This document shows positions 1-47,726 of a stretch of DNA of 47,726 bases, piece by piece (position 1 is the first letter of the stretch; every line of letters begins with the position of its first letter). This stretch comes from Acrocarpospora macrocephala (lineage in GTDB: Bacteria > Actinomycetota > Actinomycetes > Streptosporangiales > Streptosporangiaceae), in contig NZ_BLAE01000061.1 of assembly GCF_009687865.1 (NCBI RefSeq), positions 21,436 to 69,161 on the forward strand, given 5' to 3'. The position numbers and the translations under genes were made by a program. The notes below the pieces were generated by a model. The model was not told the origin of the DNA, made no database searches, and saw only the letters and a program-made list of their open reading frames with translations.

Positions 1-1123
1 GTACGGCCGGGATGCGACCGGCCCGCCACGCCGCCGCCACCGCCGTGACGCCGACCGACGCCAGCACGGCGGGCGCGACGGCGGCGTCCACCCACAGCGG
101 CGGATCCACGCCGCCGACGACGTCGTAGGCTTGCTGGGTCCGGGCCAGCAGCGGCACGGCCAGGGCGTTGCCCGCCGCGACGCCGAGCAGGCAGCCGAGG
201 AGGCCGGGGACGAGCGCCTGCCCGGCGTAGACCGTGACCACCTGGCCGGGGGTGAATCCGAGCGCCTTGCTGATCCCTATCGTGCGGTATCCCGCGACCA
301 CCGCGCCGGTGACCACGGTGGCCACGATGAGCACCGACACCACCAGGGCGAGCACGGCGAAGGCGAGCACGAACGGCAGCGCGATCCCGCTGGTCCGGTC
401 CACGGATCTCTTGTTGGCGAGATAGAAGGACAGGCCGATCGAGGCGTCGGCGGGCAGGTCCGCCAGGGCGACGTCGAGGCTGCCGCGGACGGCCGCGTCG
501 TCCTCGGCCGAGGCGAACCGGTACAGCATCCGCCGCATCGTCAGCACGCCCTCGGCCTGAAGGACGTCGTGCTGGCCGGGCCAGACCCAGGCGTCGGCGG
601 TGTCGGTGATCGAGTCGGCGACGCCCACCACGCGCAGGGCAGGGGAGCCGGGGATGTCGGCGGTCAGCGAGCCGTACTCCAGTCCTCTCGGCCCGCCGGC
701 CAGGTCGCGGGAGAGCACGATCTGGCCGGGTCCGGTGAGCCAGCGGCCGGCGTCGAGCGTGATCCGGTCCACCGGGCCGCCGGGGTCGGCGCGGCCCACC
801 ACGCGTGCCAGCCCCAGCTTGATCGGCCCCGCCGACAGCCCGGCGGTCACCGCGTCGAACGGGCCCGCGGCCGCGGTCACCCCTGGGCGGTGGGCCGTCG
901 CCGCCAGCGCGGCGGCGCTGGCCTTGGCCGGGTCGAAGACGGCCGAGACGTGCGCGCCGGCCTGGCGGGCGAACGCGCGGTCGAACGGGGCGTTCGACTC
1001 GACCAGCAGCATGGCCGCGAGCACCGAGGTCGCCGCCGACAGCAGCACGACGACGCCGATCACCAGGCTGGGCAGCCTGTGGCGGATCACCGCCGTGCGC
1101 ACGGCCATGGCGACCGCCGTCAC
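1..1123 (-). CDS. FtsX-like ABC transporter permease, partial (3' end outside window)
   Basis: This is the membrane subunit of an ABC exporter of the FtsX/MacB class, read on the minus strand and running off the window edge. The GTG start at 1123 overlaps the TGA stop of the ATPase gene by four bases (GTGA), so the two are translationally coupled. About 374 residues are visible. There is a first membrane segment at residues 12-35, then a long extracytoplasmic domain, then hydrophobic segments around residues 245-275 and 295-320. The FtsX-type text GYRTIGISKALGFTPGQV lies between the second and third segments, as in FtsX domains. The substrate cannot be read from the sequence. The divergent two-component system next door suggests regulated export or envelope-stress function. 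Confidence 0.85.
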   Translation of the reverse strand, partial: MTAVAMAVRTAVIRHRLPSLVIGVVVLLSAATSVLAAMLLVESNAPFDRAFARQAGAHVSAVFDPAKASAAALAATAHRPGVTAAAGPFDAVTAGLSAGPIKLGLARVVGRADPGGPVDRITLDAGRWLTGPGQIVLSRDLAGGPRGLEYGSLTADIPGSPALRVVGVADSITDTADAWVWPGQHDVLQAEGVLTMRRMLYRFASAEDDAAVRGSLDVALADLPADASIGLSFYLANKRSVDRTSGIALPFVLAFAVLALVVSVLIVATVVTGAVVAGYRTIGISKALGFTPGQVVTVYAGQALVPGLLGCLLGVAAGNALAVPLLARTQQAYDVVGGVDPPLWVDAAVAPAVLASVGVTAVAAAWRAGRIPAV

Positions 1124-1797
1124 GACCGCTCTCCGGTGACGCGGCCGTCGGACAGTTCGATCACTCTGGTGGCGCACGATTCGGCCAGGGCGCGGTCGTG
1201 GGTGACCAGCAGCAGGGTCTGACCGTCGCGGTTGAGATCGCGCAGCAGCTGGGTGACCTGCGCGCCGGTCCGGGCGTCGACCGCGCCGGTGGGCTCGTCG
1301 GCCAGCAGCAGTTCCGGCCGGTTGATCAGCGCCCTGGCGATCGCCACGCGTTGCCGCTCCCCACCGGACAGCCGTGCCGGGTAGGCATCGGCCTTGGTGG
1401 CGATGCCGAGCTCGTCCAGCAGGTGTTCGGCGCGGCCTCTCGCCGTGCGGCCCGGCGTGCCGGTGAGGCGGGCGGGCAGCAGCACGTTGTCCCGCACGGT
1501 CAGATCGTCCAGAAGATGGAAGAACTGGAAGACGATGCCGATGTGGGCGCGGCGGAAGACGGCCAGGCGCTTTTCGGAGAGCCCGCCAAGGTCAACCCCG
1601 GCGACCTCGACCGTGCCGGCCGTGGGCCGGTCCAGCCCGGCGATCAGGTGGAGCAGGGTCGACTTTCCGCTCCCCGACGGCCCCATGATCGCCACCGCCT
1701 CACGGGCGGCGATGTGGACGCTGACGCCGTCGAGTGCGGGCGGTCCCGCGGCCTCGTACTGCTTGCCGACGGCCTGGAGTCGTACCAGTTCGGCCAT
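1120..1797 (-). CDS. ABC transporter ATP-binding protein (LolD/MacB type)
   Basis: This 225-residue nucleotide-binding subunit pairs with the FtsX-like permease directly downstream. Visible motifs are Walker A GPSGSGKST near residue 39, the Q-loop in GIVFQFFHLL, the signature LSGGERQRVAIARAL near residue 143, Walker B LLLADEPTG, and the switch histidine in LLVTHDRALAE. Length and motif spacing are those of the lipoprotein or peptide-export subfamily (LolD, MacB, BceA-like) rather than importers. It ends in the GTGA overlap with the permease start. It is transcribed away from the histidine kinase and response regulator genes, and that pair may control it, although no operator was recognised in the 180 bp between them. 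Confidence 0.93.
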   Translation of the reverse strand: MAELVRLQAVGKQYEAAGPPALDGVSVHIAAREAVAIMGPSGSGKSTLLHLIAGLDRPTAGTVEVAGVDLGGLSEKRLAVFRRAHIGIVFQFFHLLDDLTVRDNVLLPARLTGTPGRTARGRAEHLLDELGIATKADAYPARLSGGERQRVAIARALINRPELLLADEPTGAVDARTGAQVTQLLRDLNRDGQTLLLVTHDRALAESCATRVIELSDGRVTGERS

Positions 1798-1975
1798 GAC
1801 GCCCTCCCTTGCTCGTATCGCGGAGGGGCCACCGTAGGTTCCTGGGCCGGGTCCGGGCGTCGAGCGCGGGTCTGATCATGACTACCTCGTTCGTACGACG
1901 CCGCCGCCGGATCATCCTTGGGATGTAGGCGGCGAGATGGACGCCCTGCGGGCGGGCCGCGCACAGAATGAAGGA

Positions 1976-3220
1976 ATGCACCGGCTTCTCCGCAGTCGGC
2001 TGGAAGCCGCCCGCCCCCCGTGGCTGGATCTGGCCATGGCGCTGCTGTTCACCGCCGCCGCGACATGGCTCGCGCTGCAGGCCGGGGATCACACCACAGG
2101 GGCGGGCCTGGTGCCGTCACCGCCCGACGGTTCCGATCCCACCGGGCTCAGGTCGCGCCCGGAGCCGATCGATCCGGGCGCGGGCGGGGACGGGCCGAGC
2201 ACGGCCGTCGTCACGGCGGCGAGCACGCTGGTCACCATGCCGCTGGCGTGGCGACGCCGGGCGCCGCTGGCCGTCTTCGTCGTGCAGTTCCTGGCCAGCC
2301 TGGCCGTGGCCGGCGGCGGCACGTGGGTGACCTTCGTCGCGTTGCTGATCGGCGCGTACTCGCTGGCTGTCGACGGGCGGCGGCCGTATCTGGCCATCGG
2401 TACCCTGCTGGCCGCCGCCACGGTCGTCGCGCTCAGCTTTTCCAAGATCGCTCCGTCCCTGCCGGACCGGGCCGTCCCGTTCGCGATCCTGGTGCCGATC
2501 GCCTTGCTCGGCACCACGATCCGGACCGCCCGGGCCCGCGTCACCGCGTCGGCCGAGCGCGCCGAGGCGCTGCGGCGCGGCCGGGAGGCGGCCACCCGGG
2601 CCGCCGTCGCCGAGGAACGAGCCAGGATCGCCCGGGAACTGCACGACGTCGTGAGCCACCATGTGAGCGTGATGGTGATCCAGGCGGGCGCCGCCGAGAA
2701 GATGATCGACCGCAGCCCGGACCTGACCCGCGGCGCGCTGGGCGCGATCCAGGCCAGCGGCCGGGAGGCGATGGGTGAGCTGCGGCACCTGCTCGGCCTG
2801 CTCGTCCCCGCCGGGCAGGACGACCTGCTGCGCCCTCAGCCCGGTTTGGACCAACTCGACGCGCTGGTGGCGAAGGTCCGCGCCGCCGGCCAGCCGGTGA
2901 CCGTGTGTCACACCGCCGTCAGGCTGCCGCACGGGGTGGACATCGCGGCCTACCGGGTGGTCCAGGAGGCGCTGACCAACGCGCTGCGCTACGCCTCCGG
3001 CGCCCCGACCACGGTCGTCGTCAAACCCGACGACGACGCGCTCGTCGTCGAGGTGACCGATGAGGGCACGACCCCTGCCGGGCATGGCGGCAAGGGCACG
3101 GGCATGGGCCTGATGGGGCTGGCCGAGCGATTGCGGCTGTATGGCGGCACGCTGGAGACCGGCCGCCGCCTTGGCGGCGGGTTCCGTGTGTCGGCCCGCA
3201 TCCCGCTGGATCCGCCGTGA
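1976..3220 (+). CDS. NarL/DesK-type sensor histidine kinase
   Basis: This membrane sensor kinase would phosphorylate the response regulator encoded immediately downstream. About 414 residues are read from ATG 1976. An in-frame ATG at 1937 adds 13 residues that look unlike protein. The other possible cue, AAGGA, touches the 1976 codon, so the start is not certain. Four to five hydrophobic segments fall within residues 15-185. They are followed by the HisKA_3 dimerisation box ERARIARELHDVVSHH with the phospho-acceptor His, and then a HATPase_c domain ending in GTGMGLMGLAERL. The stop overlaps the regulator start by four bases (GTGA). The divergent ABC transporter is a plausible regulatory target. 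Confidence 0.93.
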   Translation: MHRLLRSRLEAARPPWLDLAMALLFTAAATWLALQAGDHTTGAGLVPSPPDGSDPTGLRSRPEPIDPGAGGDGPSTAVVTAASTLVTMPLAWRRRAPLAVFVVQFLASLAVAGGGTWVTFVALLIGAYSLAVDGRRPYLAIGTLLAAATVVALSFSKIAPSLPDRAVPFAILVPIALLGTTIRTARARVTASAERAEALRRGREAATRAAVAEERARIARELHDVVSHHVSVMVIQAGAAEKMIDRSPDLTRGALGAIQASGREAMGELRHLLGLLVPAGQDDLLRPQPGLDQLDALVAKVRAAGQPVTVCHTAVRLPHGVDIAAYRVVQEALTNALRYASGAPTTVVVKPDDDALVVEVTDEGTTPAGHGGKGTGMGLMGLAERLRLYGGTLETGRRLGGGFRVSARIPLDPP

Positions 3221-3915
3221 CCCCGCGCGTGGTCATCGCCGACGACCAGGACCTGGTCCGCACCGGATTCACGATGATCCTGGCCGCGGCCGACATCGAC
3301 GTCGTCGGCCAGGCCGCCGACGGAGCCCAGGCCATAGCCGCGGTACGGCGGCTGCGGCCCGACGTCGTGCTCCTGGACATCCGCATGCCGGTCCTCGACG
3401 GGCTCGAAGCGACCCGGCGCATCCTGGCCGAACACCCGACCACCACGGCGGGTGACCCGACCCGCGTGCTCATCCTGACCACCTTCGACCTGGACCAGTA
3501 CGTCTACGCCGCGCTCAACGCCGGGGCCAGCGGATTCCTGCTCAAGGACATCACCCCCGACCACCTCATCCACGCGGTCCGCCTGGTCCAGAAGGACGAC
3601 GCCCTGCTCGCCCCCGCCATCACCCGCCGGCTCATCGAACGCTTCGCCAAACCCGCCACCCACCAGGCCGACCTGCACCGCGATCTCGCCGCGCTCACCC
3701 CTCGCGAGCGCGAGGTGCTCACGCTGATCGCGCAAGGCCTCAGCAACGCCGAACTGGCGAACGCCCTCCACCTCAGCGAGGCGACGGTGAAGACGCACGT
3801 GACCAGGATCCTCACCAAGCTGCGGCTGCGGGACCGGGTGCAGGCGGTCGTCGCCGCCTACGAGACCGGCCTGATCACCCCAGGCCGGAAAGGCGGAACG
3901 AGTCCACTACGCTGA
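3217..3915 (+). CDS. NarL/LuxR-family response regulator
   Basis: This 232-residue DNA-binding response regulator is coupled to the kinase by a GTGA overlap. The receiver domain (residues 1-130) has the acidic pair in VIADDQDLV, the phospho-acceptor Asp in VVLLDIRMPVLDG, the Thr in LILTTFD, and the conserved Lys in FLLKDI. The C-terminal GerE/LuxR helix-turn-helix spans about residues 160-222. It contains LTPREREVLTLIAQG and the recognition-helix region LSEATVKTHVTRIL. The gene ends only four bases from the convergent mrp stop, and no separate terminator was seen. Confidence 0.95.
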   Translation: MTPRVVIADDQDLVRTGFTMILAAADIDVVGQAADGAQAIAAVRRLRPDVVLLDIRMPVLDGLEATRRILAEHPTTTAGDPTRVLILTTFDLDQYVYAALNAGASGFLLKDITPDHLIHAVRLVQKDDALLAPAITRRLIERFAKPATHQADLHRDLAALTPREREVLTLIAQGLSNAELANALHLSEATVKTHVTRILTKLRLRDRVQAVVAAYETGLITPGRKGGTSPLR

Positions 3916-3919
3916 GTGG

Positions 3920-5059
3920 CTACTTGGCGACCGGGGAGAGGTCGAGTTTCATGCCCTTGAGGCTGCTCGACCGTTTGCTCAGCCCCTGCGCGATCCGGCG
4001 CAGCTCGACCGACGCCGGGGCGTCGGGCTCGGTGATGACCAGGGGTTTGCCCTCGTCGCCGCCCTCGCGCAGCCGGGTGTCGATCGGCACCTGGCCGAGC
4101 AGCGGCACCCGCGACCCGAGCGTCTTGGTCAACGCGTCGGCCACGGTCTGGCCGCCGCCCTCGCCGAACACCGAGATGCGCTCGTCGCAGTGCGGGCAGG
4201 GCAGCCAGGACATGTTCTCGATCACCCCGGCCACCTGCTGGTGGGTCTGCGCGGCGATGGACCCGGCCCGCTCGGCCACCTCGGCCGCCGCCTGCTGCGG
4301 CGTGGTGACCACCAGCAGTTCGGCGGTCGGCATGCGCTGGGCCACCGAGATGGCGATGTCGCCGGTGCCGGGCGGCAGGTCCATGAGCAGCACGTCCAGG
4401 TCGCCCCAGTAGACGTCGGCCAGGAACTGGTGCAGCGCCCGGTCCAGCATCGGGCCGCGCCAGACCACCGCGCTGTTGCCCTCCGGCTTGAACATGCCCA
4501 CCGAGATGACCTTGATGTCATGCGCCACCGGCGGCATGATCATGTCTTCCACCTTGGTGGGGCGGTCGCCCACGCCGAGCATGCGGGGCACGCTGTGCCC
4601 GTAGATGTCGGCGTCCAGCACGCCCACCTTGAGGCCGCTCGCCGACATGGCGGCGGCCAGGTTGACCGTCACCGAGGACTTGCCCACCCCGCCCTTGCCG
4701 CTGGCGACCGCGAACACGCGGGTCAGCGAGCCGGGCTTGGCGAACGGGATCTCCTTCTCCGGGCCGCGGTCGCCGCGCAGCTTGGTCTGCAGCACCTTGC
4801 GTTGCTCGGTGCTCATGACGTCCATCTCCACCGCCACCCGGGCGACGCCGGAGATCGCGGAGACGGCCGCGGTCACGTCGCGGGTGATGGTGTCCCGCAT
4901 CGGACATCCGGCGACCGTCAGATAGATGCCCACGCGCACCGCCCCGTCAGGGGAGATGTCAATGCTCTTCACCATGTCGAGCTCGGTGATCGGTCGGCGG
5001 ATCTCGGGGTCGTTGACCTTGGCCAGCGCTGCCGTCACCAGTTCAGGGGTCGGTGCCAT
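3920..5059 (-). CDS. mrp: Mrp/ApbC Fe-S cluster carrier ATPase
   Basis: This is a cytosolic P-loop ATPase of the Mrp/NBP35 family, which carries 4Fe-4S clusters to apoproteins. The N-terminal MIP18 (DUF59) domain covers about residues 1-95. The deviant Walker A GKGGVGKSS is near residue 121, and Walker B-like text is LLMDLPPGTGD. The cluster-binding pair is the CxxC of WLPCPHCDERI near residue 286. The 379-residue length is normal. The ATG at 5059 follows a TAGCAT box by six bases, so the transcript may be leaderless. The same partners, a DUF1003 gene and an MgtE-like gene, lie upstream, as around mrp in mycobacteria (from memory). Confidence 0.94.
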   Translation of the reverse strand: MAPTPELVTAALAKVNDPEIRRPITELDMVKSIDISPDGAVRVGIYLTVAGCPMRDTITRDVTAAVSAISGVARVAVEMDVMSTEQRKVLQTKLRGDRGPEKEIPFAKPGSLTRVFAVASGKGGVGKSSVTVNLAAAMSASGLKVGVLDADIYGHSVPRMLGVGDRPTKVEDMIMPPVAHDIKVISVGMFKPEGNSAVVWRGPMLDRALHQFLADVYWGDLDVLLMDLPPGTGDIAISVAQRMPTAELLVVTTPQQAAAEVAERAGSIAAQTHQQVAGVIENMSWLPCPHCDERISVFGEGGGQTVADALTKTLGSRVPLLGQVPIDTRLREGGDEGKPLVITEPDAPASVELRRIAQGLSKRSSSLKGMKLDLSPVAK

Positions 5060-5065
5060 ACGTTC

Positions 5066-5071
5066 ATGCTA
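5066..5071 (-). promoter_or_regulatory. -10 box (TAGCAT) of leaderless mrp
   Basis: On the minus strand TAGCAT is followed by six bases and then the mrp ATG. This TANNNT spacing is typical of leaderless actinobacterial transcripts. It would give mrp its own promoter inside the DUF1003 gene boundary. Confidence 0.5.
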
Positions 5072-5076
5072 CGAAC

Positions 5077-5541
5077 TCAGCGGCGTTCCGACGAACCGAG
5101 CTGGTCCCCCAGCCGCTGGAGCTCGGCTCTGAGGTAGTCGCGGGTGGCCACCTCGCCCAGCGCGATCCGCAGCCCGGCGATCTCCCGGGTCAGATATTCG
5201 ATCTCGGCCTGGTTCCGGTCGGCGGCCAGCCGGTCCTGCTCGTACTGCACCCGGTCCCGGTCGTCCTGCCGGTTCTGGGCCAGCAGGATCAGCGGCGCCG
5301 CGTACGAGGCCTGCAACGACAACATCAACGTCAGGAAGATGTACGGATAGGGGTCGAATTTCAGCGGCGTCAGCACGTTCCACAGCACCCACACCGTGAC
5401 GAACACGGTCATGTAGACCAGGAACCTGGCCGTGCCGATGAACCGGGCGATCCGCTCGGCCAGCCGCCCGAACGCCTCCGGGTCGTAGTGCGGCCGCAGC
5501 CGGATCCCCAGCTCCCTTGGCTGGTCCAGTCGGTCAGTCAC
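5077..5541 (-). CDS. DUF1003 domain-containing membrane protein
   Basis: This 154-residue protein has two closely spaced membrane segments (residues about 40-90) carrying the DUF1003 hallmark text WNVLTPLKFDPYPYIFL and LSLQASYAAPLILLAQNRQ. A charged C-terminal region rich in Arg, Glu and Gln (about residues 95-150) is predicted to be a coiled coil. The molecular function of the family is not established. The gene overlaps the end of the MgtE-like gene by eight bases and lies 17 bases upstream of mrp. The pairing with an MgtE-N/CBS protein suggests a shared membrane complex, possibly linked to divalent cation control. That role is inference. Confidence 0.9.
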   Translation of the reverse strand: MTDRLDQPRELGIRLRPHYDPEAFGRLAERIARFIGTARFLVYMTVFVTVWVLWNVLTPLKFDPYPYIFLTLMLSLQASYAAPLILLAQNRQDDRDRVQYEQDRLAADRNQAEIEYLTREIAGLRIALGEVATRDYLRAELQRLGDQLGSSERR

Positions 5542-6739
5542 GCCGCTCCCGCCAGTCCTCAGGCAACAGATGGTCCAGCACGTCGTCCACCGTCACCGCG
5601 CCGATCAGCCGTCCCACGCCGTCCACCACCGGGCTGGCGACCATGTTGTACGTGGCCAGGTACGACGCCACCTCGGGCAGCGAGAACTCCGGCCTGATCG
5701 GGTCCAGCGAGGGGTCCACCAGGCCGCCGAGCAGGGCGGACGGCGGCTCCCGCAGCAGCCGCTGGAAGTGCACCAGGCCCAGGTAACGCCCGGTGGGGGT
5801 CTCGGTGGGCGAGCGGGAGACGAACACCTGGGCGGCCACCGCCGGGGGCTGCTCGTGGTTGCGGATGTGCGCCAGCGCCTCGGCCACGGTGGCGTTGGGG
5901 GGCAGGATCACCGGCTCGGTGGTCATCATGCCGCCGGCGGTCTCCTCCGGGTAGTCGAGCAGCCGCCGTACCGGCTCGGCCTCTTCCGGGATCATCAGCT
6001 GGAGCAGGCTCTCGGCCTGGTCGGCGGGCAGGTCCTGGAGCAGGTCGGCGGCGTCGTCGGGGCCCATCACGGCGAGCACGTCGGCGGCGCGCTCGGCGTC
6101 CAGGTTGCCGAGCACCACGACCTGGTCCCGGTCGGGCAGCTCCTCCAGCACGTCGGCGAGGCGGTCGTCGGCCAGGGCGGCGGCCACCTCGGCCATGCGC
6201 TTGTCGGGCAGCTCGTGCAGCAGGTTGGCCAGGTCGGCGGGGCGCATGGTGTCGAAGGCGGCGAGCAGGCTGGCCGCGCCCTGGACGGGCTGCGGTTGCT
6301 CCAGGCCGGTCACCTCGCTCCAGTCGGCGATCACCGTCTGGCCCCGGCGGCGGGTGCCGTGCCTGACCGCCACCTTGGTGATCCGCCAGTCCGGCGGGCG
6401 GTTCTCCAGGGCCAGGTCCAGCACGGTGCCGGGCTCGCCGTCGTGGGTGACGCCGCGGTCCAGCAGCTCGCCGATGGCCAGCGTCTCGGAGGCGCGCTGC
6501 TCGAAGCGGCGCAGGTTGAGGCGGCCGGTGAAGATGACCGCGCCGGCCTCCACGCTGATGATCCGGGTGATCGGCAGGAACACCCGGCGGCGCGGCTGGA
6601 CCTCGACCACGAAGCCGTGCACCCGGGGCGGCTGGGCGCCACGCAGCGCGACCACGACGTCCCTGATCCGGCCGATCCGGTCCCCGGCCGGGTCGAACAC
6701 CGCGAGCCCCGCCAGCCGGGCCACGAAGATCCGATCCAC
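5534..6739 (-). CDS. Soluble MgtE N-domain/CBS protein with PRC-barrel-like N-terminus
   Basis: The 401-residue protein has three parts. An N-terminal PRC-barrel-like region (about 1-95) includes VARLAGLAVFDPAGDRIGRI. An MgtE intracellular N domain (about 150-255) has helical repeats such as LANLLHELPDKRMAEVAAAL. A CBS pair (about 265-395) includes VASPVVDGVGRLIGAVTVDDVLDHLL. MgtE magnesium channels continue into a five-helix membrane domain, but this protein stops after the CBS pair, so it cannot form a channel alone. The GTG start at 6739 lies six bases after a TACCGT box. It overlaps the DUF1003 gene, a likely membrane partner. A Mg2+- or nucleotide-sensing regulator is inferred. Confidence 0.88.
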   Translation of the reverse strand: MDRIFVARLAGLAVFDPAGDRIGRIRDVVVALRGAQPPRVHGFVVEVQPRRRVFLPITRIISVEAGAVIFTGRLNLRRFEQRASETLAIGELLDRGVTHDGEPGTVLDLALENRPPDWRITKVAVRHGTRRRGQTVIADWSEVTGLEQPQPVQGAASLLAAFDTMRPADLANLLHELPDKRMAEVAAALADDRLADVLEELPDRDQVVVLGNLDAERAADVLAVMGPDDAADLLQDLPADQAESLLQLMIPEEAEPVRRLLDYPEETAGGMMTTEPVILPPNATVAEALAHIRNHEQPPAVAAQVFVSRSPTETPTGRYLGLVHFQRLLREPPSALLGGLVDPSLDPIRPEFSLPEVASYLATYNMVASPVVDGVGRLIGAVTVDDVLDHLLPEDWRERRD

Positions 6740-6745
6740 TCCTCG

Positions 6746-6806
6746 ACGGTATGGCGCTGCGGCCGCCCCGGACGGTATGACAGGATCAATACTATTAAAC
6801 GGTAGT
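6746..6806. promoter_or_regulatory. Divergent promoter region with three ACGGTA repeats
   Basis: The 81-bp gap between the MgtE-like gene and the EamA gene holds ACGGTATG at 6746, ACGGTATG at 6772 and ACGGTAGT at 6799, at 26 and 27 bp spacing. The first copy, read on the minus strand, is the TACCGT box six bases before the MgtE-like GTG. The spacing suggests a repeated operator for a factor controlling one or both genes. No known regulator was matched. Confidence 0.4.
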
Positions 6807-6820
6807 TACATGGATGGGTC

Positions 6821-7768
6821 ATGATCCGGTCAATAAGCCTGGGAATCGCGGTCGTGTCGGCGTTGTGCTTCGGGTTCTCCGGGCCGATGGCCAAGTTTCT
6901 GGGGGCCGCCGGGCTGAGCCCGCTCGAATCGGTCTGGGTGCGGATGGTCGGCGCCAGCCTGGTGCTGGTGGCGATCCTGGCCGTGGTCCGGCCGGGCGCG
7001 CTGCGCATCCCCCGCGACCGGCTCGGCTTCTTCGCGGCGTACGCGGTGATCGCGGTGGCCGGGGTGCAGGCCCTGTTCTTCCTGGCGCTCACCCGGCTCC
7101 CGGTCGGGGTGACCCTGCTGATCGAATACACCGCGCCCGTGCTGGTGGTGCTGTGGGTGCGCTTCATTCGGCGGGTACGGCTCCCGCGCGCCGCCTACCT
7201 CGGGTCCCTGGTGGCGGTGATCGGTCTGGGGGTGGTCGTGGAGGTCTGGCAGGGGTTGCGGCTGGACGCGCTGGGGCTGGTGCTGGCGCTGCTGGCGTCG
7301 GCGTGTTGCGCCGGATATTTCCTGATGAGCGATAACCTGCACGTCGATCCGCTCGGGCTGGTGGCCTGGGGCATGATCGGGGCCGCCGTGGTCCTGGTGC
7401 CGCTCTCGCAGCCGTGGGGCATCGACTGGGCCGCGTTCGGCGGGAACGCCACGGTGAGCGACGTCACGCTGCCGGTGGCGGGGGCGCTGGCCTGGCTGAT
7501 CGTGGTGGCCACCGTCATCGCGTACGTGGCCGGGGTGACGGCGGTGCGGCGGCTCTCGGCTGCGGTGGGGGCGACGGTGGCCAGCCTGGAGGTCATCAGC
7601 GCGGCCCTGCTCGCCTGGATCCTGCTCGACGAGCACCTCGGGGTGGCTCAGATCGCCGGCGGCGCGGTGGTGCTGCTGGGCGCGCTACTCGCGCAGACCG
7701 CCACCGCCGCCCGGCAGACTGTCCCGCCGGTGGGCGAACCCGTGCTAACCGGCGTTCAGGGGCGTTAG
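6821..7768 (+). CDS. EamA/DMT-family transporter
   Basis: This 315-residue integral membrane protein has about ten hydrophobic segments in two EamA repeats (residues about 5-145 and 155-300). It resembles RhtA/YddG-like exporters of amino acids or small metabolites. Typical text includes FGFSGPMAKFLGAAGLSP near the start and the second-repeat end LLAWILLDEHLGVAQIAGG. The ATG at 6821 follows a weak GGATGGG. The last 24 bases overlap the convergent gene on the other strand, so the two transcripts are antisense at their ends. The substrate is not readable from sequence. Confidence 0.92.
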   Translation: MIRSISLGIAVVSALCFGFSGPMAKFLGAAGLSPLESVWVRMVGASLVLVAILAVVRPGALRIPRDRLGFFAAYAVIAVAGVQALFFLALTRLPVGVTLLIEYTAPVLVVLWVRFIRRVRLPRAAYLGSLVAVIGLGVVVEVWQGLRLDALGLVLALLASACCAGYFLMSDNLHVDPLGLVAWGMIGAAVVLVPLSQPWGIDWAAFGGNATVSDVTLPVAGALAWLIVVATVIAYVAGVTAVRRLSAAVGATVASLEVISAALLAWILLDEHLGVAQIAGGAVVLLGALLAQTATAARQTVPPVGEPVLTGVQGR

Positions 7769-8116
7769 CCGTACGACCAGGGAGTGGGTTGCCCAGCGGG
7801 CGGTCAGGGCCGTGCTGTCGATGGCGTTGAGGCGCTCCTTGGCCAGCGCGGCCACCACCTCCGGGTGCTCCGCCTGGTTGAGCACCGTCACGGTGGCGGG
7901 GAAGCGCACGAGTTGCGCGCCGTTGTCCTTACTGCGCAGGATGACCTCGATCTCCGGGCTGCCCGCCAGGCCCGGGAGCTCCTGCTCGCCGCCGCCGGTC
8001 ACGACGTGGATCGCGCCGTCGTGCCAGACGTGCCAGGCCAGCCGGGTCCCGGCCGGCAGCGCCAGCCAGAGCACACTGGACTTCTTCGCGCCCTCTTCGA
8101 TCAGCCGCAGGGTCAT
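7745..8116 (-). CDS. Conserved hypothetical protein
   Basis: This 123-residue protein has no signal peptide or membrane segment. It appears to be a beta-rich fold with text such as LAWHVWHDGAIHVVTGGGEQ and RFPATVTVLNQAEHPEVV. No catalytic motif is evident. A split-barrel (flavin or pyridoxamine-phosphate oxidase-like) relationship is conceivable from the strand pattern but is not supported by any signature residue. Its 3' end overlaps the EamA gene by 24 bases on the opposite strand. It begins 20 bases after the bioY stop on the same strand, so it probably forms an operon with bioY. Confidence 0.75.
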   Translation of the reverse strand: MTLRLIEEGAKKSSVLWLALPAGTRLAWHVWHDGAIHVVTGGGEQELPGLAGSPEIEVILRSKDNGAQLVRFPATVTVLNQAEHPEVVAALAKERLNAIDSTALTARWATHSLVVRLTPLNAG

Positions 8117-8136
8117 GCTCCTACTTTTTCAGACTT

Positions 8137-8730
8137 TCACGGCTTCGTCCTGCCGATGAGCTTCCAGGTCGCCGGAAGCAGCCCGGCGGCGATCACCAGC
8201 TTGATCCCGTCGCCGACCAGGAACGGCACGACGCCCTTGGCGAACGCGGTGCCCAGATCCATGCCCGTGTAGACCATCAGCCACGGCACGCCGACCGCGT
8301 AGATCACCGCGGTCCCGGCCAGCATGGTGAGGATCGTCCGCCCCACGGTGCGGTCACCACCCCGCCCGGCCAGGTGTCCCACCAGCGAGGCCGCCGCGAT
8401 GAATCCCACGATGTAACCCAGCGTGGCGTTGCCCCCGGATGGCGCGAACCAGGTGAGGCCGAGCCCGGCCAGATCGCTGACCTGCCCCACCAGGAAGTAG
8501 ATCGCCATGCCGAGGAACGCCCGGTGCAGGCCGAGCGCCGCACCCGACAGCAGCACCGCCAGCGTCTGCAGCGTCATCGGCACCGGCGTGTCCGGCAGCG
8601 GCACGCTGATCTGCGCCGCCAGTCCGGTGAGCGCGGCCGCGCCCACGACGAGCACGGCGTCCCGGATCAGCCGTCCGGGGATGAGATCGGACAAAACGGC
8701 GGGGCGGTCCCCCATGGTGGCGTTGGCCAT
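8137..8730 (-). CDS. bioY: Biotin transporter BioY (ECF S-component)
   Basis: This 197-residue membrane protein captures biotin as the substrate-binding component of an energy-coupling-factor transporter. The family text is clear: VPLPDTPVPMTLQTLAVLL near residue 38, an LGMAIYFLVGQ-type segment, a Gly-rich APSGGNATLGYIVGF, and a final helix with VPFLVGDGIKLVIAAGLLP. Six hydrophobic segments are visible. The start chosen is ATG 8730, preceded by GAAGGGA at good spacing. A longer frame upstream reads into the divergent gene and is not credible. No EcfA or EcfT genes are adjacent, so BioY would rely on a shared energising module or act alone. Confidence 0.93.
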   Translation of the reverse strand: MANATMGDRPAVLSDLIPGRLIRDAVLVVGAAALTGLAAQISVPLPDTPVPMTLQTLAVLLSGAALGLHRAFLGMAIYFLVGQVSDLAGLGLTWFAPSGGNATLGYIVGFIAAASLVGHLAGRGGDRTVGRTILTMLAGTAVIYAVGVPWLMVYTGMDLGTAFAKGVVPFLVGDGIKLVIAAGLLPATWKLIGRTKP

Positions 8731-8764
8731 CGCTCTGCGTCCCTTCGTCTTTTGTTTCCTTTGC

Positions 8765-8783
8765 CCATTCTTGGGATGAATGG
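8765..8783. promoter_or_regulatory. Inverted repeat in the bioY / lyase divergent region
   Basis: CCATTC and GAATGG are separated by seven bases in the 130-bp intergenic region upstream of bioY. The position suits an operator, but it matches no biotin regulator site that I can name. Confidence 0.3.
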
Positions 8784-8847
8784 TGAGCGCGCAGTACGAC
8801 GTCACGACCAAGGTCGCCCGCCGCCGTTTGTAGGAACGCCACAGCGC

Positions 8848-8853
8848 TAGCGT
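8848..8853 (+). promoter_or_regulatory. -10 box (TAGCGT) of the CitE-like gene
   Basis: TAGCGT ends seven bases before ATG 8861. An alternative GTG start at 8852 would lie inside this box, which favours the ATG and a leaderless mRNA. Confidence 0.5.
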
Positions 8854-8860
8854 GGGGCCC

Positions 8861-9796
8861 ATGCGCGCGCGACGATCCTGCCTGGCCGTGCCCGGCAGCA
8901 ATCCCCGGTTCCTGGAGAAGGCCCAGAGCCTGCCCGTCGACGAGGTCTTCCTCGACTTGGAGGACTCGGTCGCCCCGAGCGCCAAGGAGGGCGCCCGCCG
9001 CTCGGTGGTGGCGGCGCTGAAGGAGGGCGACTGGGGCGGCAAGACCGTGGTCGTCCGGGTCAACGACCTGTCCACGCCGTGGACCTACCGGGACGTCATC
9101 GAGGTGGTGGAGGCGGCCGGTGACCGGCTGCACTGCGTGATGTTGCCCAAGGTCGAGGAGGCCGCCCAGGTGCGCTGGCTGGACCTGCTGCTCAGCCAGA
9201 TCGAGCGTACGGTCGGGCTGCCGGTGGGCGGGATCGGGATCGAGGCCCAGATCGAGAGCGCGCGCGGCCTGGTCGCCGTGGACGAGATCGCCGGGTCGAG
9301 CCCCCGCCTGGAGACGCTGGTGTTCGGGCCCGCCGACTTCATGGCCTCGATCGGGATGCGCACGCTGGTGGTGGGGGAACAGCCGCCCGGATATTCGGAG
9401 GGCGACGCCTACCACTACATCCTGATGCGGATCCTGATGGCGGCCCGGGCCCGGGATCTGCAGGCCATCGACGGGCCCTATCTGCAGATCAAGGACATCG
9501 AGGGGTTCCGGCGGGCGGCCGGGCGGGCGGCGGCGCTCGGCTTCGACGGCAAGTGGGTGCTGCATCCGGGCCAGGTGGCCGCCGCCAACGAGGTGTTCTC
9601 GCCGTCGCAGGCCGACTACGACCACGCGGAGCTGATCCTGGACGCGTACGAGTACTACACGACCGTGGAGGGCCGCGGCGCGGTCATGCTGGGGGACGAG
9701 ATGATCGACGAGGCGTCCCGGAAGATGGCCCTGGTGATCTCCGCCAAGGGGCGGGCGGCCGGGCTCACCCGGACCACGTCGTTCCAGCGGCCCTGA
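8861..9796 (+). CDS. HpcH/HpaI aldolase / CitE-like lyase
   Basis: This TIM-barrel acyl-CoA lyase has about 311 residues from ATG 8861. It shows the CitE-family sequence VDEVFLDLEDSVAPSAK near residue 28, the Mg2+ ligand Glu in GIEAQIESARGL, the Asp ligand in VFGPADFMASIGM, and the C-terminal GKWVLHPGQVAAANEVFSP. Family members cleave citryl-CoA, (S)-citramalyl-CoA, malyl-CoA or methylmalyl-CoA. CitD and CitF partners are absent here, so a stand-alone malyl-CoA or citramalyl-CoA lyase is more likely than a citrate lyase subunit. Which substrate is used cannot be told from sequence. The gene ends just before a strong bidirectional terminator. Confidence 0.9.
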   Translation: MRARRSCLAVPGSNPRFLEKAQSLPVDEVFLDLEDSVAPSAKEGARRSVVAALKEGDWGGKTVVVRVNDLSTPWTYRDVIEVVEAAGDRLHCVMLPKVEEAAQVRWLDLLLSQIERTVGLPVGGIGIEAQIESARGLVAVDEIAGSSPRLETLVFGPADFMASIGMRTLVVGEQPPGYSEGDAYHYILMRILMAARARDLQAIDGPYLQIKDIEGFRRAAGRAAALGFDGKWVLHPGQVAAANEVFSPSQADYDHAELILDAYEYYTTVEGRGAVMLGDEMIDEASRKMALVISAKGRAAGLTRTTSFQRP

Positions 9797-9804
9797 CTTC
9801 CGGG

Positions 9805-9837
9805 CGCTTCAGGGGCTGTGGGGTGGCCCCTGAAGCG
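9805..9837. terminator. Bidirectional terminator hairpin
   Basis: A perfect 12-bp stem CGCTTCAGGGGC/GCCCCTGAAGCG with a nine-base loop sits between two convergent genes. It serves the lyase gene on the plus strand and the DUF6529 gene on the minus strand. Confidence 0.85.
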
Positions 9838-9848
9838 GTCCCGGGGTG

Positions 9849-10412
9849 TCAGAACTGCACGCCGATCGTGGTGAAGAACCAGAACGACGAGGTCAGCCAG
9901 AGGCCGACCAGGAGGGTGAAGAGCAGCCCGCCGAGCACGGGCAGGGTCCAGCCCGGCACGCCGCGCTTCGGCAGCGCCAGCATCTTCGTGGCGAAGATGC
10001 CGTAGAACAGGCAGCCCAGGATGGAGTGGATCATTACCCGGGGCTCGTCGTAGCGGGCGCCCACCGCGTACAGGCAGTGGAAGGCCACCGGCACGGTCAG
10101 CAGGAAGGCGATCCGGCCCGACCAGCGGTGGGTGGGCTCCACCCAGGCGCCCTCGAACGGGAGTTTGCCCCACATCGCCATGGCGGTCAGCACCTGCAGG
10201 ATGGCCAGCAGGGCCGCGCCGGTGGTCAGCCACGCCTTCATGGCCAGCGGTCCGGTGAACCCGCCCGGGCCGACCGCGAAGCCGGTGGGGGGATGGAGCT
10301 CGCCGTACACGCCGAGGGCGGTGGCGATGGCGCCGCCGACCAGGGCGGGCACGACGAGCAGGACGACGGCGGAGCCCCGACGGGGGGTGGAGTACTGCTG
10401 TGTGTGGCTCAT
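9849..10412 (-). CDS. DUF6529-type membrane protein (cytochrome b561-like)
   Basis: This 187-residue protein has five predicted membrane segments. It has a pattern of histidines facing the membrane: THRWSGRIAF, VPVAFHCLYAVG and RVMIHSILGCLFYG. This spacing resembles b-type haem ligation in cytochrome b561 and ferric-reductase-like proteins. From memory the family is DUF6529. It often sits beside Rieske or ferredoxin-like genes, but no such partner is present here. The downstream side has a terminator shared with the convergent lyase gene. The secreted-protein gene lies only 13 bases upstream on the same strand, so an operon is likely. Haem binding is inferred. Confidence 0.75.
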   Translation of the reverse strand: MSHTQQYSTPRRGSAVVLLVVPALVGGAIATALGVYGELHPPTGFAVGPGGFTGPLAMKAWLTTGAALLAILQVLTAMAMWGKLPFEGAWVEPTHRWSGRIAFLLTVPVAFHCLYAVGARYDEPRVMIHSILGCLFYGIFATKMLALPKRGVPGWTLPVLGGLLFTLLVGLWLTSSFWFFTTIGVQF

Positions 10413-10425
10413 CTCGGGCTCGCTA

Positions 10426-11115
10426 TCAGGGGTTGATTGTGTCGATGAAAGCGTCCGGCTCCTGCGGGGTCAAGGGGATCCCGTACCAGGTGACGACGCC
10501 GCCTTCGAACGCGGCCGCGGCCTCGCCCGCGCCGCTTTCGCCGATGGTGAGCCGGCCGACCGACTGGCCGCTCGGCAGTTTGATCCAGCCGCCGACGATC
10601 CTGGCCCCCCGGACCTGGGCCGTCGCCCGGTAGAGACCGGACGGCTTCTTCACGACCGCGGCGGAGAACCGCCACGACTTGCCCTTGAACTCGACCCGGC
10701 CCTGCGCCTTGCCGCCGCCCAGGCTGGCGGTGATCAGGGCGTCCTTGCCCTCAAGGGTGACCGTGTTGTTCTCCGCCGTGCCCTTCAGCCAGGCCTCGAT
10801 GTGGCCGTCGCAGAAGTACGCGACCGCCTTGCCGTTCCTGATCGAGATGGCCACCAAGCCGCCGTTGCCCTGCACCACGCCCGCGTAGTCGACCTTCTTG
10901 GGGGTCGTGTCGGCGGGTGCCGCCTCCTCAGGCGGCGCGGTCTCCTCGGGCGTGGGGGCCTCCTCCTCGGCGACGGGAGGGGCGGTGGACGCGGTTTCGA
11001 TGGGTGTCGCCGTCGCCTGCTCGACCGCGGGCGAGGCTTGGGCGCTTGCGACGCCGAGGGCGACGGTGAGCACCGCGCCGACGGCCAATGTATAGACAGG
11101 TCCTAACCGACTCAT
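10426..11115 (-). CDS. Secreted protein of unknown function
   Basis: This 229-residue protein starts with a Sec signal peptide (hydrophobic residues 8-24, likely cleavage after ASAQAS). A Pro/Glu/Ala/Thr-rich spacer follows to about residue 72, which would extend the protein away from the membrane. The C-terminal 150 residues look beta-rich (for example VVQGNGGLVAISIRNGKAVAYF) with a single Cys. No enzymatic signature is visible. An AGGAGAAGG ribosome site precedes the ATG. It is probably co-transcribed with the DUF6529 gene, and divergent from the CPBP protease across 121 bp. Confidence 0.75.
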   Translation of the reverse strand: MSRLGPVYTLAVGAVLTVALGVASAQASPAVEQATATPIETASTAPPVAEEEAPTPEETAPPEEAAPADTTPKKVDYAGVVQGNGGLVAISIRNGKAVAYFCDGHIEAWLKGTAENNTVTLEGKDALITASLGGGKAQGRVEFKGKSWRFSAAVVKKPSGLYRATAQVRGARIVGGWIKLPSGQSVGRLTIGESGAGEAAAAFEGGVVTWYGIPLTPQEPDAFIDTINP

Positions 11116-11236
11116 TGCCTTCTCCTGGGATAGTTCGTACCCCGGTGAGTGAACTCTTCCGGCCCCGTTCTGTCTGTGAACAAATGCGCAAAGTGGATCG
11201 CGACGAAACCGGCTCTGATTACGGAGAATGGGTCAC

Positions 11237-12358
11237 ATGAACGACCATGAGCCGCGCCCGGACCGGACGCCGCCGCCTGCCCACCCTCCGACCTGGGCAT
11301 CTGCCAATCCCGCACCGACTGACCCGTCGCCTCCTTCGGGTACACCGAGCATTTCGGACGCGCCACAATATCCGGCACAATATGCGGCGCAATCGGGTGA
11401 GTCAGGGTATCAGCAGCAGTACCCGCCGGGGGGCTGGTTCCCGACACCGCAGCCCCAGCCGTGGTCGCTGCCGACCCCCTCCGGGTTGCGATTCGACCAC
11501 ATGGCCCGCAATGCGATCAACAGCTGGTGGCGGCCGATCCTCGGCACGGTCTTCCTGATCGTCGGCTTCCTGATCAGCTCGCTGGTGCTCGGCCTGGTCG
11601 TCGGCCTGCTGGCCCGGATGGCGGGCATCCCGATGGTGGCCGAAGGCTCCCGGGTGTTCACCGAGCCGCTGCTGGACGTGGCCTTCCAGCTGCTGGTGCT
11701 GGCGGCGGCCATCCCCGTGGTGCTCGGCACGGTCTGGCTGGTCCAGCGGCGGCGGCCCGGCACGGTCTCGTCGGTGGTGGGGCGGCTACGCTGGCGGTGG
11801 CTGCTCACCTGCGTGCCCCTGGGACTGCTGGCGGTGGTGGTCGGCGAGGCCGCCCAGCAGCTGACGGTGTTCCTGAGCGGCGAGCCCGTCACCTACGAGT
11901 GGGGAGGATGGACCCCGTTCCTGCAGGCCATGGCCGTGATCGTGCTGCTGGTGCCGTTCCAGGCCGCGGCCGAGGAGTACGTCTTCCGCGGCTGGGTCAT
12001 CCAGGCGTTCGGGGCCTACATGCGCAACCCGTGGCCTGCCTTCATCATCGGGTCCGCCGGGTTCGCCGCGCTGCACGGGTACACCGACTGGGGCATCGCG
12101 TACGTCTTCGGGTTCGGGATCCTGTCCGGCTGGCTGGCGGTGCGGACGGGCGGTCTGGAGGCGCCCATCGCGCTGCATGTGGTCAACAACGTGGTCGCGT
12201 TCGGGTTCAGCGCGGCGGATGGAAATTTGGACGGAGCCCTGGAACAGGGGTCGCTGCCGTGGCAGACGGTGGTCGGAACCGTCGTGCAGTTCGCCGTGTA
12301 CACCATCGTCGTCCTGACATTCGCGCGAAAATCCGCAGTTCAGACGGTGTCGCGATAA
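11237..12358 (+). CDS. CPBP-family intramembrane glutamic protease
   Basis: This membrane protease of the CAAX/Abi (CPBP) family has about 373 residues. The N-terminal 85 residues are Pro/Gln/Ser-rich and probably cytosolic. About eight membrane segments follow. The active-site motifs are EEYVFRGWV (EExxxR), FAALHGYTDW (FxxxH) and the final HVVNNVVAF (HxxxN). Start choice: GGAG at 11223 suits ATG 11237 at ten-base spacing but is too close to ATG 11228. Family members process prenylated proteins, signal peptides or bacteriocin-related peptides. No specific substrate is indicated here. Confidence 0.9.
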   Translation: MNDHEPRPDRTPPPAHPPTWASANPAPTDPSPPSGTPSISDAPQYPAQYAAQSGESGYQQQYPPGGWFPTPQPQPWSLPTPSGLRFDHMARNAINSWWRPILGTVFLIVGFLISSLVLGLVVGLLARMAGIPMVAEGSRVFTEPLLDVAFQLLVLAAAIPVVLGTVWLVQRRRPGTVSSVVGRLRWRWLLTCVPLGLLAVVVGEAAQQLTVFLSGEPVTYEWGGWTPFLQAMAVIVLLVPFQAAAEEYVFRGWVIQAFGAYMRNPWPAFIIGSAGFAALHGYTDWGIAYVFGFGILSGWLAVRTGGLEAPIALHVVNNVVAFGFSAADGNLDGALEQGSLPWQTVVGTVVQFAVYTIVVLTFARKSAVQTVSR

Positions 12359-12457
12359 ATCTGACTAGAGAAGAGGTGATCGCTCGGCAGTGAGGGGGTA
12401 AAAGACGAACGCGTCCCCGATATGTCTGGAACGGTCCTGATATAGGAGGTACCGGTC

Positions 12458-15391
12458 GTGCCCCCCCAAGACGAGGAGCCAGCGGAGTCACCCCCGACGC
12501 TGCATCACTCGCCGCCGGGACCCGCCGAGGAGCGATCGCCCCGCCCCCCGGGCTCTTCCCCATGGGCGCTGCCGCCGTTCGGCGCGCCCGTTCCCGAGGA
12601 CGCGGAGGAACCCCCGGAGGAGCACACCTGGTCGCCGAACCCCAGGACCGGACGCCGGCCGTACGACGATCCGCCGGAGCCTGCCGAGTTCCGTCATGGC
12701 CAGCCGTACAGCCAGCCGGATCCCCCGGAGCCGAGAACCGGCCGTCCCCCTTACGGCGAGCAGCCGCGCCCGCAGCCGAGCTGGTCCTGGCAGGCCGAAG
12801 TCGAGGAAGAACCCCGGCCGCCCCGGCGGCTGGTGAACCGGCCGGACAAGCTCGTCGCCTCCGGACCGCCACCGAGCGGCATCCGTAGAAGCCCGGAGAT
12901 CCAGGCAGAGCCTGAGGAACTCCCGCCGCCGAGGCAACCCCTCCTGCCACCCCCGCCGCCGCCTCCACCGCCGCCACCCCCGCAGCGCATCGGCCGCCCG
13001 CCCGGCGGCCGCCCGGCCCGTCCGGACGTGCTGGTCTCGTTGGGACCGCCGCGCGGGGGACGGCACCACCGCCGGAGCGTACGGGTGCCCCGCCGTGCCA
13101 CCCCCCAGTCGTTCCGGCTGCCGCTGCTCGTGGTCGCCTCCCTGCTCGCCGTGGCCGTGCTCGGCTGGTTCGCCGTCCAGTGGGCCAGCGCGCCCACCAC
13201 CACCGGGATCACCCTCGCGGTCGGCGACGGCCAGTCCGGCGACTCGGCCTTCGCCGCGCCGGGACAGCCCGGCAACGGCTCCCGCCAGCTGCTCACCTCG
13301 GTCGCCTCCGCCGGATCCACCATCGTGGCCGTCGGCACCGACACCACCAGCCCGATCGCCCGCCCCCTGTTCATCTTCTCGGTCAACGGCGGCAAGGATT
13401 GGGAGCTCGGCACCGTCATCGGCCCGCCCGGCTACGAGCCGGTCCCCGGCTCGCCCGGCCGGGTCACCGGCGGCAACGGGCGCTGGCTGGCCGTCGGCAC
13501 CGACGAGCCAGGACCGGAGGGCCGCGGCATGTGGACCTCCGCGGACGGCCGTACCTGGACGGCGGTGGACCCCGCCCGGCTGAGCCCGTTCCTCGCCCAG
13601 GACCGCATCACCGACCTGGCCAGGACCACCTCGGGCTTCGTCGCCGTCGGCACCACCGTGCTGGGCGACGGCACCCTCGGCGCGGTCGCCTGGGTCTCGC
13701 CGGACGGCCAGTCCTGGTCCCGGGTGGACAACGCCAGGATCGGCACCTCCGACAAGATCAGGGGCATCCAGTCGGTGATCGCCAAGGGCGACCAGGTGGT
13801 CGCGCTGGCCGATCCGGGCGCGGGCACCGCGACCGTGATCCTGCGCTCCGACGACGGCGGCGCCAACTGGCTGCGCACCGCCACCGAACTGCCCGACATC
13901 CGCCCCGAACCGGGCGCGCTGGCGGTCGGAAAGGATGGCTTCGTGCTGGTCCCGACCGGCCAGCGGTTCGGCGGCGACGGCGTCCCGGTGCACTGCTCAC
14001 CTGACGGCGGCCAGTGGAGCGAGTGCGGCGCCATCGGCCCGCTCAGCCCGCAGGGCACCGGCGTCCGCGGCCTGGCCTCCTCCTCTGACGGCATCGCCGC
14101 CGTCGCCGAGTCGGCCTGGGAGGAGTACGTGGTCTTCCGCAGCGGCGACGGCAAGAAATGGGCCAAGAGCACCGACCTCGGGCACATCCCCGGCACCCTG
14201 CGCGCGGTCACCATGACCGGCGACGGCCTGCTGGTGGCGGGCGGCGACGCGCGCGGCCCCGGCGACGTCGAGAACCTCGCTGTGCTGATGACGGCCGAGC
14301 GGGGCAAGGCCGCCCGCGCGGTGCCGCTGGACGCGGTGGCCGGCCTCAACCGGCTGGCCCGCAACACCGCCAGCGTGCTCGCCTCCGGCGGCGCCTTCGT
14401 GGCCGTCGGCTCGGCCAACGGCGACGCCGGCATCTGGACCAGCGGCAACAACGGCGCCAACTGGAAGGCCATCGAGTCGGAATGGCTGGGCGGCCTGGGA
14501 CGGCAGGAGCTCACCGACGTCGCCCACGGCGAGAAGGGCTGGCTGGCCGTCGGCAGCACGATGGCCGACCCGGTCATCACCAAACCCCTCCTGGTCACCT
14601 CCGGCGACGGCAAGGGGTGGCGGCCAGGACCGGTCATCGACGTGCCGGACGGGCATCTCTTCCTGGCCCCCCGTACGGTCGCCGCCGGACCTGCGGGCTA
14701 CGTGCTGGCCGGGGAGGACCAGACCGCCTCCGGCATCGTCCCCGCGCTGTGGTTCAGCCCCGACCTCAAACGTTTCACCCGGGTGGGCAAGCTCCCCGCG
14801 GGCGGGGCCGGGATCCGGATCCAGGACGTGGCCGCCACCCCGTCCGGGTTCATCGCCGTCGGCAGCTCGGGGCCCGCGGAACGCGAGTCCGGGGTGGTGT
14901 GGATCTCCTCCGACGGGCTCAGCTGGAAGGCCGAGCGCCGGGTGATCCCCGAGGACGCCCGCTCCGCCGGGCTGCGGCACGTGGTGGCCCGCGACGACCG
15001 CATCGTCGCGGTCGGCGCCGCCGTCACCGACGAGGGCTCCCGCCCGTTCGCCGCGGTCTCCGTGGACGGCGGATCGACCTGGGAGTACAGCTGGCTGCCC
15101 GCCGAGGAGGCCGCCGTCGTGCTGGACCTGACCGCCAGCGAGCGCGGCATCGTCGCCGTCGGCTCGCACGGCCGCTCCAGCGAGGGCGACAGCTCGGTCT
15201 GGGCCTCGGCCGACGGCCTCACCTGGCAGCGGCACGCCCTGGTCGAGGACGGCCTGGGCGGCGCGGGCGCGCAATGGCTCGGCGCGGTCACCATCTCCGG
15301 CCAGCGCGTGATCGCCATCGGCCGCTCCACCACCGGCACCACCGACAACATCATCATCTGGCGCAGCACTCTCACCTCGGAAGACCGCTGA
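12458..15391 (+). CDS. Large membrane-anchored beta-propeller (BNR/Asp-box repeat) protein
   Basis: This 977-residue protein starts at GTG 12458 after a strong AGGAGGT site. Residues 1-215 are Pro/Glu/Arg-rich and include an uninterrupted run of prolines around residue 165. A single membrane segment follows (about 221-243, LPLLVVASLLAVAVLGWFAV). The outer domain of about 730 residues carries at least ten Asp-box style repeats, such as SVNGGKDWELG, SPDGQSWSRVD, SDDGGANWLRT, SSDGLSWKAER and SADGLTWQRHA. These build sialidase-like propellers, possibly two in tandem. Sialidase catalytic Arg/Asp residues were not identified, so binding or scaffolding is more likely than hydrolysis. It faces the cell exterior, inferred from the single TM and basic N-terminal side. 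Confidence 0.85.
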   Translation: MPPQDEEPAESPPTLHHSPPGPAEERSPRPPGSSPWALPPFGAPVPEDAEEPPEEHTWSPNPRTGRRPYDDPPEPAEFRHGQPYSQPDPPEPRTGRPPYGEQPRPQPSWSWQAEVEEEPRPPRRLVNRPDKLVASGPPPSGIRRSPEIQAEPEELPPPRQPLLPPPPPPPPPPPPQRIGRPPGGRPARPDVLVSLGPPRGGRHHRRSVRVPRRATPQSFRLPLLVVASLLAVAVLGWFAVQWASAPTTTGITLAVGDGQSGDSAFAAPGQPGNGSRQLLTSVASAGSTIVAVGTDTTSPIARPLFIFSVNGGKDWELGTVIGPPGYEPVPGSPGRVTGGNGRWLAVGTDEPGPEGRGMWTSADGRTWTAVDPARLSPFLAQDRITDLARTTSGFVAVGTTVLGDGTLGAVAWVSPDGQSWSRVDNARIGTSDKIRGIQSVIAKGDQVVALADPGAGTATVILRSDDGGANWLRTATELPDIRPEPGALAVGKDGFVLVPTGQRFGGDGVPVHCSPDGGQWSECGAIGPLSPQGTGVRGLASSSDGIAAVAESAWEEYVVFRSGDGKKWAKSTDLGHIPGTLRAVTMTGDGLLVAGGDARGPGDVENLAVLMTAERGKAARAVPLDAVAGLNRLARNTASVLASGGAFVAVGSANGDAGIWTSGNNGANWKAIESEWLGGLGRQELTDVAHGEKGWLAVGSTMADPVITKPLLVTSGDGKGWRPGPVIDVPDGHLFLAPRTVAAGPAGYVLAGEDQTASGIVPALWFSPDLKRFTRVGKLPAGGAGIRIQDVAATPSGFIAVGSSGPAERESGVVWISSDGLSWKAERRVIPEDARSAGLRHVVARDDRIVAVGAAVTDEGSRPFAAVSVDGGSTWEYSWLPAEEAAVVLDLTASERGIVAVGSHGRSSEGDSSVWASADGLTWQRHALVEDGLGGAGAQWLGAVTISGQRVIAIGRSTTGTTDNIIIWRSTLTSEDR

Positions 15392-15423
15392 GGCTCAGCA
15401 CCCTCACCTGGGCGGACCGCTGA
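15364..15423. repeat. Tandem duplication of a 28-bp gene end
   Basis: Bases 15364-15391 and 15396-15423 match at 24 of 28 positions. Both begin CAGCAC and end GACCGCTGA. The first copy holds the last codons and stop of the propeller gene. The second holds the stop and last codons of the convergent NUDIX gene. Confidence 0.7.
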
Positions 15424-15778
15424 GCCCGTCCAGAAAGCCGAGCAGCCCGTCCGTCAATGGCAATAAGCGCAACTGGGCCTCGGACACCCACCGCACATCC
15501 GCCGCGTCGTCCCCCGCCCGCAGATCGCCGCCCACGACCGTCGCGTAGTAATCGTGGATCTCGAATGGCGGCCGCCACACCGTCCCCGCCAGCTCGCCGG
15601 GCGTCGCATCGAGCCCGGTCTCCTCGCGGATCTCCCGGACCACCGCCTCGAAATCGCTCTCCCCGGCTTCCACCCGCCCGCCCGGAAGCGACCAGAGCCC
15701 TTCCCCCGGCGGCCGCCCACGCCTGACCAGCAGCAGCCGCCCGTCGGCGTCGCGGATTACGGCCCCTACACATCGCAT
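15404..15778 (-). CDS. NUDIX hydrolase (MutT-like)
   Basis: This 124-residue NUDIX hydrolase would cleave a nucleoside diphosphate linked to another moiety (for example 8-oxo-dGTP or ADP-ribose). The NUDIX box is complete: GRVEAGESDFEAVV followed by REIREETGL, matching Gx5Ex7REUxEExGU. Preceding text LWSLPGG is typical of MutT-like members. The ATG at 15778 follows a TAATCT box by seven bases, suggesting a leaderless transcript. The 3' end lies in a duplicated segment shared with the convergent propeller gene. The exact nucleotide substrate cannot be determined. Confidence 0.93.
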   Translation of the reverse strand: MRCVGAVIRDADGRLLLVRRGRPPGEGLWSLPGGRVEAGESDFEAVVREIREETGLDATPGELAGTVWRPPFEIHDYYATVVGGDLRAGDDAADVRWVSEAQLRLLPLTDGLLGFLDGLSGPPR

Positions 15779-15785
15779 ACGCCCA

Positions 15786-15791
15786 AGATTA
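15786..15791 (-). promoter_or_regulatory. -10 box (TAATCT) of leaderless NUDIX gene
   Basis: TAATCT on the minus strand ends seven bases before the ATG. Confidence 0.45.
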
Positions 15792-15851
15792 CGGCTGGAT
15801 AACAGGAAAACCCTTGACTAGGTCGCGCCTCGCGACGCACCGTGGGGAGGT

Positions 15852-16484
15852 GTGAGAGCCGCGCCCACCTGCCCGCGCTGCTTCGGACCGCTGCAGGAGC
15901 CGAGTATCTGGTCCAGCTCCTGGCGCTGCGGCCCGCACGGCGACGTGCTGCCCTACACCTCGCACCGCCCCTCCCTGGCCGCCCTCACCCTGGTACGGGA
16001 GTCCGCCACCGTGCCCCTCTGGGTGCCTTGGCCGCTGCCCATCGGCTGGCTGGTGACCGGCTTCGGTGAGGCGGGCGACGAGCGCACCGGCGTACGCGGC
16101 AGTGTGGTGGCCCTTTCCGGACCGTCCATCACGCACGGCCCGGCCGACCTGCTGCTGATCGCTGAGGAACCGGGGGTCGGCCTGGGCGCGGGCTACGCCG
16201 GGCTGGCCGGGCCCGATCCCGGCGTCGGCGTTGGCGCGGGGCCTCCGCACGCGAAGGTCAACGTGAACGGCCGTCCGACCCCGCTCTGGTGCGTGCAGGA
16301 TGTGCCCGGCGACCGGGCCGCGTACGCGGGAGAGGCGCTCGGCCGCTGGCTGTGGACGATCGTCTGGCCGGCCGACGCCGGATGGCTGCTGGTGCTCGCC
16401 CAGCTGACCCTGACCGACTTCCGGGACGTCGACTTTGATGTCCCGTTCGGGGCTTTCTCGCCACGGCTGGAGGCGGAGTACTAA
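15852..16484 (+). CDS. DUF6758-family protein
   Basis: This 210-residue protein is of an actinobacterial family I recall as DUF6758. It opens with a zinc-ribbon-like CPRCFGPLQ followed by WRCGPHGDV. A conserved VPWPLPIGWLVTG stretch follows near residue 55, then LLLIAEEPGVGLGAGYAGL near residue 98, and a C-terminal Trp-rich RWLWTIVWPADAGWLL. No catalytic site is evident and the function is unknown. The GTG at 15852 is the first start in frame. The metallo-beta-lactamase-fold gene and the Fe-S nuclease gene follow on the same strand. From memory this neighbourhood recurs in Streptomyces. Confidence 0.8.
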   Translation: MRAAPTCPRCFGPLQEPSIWSSSWRCGPHGDVLPYTSHRPSLAALTLVRESATVPLWVPWPLPIGWLVTGFGEAGDERTGVRGSVVALSGPSITHGPADLLLIAEEPGVGLGAGYAGLAGPDPGVGVGAGPPHAKVNVNGRPTPLWCVQDVPGDRAAYAGEALGRWLWTIVWPADAGWLLVLAQLTLTDFRDVDFDVPFGAFSPRLEAEY

Positions 16485-16620
16485 TGGGAAGTTGCTAAAT
16501 GGACTGCCACTACGGTTCTGACCCGGCAAGACAGTGGGGCGGAGGCTGACTGATGAGCAGGTTTCCCGTTAGTAGCGCACGGATCCCGCTCACGGCTGGG
16601 GACGGGTAAGGTTCTGAGGC
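16485..16620. other. Intergenic region before the MBL-fold gene
   Basis: This 136-bp gap holds the TAAGGT promoter box at its right end. Nothing else was recognised. Confidence 0.5.
16607..16612 (+). promoter_or_regulatory. -10 box (TAAGGT) of the MBL-fold gene
   Basis: TAAGGT ends eight bases before GTG 16621. The whole leader GGGTA(A)GGTTCTG(A/G)GGCGTGACA is nearly repeated before the lysozyme-like gene at 28733. Confidence 0.5.
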
Positions 16621-17337
16621 GTGACAGCGCGTATCGAACGAGTGGTGACCGCCGGGGTCGTGGAGATCGACGACGTCGAGCACAAGGTGGAGAACAACAC
16701 CTGGATCGTGGGTGATGACGAGGAGGTCATCGTCATCGACCCGGCGCGGGACGCCGAGAAGATTCTGGAGCAGGTGGGCGAGCGCGAGATCCTCGCCGTC
16801 ATCTGCACGCACGGCCTGGCCGACCATGTCGGCGCGGCCATCGAGGTGGCGGCCAAGGACGAGGCGGTGATCGCCCTGCATCCCAAGGACAAGCGCCTCT
16901 GGCGGCAGACCTGGGAGGACACCTGGCCGGACATCGACATGGAGGACGAGGGCCTGTTCGCCGTCGCCGACACCGAGCTGGAGGTCCTGACCACGCCCGG
17001 GGTCACGCCCGGCGGCGTGTCGCTGCTGTCGGAGTCGCTGGGCGTGGTGTTCACCGGCGAGACGCTGCTGGCCGACGGGCCCGGCAAGCTCGGCGGGGAG
17101 TATCCGTCGCTGGCCGACCAGCTGACCTCGATCGGCGAGCGGCTGTTCACGCTGCCGCACGAGACCCGGGTGCTGCCCGCGCACGGCGAGGAGACCACCA
17201 TCGGCGATCTGGAGCCCCAGTTCGATCGGTGGCTGTCCGGCTCGCTGACCGGGACCCTGGAGGAGTCGGAGCCGCCGCTGCCCGACGGCTCGCGCGCGTC
17301 CGGGATCAAGCTCGACCTCGACGACGACGACCATTAG
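16621..17337 (+). CDS. Metallo-beta-lactamase-fold protein with missing metal ligands
   Basis: The 238-residue protein keeps the overall glyoxalase II-like MBL fold. It has the opening NNTWIVGDDEEVIVIDPARD, the helix after the first metal loop, and the late VLPAHGEETTIGDL. Key ligands differ from the canonical HxHxDH...H...D...H set. The first loop reads THGLADH, with Leu instead of the second His. The next reads TPGVTPGGV, with Val instead of His. The third reads FTGETLLADG, with Glu instead of the bridging Asp. Only part of each metal site remains, so hydrolase activity is doubtful. Related Streptomyces proteins that I recall keep the ligands. It is coupled to the nuclease gene by a one-base TAGTG overlap. 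Confidence 0.85.
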   Translation: MTARIERVVTAGVVEIDDVEHKVENNTWIVGDDEEVIVIDPARDAEKILEQVGEREILAVICTHGLADHVGAAIEVAAKDEAVIALHPKDKRLWRQTWEDTWPDIDMEDEGLFAVADTELEVLTTPGVTPGGVSLLSESLGVVFTGETLLADGPGKLGGEYPSLADQLTSIGERLFTLPHETRVLPAHGEETTIGDLEPQFDRWLSGSLTGTLEESEPPLPDGSRASGIKLDLDDDDH

Positions 17338-18284
17338 TGGAGCAGCTCGGTCTTGAGGGCATGCCCCGGCGGCTGTACTCGTGCACGCCGTCGCGGCTCA
17401 ACTCCTGGCTCGACTGCCGCAGGCGCTACCGGTTCGCCTACCTGGACCGGCCCGCGCCGCCCAAGGGTCCGCCATGGGCGCACAACAGCGTCGGGGCCGC
17501 CGTGCACAACGCGCTGGCCGCGTGGTGGCGGGAGCCGTACGAGCGGCGCACGCCGATGACGGCGGCGATCCTGGTCAGCAACGGCTGGATCGCCGAGGGC
17601 TTCAGGGATCAGGAGCAGTCGCTGGCGTGGCGGGACAGGGCCCGCGAGATGGTGTCCGGATATGTCGCGACTTTAGATGCGGCGGACGAGCCGGTCGGGG
17701 TCGAGCGCACTGTCGCCACCCGCACTGCGATCATCGCCGTCTCCGGCCGGATCGACCGCCTCGACCGCCGCGGCGACGAACTGGTCGTGGTCGACTACAA
17801 AACCGGCCGCCGCCCTCCCGGCCCCGATGACGCCCGCTCCTCCCTGGCCCTGGCCATCTACGCGGTGGCCGCCTCCCGGGTGCTCCGCCGCTCCTGCCAT
17901 CGGGTCGAGCTGCATCACCTGCCCACCGGGCAGATCGCCGACTGGGAACACACCGACGAAACCCTCAGCCGCCACCTGACCCGCGCCGAACAGATCGCCG
18001 AAGAAGCCTCCACCGCCGACGAGGCCTACCGCGCCCGCATCCCCAGCGTCGGCAAGCGCTCCAGCCGAGGATCTACGGCCGCCAAATCCACGCCTGCCGA
18101 ATCCAACGGCCCCGGAGCCGCGTCGGTGCCCCCCGAGATCGACGCGCTCTTCCCCCCGTCCCCGGGCCCGATCTGCTCCTGGTGCGACTTCCGCCGCCAC
18201 TGCCCGGAAGGCCAGGTCGCGGCACCGGACCGAGTTCCCTGGGACGGCCTGGCGGCCATCGCGGAGCAGACTCACCAGGAATGA
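17337..18284 (+). CDS. PD-(D/E)XK nuclease with Fe-S cysteines (Cas4/AddB/RecB-like)
   Basis: This RecB-family nuclease has about 315 residues. The core reads GRIDRLDRRGDELVVVDYKTG, holding the Asp and the D-x-K of the PD-(D/E)XK active site. Four cysteines flank it as in Cas4 and AddB: one in the N-terminal NSWLDCRRRYRF and three in CSWCDFRRHC near the C-terminus. These probably hold a 4Fe-4S cluster that pins the ends together. A Pro/Ser/Ala-rich insert lies around residues 240-275. The start may be GTG 17337, overlapping the previous stop, or ATG 17361. No cas genes are nearby, so a DNA repair or processing role is more likely than CRISPR. A strong terminator follows. Confidence 0.88.
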   Translation: MEQLGLEGMPRRLYSCTPSRLNSWLDCRRRYRFAYLDRPAPPKGPPWAHNSVGAAVHNALAAWWREPYERRTPMTAAILVSNGWIAEGFRDQEQSLAWRDRAREMVSGYVATLDAADEPVGVERTVATRTAIIAVSGRIDRLDRRGDELVVVDYKTGRRPPGPDDARSSLALAIYAVAASRVLRRSCHRVELHHLPTGQIADWEHTDETLSRHLTRAEQIAEEASTADEAYRARIPSVGKRSSRGSTAAKSTPAESNGPGAASVPPEIDALFPPSPGPICSWCDFRRHCPEGQVAAPDRVPWDGLAAIAEQTHQE

Positions 18285-18286
18285 TC

Positions 18287-18326
18287 TCCACGGACCGGAC
18301 ACCCAGATCCTGGGCCGGTCCGTGGA
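18287..18326 (+). terminator. Terminator after the PD-(D/E)XK nuclease gene
   Basis: A perfect 12-bp stem TCCACGGACCGG/CCGGTCCGTGGA with a 16-base loop starts three bases after the stop codon. There is no U-run, as is common in high-GC actinobacteria. Confidence 0.8.
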
Positions 18327-18465
18327 AGACGCCGAGCGCACGAAGCCCTCATGGCCAGGTACTCACCGCCGCACCCCTTCGCCGCAAGGGCTGGCTTGCC
18401 TCGAGCGAGATCACGCTGGTTCAGCCGGTGCCGCAGACGGCGTGAGGAACCGGCCTATCCGGCTT

Positions 18466-18819
18466 TCAGGTCGCCTCGTTGTCGTACGGCGGAATCTCCC
18501 CAAAGTTCAGCTCCGCGTAAGCCGGGGCCGGGGGTTCGAGCGGCGGCAGGTCCGGCTCGTCGTCCTTCCAGTCCTTCTCCACGTCGTCCAGCAGGTGCTT
18601 GCGGACGAACGTCTTGGGGTTCAGGTCGGCGGGGTCGAAGTTCTTGAACTCCGGCCCCAGATTCGCCTCCAGATCGCTGCGCGCGTTGTTGGCCATCTGC
18701 CTGAGCTGCCGCAACGTCCGTCCCGCCTGGGAGGCCGCCTGCGGAAGCTTCTCCGGGCCGAAGACGAGCAGCGCGATCACCACCAACGCTATGATCTCCG
18801 GCCAGCCGAGTCCGAACAC
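18466..18819 (-). CDS. tatB: Twin-arginine translocase subunit TatB
   Basis: This 117-residue Tat translocation component helps recognise twin-arginine signal peptides at the membrane. It has the N-terminal membrane helix with WPEIIALVVIALLVFGPEKLP, including the invariant FGPEKLP hinge. An amphipathic helix follows (AASQAGRTLRQLRQMANNA), and then an acidic Pro-rich tail. The Glu near position 8 in the membrane helix favours TatB over TatA. A GGAGGGAG ribosome site precedes the GTG start. It lies 37 bases after htrA on the same strand. The sigE-anti-sigma-htrA-tatB order matches that recalled from mycobacteria. Confidence 0.93.
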   Translation of the reverse strand: MFGLGWPEIIALVVIALLVFGPEKLPQAASQAGRTLRQLRQMANNARSDLEANLGPEFKNFDPADLNPKTFVRKHLLDDVEKDWKDDEPDLPPLEPPAPAYAELNFGEIPPYDNEAT

Positions 18820-18856
18820 GGCGATCTCCCTCCAAGTACCAACGCGTTCAGACTAC

Positions 18857-20251
18857 TCACGAAGGCTGAGCACTGGGAGCGGGGGCGGCCCCGATAGTCA
18901 CCGTCGCGGACCGTTCGGAACCCGCGCGCTGGTACTTGAAGACCACCTTGTCGCCGGGGGCCTTGCTGCGGATGGTGACGATCAGCTCGCGGCTGTCGCT
19001 CACCGGCTGGCCGTCCACCTCCAGGATCACGTCCCCGGGCCGCAGCCCCGCCTTGTCGGCGGGCCCGTCCGGGGTGACCGGCTCGACCCCGCGCTCGGCC
19101 TGCGCCGCGATCCGCACTCCCTGCCCCTGGTACTGCTGGTCGATGCTGATCCCGATCCGGGACGTACGGGCGCTGCCCGTGGTGATGAGCTCCTCCGCGA
19201 TCCGGCGCACCTGGTTGACCGGGATGGCGAAGCCGAGGCCGATGCTGCCGGTCTGCTGGCCGAGCGGGGAGCCGCCGCCCAGGGTGGCGATGGCCGAGTT
19301 GACCCCTATCACCTCACCGGCCGCGTTGACCAGCGGGCCGCCCGAGTTGCCGGGGTTGATCGCCGCGTCGGTCTGGATGGCGTTGATCAGCGCCGAGTCC
19401 CTGCCGCTCTCCCCGCCCGCCTCGACCGGGCGGTTGAGCGAGCTGACGATGCCCGTGGTGACCGTGCCGGTCAGGCCGAGCGGGGAGCCGATCGCGATGA
19501 CCGGGTCGCCGACCACCATCGAGTCGGAGTTGCCGAGCGCCACCTCCGGCGAGCCGAACGTCTCCTCCGGCTTGACCACGGCGATGTCGGAGTTGGGGTC
19601 CCGGCCCACGATCCTGGCGGTGGTTGACCTGCGGTTGCTGAACTTGATCCGGATCTCGCCCCCGGCGGAGGCCACCGCGACCACGTGGTTGTTGGTGACG
19701 ATGTAGCCGCCCTTGATCAGGAAGCCGGAGCCGGTGCCCGACTCGCTGCCGCCGCGCACCTCCAGCGAGACCACGCTGGGCAGCACCCGGGAGGCCACCC
19801 CGGCGACCGACTCCGGCGGCCGGGCGGTGCTGCCGGCCGGGGTCGTCGGGATCGCGTAGTTGGGGTCGAGGCCTGAGGTCGACCCGGTCAGCAGGTAGGT
19901 GCCGTAGGCCCCCGCCCCGCCCGCGAGCAGGGCGATCACCACCGCCAGCAGCACCAGGACGCCGGAGCGCGGCCCCCTCGGCGCGTCCGTCCGCGCCGGC
20001 GGGGCGCCAGGCGGCGGCGCCCAGGCCGGGCCCATCCCGTACGCGTTGACCGGTGGCGGCGGACCCGGCGGCTGACCGTACTGGTCGCCGAACGGGTCGG
20101 TCGGGTGCTGCGACTGGAGGAAGTCGGGCCCCTGCTGCCGGTACTGCGGGCCGGGGCCGCCGGATGGGCTGCCCCAGCCGGGGTGGGGTCCTTCCGCCGG
20201 AAGGAACTCAGGCCGGTCCGACGCGTTGAAGGAACGCGTGTCGTCGGTCAT
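18857..20251 (-). CDS. htrA: HtrA/DegP-like serine protease with PDZ domain
   Basis: This 464-residue envelope quality-control protease has a Pro/Gly-rich cytosolic N-terminus (about 1-95), a single membrane segment (about 97-120, LVLLAVVIALLAGGAGAYGT), a trypsin-like domain and a C-terminal PDZ domain (about 360-450). The catalytic triad is visible as His in VTNNHVVAVA, Asp in NSDIAVVKP and Ser in NPGNSGGPLVN. The PDZ carboxylate-binding region includes GLRPGDVILEVDGQPVSD. It lies in the sigma-E regulon context. In mycobacteria HtrA acts in envelope stress, possibly through the anti-sigma factor. That link is inference here. Confidence 0.95.
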   Translation of the reverse strand: MTDDTRSFNASDRPEFLPAEGPHPGWGSPSGGPGPQYRQQGPDFLQSQHPTDPFGDQYGQPPGPPPPVNAYGMGPAWAPPPGAPPARTDAPRGPRSGVLVLLAVVIALLAGGAGAYGTYLLTGSTSGLDPNYAIPTTPAGSTARPPESVAGVASRVLPSVVSLEVRGGSESGTGSGFLIKGGYIVTNNHVVAVASAGGEIRIKFSNRRSTTARIVGRDPNSDIAVVKPEETFGSPEVALGNSDSMVVGDPVIAIGSPLGLTGTVTTGIVSSLNRPVEAGGESGRDSALINAIQTDAAINPGNSGGPLVNAAGEVIGVNSAIATLGGGSPLGQQTGSIGLGFAIPVNQVRRIAEELITTGSARTSRIGISIDQQYQGQGVRIAAQAERGVEPVTPDGPADKAGLRPGDVILEVDGQPVSDSRELIVTIRSKAPGDKVVFKYQRAGSERSATVTIGAAPAPSAQPS

Positions 20252-20308
20252 CGGTGTTTTTCACTCCCACGCGAAGTCAGCGGTGGCCTCGTGCCATCCT
20301 CAGGCGAA

Positions 20309-20344
20309 CGGCATACGACTGATGTAAAGCGAAATCGTATGCCG
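20309..20344. terminator. Hairpin between the anti-sigma gene and htrA
   Basis: A perfect 10-bp stem CGGCATACGA/TCGTATGCCG encloses 16 bases in the 135-bp gap. It could end the sigE-anti-sigma transcript or be an operator for htrA. Confidence 0.55.
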
Positions 20345-20386
20345 TCGATCCCCATCATTCGGCAGGGTAGTCGCCCGATCAGGACA

Positions 20387-20890
20387 TCACCGCGCAAGCG
20401 AGGGTCGCGGGCTCGGGGTGGCGGACGGCGAGCTGAGCCGGAACGGCGCCGCGGTGTTCGGCGCGGGCACCATCATCTCCGGCGGCGTGGCCGGGCGAGG
20501 CTCGCCGCTGACCATGAACAGCGTGCCGAGCGCGACCGCGGCCGAGGCCACGCCCACCGCGACATAGCCGATGCGGCGACTACCGCGTCCGGGCCCGGAA
20601 GATCCGGCGGCTCGGCGGGGGCGGTTGTCGACCGGGGCAAGGCTGTAGATACCGGGCAGAGCCCGGAGATCAGGGGGGCCGGGTGGCGGCATCCTCAGCA
20701 GCGACATGGTCAGATCCGCCGGAACCGGAGGCGGATCCATCAGGCGCAGGCGGCTCTTGAGCGCGCGGAACGCCTCCACCTCCGCCCGGCAGTCGGCGCA
20801 GAAGGTCAGGTGGGCCAGGGCGCGTTCCCGGTCGTTGTGGCCGAGCTCGCCGTCGATCAGCGCGGAGACGCGCTCTCCAAGGTGTGTCAT
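20387..20890 (-). CDS. rseA: Zinc-finger anti-sigma factor (RseA-like)
   Basis: This 167-residue anti-sigma factor is for the sigma factor encoded just upstream. The N-terminal ZAS (zf-HC2) motif is H-x3-C-x2-C in LAHLTFCADCRAEV, following HLGERVSALIDGELG. It binds zinc and clamps the sigma factor. A predicted membrane segment lies near residues 106-126 (IGYVAVGVASAAVALGTLFMV), followed by a short Pro/Ser-rich outer tail. Envelope signals could therefore be transmitted across the membrane. The mycobacterial RseA that I recall is regulated by phosphorylation and proteolysis. The gene lies 46 bases after sigE and is probably co-transcribed. Confidence 0.88.
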   Translation of the reverse strand: MTHLGERVSALIDGELGHNDRERALAHLTFCADCRAEVEAFRALKSRLRLMDPPPVPADLTMSLLRMPPPGPPDLRALPGIYSLAPVDNRPRRAAGSSGPGRGSRRIGYVAVGVASAAVALGTLFMVSGEPRPATPPEMMVPAPNTAAPFRLSSPSATPSPRPSLAR

Positions 20891-20936
20891 GCTCCCTCCT
20901 CGTGGTGCTGTCGGGGGCAGGCGGCGCGCGAGTCGC

Positions 20937-21566
20937 TCATCTGCCCTCCCGGGTGAACGACGAAGGGGGGAGCTGGTCGTCGCGGGGCGCCCGATGGTCC
21001 AGGGCTTCGCGCAACTGCGAGCGGGCGCGGTGGATGCGGCTGCGGACGGTGCCGAGCTTCACCCCGAGCGTCGCGGCGATCTCCTCATAGGACAGGCCTT
21101 CGATGTCACAGAGCACGACGGCGGCCCGGAAATCCGGCGGCAGCGCGTCCAGCGCGGCCTGGATGTCGGGTTCCAGATGGGCGTCGTCGTATGCCTGGGC
21201 CGGAGACGGCTCGCGGCCGCGTAACCGCTCCGCCGCGTCGTCGGCCAGGCCTTCGAACCGGATGCGCTGCTTGCGCCGCGCCTGGTCCAGGAACAGGTTG
21301 GTGGTGATGCGGTGCAGCCAGCCCTCGAACGTCCCAGGCGTGTAGCTGGACAATGATCGGAACACCCGGACGAAGACCTCCTGGGTCAGGTCCTCGGCGT
21401 CGTGCACGTTCCCGGTCAGGCGGTACGCGAGCCGGTATACCCGCGCGGAGTGCGTGCGAACGACCTCCTCCCAGCTGGGAGGCGTCCAGTCGGACACCGA
21501 GGCGTCCGGCTGGCGGTCGGCGTCGTCCACCAGCAACCCTTTCTCCAAGACCGTCGCTACACCCAT
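20937..21566 (-). CDS. sigE: ECF RNA polymerase sigma factor SigE
   Basis: This 209-residue extracytoplasmic-function sigma factor has region 2 with [20 protein letters not shown] and [10 protein letters not shown], and region 4 with [20 protein letters not shown] followed by [20 protein letters not shown]. The N-terminal extension of about 28 residues is variable in the family. Its position upstream of a ZAS anti-sigma gene, htrA and tatB, and divergent from an O-methyltransferase, supports orthology to mycobacterial SigE. A good match to its own promoter class lies upstream (see the promoter entry), so it probably activates itself under envelope or oxidative stress. Confidence 0.94.
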
Positions 21567-21647
21567 TGTGCCCTTCTGTTCTCATTGCCGCGCCAGCTGT
21601 GCGGCTGCTGCTTTGATGCCGCGAGAATAAAGACCGTTCAAAGCGTG

Positions 21648-21675
21648 CAACGTCCTCGTTGTGGCGTGAGTTCCC
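21648..21675 (-). promoter_or_regulatory. SigE-type autoregulatory promoter
   Basis: On the minus strand GGGAAC (21675-21670) is separated by 17 bases from CGTTG (21652-21648), about 80 bases before the sigE ATG. This fits the GGAAC / CGTT promoter pattern of the mycobacterial SigE and other ECF factors. Confidence 0.65.
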
Positions 21676-21693
21676 GTTCGGGGCTTACTCCCC

Positions 21694-21699
21694 TACGCT
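21694..21699 (+). promoter_or_regulatory. -10 box (TACGCT) of leaderless O-methyltransferase gene
   Basis: TACGCT ends eight bases before ATG 21708. No ribosome site is visible. Confidence 0.45.
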
Positions 21700-21707
21700 T
21701 CAGAACC

Positions 21708-22334
21708 ATGAATACGGCGAGCCTGGCTCATGCGGAGGATTTCGTCCCCGAGGACGAGGTGCTGCGGGCCGCGCGGCAGCGGGGCACAGAGGTGGGCGCG
21801 CCACCCATCCTTCCTGGTGGTGGGGCCGCGCTGAGCTTCCTCGCGACCGCGATCAACGCCAGAGCGGTGGTGGAGATCGGGACCGGGTGCGGGGTGTCCG
21901 GGCTCTGGCTGCTGCGCGGCATGCGGCCGGACGGCACCCTGACGAGCGTGGACGCGGAACCGGAGCACCAGCGGCTGGCCCGCCAGACGTTCGCCGAGGG
22001 CGGTTTCTCCGGAAGCCGGATCCGGCTGATCGTCGGCCGTGCCCTGGACGTCCTGCCCCGCCTCGCCGACGGCGGGTACGACCTGGTCTTCTGCGACGCC
22101 GCCAAGCAGGAGTACGGCGACTACCTGGCCGAAGCCATCCGGCTGCTGCGGGTGGGCGGCATCGTCGCCTTCGACGACGCCCTCTGGCACGACCGGGTGG
22201 CCGACCCCACCCAGCGCGACCCGGACACCGTCGCCATCCGCGAACTGGGCAAGCTGGTCCGCTCCGACGAGCGCCTGCGCCCCCTGATGTTCCCGCTCGG
22301 CGACGGCCTACTAGCCGCGATCAAGCTGTCATGA
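21708..22334 (+). CDS. O-methyltransferase (class I, SAM-dependent)
   Basis: This 208-residue member of the catechol-O-methyltransferase-like family (methyltransferase_3) has the SAM-binding motif VVEIGTGCGVSGLWLL, the acidic strand-2 end SVDAEPEHQ, motif DLVFCDAAKQEYGDYL with likely metal-binding Asp, and AFDDALWHDRV. A longer upstream frame reads through the promoter region and is rejected. ATG 21708 fits both the family N-terminus and a leaderless promoter. It is divergent from sigE, as with Rv1220c and sigE in M. tuberculosis (from memory). The methyl acceptor is unknown. Confidence 0.92.
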   Translation: MNTASLAHAEDFVPEDEVLRAARQRGTEVGAPPILPGGGAALSFLATAINARAVVEIGTGCGVSGLWLLRGMRPDGTLTSVDAEPEHQRLARQTFAEGGFSGSRIRLIVGRALDVLPRLADGGYDLVFCDAAKQEYGDYLAEAIRLLRVGGIVAFDDALWHDRVADPTQRDPDTVAIRELGKLVRSDERLRPLMFPLGDGLLAAIKLS

Positions 22335-22370
22335 TTGCGATGCTGCGCATCGCGGTTCGGGTGCTCAACC

Positions 22371-22414
22371 CCGGTGTCTTCCCTCGTCGCTCCGCTCCTC
22401 AGTCCAGACACCGG
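22371..22414. terminator. Hairpin between convergent O-methyltransferase and pepA
   Basis: A 9-bp stem CCGGTGTCT/AGACACCGG encloses a 26-base loop, between the stops of two convergent genes. It can act in both directions. Confidence 0.6.
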
Positions 22415-22421
22415 CGCACCC

Positions 22422-23801
22422 TCACGGGCTGAGCCAGTCCAGCAGCAGCCGCACCCCGAACCCGGTCGCGCCCTTCTCGGCCCTGGCCGGTCCGGCGATG
22501 TCGAGGTGCGCCCACGGCCGCTTGCCGGTGAACTCGCGCAGGAACAGCGCCGCCGCCACCGAACCGGCCGCGCCGGTCATGCGCTTGTCCACGTTGGCCA
22601 GGTCGGCCACGTCGGAGTCCAGGTCACCGACATAGTCGTCGATGAGCGGCATGCGCCACAGCCGGTCGCCGGTCCGCTCGCTCGCGGCCAGCAACTGGGC
22701 GGCCAGGGCCTCGTCGTTGGCGTACAGCGCGGCGATGCCGGTGCCGAGGGCGATCTTGGCGGCGCCGGTCAGGGTGGCGATGTCCACCAGCGCGTCCGGG
22801 TCGAGTTCGGCGTCGGCGTAGGCGAGCGCGTCGGCCATCACCAGGCGGCCTTCCGCGTCGGTGTTGAGGATCTCCACGGTGCGCCCGCCGTACTGGACGA
22901 TGACGTCGCTGGGGCGCTGGGCCGAACCGGAGAAGGCGTTCTCGGCGCAGGCGATCAGGCCGGTGACCCGGACCCGCGCGTTGAACTCGGGGAGGGCGCC
23001 CATGGCGGCGATGATGGCCGCGCCGCCCGCCATGTCGGTCTTCATGGTCTTCATGCCCTCGGAGGTCTTGATCGACAGGCCGCCGCTGTCGAAGGTGATG
23101 CCCTTGCCGACCAGGACCACGTGGCGGTCGTACGAGGCGGGCTCGTAGGACATCTCGACCAGGCAGGGCGGGTTGACCGAGCCCTGGCCGACGGCGCGGA
23201 TGCCGCCGAAGCCGGTGAGCTCGGTGTCGACCCGGACGCCGAGACCCGCGCTCGCGCCGATCTCCACGGCCTGGGCCGCCAGCCAGCCAGGGGTCTTGAT
23301 CGAGGCCGGGGTGTTGACCAGGTCCCTGGCCACGCTGGTGGCGCGGGCGGTCGCCTCGCCGCGGCGGACGGCGCCGGCGTCCCCGCCGGCGAAGACAATC
23401 TCCGCTACCGATTTGGTCTTGATCTCGCCGATGGTGAACGTGTAGGCGGCCAGCAGCGCGGCTTCCACCAGGGGCGCCACGTCGCCTTCCGGGGGGAGCA
23501 GCACGGTCAGGCTCGGGCGGCCCTTGGCCCGGCCGGTCAGCGCGGCTCCGGCCTTGCGCAGGTCCTTGGCGGAGCTGTCGCCGACGCCGTACAGGAGGAT
23601 GCGCCTGACCCCGTCGCCCTGGGCGACGGGGATCTCCAGCACCTCGCCCGCGTCGCCTTTGACCTGGTAGTGGGCCAGCAAGGCGGGCAGCGGGATGGGG
23701 AGCTCGACCGCGGCGTCAAGGTCGCCGCCGAACGGGACGGCCAGAAATTCGGCGTCGGACGCGGCGTGGGGCGCGACGGTCAGGCGAGTGTGAATGGGCA
23801 C
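22422..23801 (-). CDS. pepA: Leucyl aminopeptidase (M17)
   Basis: This cytosolic hexameric aminopeptidase removes N-terminal residues from peptides. About 459 residues are read from GTG 23801, which has GAGGAG at proper spacing. An upstream ATG at 23852 would add residues across the ribosome site. The two-metal active site is clear: VGKGITFDSGGLSIK (Lys and Asp ligands) near residue 245, MKTDMAGGAA, and NTDAEGRLVMADAL with the Asp/Glu ligands and Arg. The N-terminal domain is typical of M17. A strong terminator of the upstream DUF3117 gene lies between the two. Confidence 0.95.
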   Translation of the reverse strand: MPIHTRLTVAPHAASDAEFLAVPFGGDLDAAVELPIPLPALLAHYQVKGDAGEVLEIPVAQGDGVRRILLYGVGDSSAKDLRKAGAALTGRAKGRPSLTVLLPPEGDVAPLVEAALLAAYTFTIGEIKTKSVAEIVFAGGDAGAVRRGEATARATSVARDLVNTPASIKTPGWLAAQAVEIGASAGLGVRVDTELTGFGGIRAVGQGSVNPPCLVEMSYEPASYDRHVVLVGKGITFDSGGLSIKTSEGMKTMKTDMAGGAAIIAAMGALPEFNARVRVTGLIACAENAFSGSAQRPSDVIVQYGGRTVEILNTDAEGRLVMADALAYADAELDPDALVDIATLTGAAKIALGTGIAALYANDEALAAQLLAASERTGDRLWRMPLIDDYVGDLDSDVADLANVDKRMTGAAGSVAAALFLREFTGKRPWAHLDIAGPARAEKGATGFGVRLLLDWLSP

Positions 23802-23830
23802 GATCACTCCTCGATGGGGAGAAACAAGAG

Positions 23831-23867
23831 CGGCCCCGGCGCGGGATAGCACCCGCTGCCAGGGCCG
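23831..23867 (-). terminator. Rho-independent terminator after the DUF3117 gene
   Basis: A roughly 15-bp stem (CGGCCCCGGCGCGGG against CCCGCTGCCAGGGCCG) has one mismatch and a bulge. On the minus strand a T-rich tract CTCTTGTTTC follows. Confidence 0.8.
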
Positions 23868-23889
23868 ATATCAAGTGATATGCGGCTGG

Positions 23890-24057
23890 TCAGCCGACCA
23901 CGTTCTTCAGTGCGTCGCCGAGGGCGCTGGCCTCGTCCGCGGACAGTTCGACGACGAGCCGCCCACCACCCTCCAGCGGGACCCGCATGACAATGCCCCG
24001 GCCTTCCTTGGTGACCTCCAGCGGACCGTCACCAGTCCGCGGCTTCATCGCCGCCAT
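23890..24057 (-). CDS. DUF3117 small protein
   Basis: This 55-residue protein of the actinobacterial DUF3117 family starts MAAMKPRTGDGPLEVTKEGR and continues with VMRVPLEGGGRLVVELSADE. The GGGAAGGGA site at proper spacing fixes the start at 24057, not at the earlier in-frame ATG 24114. The function is unknown. The family is nearly universal in actinobacteria, and its M. tuberculosis member sits next to tagA, as it lies near tag here, with a PaaX gene between them. A strong terminator follows, so a monocistronic, abundant transcript is likely. Confidence 0.92.
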   Translation of the reverse strand: MAAMKPRTGDGPLEVTKEGRGIVMRVPLEGGGRLVVELSADEASALGDALKNVVG

Positions 24058-24177
24058 GCGTGTATCCCTTCCCGCGTTGTCGACCGCCCCCGAGGAGGCG
24101 GTCGGCGCATTCACGTCTTCTGTGATGTCCTATTATCCCGCCTCCGAGCTCAATAGGGTAATGCCCTGGGCTCTTTT

Positions 24178-25008
24178 GTGGATCAAAGCGTGCCCACCTA
24201 TGGATTGTCGGAGACAGATCCTGACCCCACACTGGGTGGGGTGAACGCCCGAGCCGCGCTTTTCGATCTCTACGGGGACCACCTGCGCACGCGGGGCGGG
24301 CGCGCCTCGGTGGCGGCCCTCGTCCGGCTGCTCGCGCCGCTGGAGGTCGCCGCCCCCGCAGTACGCACCGCCATCTCTCGCATGGTGCGACAGGGCTGGC
24401 TGGACCCGGTACGGCTGCCCCAGGGCCCCGGCTACGGGCTCACCCCCAAGTGCGCCAGACGCCTCGACCAGACCGCCGCGCGGATCTACCGGGGCGCCAC
24501 GGTCACCTGGCCGGGCCGCTGGCACTTGCTTGTGCTGGAGCCAATCCGGGACCGGCCACGCCGCGAGCGGCTCAGAGCCGATCTTTCGTTCCTGGGCTAC
24601 GCTCCCCTTTCGGAAACGACCTGGATCGGTCCTAGACCATCGCCCGAACTCGACGCACTGGGGGTAACGGCCGACCGATTCGAGGCCGTGCTGGAAGGGG
24701 ATCCGCGCGATCTGGTGGCCAGGGCGTGGGACCTGGAGGGCATCGGGCGGTCATACGAGGAGTGGCTGGCCGGGGCGATGACCTTGGTCGCCTCGCTGCC
24801 GGACGACGCCCCCGACGACCGGGTGTTCGCGACCCGCAGCCGGCTCGTGCACACCTGGCGGAACTTCCTGTTCCGCGACCCGGGGCTGCCGCCCGCGCTG
24901 CTGCCGCCGGGGTGGCCGGGCGAGAAGGCACGGACTTACTTCGAGCAGGAGGCGGCCAGGCTGCACCCGCGGGCCGCCGCGTTCGTGGACCGCAACCTCG
25001 GTCACTGA
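24178..25008 (+). CDS. PaaX-family transcriptional regulator
   Basis: This regulator has up to 276 residues. The N-terminal winged helix includes ARAALFDLYGDHLRTRGGR and AVRTAISRMVRQGWLDPVRL. The PaaX central and C-terminal domains follow, with WTWPGRWHLLVLEP-like text and FLFRDPGLPPALLPPGWPGE. PaaX controls phenylacetate catabolism in other bacteria by sensing phenylacetyl-CoA. No paa genes are present, so the target here is unknown. Start options are GTG 24178, 24190 or 24241. The last matches the family N-terminus best, and the longest is annotated. The 3' end overlaps the convergent tag gene by seven bases. Confidence 0.85.
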   Translation: MDQSVPTYGLSETDPDPTLGGVNARAALFDLYGDHLRTRGGRASVAALVRLLAPLEVAAPAVRTAISRMVRQGWLDPVRLPQGPGYGLTPKCARRLDQTAARIYRGATVTWPGRWHLLVLEPIRDRPRRERLRADLSFLGYAPLSETTWIGPRPSPELDALGVTADRFEAVLEGDPRDLVARAWDLEGIGRSYEEWLAGAMTLVASLPDDAPDDRVFATRSRLVHTWRNFLFRDPGLPPALLPPGWPGEKARTYFEQEAARLHPRAAAFVDRNLGH

Positions 25009-25550
25009 CCGGGTCGCCTCGCGACGCACTCGGCGAGGTGGTCGTTGACCAGGCCGATGGCCTGCATCAGCGCGTACGCGGTGGTGGGCCCGACGAAGCG
25101 GAAACCGCGCTTCTTGAGGTCCTTGGCGAGGGCGGTGGAGCCGGGGGTGGTGGCCGGGATGTCGGCCATGGTCTGCGGGATCGGCGCGTCCGGGTCGGCA
25201 TATTTCCAGACCAGGGCGGAAATGCCGTCGGCCAGCTCCTGGGCGGCCCGGGCGTTGGCCACGGCGGCTTCGATCTTGGCGCGGTTGCGGACGATGCCGG
25301 GGTCGGCCATCAGGCGGGCCACGTCGCCCTCCCCGTACGCGGCGACCTTCGCGATCGCGAAGCCGTCGAAGGCCGCCCGGAAGTTCTCCCGCTTCCGCAG
25401 GATCGTGATCCAGGCCAGCCCCGACTGGAACGCCTCCAGCGTGACCCGCTCGTAGACGCCGTCGTCATCGCGGACCGGACGGCCCCACTCCTCGTCGTGA
25501 TAGGCCAGGTAGAGCGGATCAGAGGTAGCCCAGGCGCACCTGACTACCAC
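25002..25550 (-). CDS. tag: DNA-3-methyladenine glycosylase I
   Basis: This 182-residue base-excision repair glycosylase removes 3-methyladenine. Zinc ligands of the Tag family are present: the Cys in RCAWATSD and His in LAYHDEEWG near the start, and the His and Cys in NDHLAECVAR at the end. The substrate pocket text includes LEAFQSGLAWITILRKRENF and GFRFVGPTTAYALMQAIGLV. A GGAGGAGGC stretch precedes the GTG. The start overlaps the DivIVA-like gene by seven bases, so the two are co-translated. This pairing is also found in mycobacteria (from memory). Confidence 0.95.
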   Translation of the reverse strand: MVVRCAWATSDPLYLAYHDEEWGRPVRDDDGVYERVTLEAFQSGLAWITILRKRENFRAAFDGFAIAKVAAYGEGDVARLMADPGIVRNRAKIEAAVANARAAQELADGISALVWKYADPDAPIPQTMADIPATTPGSTALAKDLKKRGFRFVGPTTAYALMQAIGLVNDHLAECVARRPGQ

Positions 25551-26002
25551 GCCTCCTCCACATCACCCGATTCGATCACGTCGACCCGGTCCTTCTCCCA
25601 GCCGCCCGCGCCGTTGGGCACATCCGGCTGGTGCTCGGTCCTGGGCGGCTCGGCCGGGCGCGCGAACGCCTCCTGCCGGGCCTGCAACCGCCCGGCCAGC
25701 AGCTCGGCCACCCGCTGCTCCAGCACGGCGATCCGGGTGTCACGCTCGCTCAGCGCGGTGGCGGCCCGCTGCAGGGTCTCGTCCACGGTCTGGGTGTGGT
25801 AGCCGACCAGGCCGATGGGCAGGTGCAGGGACGCGAAGTCGACCGCGTTCAGCTGCCCCGCCTCCGGCAGCTCCAGCGGCGGCACGTCCGGGGGAAACTC
25901 GGCCAGCTCACCGCCCCGGCCCAGCGAGACCAGCACCACGCATCCCAGCACGGCGAGAGCGGCGACCACGAGTACGACCAGCACATACGAATCGTGCCAC
26001 AA
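25544..26002 (-). CDS. DivIVA-domain-like membrane-anchored protein
   Basis: This 152-residue protein has one N-terminal membrane helix (about 6-28, YVLVVLVVAALAVLGCVVLV). A DivIVA-like segment follows near residues 52-80 (FASLHLPIGLVGYHTQTVDE). A short coiled coil is predicted at about 80-112, ending in a hydrophilic tail. DivIVA proteins mark curved or polar membrane and organise growth. A single-pass variant may tether partner proteins to the membrane. It shares an overlap with tag downstream and lies 20 bases after the first LOG gene. The role is inferred from family only. Confidence 0.8.
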   Translation of the reverse strand: MWHDSYVLVVLVVAALAVLGCVVLVSLGRGGELAEFPPDVPPLELPEAGQLNAVDFASLHLPIGLVGYHTQTVDETLQRAATALSERDTRIAVLEQRVAELLAGRLQARQEAFARPAEPPRTEHQPDVPNGAGGWEKDRVDVIESGDVEEAW

Positions 26003-26022
26003 CTCCCAAGGGCCGCAGGCCG

Positions 26023-26667
26023 TCAGTCCGGATCGACCAGGGGAATGTGGTGCTGTCGTTTCTCGAGCAGGTCGAACGCTTCGGGGACGCCGGTGGCCCA
26101 GGAGATGGCGTCGAACACGCCAGGGCGGGTGAAGCCCTGGTCGTACATGCCTTCGACCAGGGCTCTGAGCGGGTCGTACAGGCCCCAGGGGTCGAGGATG
26201 ACCAGCGGTTTGGCATGCAGGCCGAGAACCCGGGCTGTCCAGATCTCGAACAACTCCTCCAGGGTGCCGATGCCGCCGGGGAGCACCAGGAAGGCGTCAG
26301 AGCGGGCGTCCATCTCGCCCTTGCGCTCGCGCATGCCCGAGGTGATCACGAGCTCGTCCGAGTCGGTGTCGGCGATCTCGATGTCCACCAAGACCTGCGG
26401 GATAACCCCGACAGTCCTGGCCCCGCCGGCCCGCGCGGCGCGCGCCACCTCGCCCATGCAGGAGACGATGGCACCCCCGCTGACCAGGGTGTGGCCACGC
26501 CGAGCCAGCTCGCCGCCCACCTCCCGGGCCAGCTTCAGGAACTTGGGGGCGATCCGCTGACTGGAGGAACAGAACACACAGACGTTGCGATCCTCACTGA
26601 CCCCGGAGGGCCGATGCCGGTCGGATCTCCGGCCGACGCCCTGATTGCCGGCCTGGTTGCGATCCAC
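26023..26667 (-). CDS. LOG-family nucleotide phosphoribohydrolase (paralog 1)
   Basis: This 214-residue Rossmann-like protein of the LOG family releases a base from a nucleoside 5'-monophosphate. It shows the nucleotide-binding CVFCSSSQRIAP and the active-site PGGIGTLEELFE near residue 150. The usual GGGxxGLMG loop is changed to SGGAIVSCMG. The GTG start at 26667 lies six bases after a TAGAGT box that overlaps the stop of the upstream paralog, so it has its own promoter. In mycobacteria the Rv1205 homolog makes cytokinins whose breakdown product is toxic when the proteasome fails (established there, not shown here). Confidence 0.9.
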   Translation of the reverse strand: MDRNQAGNQGVGRRSDRHRPSGVSEDRNVCVFCSSSQRIAPKFLKLAREVGGELARRGHTLVSGGAIVSCMGEVARAARAGGARTVGVIPQVLVDIEIADTDSDELVITSGMRERKGEMDARSDAFLVLPGGIGTLEELFEIWTARVLGLHAKPLVILDPWGLYDPLRALVEGMYDQGFTRPGVFDAISWATGVPEAFDLLEKRQHHIPLVDPD

Positions 26668-26673
26668 GCGCCC

Positions 26674-26679
26674 ACTCTA
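26674..26679 (-). promoter_or_regulatory. -10 box (TAGAGT) of LOG paralog 1
   Basis: TAGAGT ends six bases before the GTG and overlaps the stop codon of LOG paralog 2. Confidence 0.45.
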
Positions 26680-27471
26680 TTCGGCGTCCGCGACCACCTG
26701 TCCAACCGATTTCCGCTCGCGAGACTCGGTCTCGCCGCGTTCCTGGTCGGCCCCGACGATGATCTGCACGGCCTCGGCCACGTCGTCCACGCACCTGATC
26801 AGGTCGACGTCGGGCGGCGAGATCTTGCCGTCGGCCAGCAGCGTGCCCTTGATCCAGTCGATCATCGGCCCCCAGAACCGGGTGCCCATCAGGACCACGG
26901 GGAAGGAGGTGACCTTGCGGGTCTGCACCAGGGTGAGCGCCTCGAACAGCTCGTCCAGGGTGCCGAAGCCGCCCGGCAGGGTGATGAAGCCGGAGGAGTA
27001 CTTCACGAACATGGTCTTGCGGACGAAGAAGTAGCGGAACTCGACGCCGAGGTCCACGAACTCGTTCATGCGCTGCTCGTGCGGGAGCTCGATGCCGAGG
27101 CCGACCGAGATGCCGCCCGCCTCCAGGGCGCCCCGGTTGGCGGCCTCCATGCAGCCGGGGCCGCCGCCGGTGATGACCGCGTAGCCCTCCTCGGCGAGCG
27201 CGCGGCCGAGCCGCACGCCCATCTCGTACTCGGGCGCGTCCGGTTTGGTACGGGCTGAGCCGAAGACGGTGACCGCGGGCGGCAGTTCGGCGAGGGCCCC
27301 GAAGCCTTCGACGAACTCGGCCTGGATGCGGAGCACCCGCCACGGGTCCATGTGCACCCAGTCGGCGGGGCCACGGCGGTCGAGGAGGCGCTGGTCGTGG
27401 GTGGATTGGGACACCATGCTGCCGCGCAGGAGGGCCGGCCCCTGGCGTCGTTCAGGGCGGATCGTGTTCAT
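26677..27471 (-). CDS. LOG-family TIGR00730-type Rossmann-fold protein (paralog 2)
   Basis: About 264 residues are read from ATG 27471, which follows a TACGGT box by eight bases. Longer frames upstream cross a terminator and are rejected. The LOG signature is intact: ITGGGPGCMEAANRGALEAG near residue 98 and LPGGFGTLDELFEALTLVQT near residue 165. A 70-residue N-terminal extension with VHMDPWRVLRIQAEFVEGF and an acidic tail distinguish it from paralog 1. The product of the reaction (free base plus ribose 5-phosphate) is inferred from the family. Having two adjacent paralogs suggests different nucleotide preferences. Confidence 0.9.
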   Translation of the reverse strand: MNTIRPERRQGPALLRGSMVSQSTHDQRLLDRRGPADWVHMDPWRVLRIQAEFVEGFGALAELPPAVTVFGSARTKPDAPEYEMGVRLGRALAEEGYAVITGGGPGCMEAANRGALEAGGISVGLGIELPHEQRMNEFVDLGVEFRYFFVRKTMFVKYSSGFITLPGGFGTLDELFEALTLVQTRKVTSFPVVLMGTRFWGPMIDWIKGTLLADGKISPPDVDLIRCVDDVAEAVQIIVGADQERGETESRERKSVGQVVADAE

Positions 27472-27479
27472 GCCGACCC

Positions 27480-27485
27480 ACCGTA
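27480..27485 (-). promoter_or_regulatory. -10 box (TACGGT) of LOG paralog 2
   Basis: TACGGT ends eight bases before ATG 27471. Confidence 0.45.
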
Positions 27486-27581
27486 CCCGCGGCCCGGAAA
27501 GAATCTTGAAATTCTTCGGAAACGAGCGGAACCGGTTTTCGCGGAGGCCGCGTCTAAGAGTCGAGGGTGCTGCTCGGGACT

Positions 27582-27627
27582 GAAAGTGGCTTTCCCCGCC
27601 AAATGGCCGGCGAGGAAAGCCACTTTC
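27582..27627 (-). terminator. Long hairpin terminator after dapE
   Basis: A perfect 14-bp stem GAAAGTGGCTTTCC/GGAAAGCCACTTTC, with an 18-base loop that can pair further (CCGCC/GGCGG-like), lies 20 bases after the dapE stop. It has no clear T-run. Confidence 0.8.
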
Positions 27628-27647
27628 TCCGTTCCGGGGGTGTTTCC

Positions 27648-28694
27648 TCAGGTCAGCCAGCTGGTCATTACGCGCTCGGCTTCGACGATCTTGGCAAGTT
27701 CGACGTACTCGTCCCGTTTGTGGGCGACTTCCGGATTGCCGGGTCCGTAGTTCACGGCCGGCACGCCGAGCGCGGAGAAACGCGCCACATCCGTCCATGC
27801 CACCTTCGCCTGGGGCGTACCCCCGACAATGGCCGCGAACGCCGACGCGATCGGGTTGTCCAGGCCGGGCCGGGCACCGGGCGCGCTGTCCACGATCCGG
27901 ACCTCGAAGCCGTCGAAAACCTCGGCCAGGTACGCCTGCGCCTCCTCCTCGGTGCGGTCCGGGGCGAACCGGTAGTTCACCGTCACCACACACTCGTCGG
28001 GGATCACGTTCCCGGCATGCCCGCCGTTGATCAGGACCGCGTTCAGGCCCTCGTGGTACCGCAGGCCGTCCACCACCGGCTGGCGGGGCTCATGAGCGCG
28101 CAGCCTGCTCATGATCTCGGCCGCCTCGTGGATCGCGTTCACGCCCAGCCAGGAACGGGCGCTGTGGGCGCGCACGCCGGTGGCGATCACCTCGGCCCGG
28201 ACGGTGCCCTGGCAGCCGCCCTCGATCGCGCCGTCGGTGGGCTCCATCAGCACGGCGAAGTCGCCGCGCACCCAGTCGGGGTGGTCGCGGACCAGGCGGG
28301 CGAGGCCGTTGCGGGCCGCCTCGACCTCCTCGCAGTCGTAGAAGACCAGAGTCAGGTCGCGGTTGGGCTCGGCCAGCAGGGCCAGTTTGAGCTGGACGGC
28401 CACGCCGCTCTTCATGTCGGTGGTGCCGCAGCCCCACAGGCGGTCGCCCTCGACGCGGCTCGGCACGTTCCCGGCGATGGGGACGGTGTCCAGGTGCCCG
28501 GCCACCACCACCCGCTGAGCCAGGCCGAGGTGGGTGCGGGCCACGATGTTCGCCCCGTCCCGGTCCACGGTGAGGTGGCCGAGCCCGGCCAGCGCCCGTT
28601 CTATGGCGTCGGCGAGCGGTTTCTCCTGGCCGCTCTCGGAGGCGATGTCCACCAGTTCGGCGGTGAGCGTCCTGACGTCCTGATCCAATCGCAT
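27648..28694 (-). CDS. dapE: Succinyl-diaminopimelate desuccinylase
   Basis: This 348-residue zinc M20-family enzyme converts N-succinyl-LL-diaminopimelate to LL-diaminopimelate in the lysine and cell-wall pathway. Metal ligands are visible: His in VVAGHLDTVPIAG, Asp in WGCGTTDMKSG, Glu-Glu in VFYDCEEVEAARNG, and the last His in GNPEVAHKRDEYV. The dimerisation domain lies in the middle. The ATG at 28694 follows a TAGGCT box by eight bases, so it is likely leaderless. The same pathway's dapC is encoded 1.5 kb away on the same strand. A strong terminator follows. Confidence 0.95.
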   Translation of the reverse strand: MRLDQDVRTLTAELVDIASESGQEKPLADAIERALAGLGHLTVDRDGANIVARTHLGLAQRVVVAGHLDTVPIAGNVPSRVEGDRLWGCGTTDMKSGVAVQLKLALLAEPNRDLTLVFYDCEEVEAARNGLARLVRDHPDWVRGDFAVLMEPTDGAIEGGCQGTVRAEVIATGVRAHSARSWLGVNAIHEAAEIMSRLRAHEPRQPVVDGLRYHEGLNAVLINGGHAGNVIPDECVVTVNYRFAPDRTEEEAQAYLAEVFDGFEVRIVDSAPGARPGLDNPIASAFAAIVGGTPQAKVAWTDVARFSALGVPAVNYGPGNPEVAHKRDEYVELAKIVEAERVMTSWLT

Positions 28695-28702
28695 GGGACA
28701 CC

Positions 28703-28708
28703 AGCCTA
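28703..28708 (-). promoter_or_regulatory. -10 box (TAGGCT) of leaderless dapE
   Basis: TAGGCT ends eight bases before ATG 28694. The opposite-facing TAGGTT box of the neighbouring gene starts only 12 bases away. Confidence 0.5.
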
Positions 28709-28719
28709 GGGACTGCGGG

Positions 28720-28725
28720 TAGGTT
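28720..28725 (+). promoter_or_regulatory. -10 box (TAGGTT) of the lysozyme-like gene
   Basis: TAGGTT ends seven bases before GTG 28733. The leader is nearly the same as that of the MBL-fold gene at 16607-16625. Confidence 0.5.
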
Positions 28726-28732
28726 CTGGGGC

Positions 28733-29533
28733 GTGACAACGCGCGTCCCCAGAACAGCTCTGATCATCCTGACCATCGTCGTCGTTCTGGGCGCCGGCAT
28801 CTTCTTCGCGGTCTCCCAGCTGATCCGCCAGGCGGAACCGTACGTGCGGGGCGAGAACTGCCAGATCACCACTCCGGACGGCACGCTCGAACTCGACATC
28901 GAGCAGTCCCAGGTGGCCTCGACCATCGCCGCCGTGGCGTCCCGGCGCAAGCTCCCCGAGCGGGCCCTGGAGATCGCCTACATCACCGCCATCCAGGAGT
29001 CCAAGCTCAGCAACATCCCGTACGGCGACCGCGACTCGGTCGGCGTCTTCCAGCAGCGCCCCTCCCAGGGCTGGGGCACGGTGGAGCAGCTGATGGACCC
29101 GGTCTACGCGACCAGGAAGTTCTTCGCCGCCCTGGAGAAGGTGGAGGGCTACTTGGACATGCCGCTGCACGACGCCGCCCAGGAGGTGCAACGTTCCGCC
29201 GACGGCGGCGCGTACGCCGACCACCGGGCCATGGCGATCATCCTGGCCGGGGCGTTCAGCGGCCGGGTCCCGAAGGCGGTGCACTGCTGGTACCCGCCCG
29301 CAGAGAAGCCGGTCAAGACCACCCTCGACAAGGCCCGCACCGAGCTCACCCGCGCGCTGGGCGCCGCCGCCAGGAAGGACAGCTGGCTGGTCGCGACCTG
29401 GTACGTCACCCACGCCCAGAAGTACGGCCTCCACCAGATCAGCTACCAGGGCGTGAAATGGACCGCGGAATCCGGCTACGACGGCTGGCAGCAGGACGAG
29501 TCCGGCAAGGACGCCCCGATGGCGGTCGCCTAG
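28733..29533 (+). CDS. Membrane-anchored lysozyme/transglycosylase-like protein
   Basis: This 266-residue protein has an N-terminal membrane anchor (about 9-29, ALIILTIVVVLGAGIFFAVS). Its extracytoplasmic domain resembles goose lysozyme or lytic transglycosylase folds: EIAYITAIQESKLSNIPYG, then DSVGVFQQRPSQGWG and MDPVYATRKFFAAL. The Glu of IQESKL is the likely catalytic acid. Such proteins are widespread in actinobacteria and are often misnamed heavy-metal transporters. Cell-wall cleavage is inferred. The promoter is shared back-to-back with dapE, which supplies a wall precursor. The last four bases overlap the convergent DUF4178 gene. Confidence 0.85.
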   Translation: MTTRVPRTALIILTIVVVLGAGIFFAVSQLIRQAEPYVRGENCQITTPDGTLELDIEQSQVASTIAAVASRRKLPERALEIAYITAIQESKLSNIPYGDRDSVGVFQQRPSQGWGTVEQLMDPVYATRKFFAALEKVEGYLDMPLHDAAQEVQRSADGGAYADHRAMAIILAGAFSGRVPKAVHCWYPPAEKPVKTTLDKARTELTRALGAAARKDSWLVATWYVTHAQKYGLHQISYQGVKWTAESGYDGWQQDESGKDAPMAVA

Positions 29534-30144
29534 CCCAGCCGTTCCACTTGGATCGAACCAGGGGTCAGCGGCGAGGCGTAGGAGGCCACCCACTGCCCGC
29601 CCTGCACCCGCTGGAACGACAACAACCGCCCGTCATTGGCCCGGTAGTCGGCGAAGTCGAGCAGCCCCCGGTCGGGCAGGCCGGTCATGCCCTCGGCCCG
29701 GAACGCGACAGTGCCCCGTTCGGTCGGGAAGAACTCCACGCCCTCCATGATGAGCATGCTCTTGGCGGGCACCATGCCCTGCGCCGGGACCTGGGTCCAG
29801 AGCAGGACCTCCAGGTGAACGGCCTCTTCCCGGTCGCCGCGCTCCTGGACCGAGAGCCACTGGTAGCGGCGGGTGCCGTCGTCCAGCAGGTGCTCGGTCC
29901 ACTGCTCGCCGTGCCAGGAAAGATGCAACGCTCCCATGGCTTTGTAGCGCACACCCGCGATATGCACGGTGTCGCCCACCTTGATAGTTCGAGGGTCGAA
30001 GAACGCCGGTCCGTCGTTAGAGCCGAAGTCCAGTCCCCCGTTCGCCGGAACCACCCGCCGGTCCTGGCGGGTGGTGGCGATGAACGCGCCCAGCACGACG
30101 ATAAGCGTCGCGACGCTCAGTCCGAGCACCACCGCTGTCGTCAT
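29530..30144 (-). CDS. DUF4178 domain-containing membrane protein
   Basis: This 204-residue protein has an N-terminal membrane helix (about 4-25, AVVLGLSVATLIVVLGAFIA). One DUF4178 domain follows, with DPRTIKVGDTVHIAGVRYKA, WTEHLLDDGTRRYQWLSVQE and the late ADYRANDGRLLSFQRVQ. Family members, often near polyamine or membrane-stress genes, have no settled function. The ATG at 30144 follows a TAGGAT box by eight bases, and that box overlaps the dapC stop. The gene is therefore transcribed independently of dapC although 11 bases away. Confidence 0.85.
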   Translation of the reverse strand: MTTAVVLGLSVATLIVVLGAFIATTRQDRRVVPANGGLDFGSNDGPAFFDPRTIKVGDTVHIAGVRYKAMGALHLSWHGEQWTEHLLDDGTRRYQWLSVQERGDREEAVHLEVLLWTQVPAQGMVPAKSMLIMEGVEFFPTERGTVAFRAEGMTGLPDRGLLDFADYRANDGRLLSFQRVQGGQWVASYASPLTPGSIQVERLG

Positions 30145-30152
30145 GGCGCGCG

Positions 30153-30158
30153 ATCCTA
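30153..30158 (-). promoter_or_regulatory. -10 box (TAGGAT) of leaderless DUF4178 gene
   Basis: TAGGAT ends eight bases before ATG 30144 and overlaps the dapC stop codon. Confidence 0.45.
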
Positions 30159-31235
30159 CTGGAGCCGACGCACAACCGCATTTATCCGTTCATCTGTGGC
30201 GGTAATCGCGATGCGAATGTGTTGCTTTCCGGCCACTCCATAGAAATCTCCCGGAGCCACCAGGATCCCGGACTCCGACAGCCGCCGCACCTGCTCCCAG
30301 CAGCCGGAACCGTCGCTCGCCCACAGATAGAGACCGGCGGTGGAATGCTCGATCCGCCATCCCGCCGATACCAATGCGGTCCTGAGCGCGCTTCGGCGCG
30401 CCGCGTATCTGGCCCGCTGTTCCTCGGCGTGCGCATCGTCCTCGAGGGCGACGGTCATGGCGGCCTGGACCGGTCCCGGCATGATCATCCCGGCGTGCTT
30501 GCGGACTTCCAGCAGACGCGCCACGAGATCTGGATCACCGGTGACAAAACCGGCGCGATACCCGGCCAGATTGGATCGTTTCGACAGTGAATGCACCGCC
30601 AGCAGGCCTTCGTAGGAGCCGCCGCAGACGTCCGGGTGCAGGATCGAGACCGGCTGTTCCTCCCAGCCGAGGCCGATGTAGCACTCGTCGGAGGCGACGA
30701 TCGCGCCGCGCTCGCGGGCCCAGGCCACCACCTTGGCCAGGTGCCCGGCCGGGAGCACCCGCCCGGTCGGGTTGGACGGCGAGTTCACCCACACCAGCGG
30801 CACCCGCTCCGGCCCGAGCGCGACCAGCCCGTCGGTCGCGAACGGCTCCGCCCCCGCCAGCCGCGCCCCGACGTCATAGGTCGGGTAGGCCAGCTCGGGG
30901 AAGATCACCCGGTCGCCCGCGCGGACGTCGAGCAGGGTGGGCAGCCAGGCGACGAGTTCCTTGGTGCCGATGACGGGGAGCACATTGTCCGGGTCGACCG
31001 TGACCCCGTGCTGGCGGGCCAGCCAGCCCGCCGCCGCGGAGCGCAGGCCGGGCGTGCCGTGCGTCTGGGGGTAGCCGGGGCTGTCGGAGGCGGCGGCGAG
31101 CGCTTGCCGTACCACCTCGGGCACGGAATCCACCGGCGTGCCGATCGACAGGTCGGCGATGCCGTCCGGGTGGGCCTGGGCCACCTCCTTGTACGGCGTG
31201 AGCCGATCCCACGGAAAATCAGGCAGTTTGATCAT
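30156..31235 (-). CDS. dapC: Succinyldiaminopimelate transaminase
   Basis: This 359-residue PLP-dependent class I/II aminotransferase is assigned to the N-succinyl-LL-2-amino-6-ketopimelate step of lysine and peptidoglycan synthesis. The PLP lysine lies in VHSLSKRSNLAGYRAGF. Other conserved text is SPGYPQTHGTPGLRSAAAGW, VWVNSPSNPTGRVL and the C-terminal IRIAITATDERINAVV. A GGGGGAG site precedes ATG 31235. It follows fdxC on the same strand with a hairpin between them, the same fdxC-dapC pair as in mycobacteria. The assignment rests on this context plus family. Confidence 0.93.
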   Translation of the reverse strand: MIKLPDFPWDRLTPYKEVAQAHPDGIADLSIGTPVDSVPEVVRQALAAASDSPGYPQTHGTPGLRSAAAGWLARQHGVTVDPDNVLPVIGTKELVAWLPTLLDVRAGDRVIFPELAYPTYDVGARLAGAEPFATDGLVALGPERVPLVWVNSPSNPTGRVLPAGHLAKVVAWARERGAIVASDECYIGLGWEEQPVSILHPDVCGGSYEGLLAVHSLSKRSNLAGYRAGFVTGDPDLVARLLEVRKHAGMIMPGPVQAAMTVALEDDAHAEEQRARYAARRSALRTALVSAGWRIEHSTAGLYLWASDGSGCWEQVRRLSESGILVAPGDFYGVAGKQHIRIAITATDERINAVVRRLQ

Positions 31236-31262
31236 AGAGCTCCCCCAAACGGGCATGCTGAA

Positions 31263-31290
31263 GCCGCCCACCGAGGGACCAGTGGGCGGC
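31263..31290 (-). terminator. Hairpin between fdxC and dapC
   Basis: A perfect 9-bp stem GCCGCCCAC/GTGGGCGGC with a 10-base loop lies in the 77-bp gap. It may terminate fdxC or attenuate dapC. Confidence 0.65.
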
Positions 31291-31312
31291 CAAGGCGATA
31301 TTCAAACGTAGC

Positions 31313-31639
31313 TCAGTGGTCCTCAGCCTGCGGGGGCAGCACGGCGACGACCTCGTGGTCTCTTTCGATCTTGCCGACCTTGGAGGCGCCGCCCGGCGAC
31401 CCCAGCTCCTCGAAGAAGTCCACGTTGGCGCGGTAGAAGTCCTTCCACTGCTCGGGCAGGTCGTCCTCGTAGAAGATGGCCTCCACCGGGCAGACCGGCT
31501 CGCACGCGCCGCAGTCCACACACTCGTCAGGGTGAATGTAGAGCATGCGGTTGCCCTCGTAGATGCAGTCGACGGGGCATTCCTCGATGCACGCCTTGTC
31601 CAGGACGTCCACGCAGGGCTGCGCGATGACGTAGGTCAC
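31313..31639 (-). CDS. fdxC: Seven-iron ferredoxin FdxC
   Basis: This 108-residue low-potential electron carrier binds one 3Fe-4S and one 4Fe-4S cluster. The cysteine pattern is [20 protein letters not shown], then [20 protein letters not shown]. The acidic C-terminal extension ([19 protein letters not shown]) is typical of actinobacterial FdxC. A GGAG-type site precedes the ATG (AGAAGGAGCCTGAGGTG on the minus strand). It is upstream of dapC and divergent from a small protein that is usually the N-terminal part of a GNAT acetyltransferase in this context. Confidence 0.95.
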
Positions 31640-31737
31640 CTCAGGCTCCTTCTCTCCAGCACGACATGGGCCGCGGGTTGCTAAGGCCTAGTATTGCGTT
31701 GCCTGCCAGGTGGCTGAAACAGGAGGGGGTCAAACCT

Positions 31738-31944
31738 GTGTCCTTTCGCCTTACGGTGAGCATTTCCGCGGAAGACGTGGGTCGTAAGGTGACCGTGCGC
31801 CGCCAGGTTCCGGAGGGTTTTCGCGACGTCGTCGGCATCCTGGAGGCCTGGTCAGACGGCATGCTGGCGGTCCGCAAACGGGACGGCACGCTGGTGGAGT
31901 TTCCCGAGAACACCATGGTGGCGGCAAAGGTCGTCCCCGGCTGA
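31738..31944 (+). CDS. Small protein equal to the N-terminal domain of a GNAT protein
   Basis: This 68-residue protein starts at GTG 31738, with AGGAGGGGG at 31721. The text FRLTVSISAEDVGRKVTVRR and VGILEAWSDGMLAVRKRDGT forms an SH3-like beta barrel. In Streptomyces and relatives that I recall, this domain precedes a GNAT acetyltransferase domain in one protein at the same place beside fdxC. Here the frame stops after VAAKVVPG, where the acetyltransferase would start, and no GNAT remnant follows before the lipoprotein gene. It is either a stand-alone relative or a truncated gene at the edge of an inserted segment. Confidence 0.75.
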   Translation: MSFRLTVSISAEDVGRKVTVRRQVPEGFRDVVGILEAWSDGMLAVRKRDGTLVEFPENTMVAAKVVPG

Positions 31945-31992
31945 CGGCGTGCCTCCTCGACCGGCTGGAAAATCACGCCAAGTATTCGAATC

Positions 31993-33057
31993 GTGACCAC
32001 ACGTGCTCTAGGTCTGATAGCCCTGCTCGCGGTGGCCGCGGCCGCCTGCTCCGCCCCGGCTACGGACAACAAGAACCTGCCGCCGGTGAACCCCAAGGCC
32101 GCCAGCCTGCAGTCGGGCTTCACCACCATGGACCGGCTGATCGAGGCGGCGCAGAAGGAGGGCGAGCTCGTCCTCGTCGGGGTGCCCAGGGACTGGGTGA
32201 ACTACGGCGAGATCATCGACGAGTTCTCGGACAAGTACGACGTGAAGGTGACCGCCCTCAAGCCCGAGGCCACCAGCGCCCAGCAGCTGGCCGCCCCCGA
32301 GAACCCCGACGTGTACGACCTGAGCCTGGACGTGGCCGTCGCCAACGCGGCCAGGTTCGCGCCCTACCGGGTGCTCGGCTGGCAGGACATCGCCGACGAC
32401 CTCAAGGACGCCGCCGGCGCCTGGTACGCGGGCTACGGCGGCTACATGTCGATCGGCTACGACCCCGCCAAGATGGCCGCCCCGGCCTCGTTCGCCGCCC
32501 TGCTGAAGCCGGGCACCACGGTGGCCCTGCCCGGCGACCCGATCCGCACCGCCTCCGGGTTCGGCGGCGTGATGGCCACCTCGCTGGCGGGCGGCAAGCC
32601 GGACGCCGCGCGCGGCCTGAAGTTCTTCGCCGACCTGAAGAAGGCGGGCGGGCTGTCGACCCCCGACCGCGCGGCGGCGCTGCTCGACTGGGACTACCTG
32701 AACATGGCCAGGGCCGCCACCGCCGCCGAGCAGGACAAGCCGGAACTGCGGGTGACGATCCCGAAGGACACCGTGCTCGCCTCGCACTACGTGCAGGCCG
32801 TCAACGCCAACGCCAAGCACCCGGCCGCCGCCCGGCTGTGGCAGGAGTTCCTGTTCTCCAACGAGGGCCAGAACCTGTTCCTGCGCGGCTACGCCAGGCC
32901 GGTCCGGCTGGAGGCCATGGAGATGCGCGGCGGGCTCGACCAGGAAGCGGCCGCCAAGCTGCCCAAAGTGTACGGAACCCCGGTAACCCTCACGATTCCC
33001 CAGCAGGACGCCGCGAAGACCTACCTTCAGCAACATTGGCCGCAGCAGATAGGCTGA
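31993..33057 (+). CDS. Lipoprotein substrate-binding protein of an ABC importer (orphan)
   Basis: This 354-residue predicted lipoprotein has a short signal ending in the lipobox AAAAC (Cys19). It resembles periplasmic binding proteins of the spermidine/iron/thiamine type (type II fold), with text such as DRLIEAAQKEGELVLVGVPR, EIIDEFSDKYDVKVTALKPE and YMSIGYDPAKMAAPASFAAL. The C-terminus LWQEFLFSNEGQNLFLRGY is typical. No permease or ATPase lies nearby, so it must serve a distant transporter or bind ligand only. A hairpin follows the stop codon. Confidence 0.88.
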   Translation: MTTRALGLIALLAVAAAACSAPATDNKNLPPVNPKAASLQSGFTTMDRLIEAAQKEGELVLVGVPRDWVNYGEIIDEFSDKYDVKVTALKPEATSAQQLAAPENPDVYDLSLDVAVANAARFAPYRVLGWQDIADDLKDAAGAWYAGYGGYMSIGYDPAKMAAPASFAALLKPGTTVALPGDPIRTASGFGGVMATSLAGGKPDAARGLKFFADLKKAGGLSTPDRAAALLDWDYLNMARAATAAEQDKPELRVTIPKDTVLASHYVQAVNANAKHPAAARLWQEFLFSNEGQNLFLRGYARPVRLEAMEMRGGLDQEAAAKLPKVYGTPVTLTIPQQDAAKTYLQQHWPQQIG

Positions 33058-33065
33058 CCACCATC

Positions 33066-33106
33066 CATTCCACGAAGGCCGTACAGTATGCCTATACCGT
33101 GGAATG
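33066..33106 (+). terminator. Hairpin after the binding-protein gene
   Basis: A perfect 9-bp stem CATTCCACG/CGTGGAATG has a 23-base loop that can pair again (AGGC/GCCT). It sits between the binding-protein stop and the methyltransferase start. Confidence 0.6.
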
Positions 33107-33116
33107 AGAGCCGATC

Positions 33117-33893
33117 TTGCGATATGACACCCCTAGTCTCATACAGTGGAACGCTCGTGCCTATGACAGCTCGTTCGGCTATGTCTCGGCGCAGGGCGCT
33201 CCGCTGGTGGACCTGCTGGATCCGCAGCCGGGCGAGCGCGTGCTCGACCTGGGCTGCGGCACCGGCGTGCTGACCGCCGAGATCGCTTCGCGCGGCGCCA
33301 GGGTGCTCGGCATCGACGGCTCGCACTCGATGATCGAGACCGCCATCGCCCAGTTCCCCGGCCTGGACTTCACGGTCGGGGACGGGCACGACTTCACCGT
33401 CGCCGAGCCGTACGACGCGGTCTTCTCCAACGCGGCGCTGCACTGGTTGAGCCGCGACCCGGACGCCGTGATCGAGTGTGTCCGGATGGCGCTACAGCCG
33501 GGCGGCCGGTTCGTGGGCGAGCTGGGCGGCGCGGGCAACTGCGCCGCGCTCGTCGCCGCGATGCTCACCGCCTGGCGGGAACACGGCCTGCGCGACCCGC
33601 ACCTGCCGTGGTATTTCCCCAGCCCCGCCGAGTACGCCGTGCGCCTGGAGCGTGCCGGTTTCACGCTGCGCCTAGTGGAGAACTTCGACCGGCCGACCCC
33701 GCTGGACGACTGCCCCAACGGCGCCGCCGACTGGGTGCGCATGTTCGCTCCCTCGCTGCTGGAGGGCGTGCCGGTGGCCACCGTGGAGCCGCTGCTGCGG
33801 CGGGTGAACGAGCTGGCCGCGCCCGCGCTGCGCCGGGAGTCCGGCTGGATGGCCGACTACGTGCGCCTGCGGTTCGCGGCGGTTCGGCAGTAG
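33117..33893 (+). CDS. Class I SAM-dependent methyltransferase
   Basis: This 258-residue small-molecule methyltransferase resembles trans-aconitate 2-methyltransferase and UbiE. Motif I is VLDLGCGTGVLTAEIASRG near residue 43. The strand-2 acid lies in VLGIDGSHSM, motif II-like text in YDAVFSNAALHWLSRDPDAV, and motif III in LQPGGRFVGELGG. TTG 33117 is the only plausible start, because an in-frame stop lies at 33105 and no ATG or GTG fits. The C-terminal region is family-typical. The substrate is unknown. It lies between the orphan binding protein and the helicase cassette and ends 93 bases before it. Confidence 0.88.
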   Translation: MRYDTPSLIQWNARAYDSSFGYVSAQGAPLVDLLDPQPGERVLDLGCGTGVLTAEIASRGARVLGIDGSHSMIETAIAQFPGLDFTVGDGHDFTVAEPYDAVFSNAALHWLSRDPDAVIECVRMALQPGGRFVGELGGAGNCAALVAAMLTAWREHGLRDPHLPWYFPSPAEYAVRLERAGFTLRLVENFDRPTPLDDCPNGAADWVRMFAPSLLEGVPVATVEPLLRRVNELAAPALRRESGWMADYVRLRFAAVRQ

Positions 33894-33937
33894 CCGCCAA
33901 AATCAAGGTCGTCACCGAGAAACTCCCGCCAACGCGG

Positions 33938-33949
33938 GGGATTTGCCAG
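33938..33949 (+). repeat. Copy 1 of a 12-mer flanking the helicase cassette
   Basis: GGGATTTGCCAG lies just left of the cassette. GGGATCTGCCAG (one change) lies at 39668-39679, just right of it, in the same orientation. Confidence 0.4.
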
Positions 33950-33961
33950 ACTATGGTCTGG
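33946..33961 (+). promoter_or_regulatory. Inverted repeat over the cassette promoter
   Basis: CCAGAC-TATG-GTCTGG is a perfect 6-bp inverted repeat. Its centre contains TATGGT (33952-33957), a good -10 box about 30 bases before ATG 33987. A repressor bound here would block the promoter. The C-terminal protein of the cassette, which has a helix-turn-helix, is a candidate. Confidence 0.5.
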
Positions 33962-33986
33962 TCTTACGTACGTGATGGGGATGGCG

Positions 33987-35720
33987 ATGAACTTCTGCCT
34001 GAGTGACCTTGTGCCACCGCTGCGCTGGAGTGATGCCGCCACCATTCCCACCCCGCCGGAATTACCCGCGGCCTGGTGGCGGAGCCTGCCCATGAGCCGG
34101 GTGCTGGCCGCCGTCGGGGCCGACAACCTCGCCGAGCTGCTGACCGATCTGACGCTGAGCCAGTGGCGGGCCGCGGCGGTCGGCGACATCCTGCCCGCCC
34201 TGCACGTGCTCCACCCCGACGAGGCCGACGACCCGCAGGTGGCGATCGCGCTGGACCGGGCCGGATCCTGGACCGGGCTGCTGGCGCTGACCGGCAGGGA
34301 GCTGGCCGACCAGCCGTTCGTGAAGGTGCGGCCGGTGCTCATCGCCCTGTTCGGCGCGGTGTTCACCCGGCTCGGGCAGACCCAGGGCCCGCGGACCGCG
34401 CTGACGGTGCGGCCCGCCCTGGCGGCCGAACCCGCCGATGTGGCCGTGGTGGTGCGGCCCGCCTCCGAAGACCTGTGCGCGCTGCTGGACGGGGTGTTCG
34501 CGGCGCTGGACGACCAGACCTGGATGGTGGCGCAGAACCGGGTCTTCACCGACACGCCGACGGCCGTGGAGGAGCTGGGGCGGCTGCTGGCCGTGCCGGC
34601 CGGGCTGATCGAGGCGATGGAGAAGGCGCTGCGGGCCCGGCTGGAGGAGTGGCTGGAGTCGGCCGAGTCGGCGCCGTTCCGGGCCCACCTGGAGCGGGTG
34701 GCCGAGCTGCTGGGGGTGGCCGCGCCGAAGACGCGGCTCATCAACGCGGCCGACTGGCACGAGGAGGAGCTGCGCTCGCTGGACGTGCTGGCCTGGCAGT
34801 TCGTGCTGGCCTCGCTGCCGGGCTACCAGGTGTCCGGCGAGTGGCTGGTGGCCGGGGACATGGCCGAGCTGCAGGAGAAGACCCGCAAGCTGATCGTGAA
34901 CTCCGACCGGCCGCCGACGGTGAACCGGGCCCGCGAGCTGGTCTCCAGCCTGGGGATCCGGCCCGAGGTGGCCAAGGAGTGGCTGGAGAACGTGCCCCAG
35001 CTGCGCATCCAGAGCGGCACCAACGGCGCCCCGCCCAAACCCAGGCCCCGGCCGCGCCCCAAGCCCGCTCCCCCGCCGAAACCGGCGATCGACGTCGAAC
35101 CCGAGTCGAAGCCGGAGCCGGAACCCGCGCCCAAGCCGGTGCCGAAGCCCGTCCCCAAGCCGGTGCCGAAGCCGCCGCCGCGGACCGAACCGAAGCCCAA
35201 AGCCGAGCCGGGACTGAAGGACGTGGCGCACACCGTGCGCTGCTTCCGGCAGCCCGACGGGCGGTGGTGGCTGCGGGTGGACGTGACCGCCGACCACCTG
35301 GCGGGTGCGGAGATCCCGCTGCCCAGCGGCTTCGCCTCCTATCTGGGGCTCACCCCCGGCGAGAGCAGGAGCGTGCGGAGCGCGGCCGGCGACGTGGAAC
35401 TGACCTGGGACGGCCGCCCGGCGGTGGGCTCGCTCCAGCGCATCCTGACCGAGGTCGCCGCCAAGGAGGGCGGCCACATCTTCCTGACCCTCTCCGAGGA
35501 GGGCATGCTCCGGGTCAGGCACCTGCCCTCGGCCACCGGCGGTGACGCCACCTCGCGGGCGCTGCGCCTGGTCGGCTACACCGCCCCCGGCGGCACCCCC
35601 GACCAGGCAACCAGGGTGATCGCCACCAGGATCGGCCTGACCGGCCCGGTCGGCACCGTGGAACTCCTGGCCCGACTCCGAGAACGCGGGGACCGCGATC
35701 TGCTGTCCCTGCTCGGGTAG
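33987..35720 (+). CDS. Cassette protein A: paralog of protein B with degenerate helix-turn-helix and Pro/Lys linker
   Basis: This protein of unknown function has about 577 residues. ATG 33987 is chosen over 33972 because MNFCLSDLVPPLRW then aligns with protein B's MNLSLSDIVPSLRW. The N-terminal 345 residues align along their length with protein B. The place of its sigma-4-like recognition helix (TRERIRQIE) reads PAGLIEAME, so DNA contact residues are lost. Residues about 350-410 are a Pro/Lys/Glu linker (PKPVPKPVPKPVPK repeats). This replaces the two winged-helix-like segments of protein B. The last 160 residues share the C-terminal domain (RCFRQPDGRWWLRVDV, LARLRERGDRDLLSLL). The stop is six bases before the helicase gene, so the two are co-transcribed. 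Confidence 0.85.
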   Translation: MNFCLSDLVPPLRWSDAATIPTPPELPAAWWRSLPMSRVLAAVGADNLAELLTDLTLSQWRAAAVGDILPALHVLHPDEADDPQVAIALDRAGSWTGLLALTGRELADQPFVKVRPVLIALFGAVFTRLGQTQGPRTALTVRPALAAEPADVAVVVRPASEDLCALLDGVFAALDDQTWMVAQNRVFTDTPTAVEELGRLLAVPAGLIEAMEKALRARLEEWLESAESAPFRAHLERVAELLGVAAPKTRLINAADWHEEELRSLDVLAWQFVLASLPGYQVSGEWLVAGDMAELQEKTRKLIVNSDRPPTVNRARELVSSLGIRPEVAKEWLENVPQLRIQSGTNGAPPKPRPRPRPKPAPPPKPAIDVEPESKPEPEPAPKPVPKPVPKPVPKPPPRTEPKPKAEPGLKDVAHTVRCFRQPDGRWWLRVDVTADHLAGAEIPLPSGFASYLGLTPGESRSVRSAAGDVELTWDGRPAVGSLQRILTEVAAKEGGHIFLTLSEEGMLRVRHLPSATGGDATSRALRLVGYTAPGGTPDQATRVIATRIGLTGPVGTVELLARLRERGDRDLLSLLG

Positions 35721-35726
35721 CCGCCC

Positions 35727-37781
35727 ATGCCCCGGCTCGCGGTCTCCCTGGAGTTCACCAAGGAACTCGGCGCGCTGGCCCGGCCAGTCCGCCGAGACGC
35801 CGTGGTCGCGGTGCGCCGTTTCCTGCACAACTCCCCCGCCGGGCCCACTCCAGAACGGGTGCGCAACGCCCGCGATCCCCGCGTCTTCACGCTGCGCCTC
35901 AGCGACCGCTACCGGGGCGTGGTGCTCCGCCAGCGCGACGTCTACTGGCTGGTCGCGATCCTGCCCGACGCCGAGGCCTGGACCTACGCGCAGCGCCACC
36001 GGTTCACCGTCAACCCCGCCATCGGCGTGATCGAGGTCTGGGACGCCGAGGCGCTGGAGCGGGTCGAGCCCGCGCTGCGCCGCTCCTCGGCCGGCTCCCC
36101 CCGCCGCCTGTACGGCCACGTCTGCGACAGCGACCTGCTCAGCATCGGCATCGACCCCCAGCTGCTGCCGCTGCTGCGGCTGATGAGCACCGACGCGCAC
36201 CTGGCGGCGGTGGAGCCGCTGCTGCCGGAGAGCCAGTTCGCGCCGCTGAGCGCGTTGGCCCAGGGCGGCTCGCTGGCCGAGGCCTGGCGGGAGTTGGACG
36301 GGTGCCGGTGCGTGCTGGCCGACGTGATCGACACCGAGGACCTGGCCACCGCGCTGCTGCGCAGCCCCGGCAAGGCCGCGTTCGCCGCCGACCGGATCGA
36401 GCTGGACCGGATCCTGACCGTGCCGGACTGGTGCACGTTCCTGTACCCGCCGCAGCACACGTACTCCAACTGGGAGAACTACGAGCAGCCCGCGCTGATC
36501 ACCGGGGGCGCGGGCACCGGGAAGACGATCATCGCGCTGCACCGGGCCGCCCATCTGGCCCGCCACGGCACCGGGCCGGTGCTGCTGGCCACCTTCTCGC
36601 AGGTGCTGGTGAACGAGCTGGCCACCAAGCTGGACATGATCATCGACGACGAGGTGCTGCGCAAGCGCGTCGAGGTGACCAACGTGGACCGGCTGGCCTA
36701 CCGGATCGTGGCCGAGCACGAGGGGCGGCCGCCGAAGGTGGTCGGGGACGTGGCCAAGCTCTGGCAGGAGGCGGCCGGGAGCAGGTTCGGGGCCGCGTTC
36801 CTGCTGCGCGAGTGGGAGCAGGTGATCCTGTCGCAGAACCTGCGCTCGCTGGAGGAGTATCTGGCGGCCGAGCGGCCTGGCCGGGGCACCCAGCTGTCGC
36901 CGGAGATCAAGAGCAATGTGTGGCGGGCGGTCGAGCACGTGGAGGGGCAGTTGCGGGCCTCGGGGCGGCGCACGCTGCTGCAGCTGGTCAGCGAGGCCGC
37001 CGATCTGCTCGGGCAGGCCACCGGGGACATGCTGGGGGACCAGGCGCCGGGGCGTGAGCCGTACAAGCATGTGGTGGTGGACGAGGCGCAGGACCTGCAC
37101 CCGGCGCAGTGGCGGCTACTGCGGGCGGCGGTGCCACCGGGGCCGAACGACCTGTTCGTGGTGGGCGACCCGCACCAGCGCATGTTCGACACCCGGGCGG
37201 CGCTGGCCGGGATGGGCATCCCGGTCCGGCGGTTCCACCTGAAGATCTCGCACCGGCTGCCGCACGAGATCCTCTCCTTCGGCGTACGGCTGCGCGGCGG
37301 CGGCCCGGTGGACGGCCTCGCCGAGGGCGTCTCCGAGATGTACGGCTACCGCTCGCTCCAGCACGGCCCCCGGCCGATGGTGCGCAACTACGTCAGCCCG
37401 GAGGCGGAGATCACCGGGCTGGTCGCGCACGTGACCGACTGGCTGGCCGACGGGGTGCCGCCGAACCAGGTCGCGGTGGCGGCCAGGACCGTGGAACTGG
37501 TCAGGACCGCGCGGGCGGCGCTGCGCGCGGCGGGCATCGAGGTGAAGGTGACGATGCTGCACGGCATGAAGGGTCTGGAGTTTCGCCGGGTGGCCGTGAT
37601 AGGCGTTGCAGACGGGATCGTTCCGGCGCCGGAGCAGCTCACTCCGGCCTCGGAAGATCCCACGGCCCGAGCCCATGACCTGCAACGAGAACGGGGGCTG
37701 CTCTATGTGGCCTGCACGCGGGCGAACGAGCTGCTCTACGTGTCCTACTCCGGCCGGGCGAGTCCCTTCCTGCCCACCTGA
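35727..37781 (+). CDS. SF1 UvrD-like helicase fused to an N-terminal RelE/ParE-like domain
   Basis: This 684-residue protein has a RelE/ParE-like N-terminus (about 1-92; SLEFTKELGALARPVRRDAV, FTLRLSDRYRGVVLRQRDVY). A middle region of about 150 residues follows, then a complete superfamily-1 helicase core. The core has Walker A GGAGTGKT (260), motif II DEAQD (452), motif III VVGDPHQRMFD (478), motif IV SHRLPHEI, motif V LHGMKGLEF (611) and motif VI RERGLLYVACTRAN (654). No nuclease of the RecB type and no separate antitoxin gene are present. The RelE fold normally cleaves ribosome-bound mRNA or binds gyrase. Whether it is active here is unknown. The gene lies between the two paralogous proteins A and B, six bases after A. 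Confidence 0.9.
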   Translation: MPRLAVSLEFTKELGALARPVRRDAVVAVRRFLHNSPAGPTPERVRNARDPRVFTLRLSDRYRGVVLRQRDVYWLVAILPDAEAWTYAQRHRFTVNPAIGVIEVWDAEALERVEPALRRSSAGSPRRLYGHVCDSDLLSIGIDPQLLPLLRLMSTDAHLAAVEPLLPESQFAPLSALAQGGSLAEAWRELDGCRCVLADVIDTEDLATALLRSPGKAAFAADRIELDRILTVPDWCTFLYPPQHTYSNWENYEQPALITGGAGTGKTIIALHRAAHLARHGTGPVLLATFSQVLVNELATKLDMIIDDEVLRKRVEVTNVDRLAYRIVAEHEGRPPKVVGDVAKLWQEAAGSRFGAAFLLREWEQVILSQNLRSLEEYLAAERPGRGTQLSPEIKSNVWRAVEHVEGQLRASGRRTLLQLVSEAADLLGQATGDMLGDQAPGREPYKHVVVDEAQDLHPAQWRLLRAAVPPGPNDLFVVGDPHQRMFDTRAALAGMGIPVRRFHLKISHRLPHEILSFGVRLRGGGPVDGLAEGVSEMYGYRSLQHGPRPMVRNYVSPEAEITGLVAHVTDWLADGVPPNQVAVAARTVELVRTARAALRAAGIEVKVTMLHGMKGLEFRRVAVIGVADGIVPAPEQLTPASEDPTARAHDLQRERGLLYVACTRANELLYVSYSGRASPFLPT

Positions 37782-37799
37782 TCCCCTAATCTGAACTGC

Positions 37800-37810
37800 G
37801 GAGATACTCC
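37800..37810 (+). promoter_or_regulatory. Short palindrome GGAG-ATA-CTCC before protein B
   Basis: An 11-bp inverted repeat lies in the 48-bp gap between the helicase and protein B genes. It may be an operator or a small RNA structure. Evidence is limited to the symmetry. Confidence 0.25.
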
Positions 37811-37829
37811 CCTTGCCGGTTGGACCTGC

Positions 37830-39656
37830 ATGAATCTAAGCCTGAGCGACATCGTGCCCTCCCTGCGCTGGACCGCGCCCAGCCAGGTCGAGCCGATCGC
37901 CAGCGACCCCGGCCTCCCCGACGCGTGGTGGCAGGCGCTTCCGCTGGACCGCGCGTGCGCCGCGGTGGGCACGGAGCGGGTGGCGTCGCGGCTGGCCGAT
38001 CTGACCACAGCGTGCTGGGGTCATCTGGTGCTGGGCGACATCATGCCGTTGCTGAGGTTCACCAATCCGGTGGAGAGCCAGCAGCTGCCGGGGACCAGGG
38101 AGAGTGTGCTCCAGCTTTTCTCCGGCGTGCTGGACAAGCTGCTGGAGACCGAGCCGGGCGACCGGGTCGCGGCCCCGCCCGCGGTGCCGGAGCGGCCGCT
38201 GCCCGAGCTGGTGGACGAGGTCTTCGCCCGGCTCGACGACCGCCAGCGCGCCATCGCCAGGGACCGGCTGTACGCCGAGCAGCGCGCCACCCTGGACGAG
38301 CTGGCCCAGCGTTTCTCCGTCACCCGGGAGCGGATCAGGCAGATCGAGCGGGACCTGCGCGACCACGTGGACGCCTGGCTGTCCAGCCAGGACGCGGCCC
38401 CGCTGAGCGCGCACCTGAGCTGGCTGCGCACCCGGCTCGGCTCGGCCGTGCCGGCCGACGACCTGACCGCCGCCGTGCCGTGGCACCGCACCGAGCTGGC
38501 CACCCTGGGGATCCCGGCCTGGCGGTTCGTGCGCACCCTGCTGACCGGCTACGAGCAGGTGGACGGCTGGCTGATCGCGGGCGGCGCGGACGAGCTGCGG
38601 GAGAAGACCCGAGGCCTGTTCACCGACGGCCCGGTGCCGCTGGCCGAGGCGATCGTGATGGTCTCCCAGCTGGGCGTGCGCGAGGACGTGGCCGAGCGGT
38701 GGCTGGCGGCGGTGCCGCACCTGCGGGTGCTGGAAGGGCACGTGGTGCCGTGGCCGCGCAGCGTGAACGACAAGGCCGAGGCGGTGCTGGCGGTGGCTGG
38801 GATGCCGCTGTCGCCGGAGGAGATCCAGACCAGGATCGGCGAAGATTACAGCCTGGTCGGCATCCGTAACCAGCTGACCGCCGATGAGCGGTTCCTGCGG
38901 CTGGATCGCAACAAGTACGGACTCACCCGGTGGGGCGGCGAGGAATATCTGGGCATCCGCGAGATGATCGCCAGGGAGATCCAACGGGCCGGGGGTGAGG
39001 CGTCGGTGAACACCATCGTGACCAGCCTGACCTCGCGGTATGAGGTGAGCGAGAGCTCGGTGCGCGCGTACGCGGGCGGGCCGGGGTTCGAGCGCACCCA
39101 GCGGGGGTGGATCCGGGTGGCCGGTGCGGAGCAGGGCGAGTACCAGCCGCGCCGGGACGTCTCGATGACGCGGCGCTGCTTCCGCAGCCGGGACGGGCGC
39201 TGGTGGCATCGGGTGGACGTGAACGCCGAGCATCTGCGAGGTTCGGGTTCGCCGCTGCCGACCGGGTTCGCGGCCCATCTGGGCATGGCGCCCGGCGGGC
39301 AGCTGACGGCGTCCACGGCGTCGGGCGAGGTCGTGATCAGCTGGCACAACCAGCCGACCATGGGGTCGATCCGGCCGGTGCTCGCGGAGTACAACGCGGC
39401 GGAGGGCGATCATGTCTTCCTGACCGTGTCGGACGGCGGCGAGTTGCTGACCCGGTTCCTGCCCGCCAGCCCGCCCGGGCTGCCGACGCTCAACCGCGCC
39501 CTGCACCTGATCGGGTACACGGCTCCGGTGGCTTCGGAGGCGGAGGGGTTGCGGCTGATCGGGGCCCGGATCGGGCTGCCCGACGGAGCCGCGCGGGATG
39601 AGGTGCTGGCCCGGCTGCGCGAGCGCGGCGACCGGGACATTCTCACGTTCCTGTAA
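37830..39656 (+). CDS. Cassette protein B: sigma-70 region 4-like DNA-binding protein
   Basis: The function of this 608-residue protein is unknown. Residues about 134-184 form a sigma region 4.2-like helix-turn-helix (LDELAQRFSVTRERIRQIER). About 312-370 is a winged-helix-like segment (LSPEEIQTRIGEDYSLVGIR, YGLTRWG) that resembles HARE-HTH modules known from restriction systems and RNA polymerase delta. About 375-428 is a third HTH-like unit (ASVNTIVTSLTSRYEVSESS). The last 160 residues are shared with protein A (RCFRSRDGRWWHRVDVNAEH, LARLRERGDRDILTFL). No sigma region 2 exists, so it cannot act as a classical sigma factor. DNA recognition or self-regulation of the cassette is inferred. Confidence 0.87.
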   Translation: MNLSLSDIVPSLRWTAPSQVEPIASDPGLPDAWWQALPLDRACAAVGTERVASRLADLTTACWGHLVLGDIMPLLRFTNPVESQQLPGTRESVLQLFSGVLDKLLETEPGDRVAAPPAVPERPLPELVDEVFARLDDRQRAIARDRLYAEQRATLDELAQRFSVTRERIRQIERDLRDHVDAWLSSQDAAPLSAHLSWLRTRLGSAVPADDLTAAVPWHRTELATLGIPAWRFVRTLLTGYEQVDGWLIAGGADELREKTRGLFTDGPVPLAEAIVMVSQLGVREDVAERWLAAVPHLRVLEGHVVPWPRSVNDKAEAVLAVAGMPLSPEEIQTRIGEDYSLVGIRNQLTADERFLRLDRNKYGLTRWGGEEYLGIREMIAREIQRAGGEASVNTIVTSLTSRYEVSESSVRAYAGGPGFERTQRGWIRVAGAEQGEYQPRRDVSMTRRCFRSRDGRWWHRVDVNAEHLRGSGSPLPTGFAAHLGMAPGGQLTASTASGEVVISWHNQPTMGSIRPVLAEYNAAEGDHVFLTVSDGGELLTRFLPASPPGLPTLNRALHLIGYTAPVASEAEGLRLIGARIGLPDGAARDEVLARLRERGDRDILTFL

Positions 39657-39667
39657 CGGCCTTTGTC

Positions 39668-39679
39668 GGGATCTGCCAG
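39668..39679 (+). repeat. Copy 2 of the 12-mer flanking the helicase cassette
   Basis: GGGATCTGCCAG lies 12 bases after the stop of protein B and matches 11 of 12 bases of the copy at 33938. Confidence 0.4.
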
Positions 39680-39717
39680 GATCTTGGGGCAATTGTCCGT
39701 TCGGGGAAGGATTTAGC

Positions 39718-40746
39718 GTGAAATTTCCGGCGATATGGGCCGGGTCGGCGGTGATGCTCGCTGGCGTGCTGGGAGTGGCGACGGCCGCTCCGGCGCAGGC
39801 GGCGACCAAGGTCCTCGGCGTCGATGTCAGCAACTGGACCGGGGACGTCGACTGGGATTCGGTGGCCGATGGCGGGGCCGGGTTCGCGTACGTGCACGCG
39901 ACCGAGGGTTTGGACTATCGCAATCCGCGTTTCGCCGATCAGTTCGGCGGGGCGAAGGAGGCGGGCATCTTCCGGGGGGCCTATCACTTCGCGCAGCCGC
40001 ACGAGTCCAGCGGGGCCGCGCAGGCCGATTTCTTCGTACGCAACGGGGGGCGCTGGATCGCCGACAGCAAGACGCTGCCGGGGGTGCTGGATGTTGAGGA
40101 CAATCCGTACAACAACCGGAACGGGCTGAACCACTGCTACGGGTTAGGCCAGGACGAGATGGTGAAGTGGATCAGCGACTTCGCCAAGCGGTATCGGGCC
40201 AGGACGCACCGGGATGTGGTGATCTACACGACCACGGCGTGGTGGCGCAGTTGCACCGGTGACGCGAAGGGCTTCGGCAAGAATCCGCTCTGGGTGGCCC
40301 GGTGGGGCACGTCGGCGGGGCCGCTGCCGGCGTCCTGGAAGAGGCACACATTCTGGCAGTCGGCCGAGAAGGGTAACCACGCGGGGGGCGAGGATCGGTT
40401 CAACGGGAGCAAGGCGCAGCTGCAGCGGCTGGCGTTCCCGCCCGCGACCTACTGGGCGACGGGGCTGGTGGTGCGGCGGAACGCGTACACGGTGACGATC
40501 AGCAACACCGGGCCGCGGACGGTCGGCAAGCTGTCTGTGTACGGGAAGACGTTCGGGGGGAACAAGCTGGTGAAGGCGCCCCGGGCATGCAAGATCACCT
40601 CGACCGTGCTGCGGTGCACGCTGACCTCCATCGCGCCCGGCAAATCGGTCAAGCTCACGCTGGCGACCAAGCCGAAGGCGACCGGGCCCGTCGGGATCAA
40701 CCTGAAGGTGGGCTCGTTGAAGCTGACCTTGCGGGCGTCTGGGTAG
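39718..40746 (+). CDS. Secreted GH25 muramidase with C-terminal adhesion-like domain
   Basis: This 342-residue secreted lysozyme starts at GTG 39718 after GGGGAAGGA. The signal peptide ends near residue 28 (APAQA). The GH25 domain (about 30-225) includes VLGVDVSNWTGDVDW, FAYVHATEGLDYRNP, GIFRGAYHFAQPHES and the catalytic LDVEDNPYN. These residues cleave beta-1,4 bonds in peptidoglycan. A C-terminal domain (about 240-340) of the DUF11/CARDB kind has YTVTISNTGPRTVGKLSVYG and two cysteines. Codon use is rich in G-ending codons. It lies between the helicase cassette and cysS, and the cysS promoter box uses its stop codon. Confidence 0.92.
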   Translation: MKFPAIWAGSAVMLAGVLGVATAAPAQAATKVLGVDVSNWTGDVDWDSVADGGAGFAYVHATEGLDYRNPRFADQFGGAKEAGIFRGAYHFAQPHESSGAAQADFFVRNGGRWIADSKTLPGVLDVEDNPYNNRNGLNHCYGLGQDEMVKWISDFAKRYRARTHRDVVIYTTTAWWRSCTGDAKGFGKNPLWVARWGTSAGPLPASWKRHTFWQSAEKGNHAGGEDRFNGSKAQLQRLAFPPATYWATGLVVRRNAYTVTISNTGPRTVGKLSVYGKTFGGNKLVKAPRACKITSTVLRCTLTSIAPGKSVKLTLATKPKATGPVGINLKVGSLKLTLRASG

Positions 40747-40749
40747 GCT
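40744..40749 (+). promoter_or_regulatory. -10 box (TAGGCT) of leaderless cysS
   Basis: TAGGCT ends six bases before ATG 40756 and includes the GH25 stop codon. The 15-mer from this box to the ATG is identical to that before mshB. Confidence 0.5.
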
Positions 40750-40755
40750 CGGGGC

Positions 40756-42138
40756 ATGCTGCGCCTCTATGACACACGTCACCGGCAGGTCGAGCCGATT
40801 CTGCCGGTGGGGGCGCGAGCGTTGCGCATGTATACCTGCGGGCCGACCGTCTACCGCTATGCCCATCTGGGCAACCTGCGCTCGTACCTGTTCGCGGATC
40901 TGATCCGGCGGGTGGCGGAGCGGCAGGGGGTGCGGGCGATGGTGTGCCAGAACATCACCGATGTGGGTCATCTGGCCGATGACGCGGAGATCGATCCCCT
41001 GGGCGAGGACAAGGTTCTCGCCCAGGCGCGGGCCGAGGGGCGGTCGGCGCTGGAGATCGCCCGGTTCTACGAGGACGCGTTCCGGCGGGACACGGGGGCC
41101 CTCAACCTGCGCGTGCCCGAGCGCACGCCGCGCGCCACCGAGACCATCGACCTGATGATCGAACTGATCATCAAACTCCTTGAGAAGGGCCACGCCTACA
41201 AGGGCCCCGACGGCTCGGTGTTCTTCTCCGCCGAATCCTTCGCGTCGTACGGCGAAATTTCCGGAAACCGCCTCGACGCGTTGCACCCCGGCCACCGGGT
41301 CGGCGGCGTGGACCCCCGCAAACGGTTCCACGCCGACTGGGCCCTCTGGAAGCCCGCCCACCGCGACCTGACCTGGGACACCCCCTGGGGCCGTGGCTTT
41401 CCCGGCTGGCACATCGAGTGCTCCGCCATGTCGCTGGCGTTCCTGGGCGAGCACGTGGACGTGCACACCGGCGGCATCGACCTACGTTTCCCCCACCACG
41501 AGGACGAGCGCGCCCAAACCGACTCCGCGGTCGGCCACGAGGTCGTGCGGCACTGGGCCCACGGCGAACACCTCCTCTTCGACGGCCGCAAGATGGCCAA
41601 ATCCACCGGAAACGTGGTCCTGCTCAGCGACGTGACCGACGCTGGCCTGGACCCCCTCGCCGTCCGCCTGGCCCTCATGGAACACCGCTACCGCCAGCAG
41701 ATGAACCTCACCTGGGACACCCTCCACGCCGCCGACCGCACCCTGAACCGCTGGCGCTCAAAAGTCGCCGAATGGGCCGAATCCCCCAGCAAACCCATCG
41801 CAACCGACTCCGCCCCCGCAATCCAGTCAGCCTTCAACGACGACCTCGACACCCCCCAAGCCCTCCGCCTCCTCCGCGCCCTCGAACGCGACCCTGCCAT
41901 CCCCCCAGGCTCAAAATTCGAGACCTTCCTCCACTTCGACCACCTCCTCGGCCTCGACCTCTCCTCCGAAATCGGCCGCATCCCCGTCCTCCCCCCAGGC
42001 GCCGCCGAACTCATAGACCAACGCTCCCGCGCCCGCACCGCCGAAGACTGGCCAGAATCCGACCGCCTCCGCGACGCCCTCGCCGAACTCGGCGTCAAGG
42101 TCGCCGACACCCCGGACGGCCAAACCTGGACCCGGTAG
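40756..42138 (+). CDS. cysS: Cysteine--tRNA ligase (probable second copy)
   Basis: This 460-residue class I aminoacyl-tRNA synthetase has the opening MYTCGPTVYRYAHLGN, with the zinc Cys and the HIGH-like HLGN. It has zinc-site text GWHIECSAM and GGIDLRFPHHEDERAQ, the KMSKS-like KMAKSTGN, and the C-terminal tRNA-binding region ending in RLRDALAELGVKVADTPDG. The full anticodon-end domain argues against the related mycothiol ligase MshC, although mshB is nearby. The sequence differs from the CysS type that I recall as usual in actinobacteria. A second, specialised or acquired copy is likely. Codon choice shifts sharply within the gene (see findings). Confidence 0.88.
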   Translation: MLRLYDTRHRQVEPILPVGARALRMYTCGPTVYRYAHLGNLRSYLFADLIRRVAERQGVRAMVCQNITDVGHLADDAEIDPLGEDKVLAQARAEGRSALEIARFYEDAFRRDTGALNLRVPERTPRATETIDLMIELIIKLLEKGHAYKGPDGSVFFSAESFASYGEISGNRLDALHPGHRVGGVDPRKRFHADWALWKPAHRDLTWDTPWGRGFPGWHIECSAMSLAFLGEHVDVHTGGIDLRFPHHEDERAQTDSAVGHEVVRHWAHGEHLLFDGRKMAKSTGNVVLLSDVTDAGLDPLAVRLALMEHRYRQQMNLTWDTLHAADRTLNRWRSKVAEWAESPSKPIATDSAPAIQSAFNDDLDTPQALRLLRALERDPAIPPGSKFETFLHFDHLLGLDLSSEIGRIPVLPPGAAELIDQRSRARTAEDWPESDRLRDALAELGVKVADTPDGQTWTR

Positions 42139-42168
42139 GGTTCCCACCCACCCAGTGACAAACCGTCC

Positions 42169-42588
42169 TTAATGTGGAGATGTCCTTCTCCAGCGTGGGG
42201 GGTGGCGGCGGTAGCCTCCGTCTTCCAGGTTGGCTAGGCGTTCGAAGAGGTTCCAGGAGGCGATGTCTCCGCAGACGGCGACCGAGATGACCAGCGAGAG
42301 CGGGTAGAGGATCAGCATCGGGAGGCCGATGCAGGCTGCGTACTGGGAGGCGTGGCGGGATTCGTGGGCCAGGAGTCTGCCTTGGAGGAAGCCGTCCGGG
42401 TATTTGGTGAGGACCACGTTTCCGACGGTGAACGCGTTGGCGATGGGGAACGGGATGCGGTAGTCGTGGGCGTACACGAGGCCGAACTCGCCTTTTCGGG
42501 TGTGGGCGCCGCCGATCCTGGCGATGAGGAGCCCGGCCGGTGTGGACAGGTTTATCCAGTTGATGATGCGGCGGATCCGGTACCACAT
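42169..42588 (-). CDS. Small membrane protein with HExxH zinc-protease motif
   Basis: This 139-residue protein is of unknown function. An N-terminal segment near residues 8-25 may be membrane-associated. A hydrophobic stretch at about 90-110 (LPMLILYPLSLVISVAV) is preceded directly by LLAHESRHASQYA. The HESRH fits the HExxH zinc-binding motif, so a minimal metallopeptidase is possible. A third ligand could be the Glu of FERLANLEDGG. The C-terminus is basic. The gene is upstream of no obvious partner. Its upstream region is filled by tandem repeats. Confidence 0.75.
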   Translation of the reverse strand: MWYRIRRIINWINLSTPAGLLIARIGGAHTRKGEFGLVYAHDYRIPFPIANAFTVGNVVLTKYPDGFLQGRLLAHESRHASQYAACIGLPMLILYPLSLVISVAVCGDIASWNLFERLANLEDGGYRRHPPRWRRTSPH

Positions 42589-42591
42589 AGC

Positions 42592-42740
42592 AAGCAGGGT
42601 CTCACAAGGGGAGGTGAGATTCCGGCTAGGCAGGGCTCACTGGGCGAAGGGGGGATCCCGGCCAGGCGGGGCGTACAAGCGGAGGGAGGTCCAGCCAGGC
42701 GGGGGCGTACAAGCGGAGGTTTCGGCCAGGTGGGGCTTAT
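42592..42740 (-). repeat. Minisatellite filling the gap between the flavin reductase and HExxH genes
   Basis: About five degenerate units of 29-35 bp are read on the minus strand. They share the core GCTTGTACGCCCCGCCTGGCC followed by ACCTCC. Two central units are nearly identical, the first (GCTTATAAGCCCCACCTGGCC) overlaps the flavin reductase stop, and the outermost end just before the HExxH start codon. Confidence 0.75.
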
Positions 42741-43225
42741 AAGCGGCGGTAGCGGCCCTCGTGGTAGAGGAGGGGTTCGCCGTCGCGGGGGGTGCCGACG
42801 TGTTCGACGGTGCCGAGGATGATGGTGTGGTCGCCGCCGTCGTGGGCGCCGGTGGTGCGGCATTCGAGGGTGGCGATGGCGTTGTCCAGGAGGGGGACGC
42901 CGAGGAAGCCGCGGTGGTGGGGGTGGTCGGCGAGTTGGCCTTCCAGGGGGCGGCCGCGGCGGGCGAAGAAGCGGGAGGTTTCCTCGGCGTCTTCGGGAAG
43001 CACCGAGACGCCCCAGACGCCCGCTTTCAGCACCGAATCATGAAATCTGGCGATCTTCTCGGCACAGAAGAGCGCGAGCAGGGGATCCAGGGAGACGGAC
43101 GTGAACGAGTTGACCGTCATCGCGTGATCCACGCCTTCGTCCACGGTGGTGACGATCGCGATGCCGCTGGCATAACGACCGACGACCTTCCGGTAAAGAT
43201 CCCTGTCTACTTGCACAAAGGTCAC
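42737..43225 (-). CDS. Flavin reductase family protein
   Basis: This 162-residue FMN-binding split-barrel protein provides reduced flavin to monooxygenases or reduces ferric complexes. Family text: VVGRYASGIAIVTTVDEGVD, MTVNSFTSVSLDPLLALFC, GVWGVSVLPEDAEETSRFFA and the late HTIILGTVEHVG with GEPLLYHEGRYRRL. It has no monooxygenase partner nearby. The GTG start at 43225 overlaps the stop of the upstream small membrane protein gene by four bases (GTGA), so translation is coupled. Its stop is within the first unit of a minisatellite. Confidence 0.92.
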   Translation of the reverse strand: MTFVQVDRDLYRKVVGRYASGIAIVTTVDEGVDHAMTVNSFTSVSLDPLLALFCAEKIARFHDSVLKAGVWGVSVLPEDAEETSRFFARRGRPLEGQLADHPHHRGFLGVPLLDNAIATLECRTTGAHDGGDHTIILGTVEHVGTPRDGEPLLYHEGRYRRL

Positions 43226-43662
43226 TTTATTCGGACATTTTGCCGGATCAACCAGGAGCCCCCCGTCGAAGGGATCAACAGGATCGCGACCAGCACAGCC
43301 ACCGCGCCGCCATACAGGTAGACATATCCCGCGACGTTCGCCGCGATGGTCAGATCACCTTCCGGACGCCTCCCGGCGAACAAGAACACCGTGGCCATCC
43401 AGCCCACCACCAGAATCAGCGCCGCCATCCGAGTCCGCATCAACCGGCCCATCCCGTACGGCACCGCAAACAAGACCACCACCCACCCGATCGCAGCGGC
43501 CGGCACCCCCAGCACCTCCCACGCATGCGAGAAGCCGCCCAGCACCCCGAGCACCACCCCGAGCACAGCCAGCGTTCCATACGCGGCCCCGGCGATCGCC
43601 GCCCCGAAGCCCGCCTCGATCTCGGACCCCTCGGTGACCTCGGGCGCCGCCGTACCCATCAT
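43222..43662 (-). CDS. Small four-helix membrane protein (DUF6113-like)
   Basis: This 146-residue protein has four hydrophobic segments (about 22-44, 50-72, 78-95 and 106-130). From memory it fits DUF6113, a family that lies beside mshB in many actinobacteria. Text includes GAAYGTLAVLGVVLGVLGGF, VVVLFAVPYGMGRLMRTRMA and AANVAGYVYLYGGAVAVLVA. The function is unknown. The stop overlaps the flavin reductase start (GTGA). It follows mshB with a nine-base gap, so mshB, this gene and the reductase form an operon. Confidence 0.82.
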   Translation of the reverse strand: MMGTAAPEVTEGSEIEAGFGAAIAGAAYGTLAVLGVVLGVLGGFSHAWEVLGVPAAAIGWVVVLFAVPYGMGRLMRTRMAALILVVGWMATVFLFAGRRPEGDLTIAANVAGYVYLYGGAVAVLVAILLIPSTGGSWLIRQNVRIK

Positions 43663-43671
43663 GCGCCGAGA

Positions 43672-44553
43672 TTAGCCGATCCCCGCAAACAGGCAGACCT
43701 CCCGGTCGTAGGGCTCGCCGATGCCCCCCACCTCGACCGGCGCGCCCACCCCGGCAGGACCGCGCACACCACTCCACAGGACGTAATGCTCGACCCCGAA
43801 CGCCTCCTGCCCGATGTTGTTGGACAGCGCGAACCAGGGCTCACGCACCGAAACCTGGGTGGCATGCGCCCGCAATGCCGCGAGCTTGGCCGCCAGGTAC
43901 GGCCGGGCGTCGATCTCGGTGGTGATCTCCCCATCATCGGCCCCGAAAGGCACGGACTCCGGGGCCGAGAACGCCACATCGGCCTCGTGCATGGCCTCTG
44001 CGCCCCGCTTCATCACGGATTTCACCATGGCCGTGTGATAGAACTTCGCGACTTCCAGGGGCGTGTCCTGAACCATCTGGAAGGCCCGCCAGGCGACGCG
44101 ATTGGCCTTGATGTGGTCCGGGTGGCCGTACAAGCCGATCCTGTCGTAGGTGACGATCACCTGAGGCCGTACCTCCTTGATGACCTCCACCAACGCGCCG
44201 GCGGCCTCGTCCAGATCGGCCCGCCAGAAGCAGCGCGGGTCGCGGTTGCTCGCCACGCCCATCATCCCGGAATCGCGCCAGCGCCCCGCCCCGCCGAGGA
44301 ACCGGTGATCGGTGACGCCCAGGGCCGCGCAGGCCGCGTCCAGTTCGCCGATCCGGTGGCCCCCCAGCGCGTCCTCATGGTCGGCGGCCAGATGCGCCAG
44401 CTCGGGCGGGATGATCTCCCCCTCCTCGCCCAGCGTGCAGGTCACGAGCGTGACCTGAGCGCCTTCGGCAACGTATCTGGCCATCGTCGCGCCGGTGCCG
44501 ATGGTCTCGTCGTCGGGATGCGCGTGCACCAGCAGCAATCGCCGATCAATCAT
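43672..44553 (-). CDS. mshB: Mycothiol deacetylase MshB
   Basis: This 293-residue zinc-dependent deacetylase converts N-acetyl-glucosaminyl-inositol (GlcNAc-Ins) to GlcN-Ins in mycothiol synthesis. The LmbE-type motif is [20 protein letters not shown], with the zinc-binding His, Asp and Asp near residues 13-16. The third ligand His is in [17 protein letters not shown]. MshB features such as [19 protein letters not shown] and [18 protein letters not shown] confirm the assignment over the related Mca. The ATG at 44553 follows a TAGGCT box by six bases. It is divergent from the S9 peptidase with only 31 bases between. Confidence 0.96.
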
Positions 44554-44559
44554 GCCCCG

Positions 44560-44565
44560 AGCCTA
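44560..44565 (-). promoter_or_regulatory. -10 box (TAGGCT) of leaderless mshB
   Basis: TAGGCT ends six bases before ATG 44553. The same TAGGCTCGGGGCATG stretch precedes cysS. Confidence 0.5.
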
Positions 44566-44584
44566 ACTGGCACTATGAGGAACT

Positions 44585-46612
44585 ATGAGTGAGAGCTTCC
44601 CGCGACTGCATGCCCGTACCCGGCGGTTCACCCTCGGGGTGCCGCGCAACTTCACGATCGCCCCCGACCGCGTGCTCTTCCTGCGCAGCAACTCGGGTGT
44701 GGACGCGGTCACCTGCCTGTGGGAGCTCGACCTGACCTCCGGCGCGGAGCGCCTGCTGGTGGACCCGCTGACGCTCGACGCCACCGAGGAGAACCTGCCC
44801 GCGGAGGAGCGCGCCCGCCGCGAGCGCGCCCGCGAGTCGGCCGGCGGCGTGGTCGCCTACGCGACCGACGCCACGGCCCGCCGGATCGTGTTCGCCCTGT
44901 CCGGCAACCTGTTCCTGTGGGAGTCAGGGGCGGTACGGTCCCTGGCCACCCCTGGTTCGGTCATCGACCCCCGGTTGTCCCCGGACGGGGAGCGGGTGGC
45001 GTACGTGACCGGTGGCGCGCTCCGGGTCCATCACGTGGAATCCGGCGAGGACGTCGAGGTCGCCGAAGAGGAGGGCGTCACCTACGGCCTGGCCGAGTTC
45101 ATCGCGGCCGAGGAACTCATGCGCCTGCGCGGCTACTGGTGGTCGCCCACCAATGACGCGCTGCTGGTGGCCCGGGTGAACGAGGCCCCCGTCCAGCGCT
45201 GGCACATCGCCGACCCCGCCAACCCCGACCGCGAACCGAACATCGTCGCCTATCCGGCGGCAGGCACCCCGAACGCGGACGTACGGCTGTTTGTGTACAA
45301 CCTTGGCGGCCCCAGGGTCGAGGTGCACTTCGACCAGGAATACCTCGTCACAGCCCTCTGGGACGCGCACGGCATGGCCCTGGTGACGCTCTCCCGGGAC
45401 CAGCGCAGCATGCGGCTACTCAAGATCGATCCGGCCACCGGCGCGAGCACGCTGGTCCGCGAGGACACCGACCCGGCCTGGGTGGAGGCCATCCCCGGCG
45501 TGCCGGGCCACCTGTCCGACGGCACCCTGGTCTGGGTGGCCGACTCCGACGGCGGCCGCCGCCTGGTCATCGGCGACCGCCCGGTGACCCCGCCCTCGCT
45601 GCAGGTCCGCGAGGTCCTCGACATCGACGGCGACACCGTGCTGTTCCGCGCCAGCGGCGAACCCACCGAGATCATGCTCTGGACATACGCCCACGGAACG
45701 CTCACCCCGGTCGTCACCGAGGCGGGCGCGTACGCCGGCCGCCGGCAAGGCGGCGTCACCGTCGTGGCCGGCCAGACGCTCACCTCGGAAGGCACCTCGG
45801 TCCGGGCGATCCGCCCCGACGGCACGGTCCTGCCGATCCGCTCCGCGGCCGAACGCCCCGGCCTCGACCTGCGGATCTCCCTGGTCAGGACAGGTTCACG
45901 CGGCCTGTCCACAGCAGTCCTGCTGCCCTCCTGGCACGTCGAGGGCTCGGCTAAGCTCCCGGTCCTGATGGACCCCTACGGCGGCCCGCACGCCCAGCGA
46001 GTCATCGCCGCCAGCCGCCCCTACCTGGAGTCCCAGTGGTGGGCCGAGCAGGGCTTCGCGGTCATCATCACCGACGGCCGCGGCACCCCCGGCCGCTCCC
46101 CCGCCTGGGAGCGCGAGGTCCTGCACGATTTCACCCTCACCCTGGACGACCAGGTGGACGCCCTCCAGTCGATGCCCCACCCCGACCTGGACCTCACCCG
46201 GGTGGCCATCCGCGGCTGGTCCTTCGGCGGCTGGCTGGCCGCGCTCGCGGTGATCCGCCGCCCCGACGTCTTCCACGCGGCCATCGCGGGCGCCCCGGTC
46301 ACCGACTGGCGCCTGTACGACACCGCCTACACCGAGCGCTACCTCGGCGACCCGACCGAAGGCCACTACGAACGCTCATCCCTCCTGGCCGACGCGGAGA
46401 AACTCCAGCGCCCCCTACTGATCATCCACGGCCTCGCGGACGACAACGTGGTAGCCGCCCACACCCTGCGACTCTCCTCAGCCCTCCTGGCGGCAGGCCG
46501 CCCCCACAGCGTGCTACCACTGTCCGGGGTGACCCACATAACCCCCCAGGAGGTCGTCGCCGAGAACCTGCTCCACCTGCAACTGGACTTCCTCAAGAAA
46601 GCCCTCGACTAG
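44585..46612 (+). CDS. S9 family peptidase (dipeptidyl-peptidase IV-like)
   Basis: This 675-residue cytosolic protein has no signal peptide. An N-terminal propeller (about 20-420) carries the DPP IV substrate-anchor pair in FIAAEELMRLRGYWWSP. The C-terminal alpha/beta-hydrolase domain (about 430-675) carries PVLMDPYGGPHAQRV, the catalytic Ser in IRGWSFGGWLAALAV, Asp in HGLADDNVVAAH and His in LSGVTHITPQEV. It would remove dipeptides from short peptides with penultimate Pro or Ala. The nucleophile elbow is GWSFGGW instead of the more common GWSYGGY. It faces mshB across a 31-base divergent gap. Confidence 0.94.
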   Translation: MSESFPRLHARTRRFTLGVPRNFTIAPDRVLFLRSNSGVDAVTCLWELDLTSGAERLLVDPLTLDATEENLPAEERARRERARESAGGVVAYATDATARRIVFALSGNLFLWESGAVRSLATPGSVIDPRLSPDGERVAYVTGGALRVHHVESGEDVEVAEEEGVTYGLAEFIAAEELMRLRGYWWSPTNDALLVARVNEAPVQRWHIADPANPDREPNIVAYPAAGTPNADVRLFVYNLGGPRVEVHFDQEYLVTALWDAHGMALVTLSRDQRSMRLLKIDPATGASTLVREDTDPAWVEAIPGVPGHLSDGTLVWVADSDGGRRLVIGDRPVTPPSLQVREVLDIDGDTVLFRASGEPTEIMLWTYAHGTLTPVVTEAGAYAGRRQGGVTVVAGQTLTSEGTSVRAIRPDGTVLPIRSAAERPGLDLRISLVRTGSRGLSTAVLLPSWHVEGSAKLPVLMDPYGGPHAQRVIAASRPYLESQWWAEQGFAVIITDGRGTPGRSPAWEREVLHDFTLTLDDQVDALQSMPHPDLDLTRVAIRGWSFGGWLAALAVIRRPDVFHAAIAGAPVTDWRLYDTAYTERYLGDPTEGHYERSSLLADAEKLQRPLLIIHGLADDNVVAAHTLRLSSALLAAGRPHSVLPLSGVTHITPQEVVAENLLHLQLDFLKKALD

Positions 46613-46722
46613 CGCGACTTCCCGTGCCAGCTGTCCCAGAGCGCGGCATAGGCTCCCTTCACGGCCACCAGCTCGTGGTGGGAGCCCAGCTGCTCGGCGT
46701 CGTCCTTGCCCGGTCCTCGGAG
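46609..46722 (-). pseudogene. Remnant: C-terminus of an ABC exporter ATPase
   Basis: On the minus strand the last 35 or so codons read AEQLGSHHELVAVKGAYAAL then WDSWHGKSR and a stop. This is the typical end of the ATPase part of a fused ABC exporter (GTHDELVA..GGAYAxLW). Upstream of about 46722 the frame no longer resembles the family, so the rest is lost. The stop shares bases with the convergent S9 gene stop. Confidence 0.7.
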
Positions 46723-46748
46723 GTGTTCATCCCCATGCTGGTGCGGTG

Positions 46749-46904
46749 GTGAACTCAAGGGCTGAGAGCCTGCATGACGCGATGGTGGGCCAGCTCCTGA
46801 GCTGGGGCGGGGTGACCAGCAGCGCTGTGGAGCAGACGCTCCGCACGGTGCCGCGCCACGTGTTCGTGCCCGATATGCCCTTGGGGGCACCGCACCGACA
46901 ATGA
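46749..46904 (+). pseudogene. Remnant: N-terminus of a PIMT/FxLD-type methyltransferase
   Basis: From GTG 46749 the frame reads LHDAMVGQLLSWGGVTSSAV and then EQTLRTVPRHVFVPDMPLGA before an early TGA. This resembles the start of protein-L-isoaspartate-like methyltransferases, including those of FxLD lanthipeptide clusters. The SAM-binding domain is absent. It is a 51-codon fragment left after a deletion or rearrangement. Confidence 0.6.
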
Positions 46905-47248
46905 CGGCTGGATAAGCGAATCGATCGCAGAACTGGGCTTCATACCTATCCGCAGAGACCGCGGGGTCGCCGAGCAAAACCTTGACCTCGGCTCAGCTCG
47001 GGGGTGTGGCTACGAATCGACGACGGGCAGAGCATCGACCCAGATTCGCGGTTGAGGCTCCGCGGGTTGATGTCCTGCTCCTGGTCGAGCGTGGCGGATG
47101 GATCTTCGGATGCCAGCGGGTAGGTAGATCTTTTCACCGGCAGCGTGACCTGCGGTTTTGCCGCAGATCAAGTCCAGGTTTTGTCGTAGCTGCTGGATAG
47201 CGTGGGGGTGGTTGTTCGGGTCCGCTGGAGCGAAAGGGGGGCGTCTTC
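46905..47248. other. Gene-poor stretch
   Basis: No protein-coding frame with family features was seen in 344 bases. The only structure is a small hairpin CTGCGG-TTTTG-CCGCAG at 47150-47166. An AAGGGGGG ribosome site at 47233-47241 belongs to the next gene. Confidence 0.5.
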
Positions 47249-47726
47249 ATGCTCGGTTCTCTGCTCGACGGGCGGGATTCCTCCCGTGCAGCTCGAGTCC
47301 GCGGACGCGAGCTGCCCGCGTTCTTGAAGGGCACCGTGCTGGACCCTGACTACGTCCCGCCCCAGCCTTCCGCCAACGACACCCACGACGACGCGCACAG
47401 CGACACATACGGCGAGGCAGGGCAGCAGAACACTCCACAGCAGAACACCCGGCAGCAGTTCCTCCACGGCCGCTCCACCGACTCTGGACGTTCCCCCGAG
47501 CCTGGCCGATCGGCCGACGCCGGTCGTTCCCCCGACTCTGGCCCCTCCACCGATCCTGGCCGCTCGGCTGACGCTGGCCGCTCGGCAGGGCCGGAGGCCT
47601 GGGGCGAGCCGGTGGGTTCGGGGGTGCTGGTGGCCCAGTTCCGGCAGCTCGCCTCCCGGATTGCGGTGACCGACCTGCCCGACAGCGCCGGGTTGTGCGT
47701 GGGCGAGACGGAGGACCTGCTGTTCG
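47249..47726 (+). CDS. Unidentified protein, partial, with Ser/Asp/Gly/Arg hexapeptide repeats
   Basis: The frame is open from ATG 47249 to the window end, giving 159 codons. It begins MLGSLLDGRDSSRAARVRGR and has a Gln/Asn-rich stretch. Seven six-residue repeats follow (GRSTDS, GRSPEP, GRSADA, GRSPDS, GPSTDP, GRSADA, GRSAGP), and then LVAQFRQLASRIAVTDLPDS. The end is reminiscent of the start of DUF222/HNH (13E12-type) proteins, but this is weak. A good ribosome site AAGGGGGG precedes it. No function is assigned. Confidence 0.65.
   Translation, partial: MLGSLLDGRDSSRAARVRGRELPAFLKGTVLDPDYVPPQPSANDTHDDAHSDTYGEAGQQNTPQQNTRQQFLHGRSTDSGRSPEPGRSADAGRSPDSGPSTDPGRSADAGRSAGPEAWGEPVGSGVLVAQFRQLASRIAVTDLPDSAGLCVGETEDLLF
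47468..47593 (+). repeat. 18-bp coding minisatellite, seven units
   Basis: Seven in-frame 18-bp units each start GG(C/A/T)CG or close and encode G-R-S-x-D/E-x. Units three and six encode the same hexapeptide GRSADA. Unit-number changes would keep the reading frame. Confidence 0.75.

What the first reader, a model, noticed from the sequence alone, without database searches (positions are those of the whole stretch)
33987..39656. Undescribed three-gene cassette: two divergent paralogs around a RelE-UvrD helicase
A paralog pair (proteins A and B, about 577 and 608 residues) brackets an SF1 helicase, all on one strand with gaps of 6 and 48 bp. B has sigma region 4-like and winged-helix DNA-binding modules, and both paralogs share a C-terminal domain of about 160 residues of unknown fold. 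SF1 helicase plus DNA-binding partner plus toxin-like domain is the kind of composition found in anti-phage or anti-plasmid systems (Gabija, for example, pairs a UvrD-like helicase with a nuclease), but this set matches no named system that I know. The cassette lies inside an otherwise conserved chromosomal neighbourhood. Defence, plasmid control and repair remain equally untested.
Basis: partly seen in the sequence, partly recalled or inferred. Interest (0 to 1): 0.85.

Follow-up and report, generated by a model that had tools for sequence, protein, structure and literature searches.

The report
Fixed helicase cassette with promoter-reading partners
A three-gene unit carried at one fixed chromosomal spot by one family of soil actinobacteria pairs a helicase related to a known anti-phage protein with two related DNA-binding proteins, one built partly like the part of RNA polymerase that reads promoters, so it is probably a long-domesticated DNA-surveillance module rather than a mobile defence island.

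Summary
In detail: A (577 aa), H (684 aa) and B (608 aa) lie on one strand with gaps of 6 and 48 bp; A and B are paralogs. The interpretation changes in four ways. (1) The shared 'unknown' C-terminal domain models as a B3-type DNA-binding pseudobarrel; B also has a sigma region 4 with an invariant recognition helix, which A has lost. (2) H is a full-length relative of ArmD-type RelE-UvrD helicases of the tested anti-phage system ARMADA type II (31% identity, E 2e-93; PMC12458937). (3) The unit is not a sporadic island: of 63 genomes with a B ortholog, 62 have H beside it, and none of 24 reference defence or repair partners lies in 69 cassette stretches. (4) Two cassette-specific elements upstream of A and B are strongly conserved. 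Outside the family, B-like genes adjoin Pbe, MzaB/MzaC, GmrSD, RecBC or other such genes in 19 of 38 loci, and H-like genes adjoin DISARM/ARMADA-type genes in 15 of 19. Best reading: a domesticated, autoregulated DNA-surveillance module built from defence parts. A housekeeping role stays open; function is untested.

The parts
33940..33963 (+). 24-bp conserved element GATTTGCCAGACTATGGTCTGGTC just upstream of A; candidate operator/promoter core (contains TATGGT, a possible -10, and an inverted repeat CCAGAC-TATG-GTCTGG)
   Evidence: 19-bp core in 75 of 80 loci at <=3 mismatches; one copy in the 12.1 Mb genome at <=3 mismatches, the reversed control pattern also one; at <=1 mismatch in 11 of 11 cassette genomes and 0 of 285 others of a class sample, controls 0; alignment
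33987..35720 (+). protein A (577 aa): N-terminal region as in B, sigma region 4 recognition helix lost, proline-rich linker, B3-like C-terminal domain
35217..35717 (+). A, residues 411-577: domain shared with B at 50% identity, B3-like by homology to the modelled domain of B
35727..37781 (+). protein H (684 aa): ArmD-class RelE-UvrD SF1 helicase
35727..36050 (+). H N-terminal RelE-like domain (about residues 1-108)
   Evidence: name from PMC12458937; not found by Pfam
36420..37778 (+). H helicase core (residues 232-684), motif I lysine K266 at 36522-36524
37790..37826 (+). second conserved element between H and B (CTGAACTGCGG ... TTGCCGGTTGG), likely a promoter/operator of B
   Evidence: exact CTGAACTGCGG in 73 of 81 rows (window and 72 of 80 loci) and only 73 copies in the 1.66 Mb of the 80 loci
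37830..39656 (+). protein B (608 aa): sigma region 4, two winged helices, HARE-HTH-like stretch, B3-like C-terminal domain
38196..38420 (+). B sigma region 4 (residues 123-197); recognition helix VTRERIRQIE at 164-173 invariant in 81 of 81
   Evidence: (1ku7: 1.9 A over 71 residues, 30% identity)
38586..38756 (+). B winged helix 1 (residues 253-309)
38916..39128 (+). B winged helix 2 (residues 363-433; the model is low confidence around 354-374)
39186..39470 (+). B B3-like DNA-binding pseudobarrel (residues 453-547)

Best explanation
A-H-B is a defence-derived DNA-surveillance module that became fixed in the Streptosporangiaceae proper. Shown by sequence or model: H is an ArmD-class RelE-UvrD helicase with its motor motifs largely kept; B carries a sigma region 4 with an unchanged recognition helix, two winged helices and a B3-like domain, and no recognisable catalytic domain; A is a faster-evolving paralog that lost the sigma helix; the unit has two private, strongly conserved cis elements. 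Inferred: B reads promoter-like or modified DNA (the -35 type of contact by sigma region 4, plus B3 and winged-helix contacts) and recruits or licenses H. H then translocates and strips or unwinds that DNA, with the RelE-like domain either cutting mRNA on nearby transcription complexes or acting as a docking part. A pairs with B or H as regulator or decoy. B (or A with B) also binds the two elements to keep expression low until foreign DNA titrates it away.
For: H against an ArmD-like protein of an E. coli plasmid locus with ARMADA-type gene order: 31% over 722 columns, E 2e-93, N-terminal domain included. ArmD's Walker A mutant abolished protection (passages of PMC12458937 read). H-like genes elsewhere adjoin DrmA, DrmB, N6-methylase, McrBC, GmrSD, kinase, sigma-like or ArmB/ArmC-like genes in 15 of 19 loci. 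B-like genes elsewhere adjoin PbeA with PbeC (8), MzaB and/or MzaC (5), GmrSD (2), RecBC (1), ZacB (1) or UvrD-nuclease plus DUF4011/COG1112 (2), together 19 of 38. In 7 of these the B-like stop overlaps the next gene's start by 4 nt (checked in 110). Domains. Cis elements. Fixed trio. One natural deletion of A plus most of H (L056 = G785) keeps B, and there the B-upstream element has decayed.
Against: Near-universal presence, fixed locus and purifying selection on B (dN/dS 0.02-0.30) are unusual for defence genes. None of the 24 reference partners lies in 69 cassette-bearing stretches, and no ArmC-like or PbeA-like protein was found in the own genome (the tool warns that an empty answer without a positive control shows little). 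The other 19 of 38 B-like loci and 4 of 19 H-like loci have none of these partners. Strict motif patterns fail in some H orthologs (motif II DE.QD in 76 of 80, VI VA.TR in 74 of 80). Genome G778 has an A-like protein but neither a B ortholog nor H at the thresholds used. No phage or plasmid experiment exists for this cassette. Complex formation was not modelled. The reference proteins used to score neighbours came in part from the scored loci, so 19 of 38 and 15 of 19 describe these loci and are not unbiased rates.
Confidence: 0.5

Rival explanations
1. Housekeeping role in transcription: a HelD-, Mfd- or UvrD-like factor that clears stalled RNA polymerase or repairs DNA, with B docking at promoters through sigma region 4.
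Confidence: 0.3
2. Primarily a regulatory locus: A and B are transcription regulators of a small regulon and H is a linked effector unrelated to invading DNA.
For: A and B consist of DNA-binding modules without a recognised catalytic domain; two private conserved elements in front of A and B.
Against: The upstream element occurs once in the own genome at up to 3 mismatches, so a regulon defined by that site would be the cassette itself. Conserved coupling to a helicase in this family, and helicase or restriction partners in many loci outside it.
Confidence: 0.12
3. Relic of a larger ARMADA-like system in which H lost its partners and now persists without a defence function.
For: H is ArmD-class, but no ArmB- or ArmC-like gene lies in 69 cassette-bearing stretches and no ArmC-like protein was found in the own genome at E 1e-10. 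Strict helicase motif patterns fail in a few orthologs.
Against: Motif I (GK[ST]) and motif III (GD..Q) are present in 80 of 80 H sequences, motif V KGLEF in 78 and motif II DE.QD in 76; dN/dS of H is 0.05-0.29, so H is under selection.
Confidence: 0.08

Closest known systems
ARMADA type II, ArmD (RelE-UvrD helicase)
   Same: H aligns full length with an ArmD-type protein (31%, E 2e-93), the RelE-like N-terminus included; the same motif I lysine number, K266, by the text of PMC12458937
   Different: No YprA-like ArmC or PglX-like ArmB in 69 cassette-bearing stretches; two DNA-binding paralogs instead; fixed chromosomal locus
Pbe / CxC ABC-ATPase-DndE systems
   Same: B-like proteins lie directly upstream of PbeA (PLD-SF2 helicase) and PbeC on the same strand in 7 loci, 6 of them with a 4-nt overlap
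   Different: The cassette has an SF1 helicase and neither PbeA nor PbeC; PbeB as described in PMC10853773 (passages) is a small protein, not a B-like one
MZA system (MzaA sigma-like protein, MzaB, MzaC)
   Same: B-like proteins sit in front of MzaB- and MzaC-like genes in 3 loci; B and PADLOC's MzaA share a sigma region 4 (17.8 bits)
   Different: B matches MzaA only over sigma region 4; the B-like proteins of L208 and L210 do not match the MzaA model at 1e-5
Gabija (GajB)
   Same: UvrD-like helicase; best PADLOC match of H is GajB, 81 bits
   Different: A and B match no GajA model; genes further out were not scanned for GajA
LlaJI.R1 and plant B3 DNA-binding domains
   Same: The shared C-terminal domain models on B3 domains (VRN1 2.3 A over 90 residues; LlaJI.R1 4.3 A over 106)
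   Different: No motor is fused to it in A or B; low sequence identity in these matches (17% and 11%)
HelD / UvrD1 / PcrA
   Same: SF1 motor fold
   Different: RelE-like N-terminus; equivalog cutoffs not reached

Membership tests
ARMADA type II | ArmD: RelE-like domain fused to a GajB-like UvrD helicase | tested here: met
   full-length alignment to a protein whose locus has the ARMADA II gene order by annotation; definition from passages of PMC12458937; not aligned to the published ArmD itself
ARMADA type II | YprA-like ArmC next to ArmD | tested here: not met
   two ArmC-type references, none in 69 cassette-bearing stretches; none in own genome at 1e-10 (weak because there was no positive control)
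ARMADA type II | PglX-like methylase ArmB in the operon | tested here: not met
   none in 69 cassette-bearing stretches
ARMADA type II | BrxHII-like helicase ArmA | not tested
   no ArmA query was used
Pbe (CxC ATPase-DndE) | PbeA and PbeC in the locus | tested here: not met
   none in 69 cassette-bearing stretches; no PbeA in own genome at 1e-10
MZA | MzaA sigma-like protein | tested here: inconclusive
   B to MzaA 17.8 bits and 37.1 bits against a cutoff of 800, sigma region 4 only
MZA | MzaB and MzaC in the locus | tested here: not met
   none in 69 cassette-bearing stretches
DISARM | DrmA and DrmB in the locus | tested here: not met
   none in 69 cassette-bearing stretches
Gabija | GajA nuclease beside the helicase | tested here: not met
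   the two genes beside H: A has no PADLOC match and B only MzaA, up to E 1
RelE toxin domain | RelE fold and catalytic residues | tested here: inconclusive
   predicted order of strands and helices compatible; no Pfam or PDB-sequence hit; activity not testable
Sigma factor region 4 | -35 recognition helix | tested here: met
   Pfam E 7e-9, 1ku7 1.9 A/71, VTRERIRQIE in 81 of 81 B; that this is the canonical -35 contact sequence is recalled
Full sigma factor | region 2 (core binding, -10) | tested here: not met
   no Sigma70_r2 in B up to E 1
HelD or PcrA/UvrD housekeeping helicase | NCBIfam equivalog score | tested here: not met
   68 against 911 (PcrA), 37.5 against 419 (HelD_BACSU) and others

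The most novel reading that the evidence does not exclude
B-like proteins form a so far unnamed family of RNA-polymerase promoter-recognition mimics (sigma region 4, in some distant members joined to an alpha-CTD, plus winged helices and a B3 domain) that act as interchangeable target-finding subunits for helicase-nuclease defence machines (RelE-UvrD, PbeA/PbeC, MzaB/MzaC, GmrSD, possibly RecBCD). The Streptosporangiaceae have domesticated one such pairing as a core, autoregulated immune trio.
Probability: 0.22. Interest if true: 0.85.

Novelty: new variant of a known kind. Interest (0 to 1): 0.62.

Why it matters
In the one paper found here that describes them, ArmD-class helicases are parts of larger phage-defence operons. 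A compact, family-wide version with its own DNA readers would show how a mobile immune part becomes core equipment, and would give a small system (three genes, two operator candidates) to test what the RelE-UvrD motor does. The B-like family links several defence systems through one shared partner with promoter-reading modules, which raises a testable idea: some defences may find invading DNA at its promoters.

Tried and rejected
Rejected: mobile island (none of 24 reference partners in 69 cassette-bearing stretches, 78 of 80 loci with the same upstream methyltransferase). Rejected: chance pairing of A, H and B (62 of 63). Rejected: C-terminal domain of unknown fold. Rejected: a global regulator site, since the upstream element is single-copy. 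The 1012-aa antisense ORF (34062-37100, -) and the other long antisense ORFs are taken as artefacts of the G+C-rich codon pattern; this was not tested.

A hairpin reading of the upstream element was considered by eye only and is not consistent across genera. The VIA listing for H is filled by helicases and shows no RelE chain; this excludes nothing. In one search the anchor was not called in L205 and L214; these two are left out, so 38 of 39 and 19 of 20 loci were scored. The control took the 68 of 80 loci longer than 21 kb, the window, and two own-genome stretches without the cassette (L088, L089): 0 of 71. Counts 63 and 62 were made by eye from the tables, whose match lists are truncated at the weak end; in G809 and G851 B is split over contig ends, with its N-terminal piece beside H. 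L056 was left out of alignment A3 and of the motif counts.
Full report
Observation. A and B are paralogs (36% over 348 columns, 50% over 167). H is an SF1 UvrD-type helicase and B has a sigma region 4. An alignment of 16 upstream regions supports the ATG at 33987 as A's start.

Where it occurs. The best 80 of 115 loci from a scan of genome contigs with B come from Acrocarpospora, Herbidospora, Microtetraspora, Microbispora, Planobispora, Streptosporangium, Nonomuraea and neighbours. 79 of 80 have A and H upstream of B on the same strand (A is cut by the contig end in L019 and L067), and 78 of 80 have the same methyltransferase gene upstream; the two without it are those two contigs. In 394 genomes of the class, 16 have a B ortholog at E 0, and in all 16 A and H lie beside it (compared by eye). 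In 150 genomes of the GTDB family, 63 have a B ortholog (67% identity or more) and 62 of these have H beside it (compared by eye). The one exception, G785, has the coordinates of L056 (Sphaerimonospora thailandensis): A and about 85% of H are gone and a stub of H remains, but B is intact. A genome of the same genus, G823, has all three. One further genome, G778, has an A-like protein but neither a B ortholog nor H at the thresholds used. Protein distances of the upstream methyltransferase, A, H and B correlate over 78 sets, window included (r 0.75-0.87), as expected for vertical descent. dN/dS over 14 chosen pairs: methyltransferase 0.04-0.18, B 0.02-0.30, H 0.05-0.29, A 0.16-0.55. A is therefore the fast-evolving member; its proline-rich linker may inflate the value.

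What H is. [quoted passage not shown] An E. coli plasmid with annotated genes of this kind in this order (L237; identity with the published genes is inferred from order and annotation) encodes a 704-aa protein that aligns with H over its whole length (31%, E 2e-93). In H the motif I lysine is also residue 266 and is invariant in the 45 rows of A3. Over 80 H sequences, motif I GK[ST] and motif III GD..Q are present in 80, motif V KGLEF in 78, motif II DE.QD in 76 and motif VI VA.TR in 74. H is therefore an ArmD-class protein whose motor is mostly, but not always strictly, conserved. Of 20 loci fetched with H-like genes, mostly the best-scoring ones, 19 could be scored, and 15 have DrmA, DrmB, N6-methylase, McrBC, GmrSD, kinase, sigma-like or ArmB/ArmC-like genes within five genes. 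The family names come from Pfam and PADLOC scans of up to ten proteins each, extended to the other loci with phmmer.

What B-like proteins do elsewhere. Outside the family they are sporadic: by profile at E 1e-20, 56 of 201 genomes of one family (that of G188), 4 of 199 of a second and 1 of 22 of a third, and 17 of 72,556 plasmid records with B as query, one of them a Nonomuraea replicon of chromosome size; phage records, none. Several carry an RNA polymerase alpha-CTD in front of the sigma region 4 (E 8e-7, 4e-6, 1e-3 and 7e-4); no such hit was seen in the B of the window. Of 39 loci, 38 could be scored and 19 have a listed partner within five genes: PbeA with PbeC 8 (one on the opposite strand), MzaB and/or MzaC 5 (three with both), GmrSD 2, RecBC 1, ZacB 1, UvrD-nuclease with DUF4011/COG1112 2. 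None has H. The other 19 have no partner that I could name. The reference proteins were partly taken from these loci, so these are descriptions and not unbiased rates. As a control, the 24 references other than A, B, H and B-like proteins hit nothing in 71 stretches: 68 cassette loci over 21 kb, the window, and two own-genome stretches. The cassette stands alone.

Cis elements. The 24 bp at 33940-33963 are strongly conserved across genera while most of the DNA upstream of them is not. At up to 3 mismatches the 19-bp core is found in 75 of 80 loci. The other five are two short contigs, the deleted L056, and two diverged copies (L051, L068). It occurs once in the own genome at up to 3 mismatches, where the reversed control pattern also occurs once. 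In 296 class genomes at up to 1 mismatch it occurs once in each of the 11 cassette carriers and in none of the other 285, with no control match. A second element lies between H and B: exact CTGAACTGCGG is in 73 of 81 rows and has only 73 copies in the 1.66 Mb of the loci; its genome-wide uniqueness was not tested. Both elements share TTGCC[AG]G. In L056, which lost A and H, the second element has decayed, being the one row of 81 without GGTTGGA. Seven other rows also lack the exact CTGAACTGCGG in the 75 bp examined without having lost A or H, so this single case is suggestive only. The simplest reading is autoregulation by a cassette protein, B being the likeliest because its sigma helix is invariant; this is inferred.

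Mechanism and likelihood. I put 0.5 on a domesticated DNA-surveillance module: B finds promoter-like or otherwise marked DNA, H acts on it, A tunes the pair. I put 0.3 on a housekeeping role at stalled transcription or damaged DNA. The near-universal fixed locus favours the latter; the ancestry of H and B, and the loss in one genome, favour the former. No experiment bears on function.

Novelty. The helicase class, the sigma region 4 and the B3 fold are known. The A-H-B unit, its fixation in a family, its private elements, and the B-like family as a recurrent partner of several defence machines were not found in the searches made here (open-licence library only; papers seen as passages: PMC10853773, PMC12839542, PMC12458937, PMC10924106; all others only as search listings with abstract starts). 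I rate it a new variant of a known kind.

Noticed in passing
L088 4787-6577 (own genome, contig C26): Third paralog of A and B (596 aa) with no H beside it, next to PfkB- and pseudouridine-glycosidase-like genes (names recalled from sequence); similar second-locus hits appear in other cassette genomes.
   Followed up: partly
L134-L139: Genomes of other genera of the same GTDB family carry an A/B-like protein of about 690-775 aa in a similar neighbourhood, with no H beside it.
   Followed up: partly
L216, L217, L218, L219, L223: Composite loci in other actinobacteria join an H-like gene to McrB/McrC-type genes and an N6-methylase, in three of them also to DrmA and a sigma-70-like protein that matches MzaA (1.6e-44 in L216); possibly an undescribed system.
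   Followed up: partly
L200 2-10504 (-): A B-like gene directly upstream of RecC, RecB and RecD genes in one genome of the G188 family.
   Followed up: no
L122, L123, L195-L198: A sigma-region-4 protein (with an alpha-CTD hit in L122 and L123) overlaps PbeA by 4 nt; the passages of PMC10853773 that I read do not describe such a component.
   Followed up: partly
L182, L186: Small Microbacterium plasmid records carry a B-like gene between UvrD-nuclease pieces and DUF4011/COG1112 helicases; genes are broken, perhaps by sequencing errors.
   Followed up: no
L053-L087 (Nonomuraea and neighbours): H is about 600-620 aa in many of these loci instead of about 685; the missing stretch corresponds to about residues 345-410 of H.
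   Followed up: no
window 33117-33893: SAM-dependent methyltransferase gene, co-directional and immediately upstream of A, conserved in 78 of 80 loci; a small-molecule type by its look (recalled), link to the cassette unknown.
   Followed up: no
genome G778 C23:536203-537816: A-like protein without a B ortholog or H at the thresholds used; possibly another loss or an early branch.
   Followed up: no
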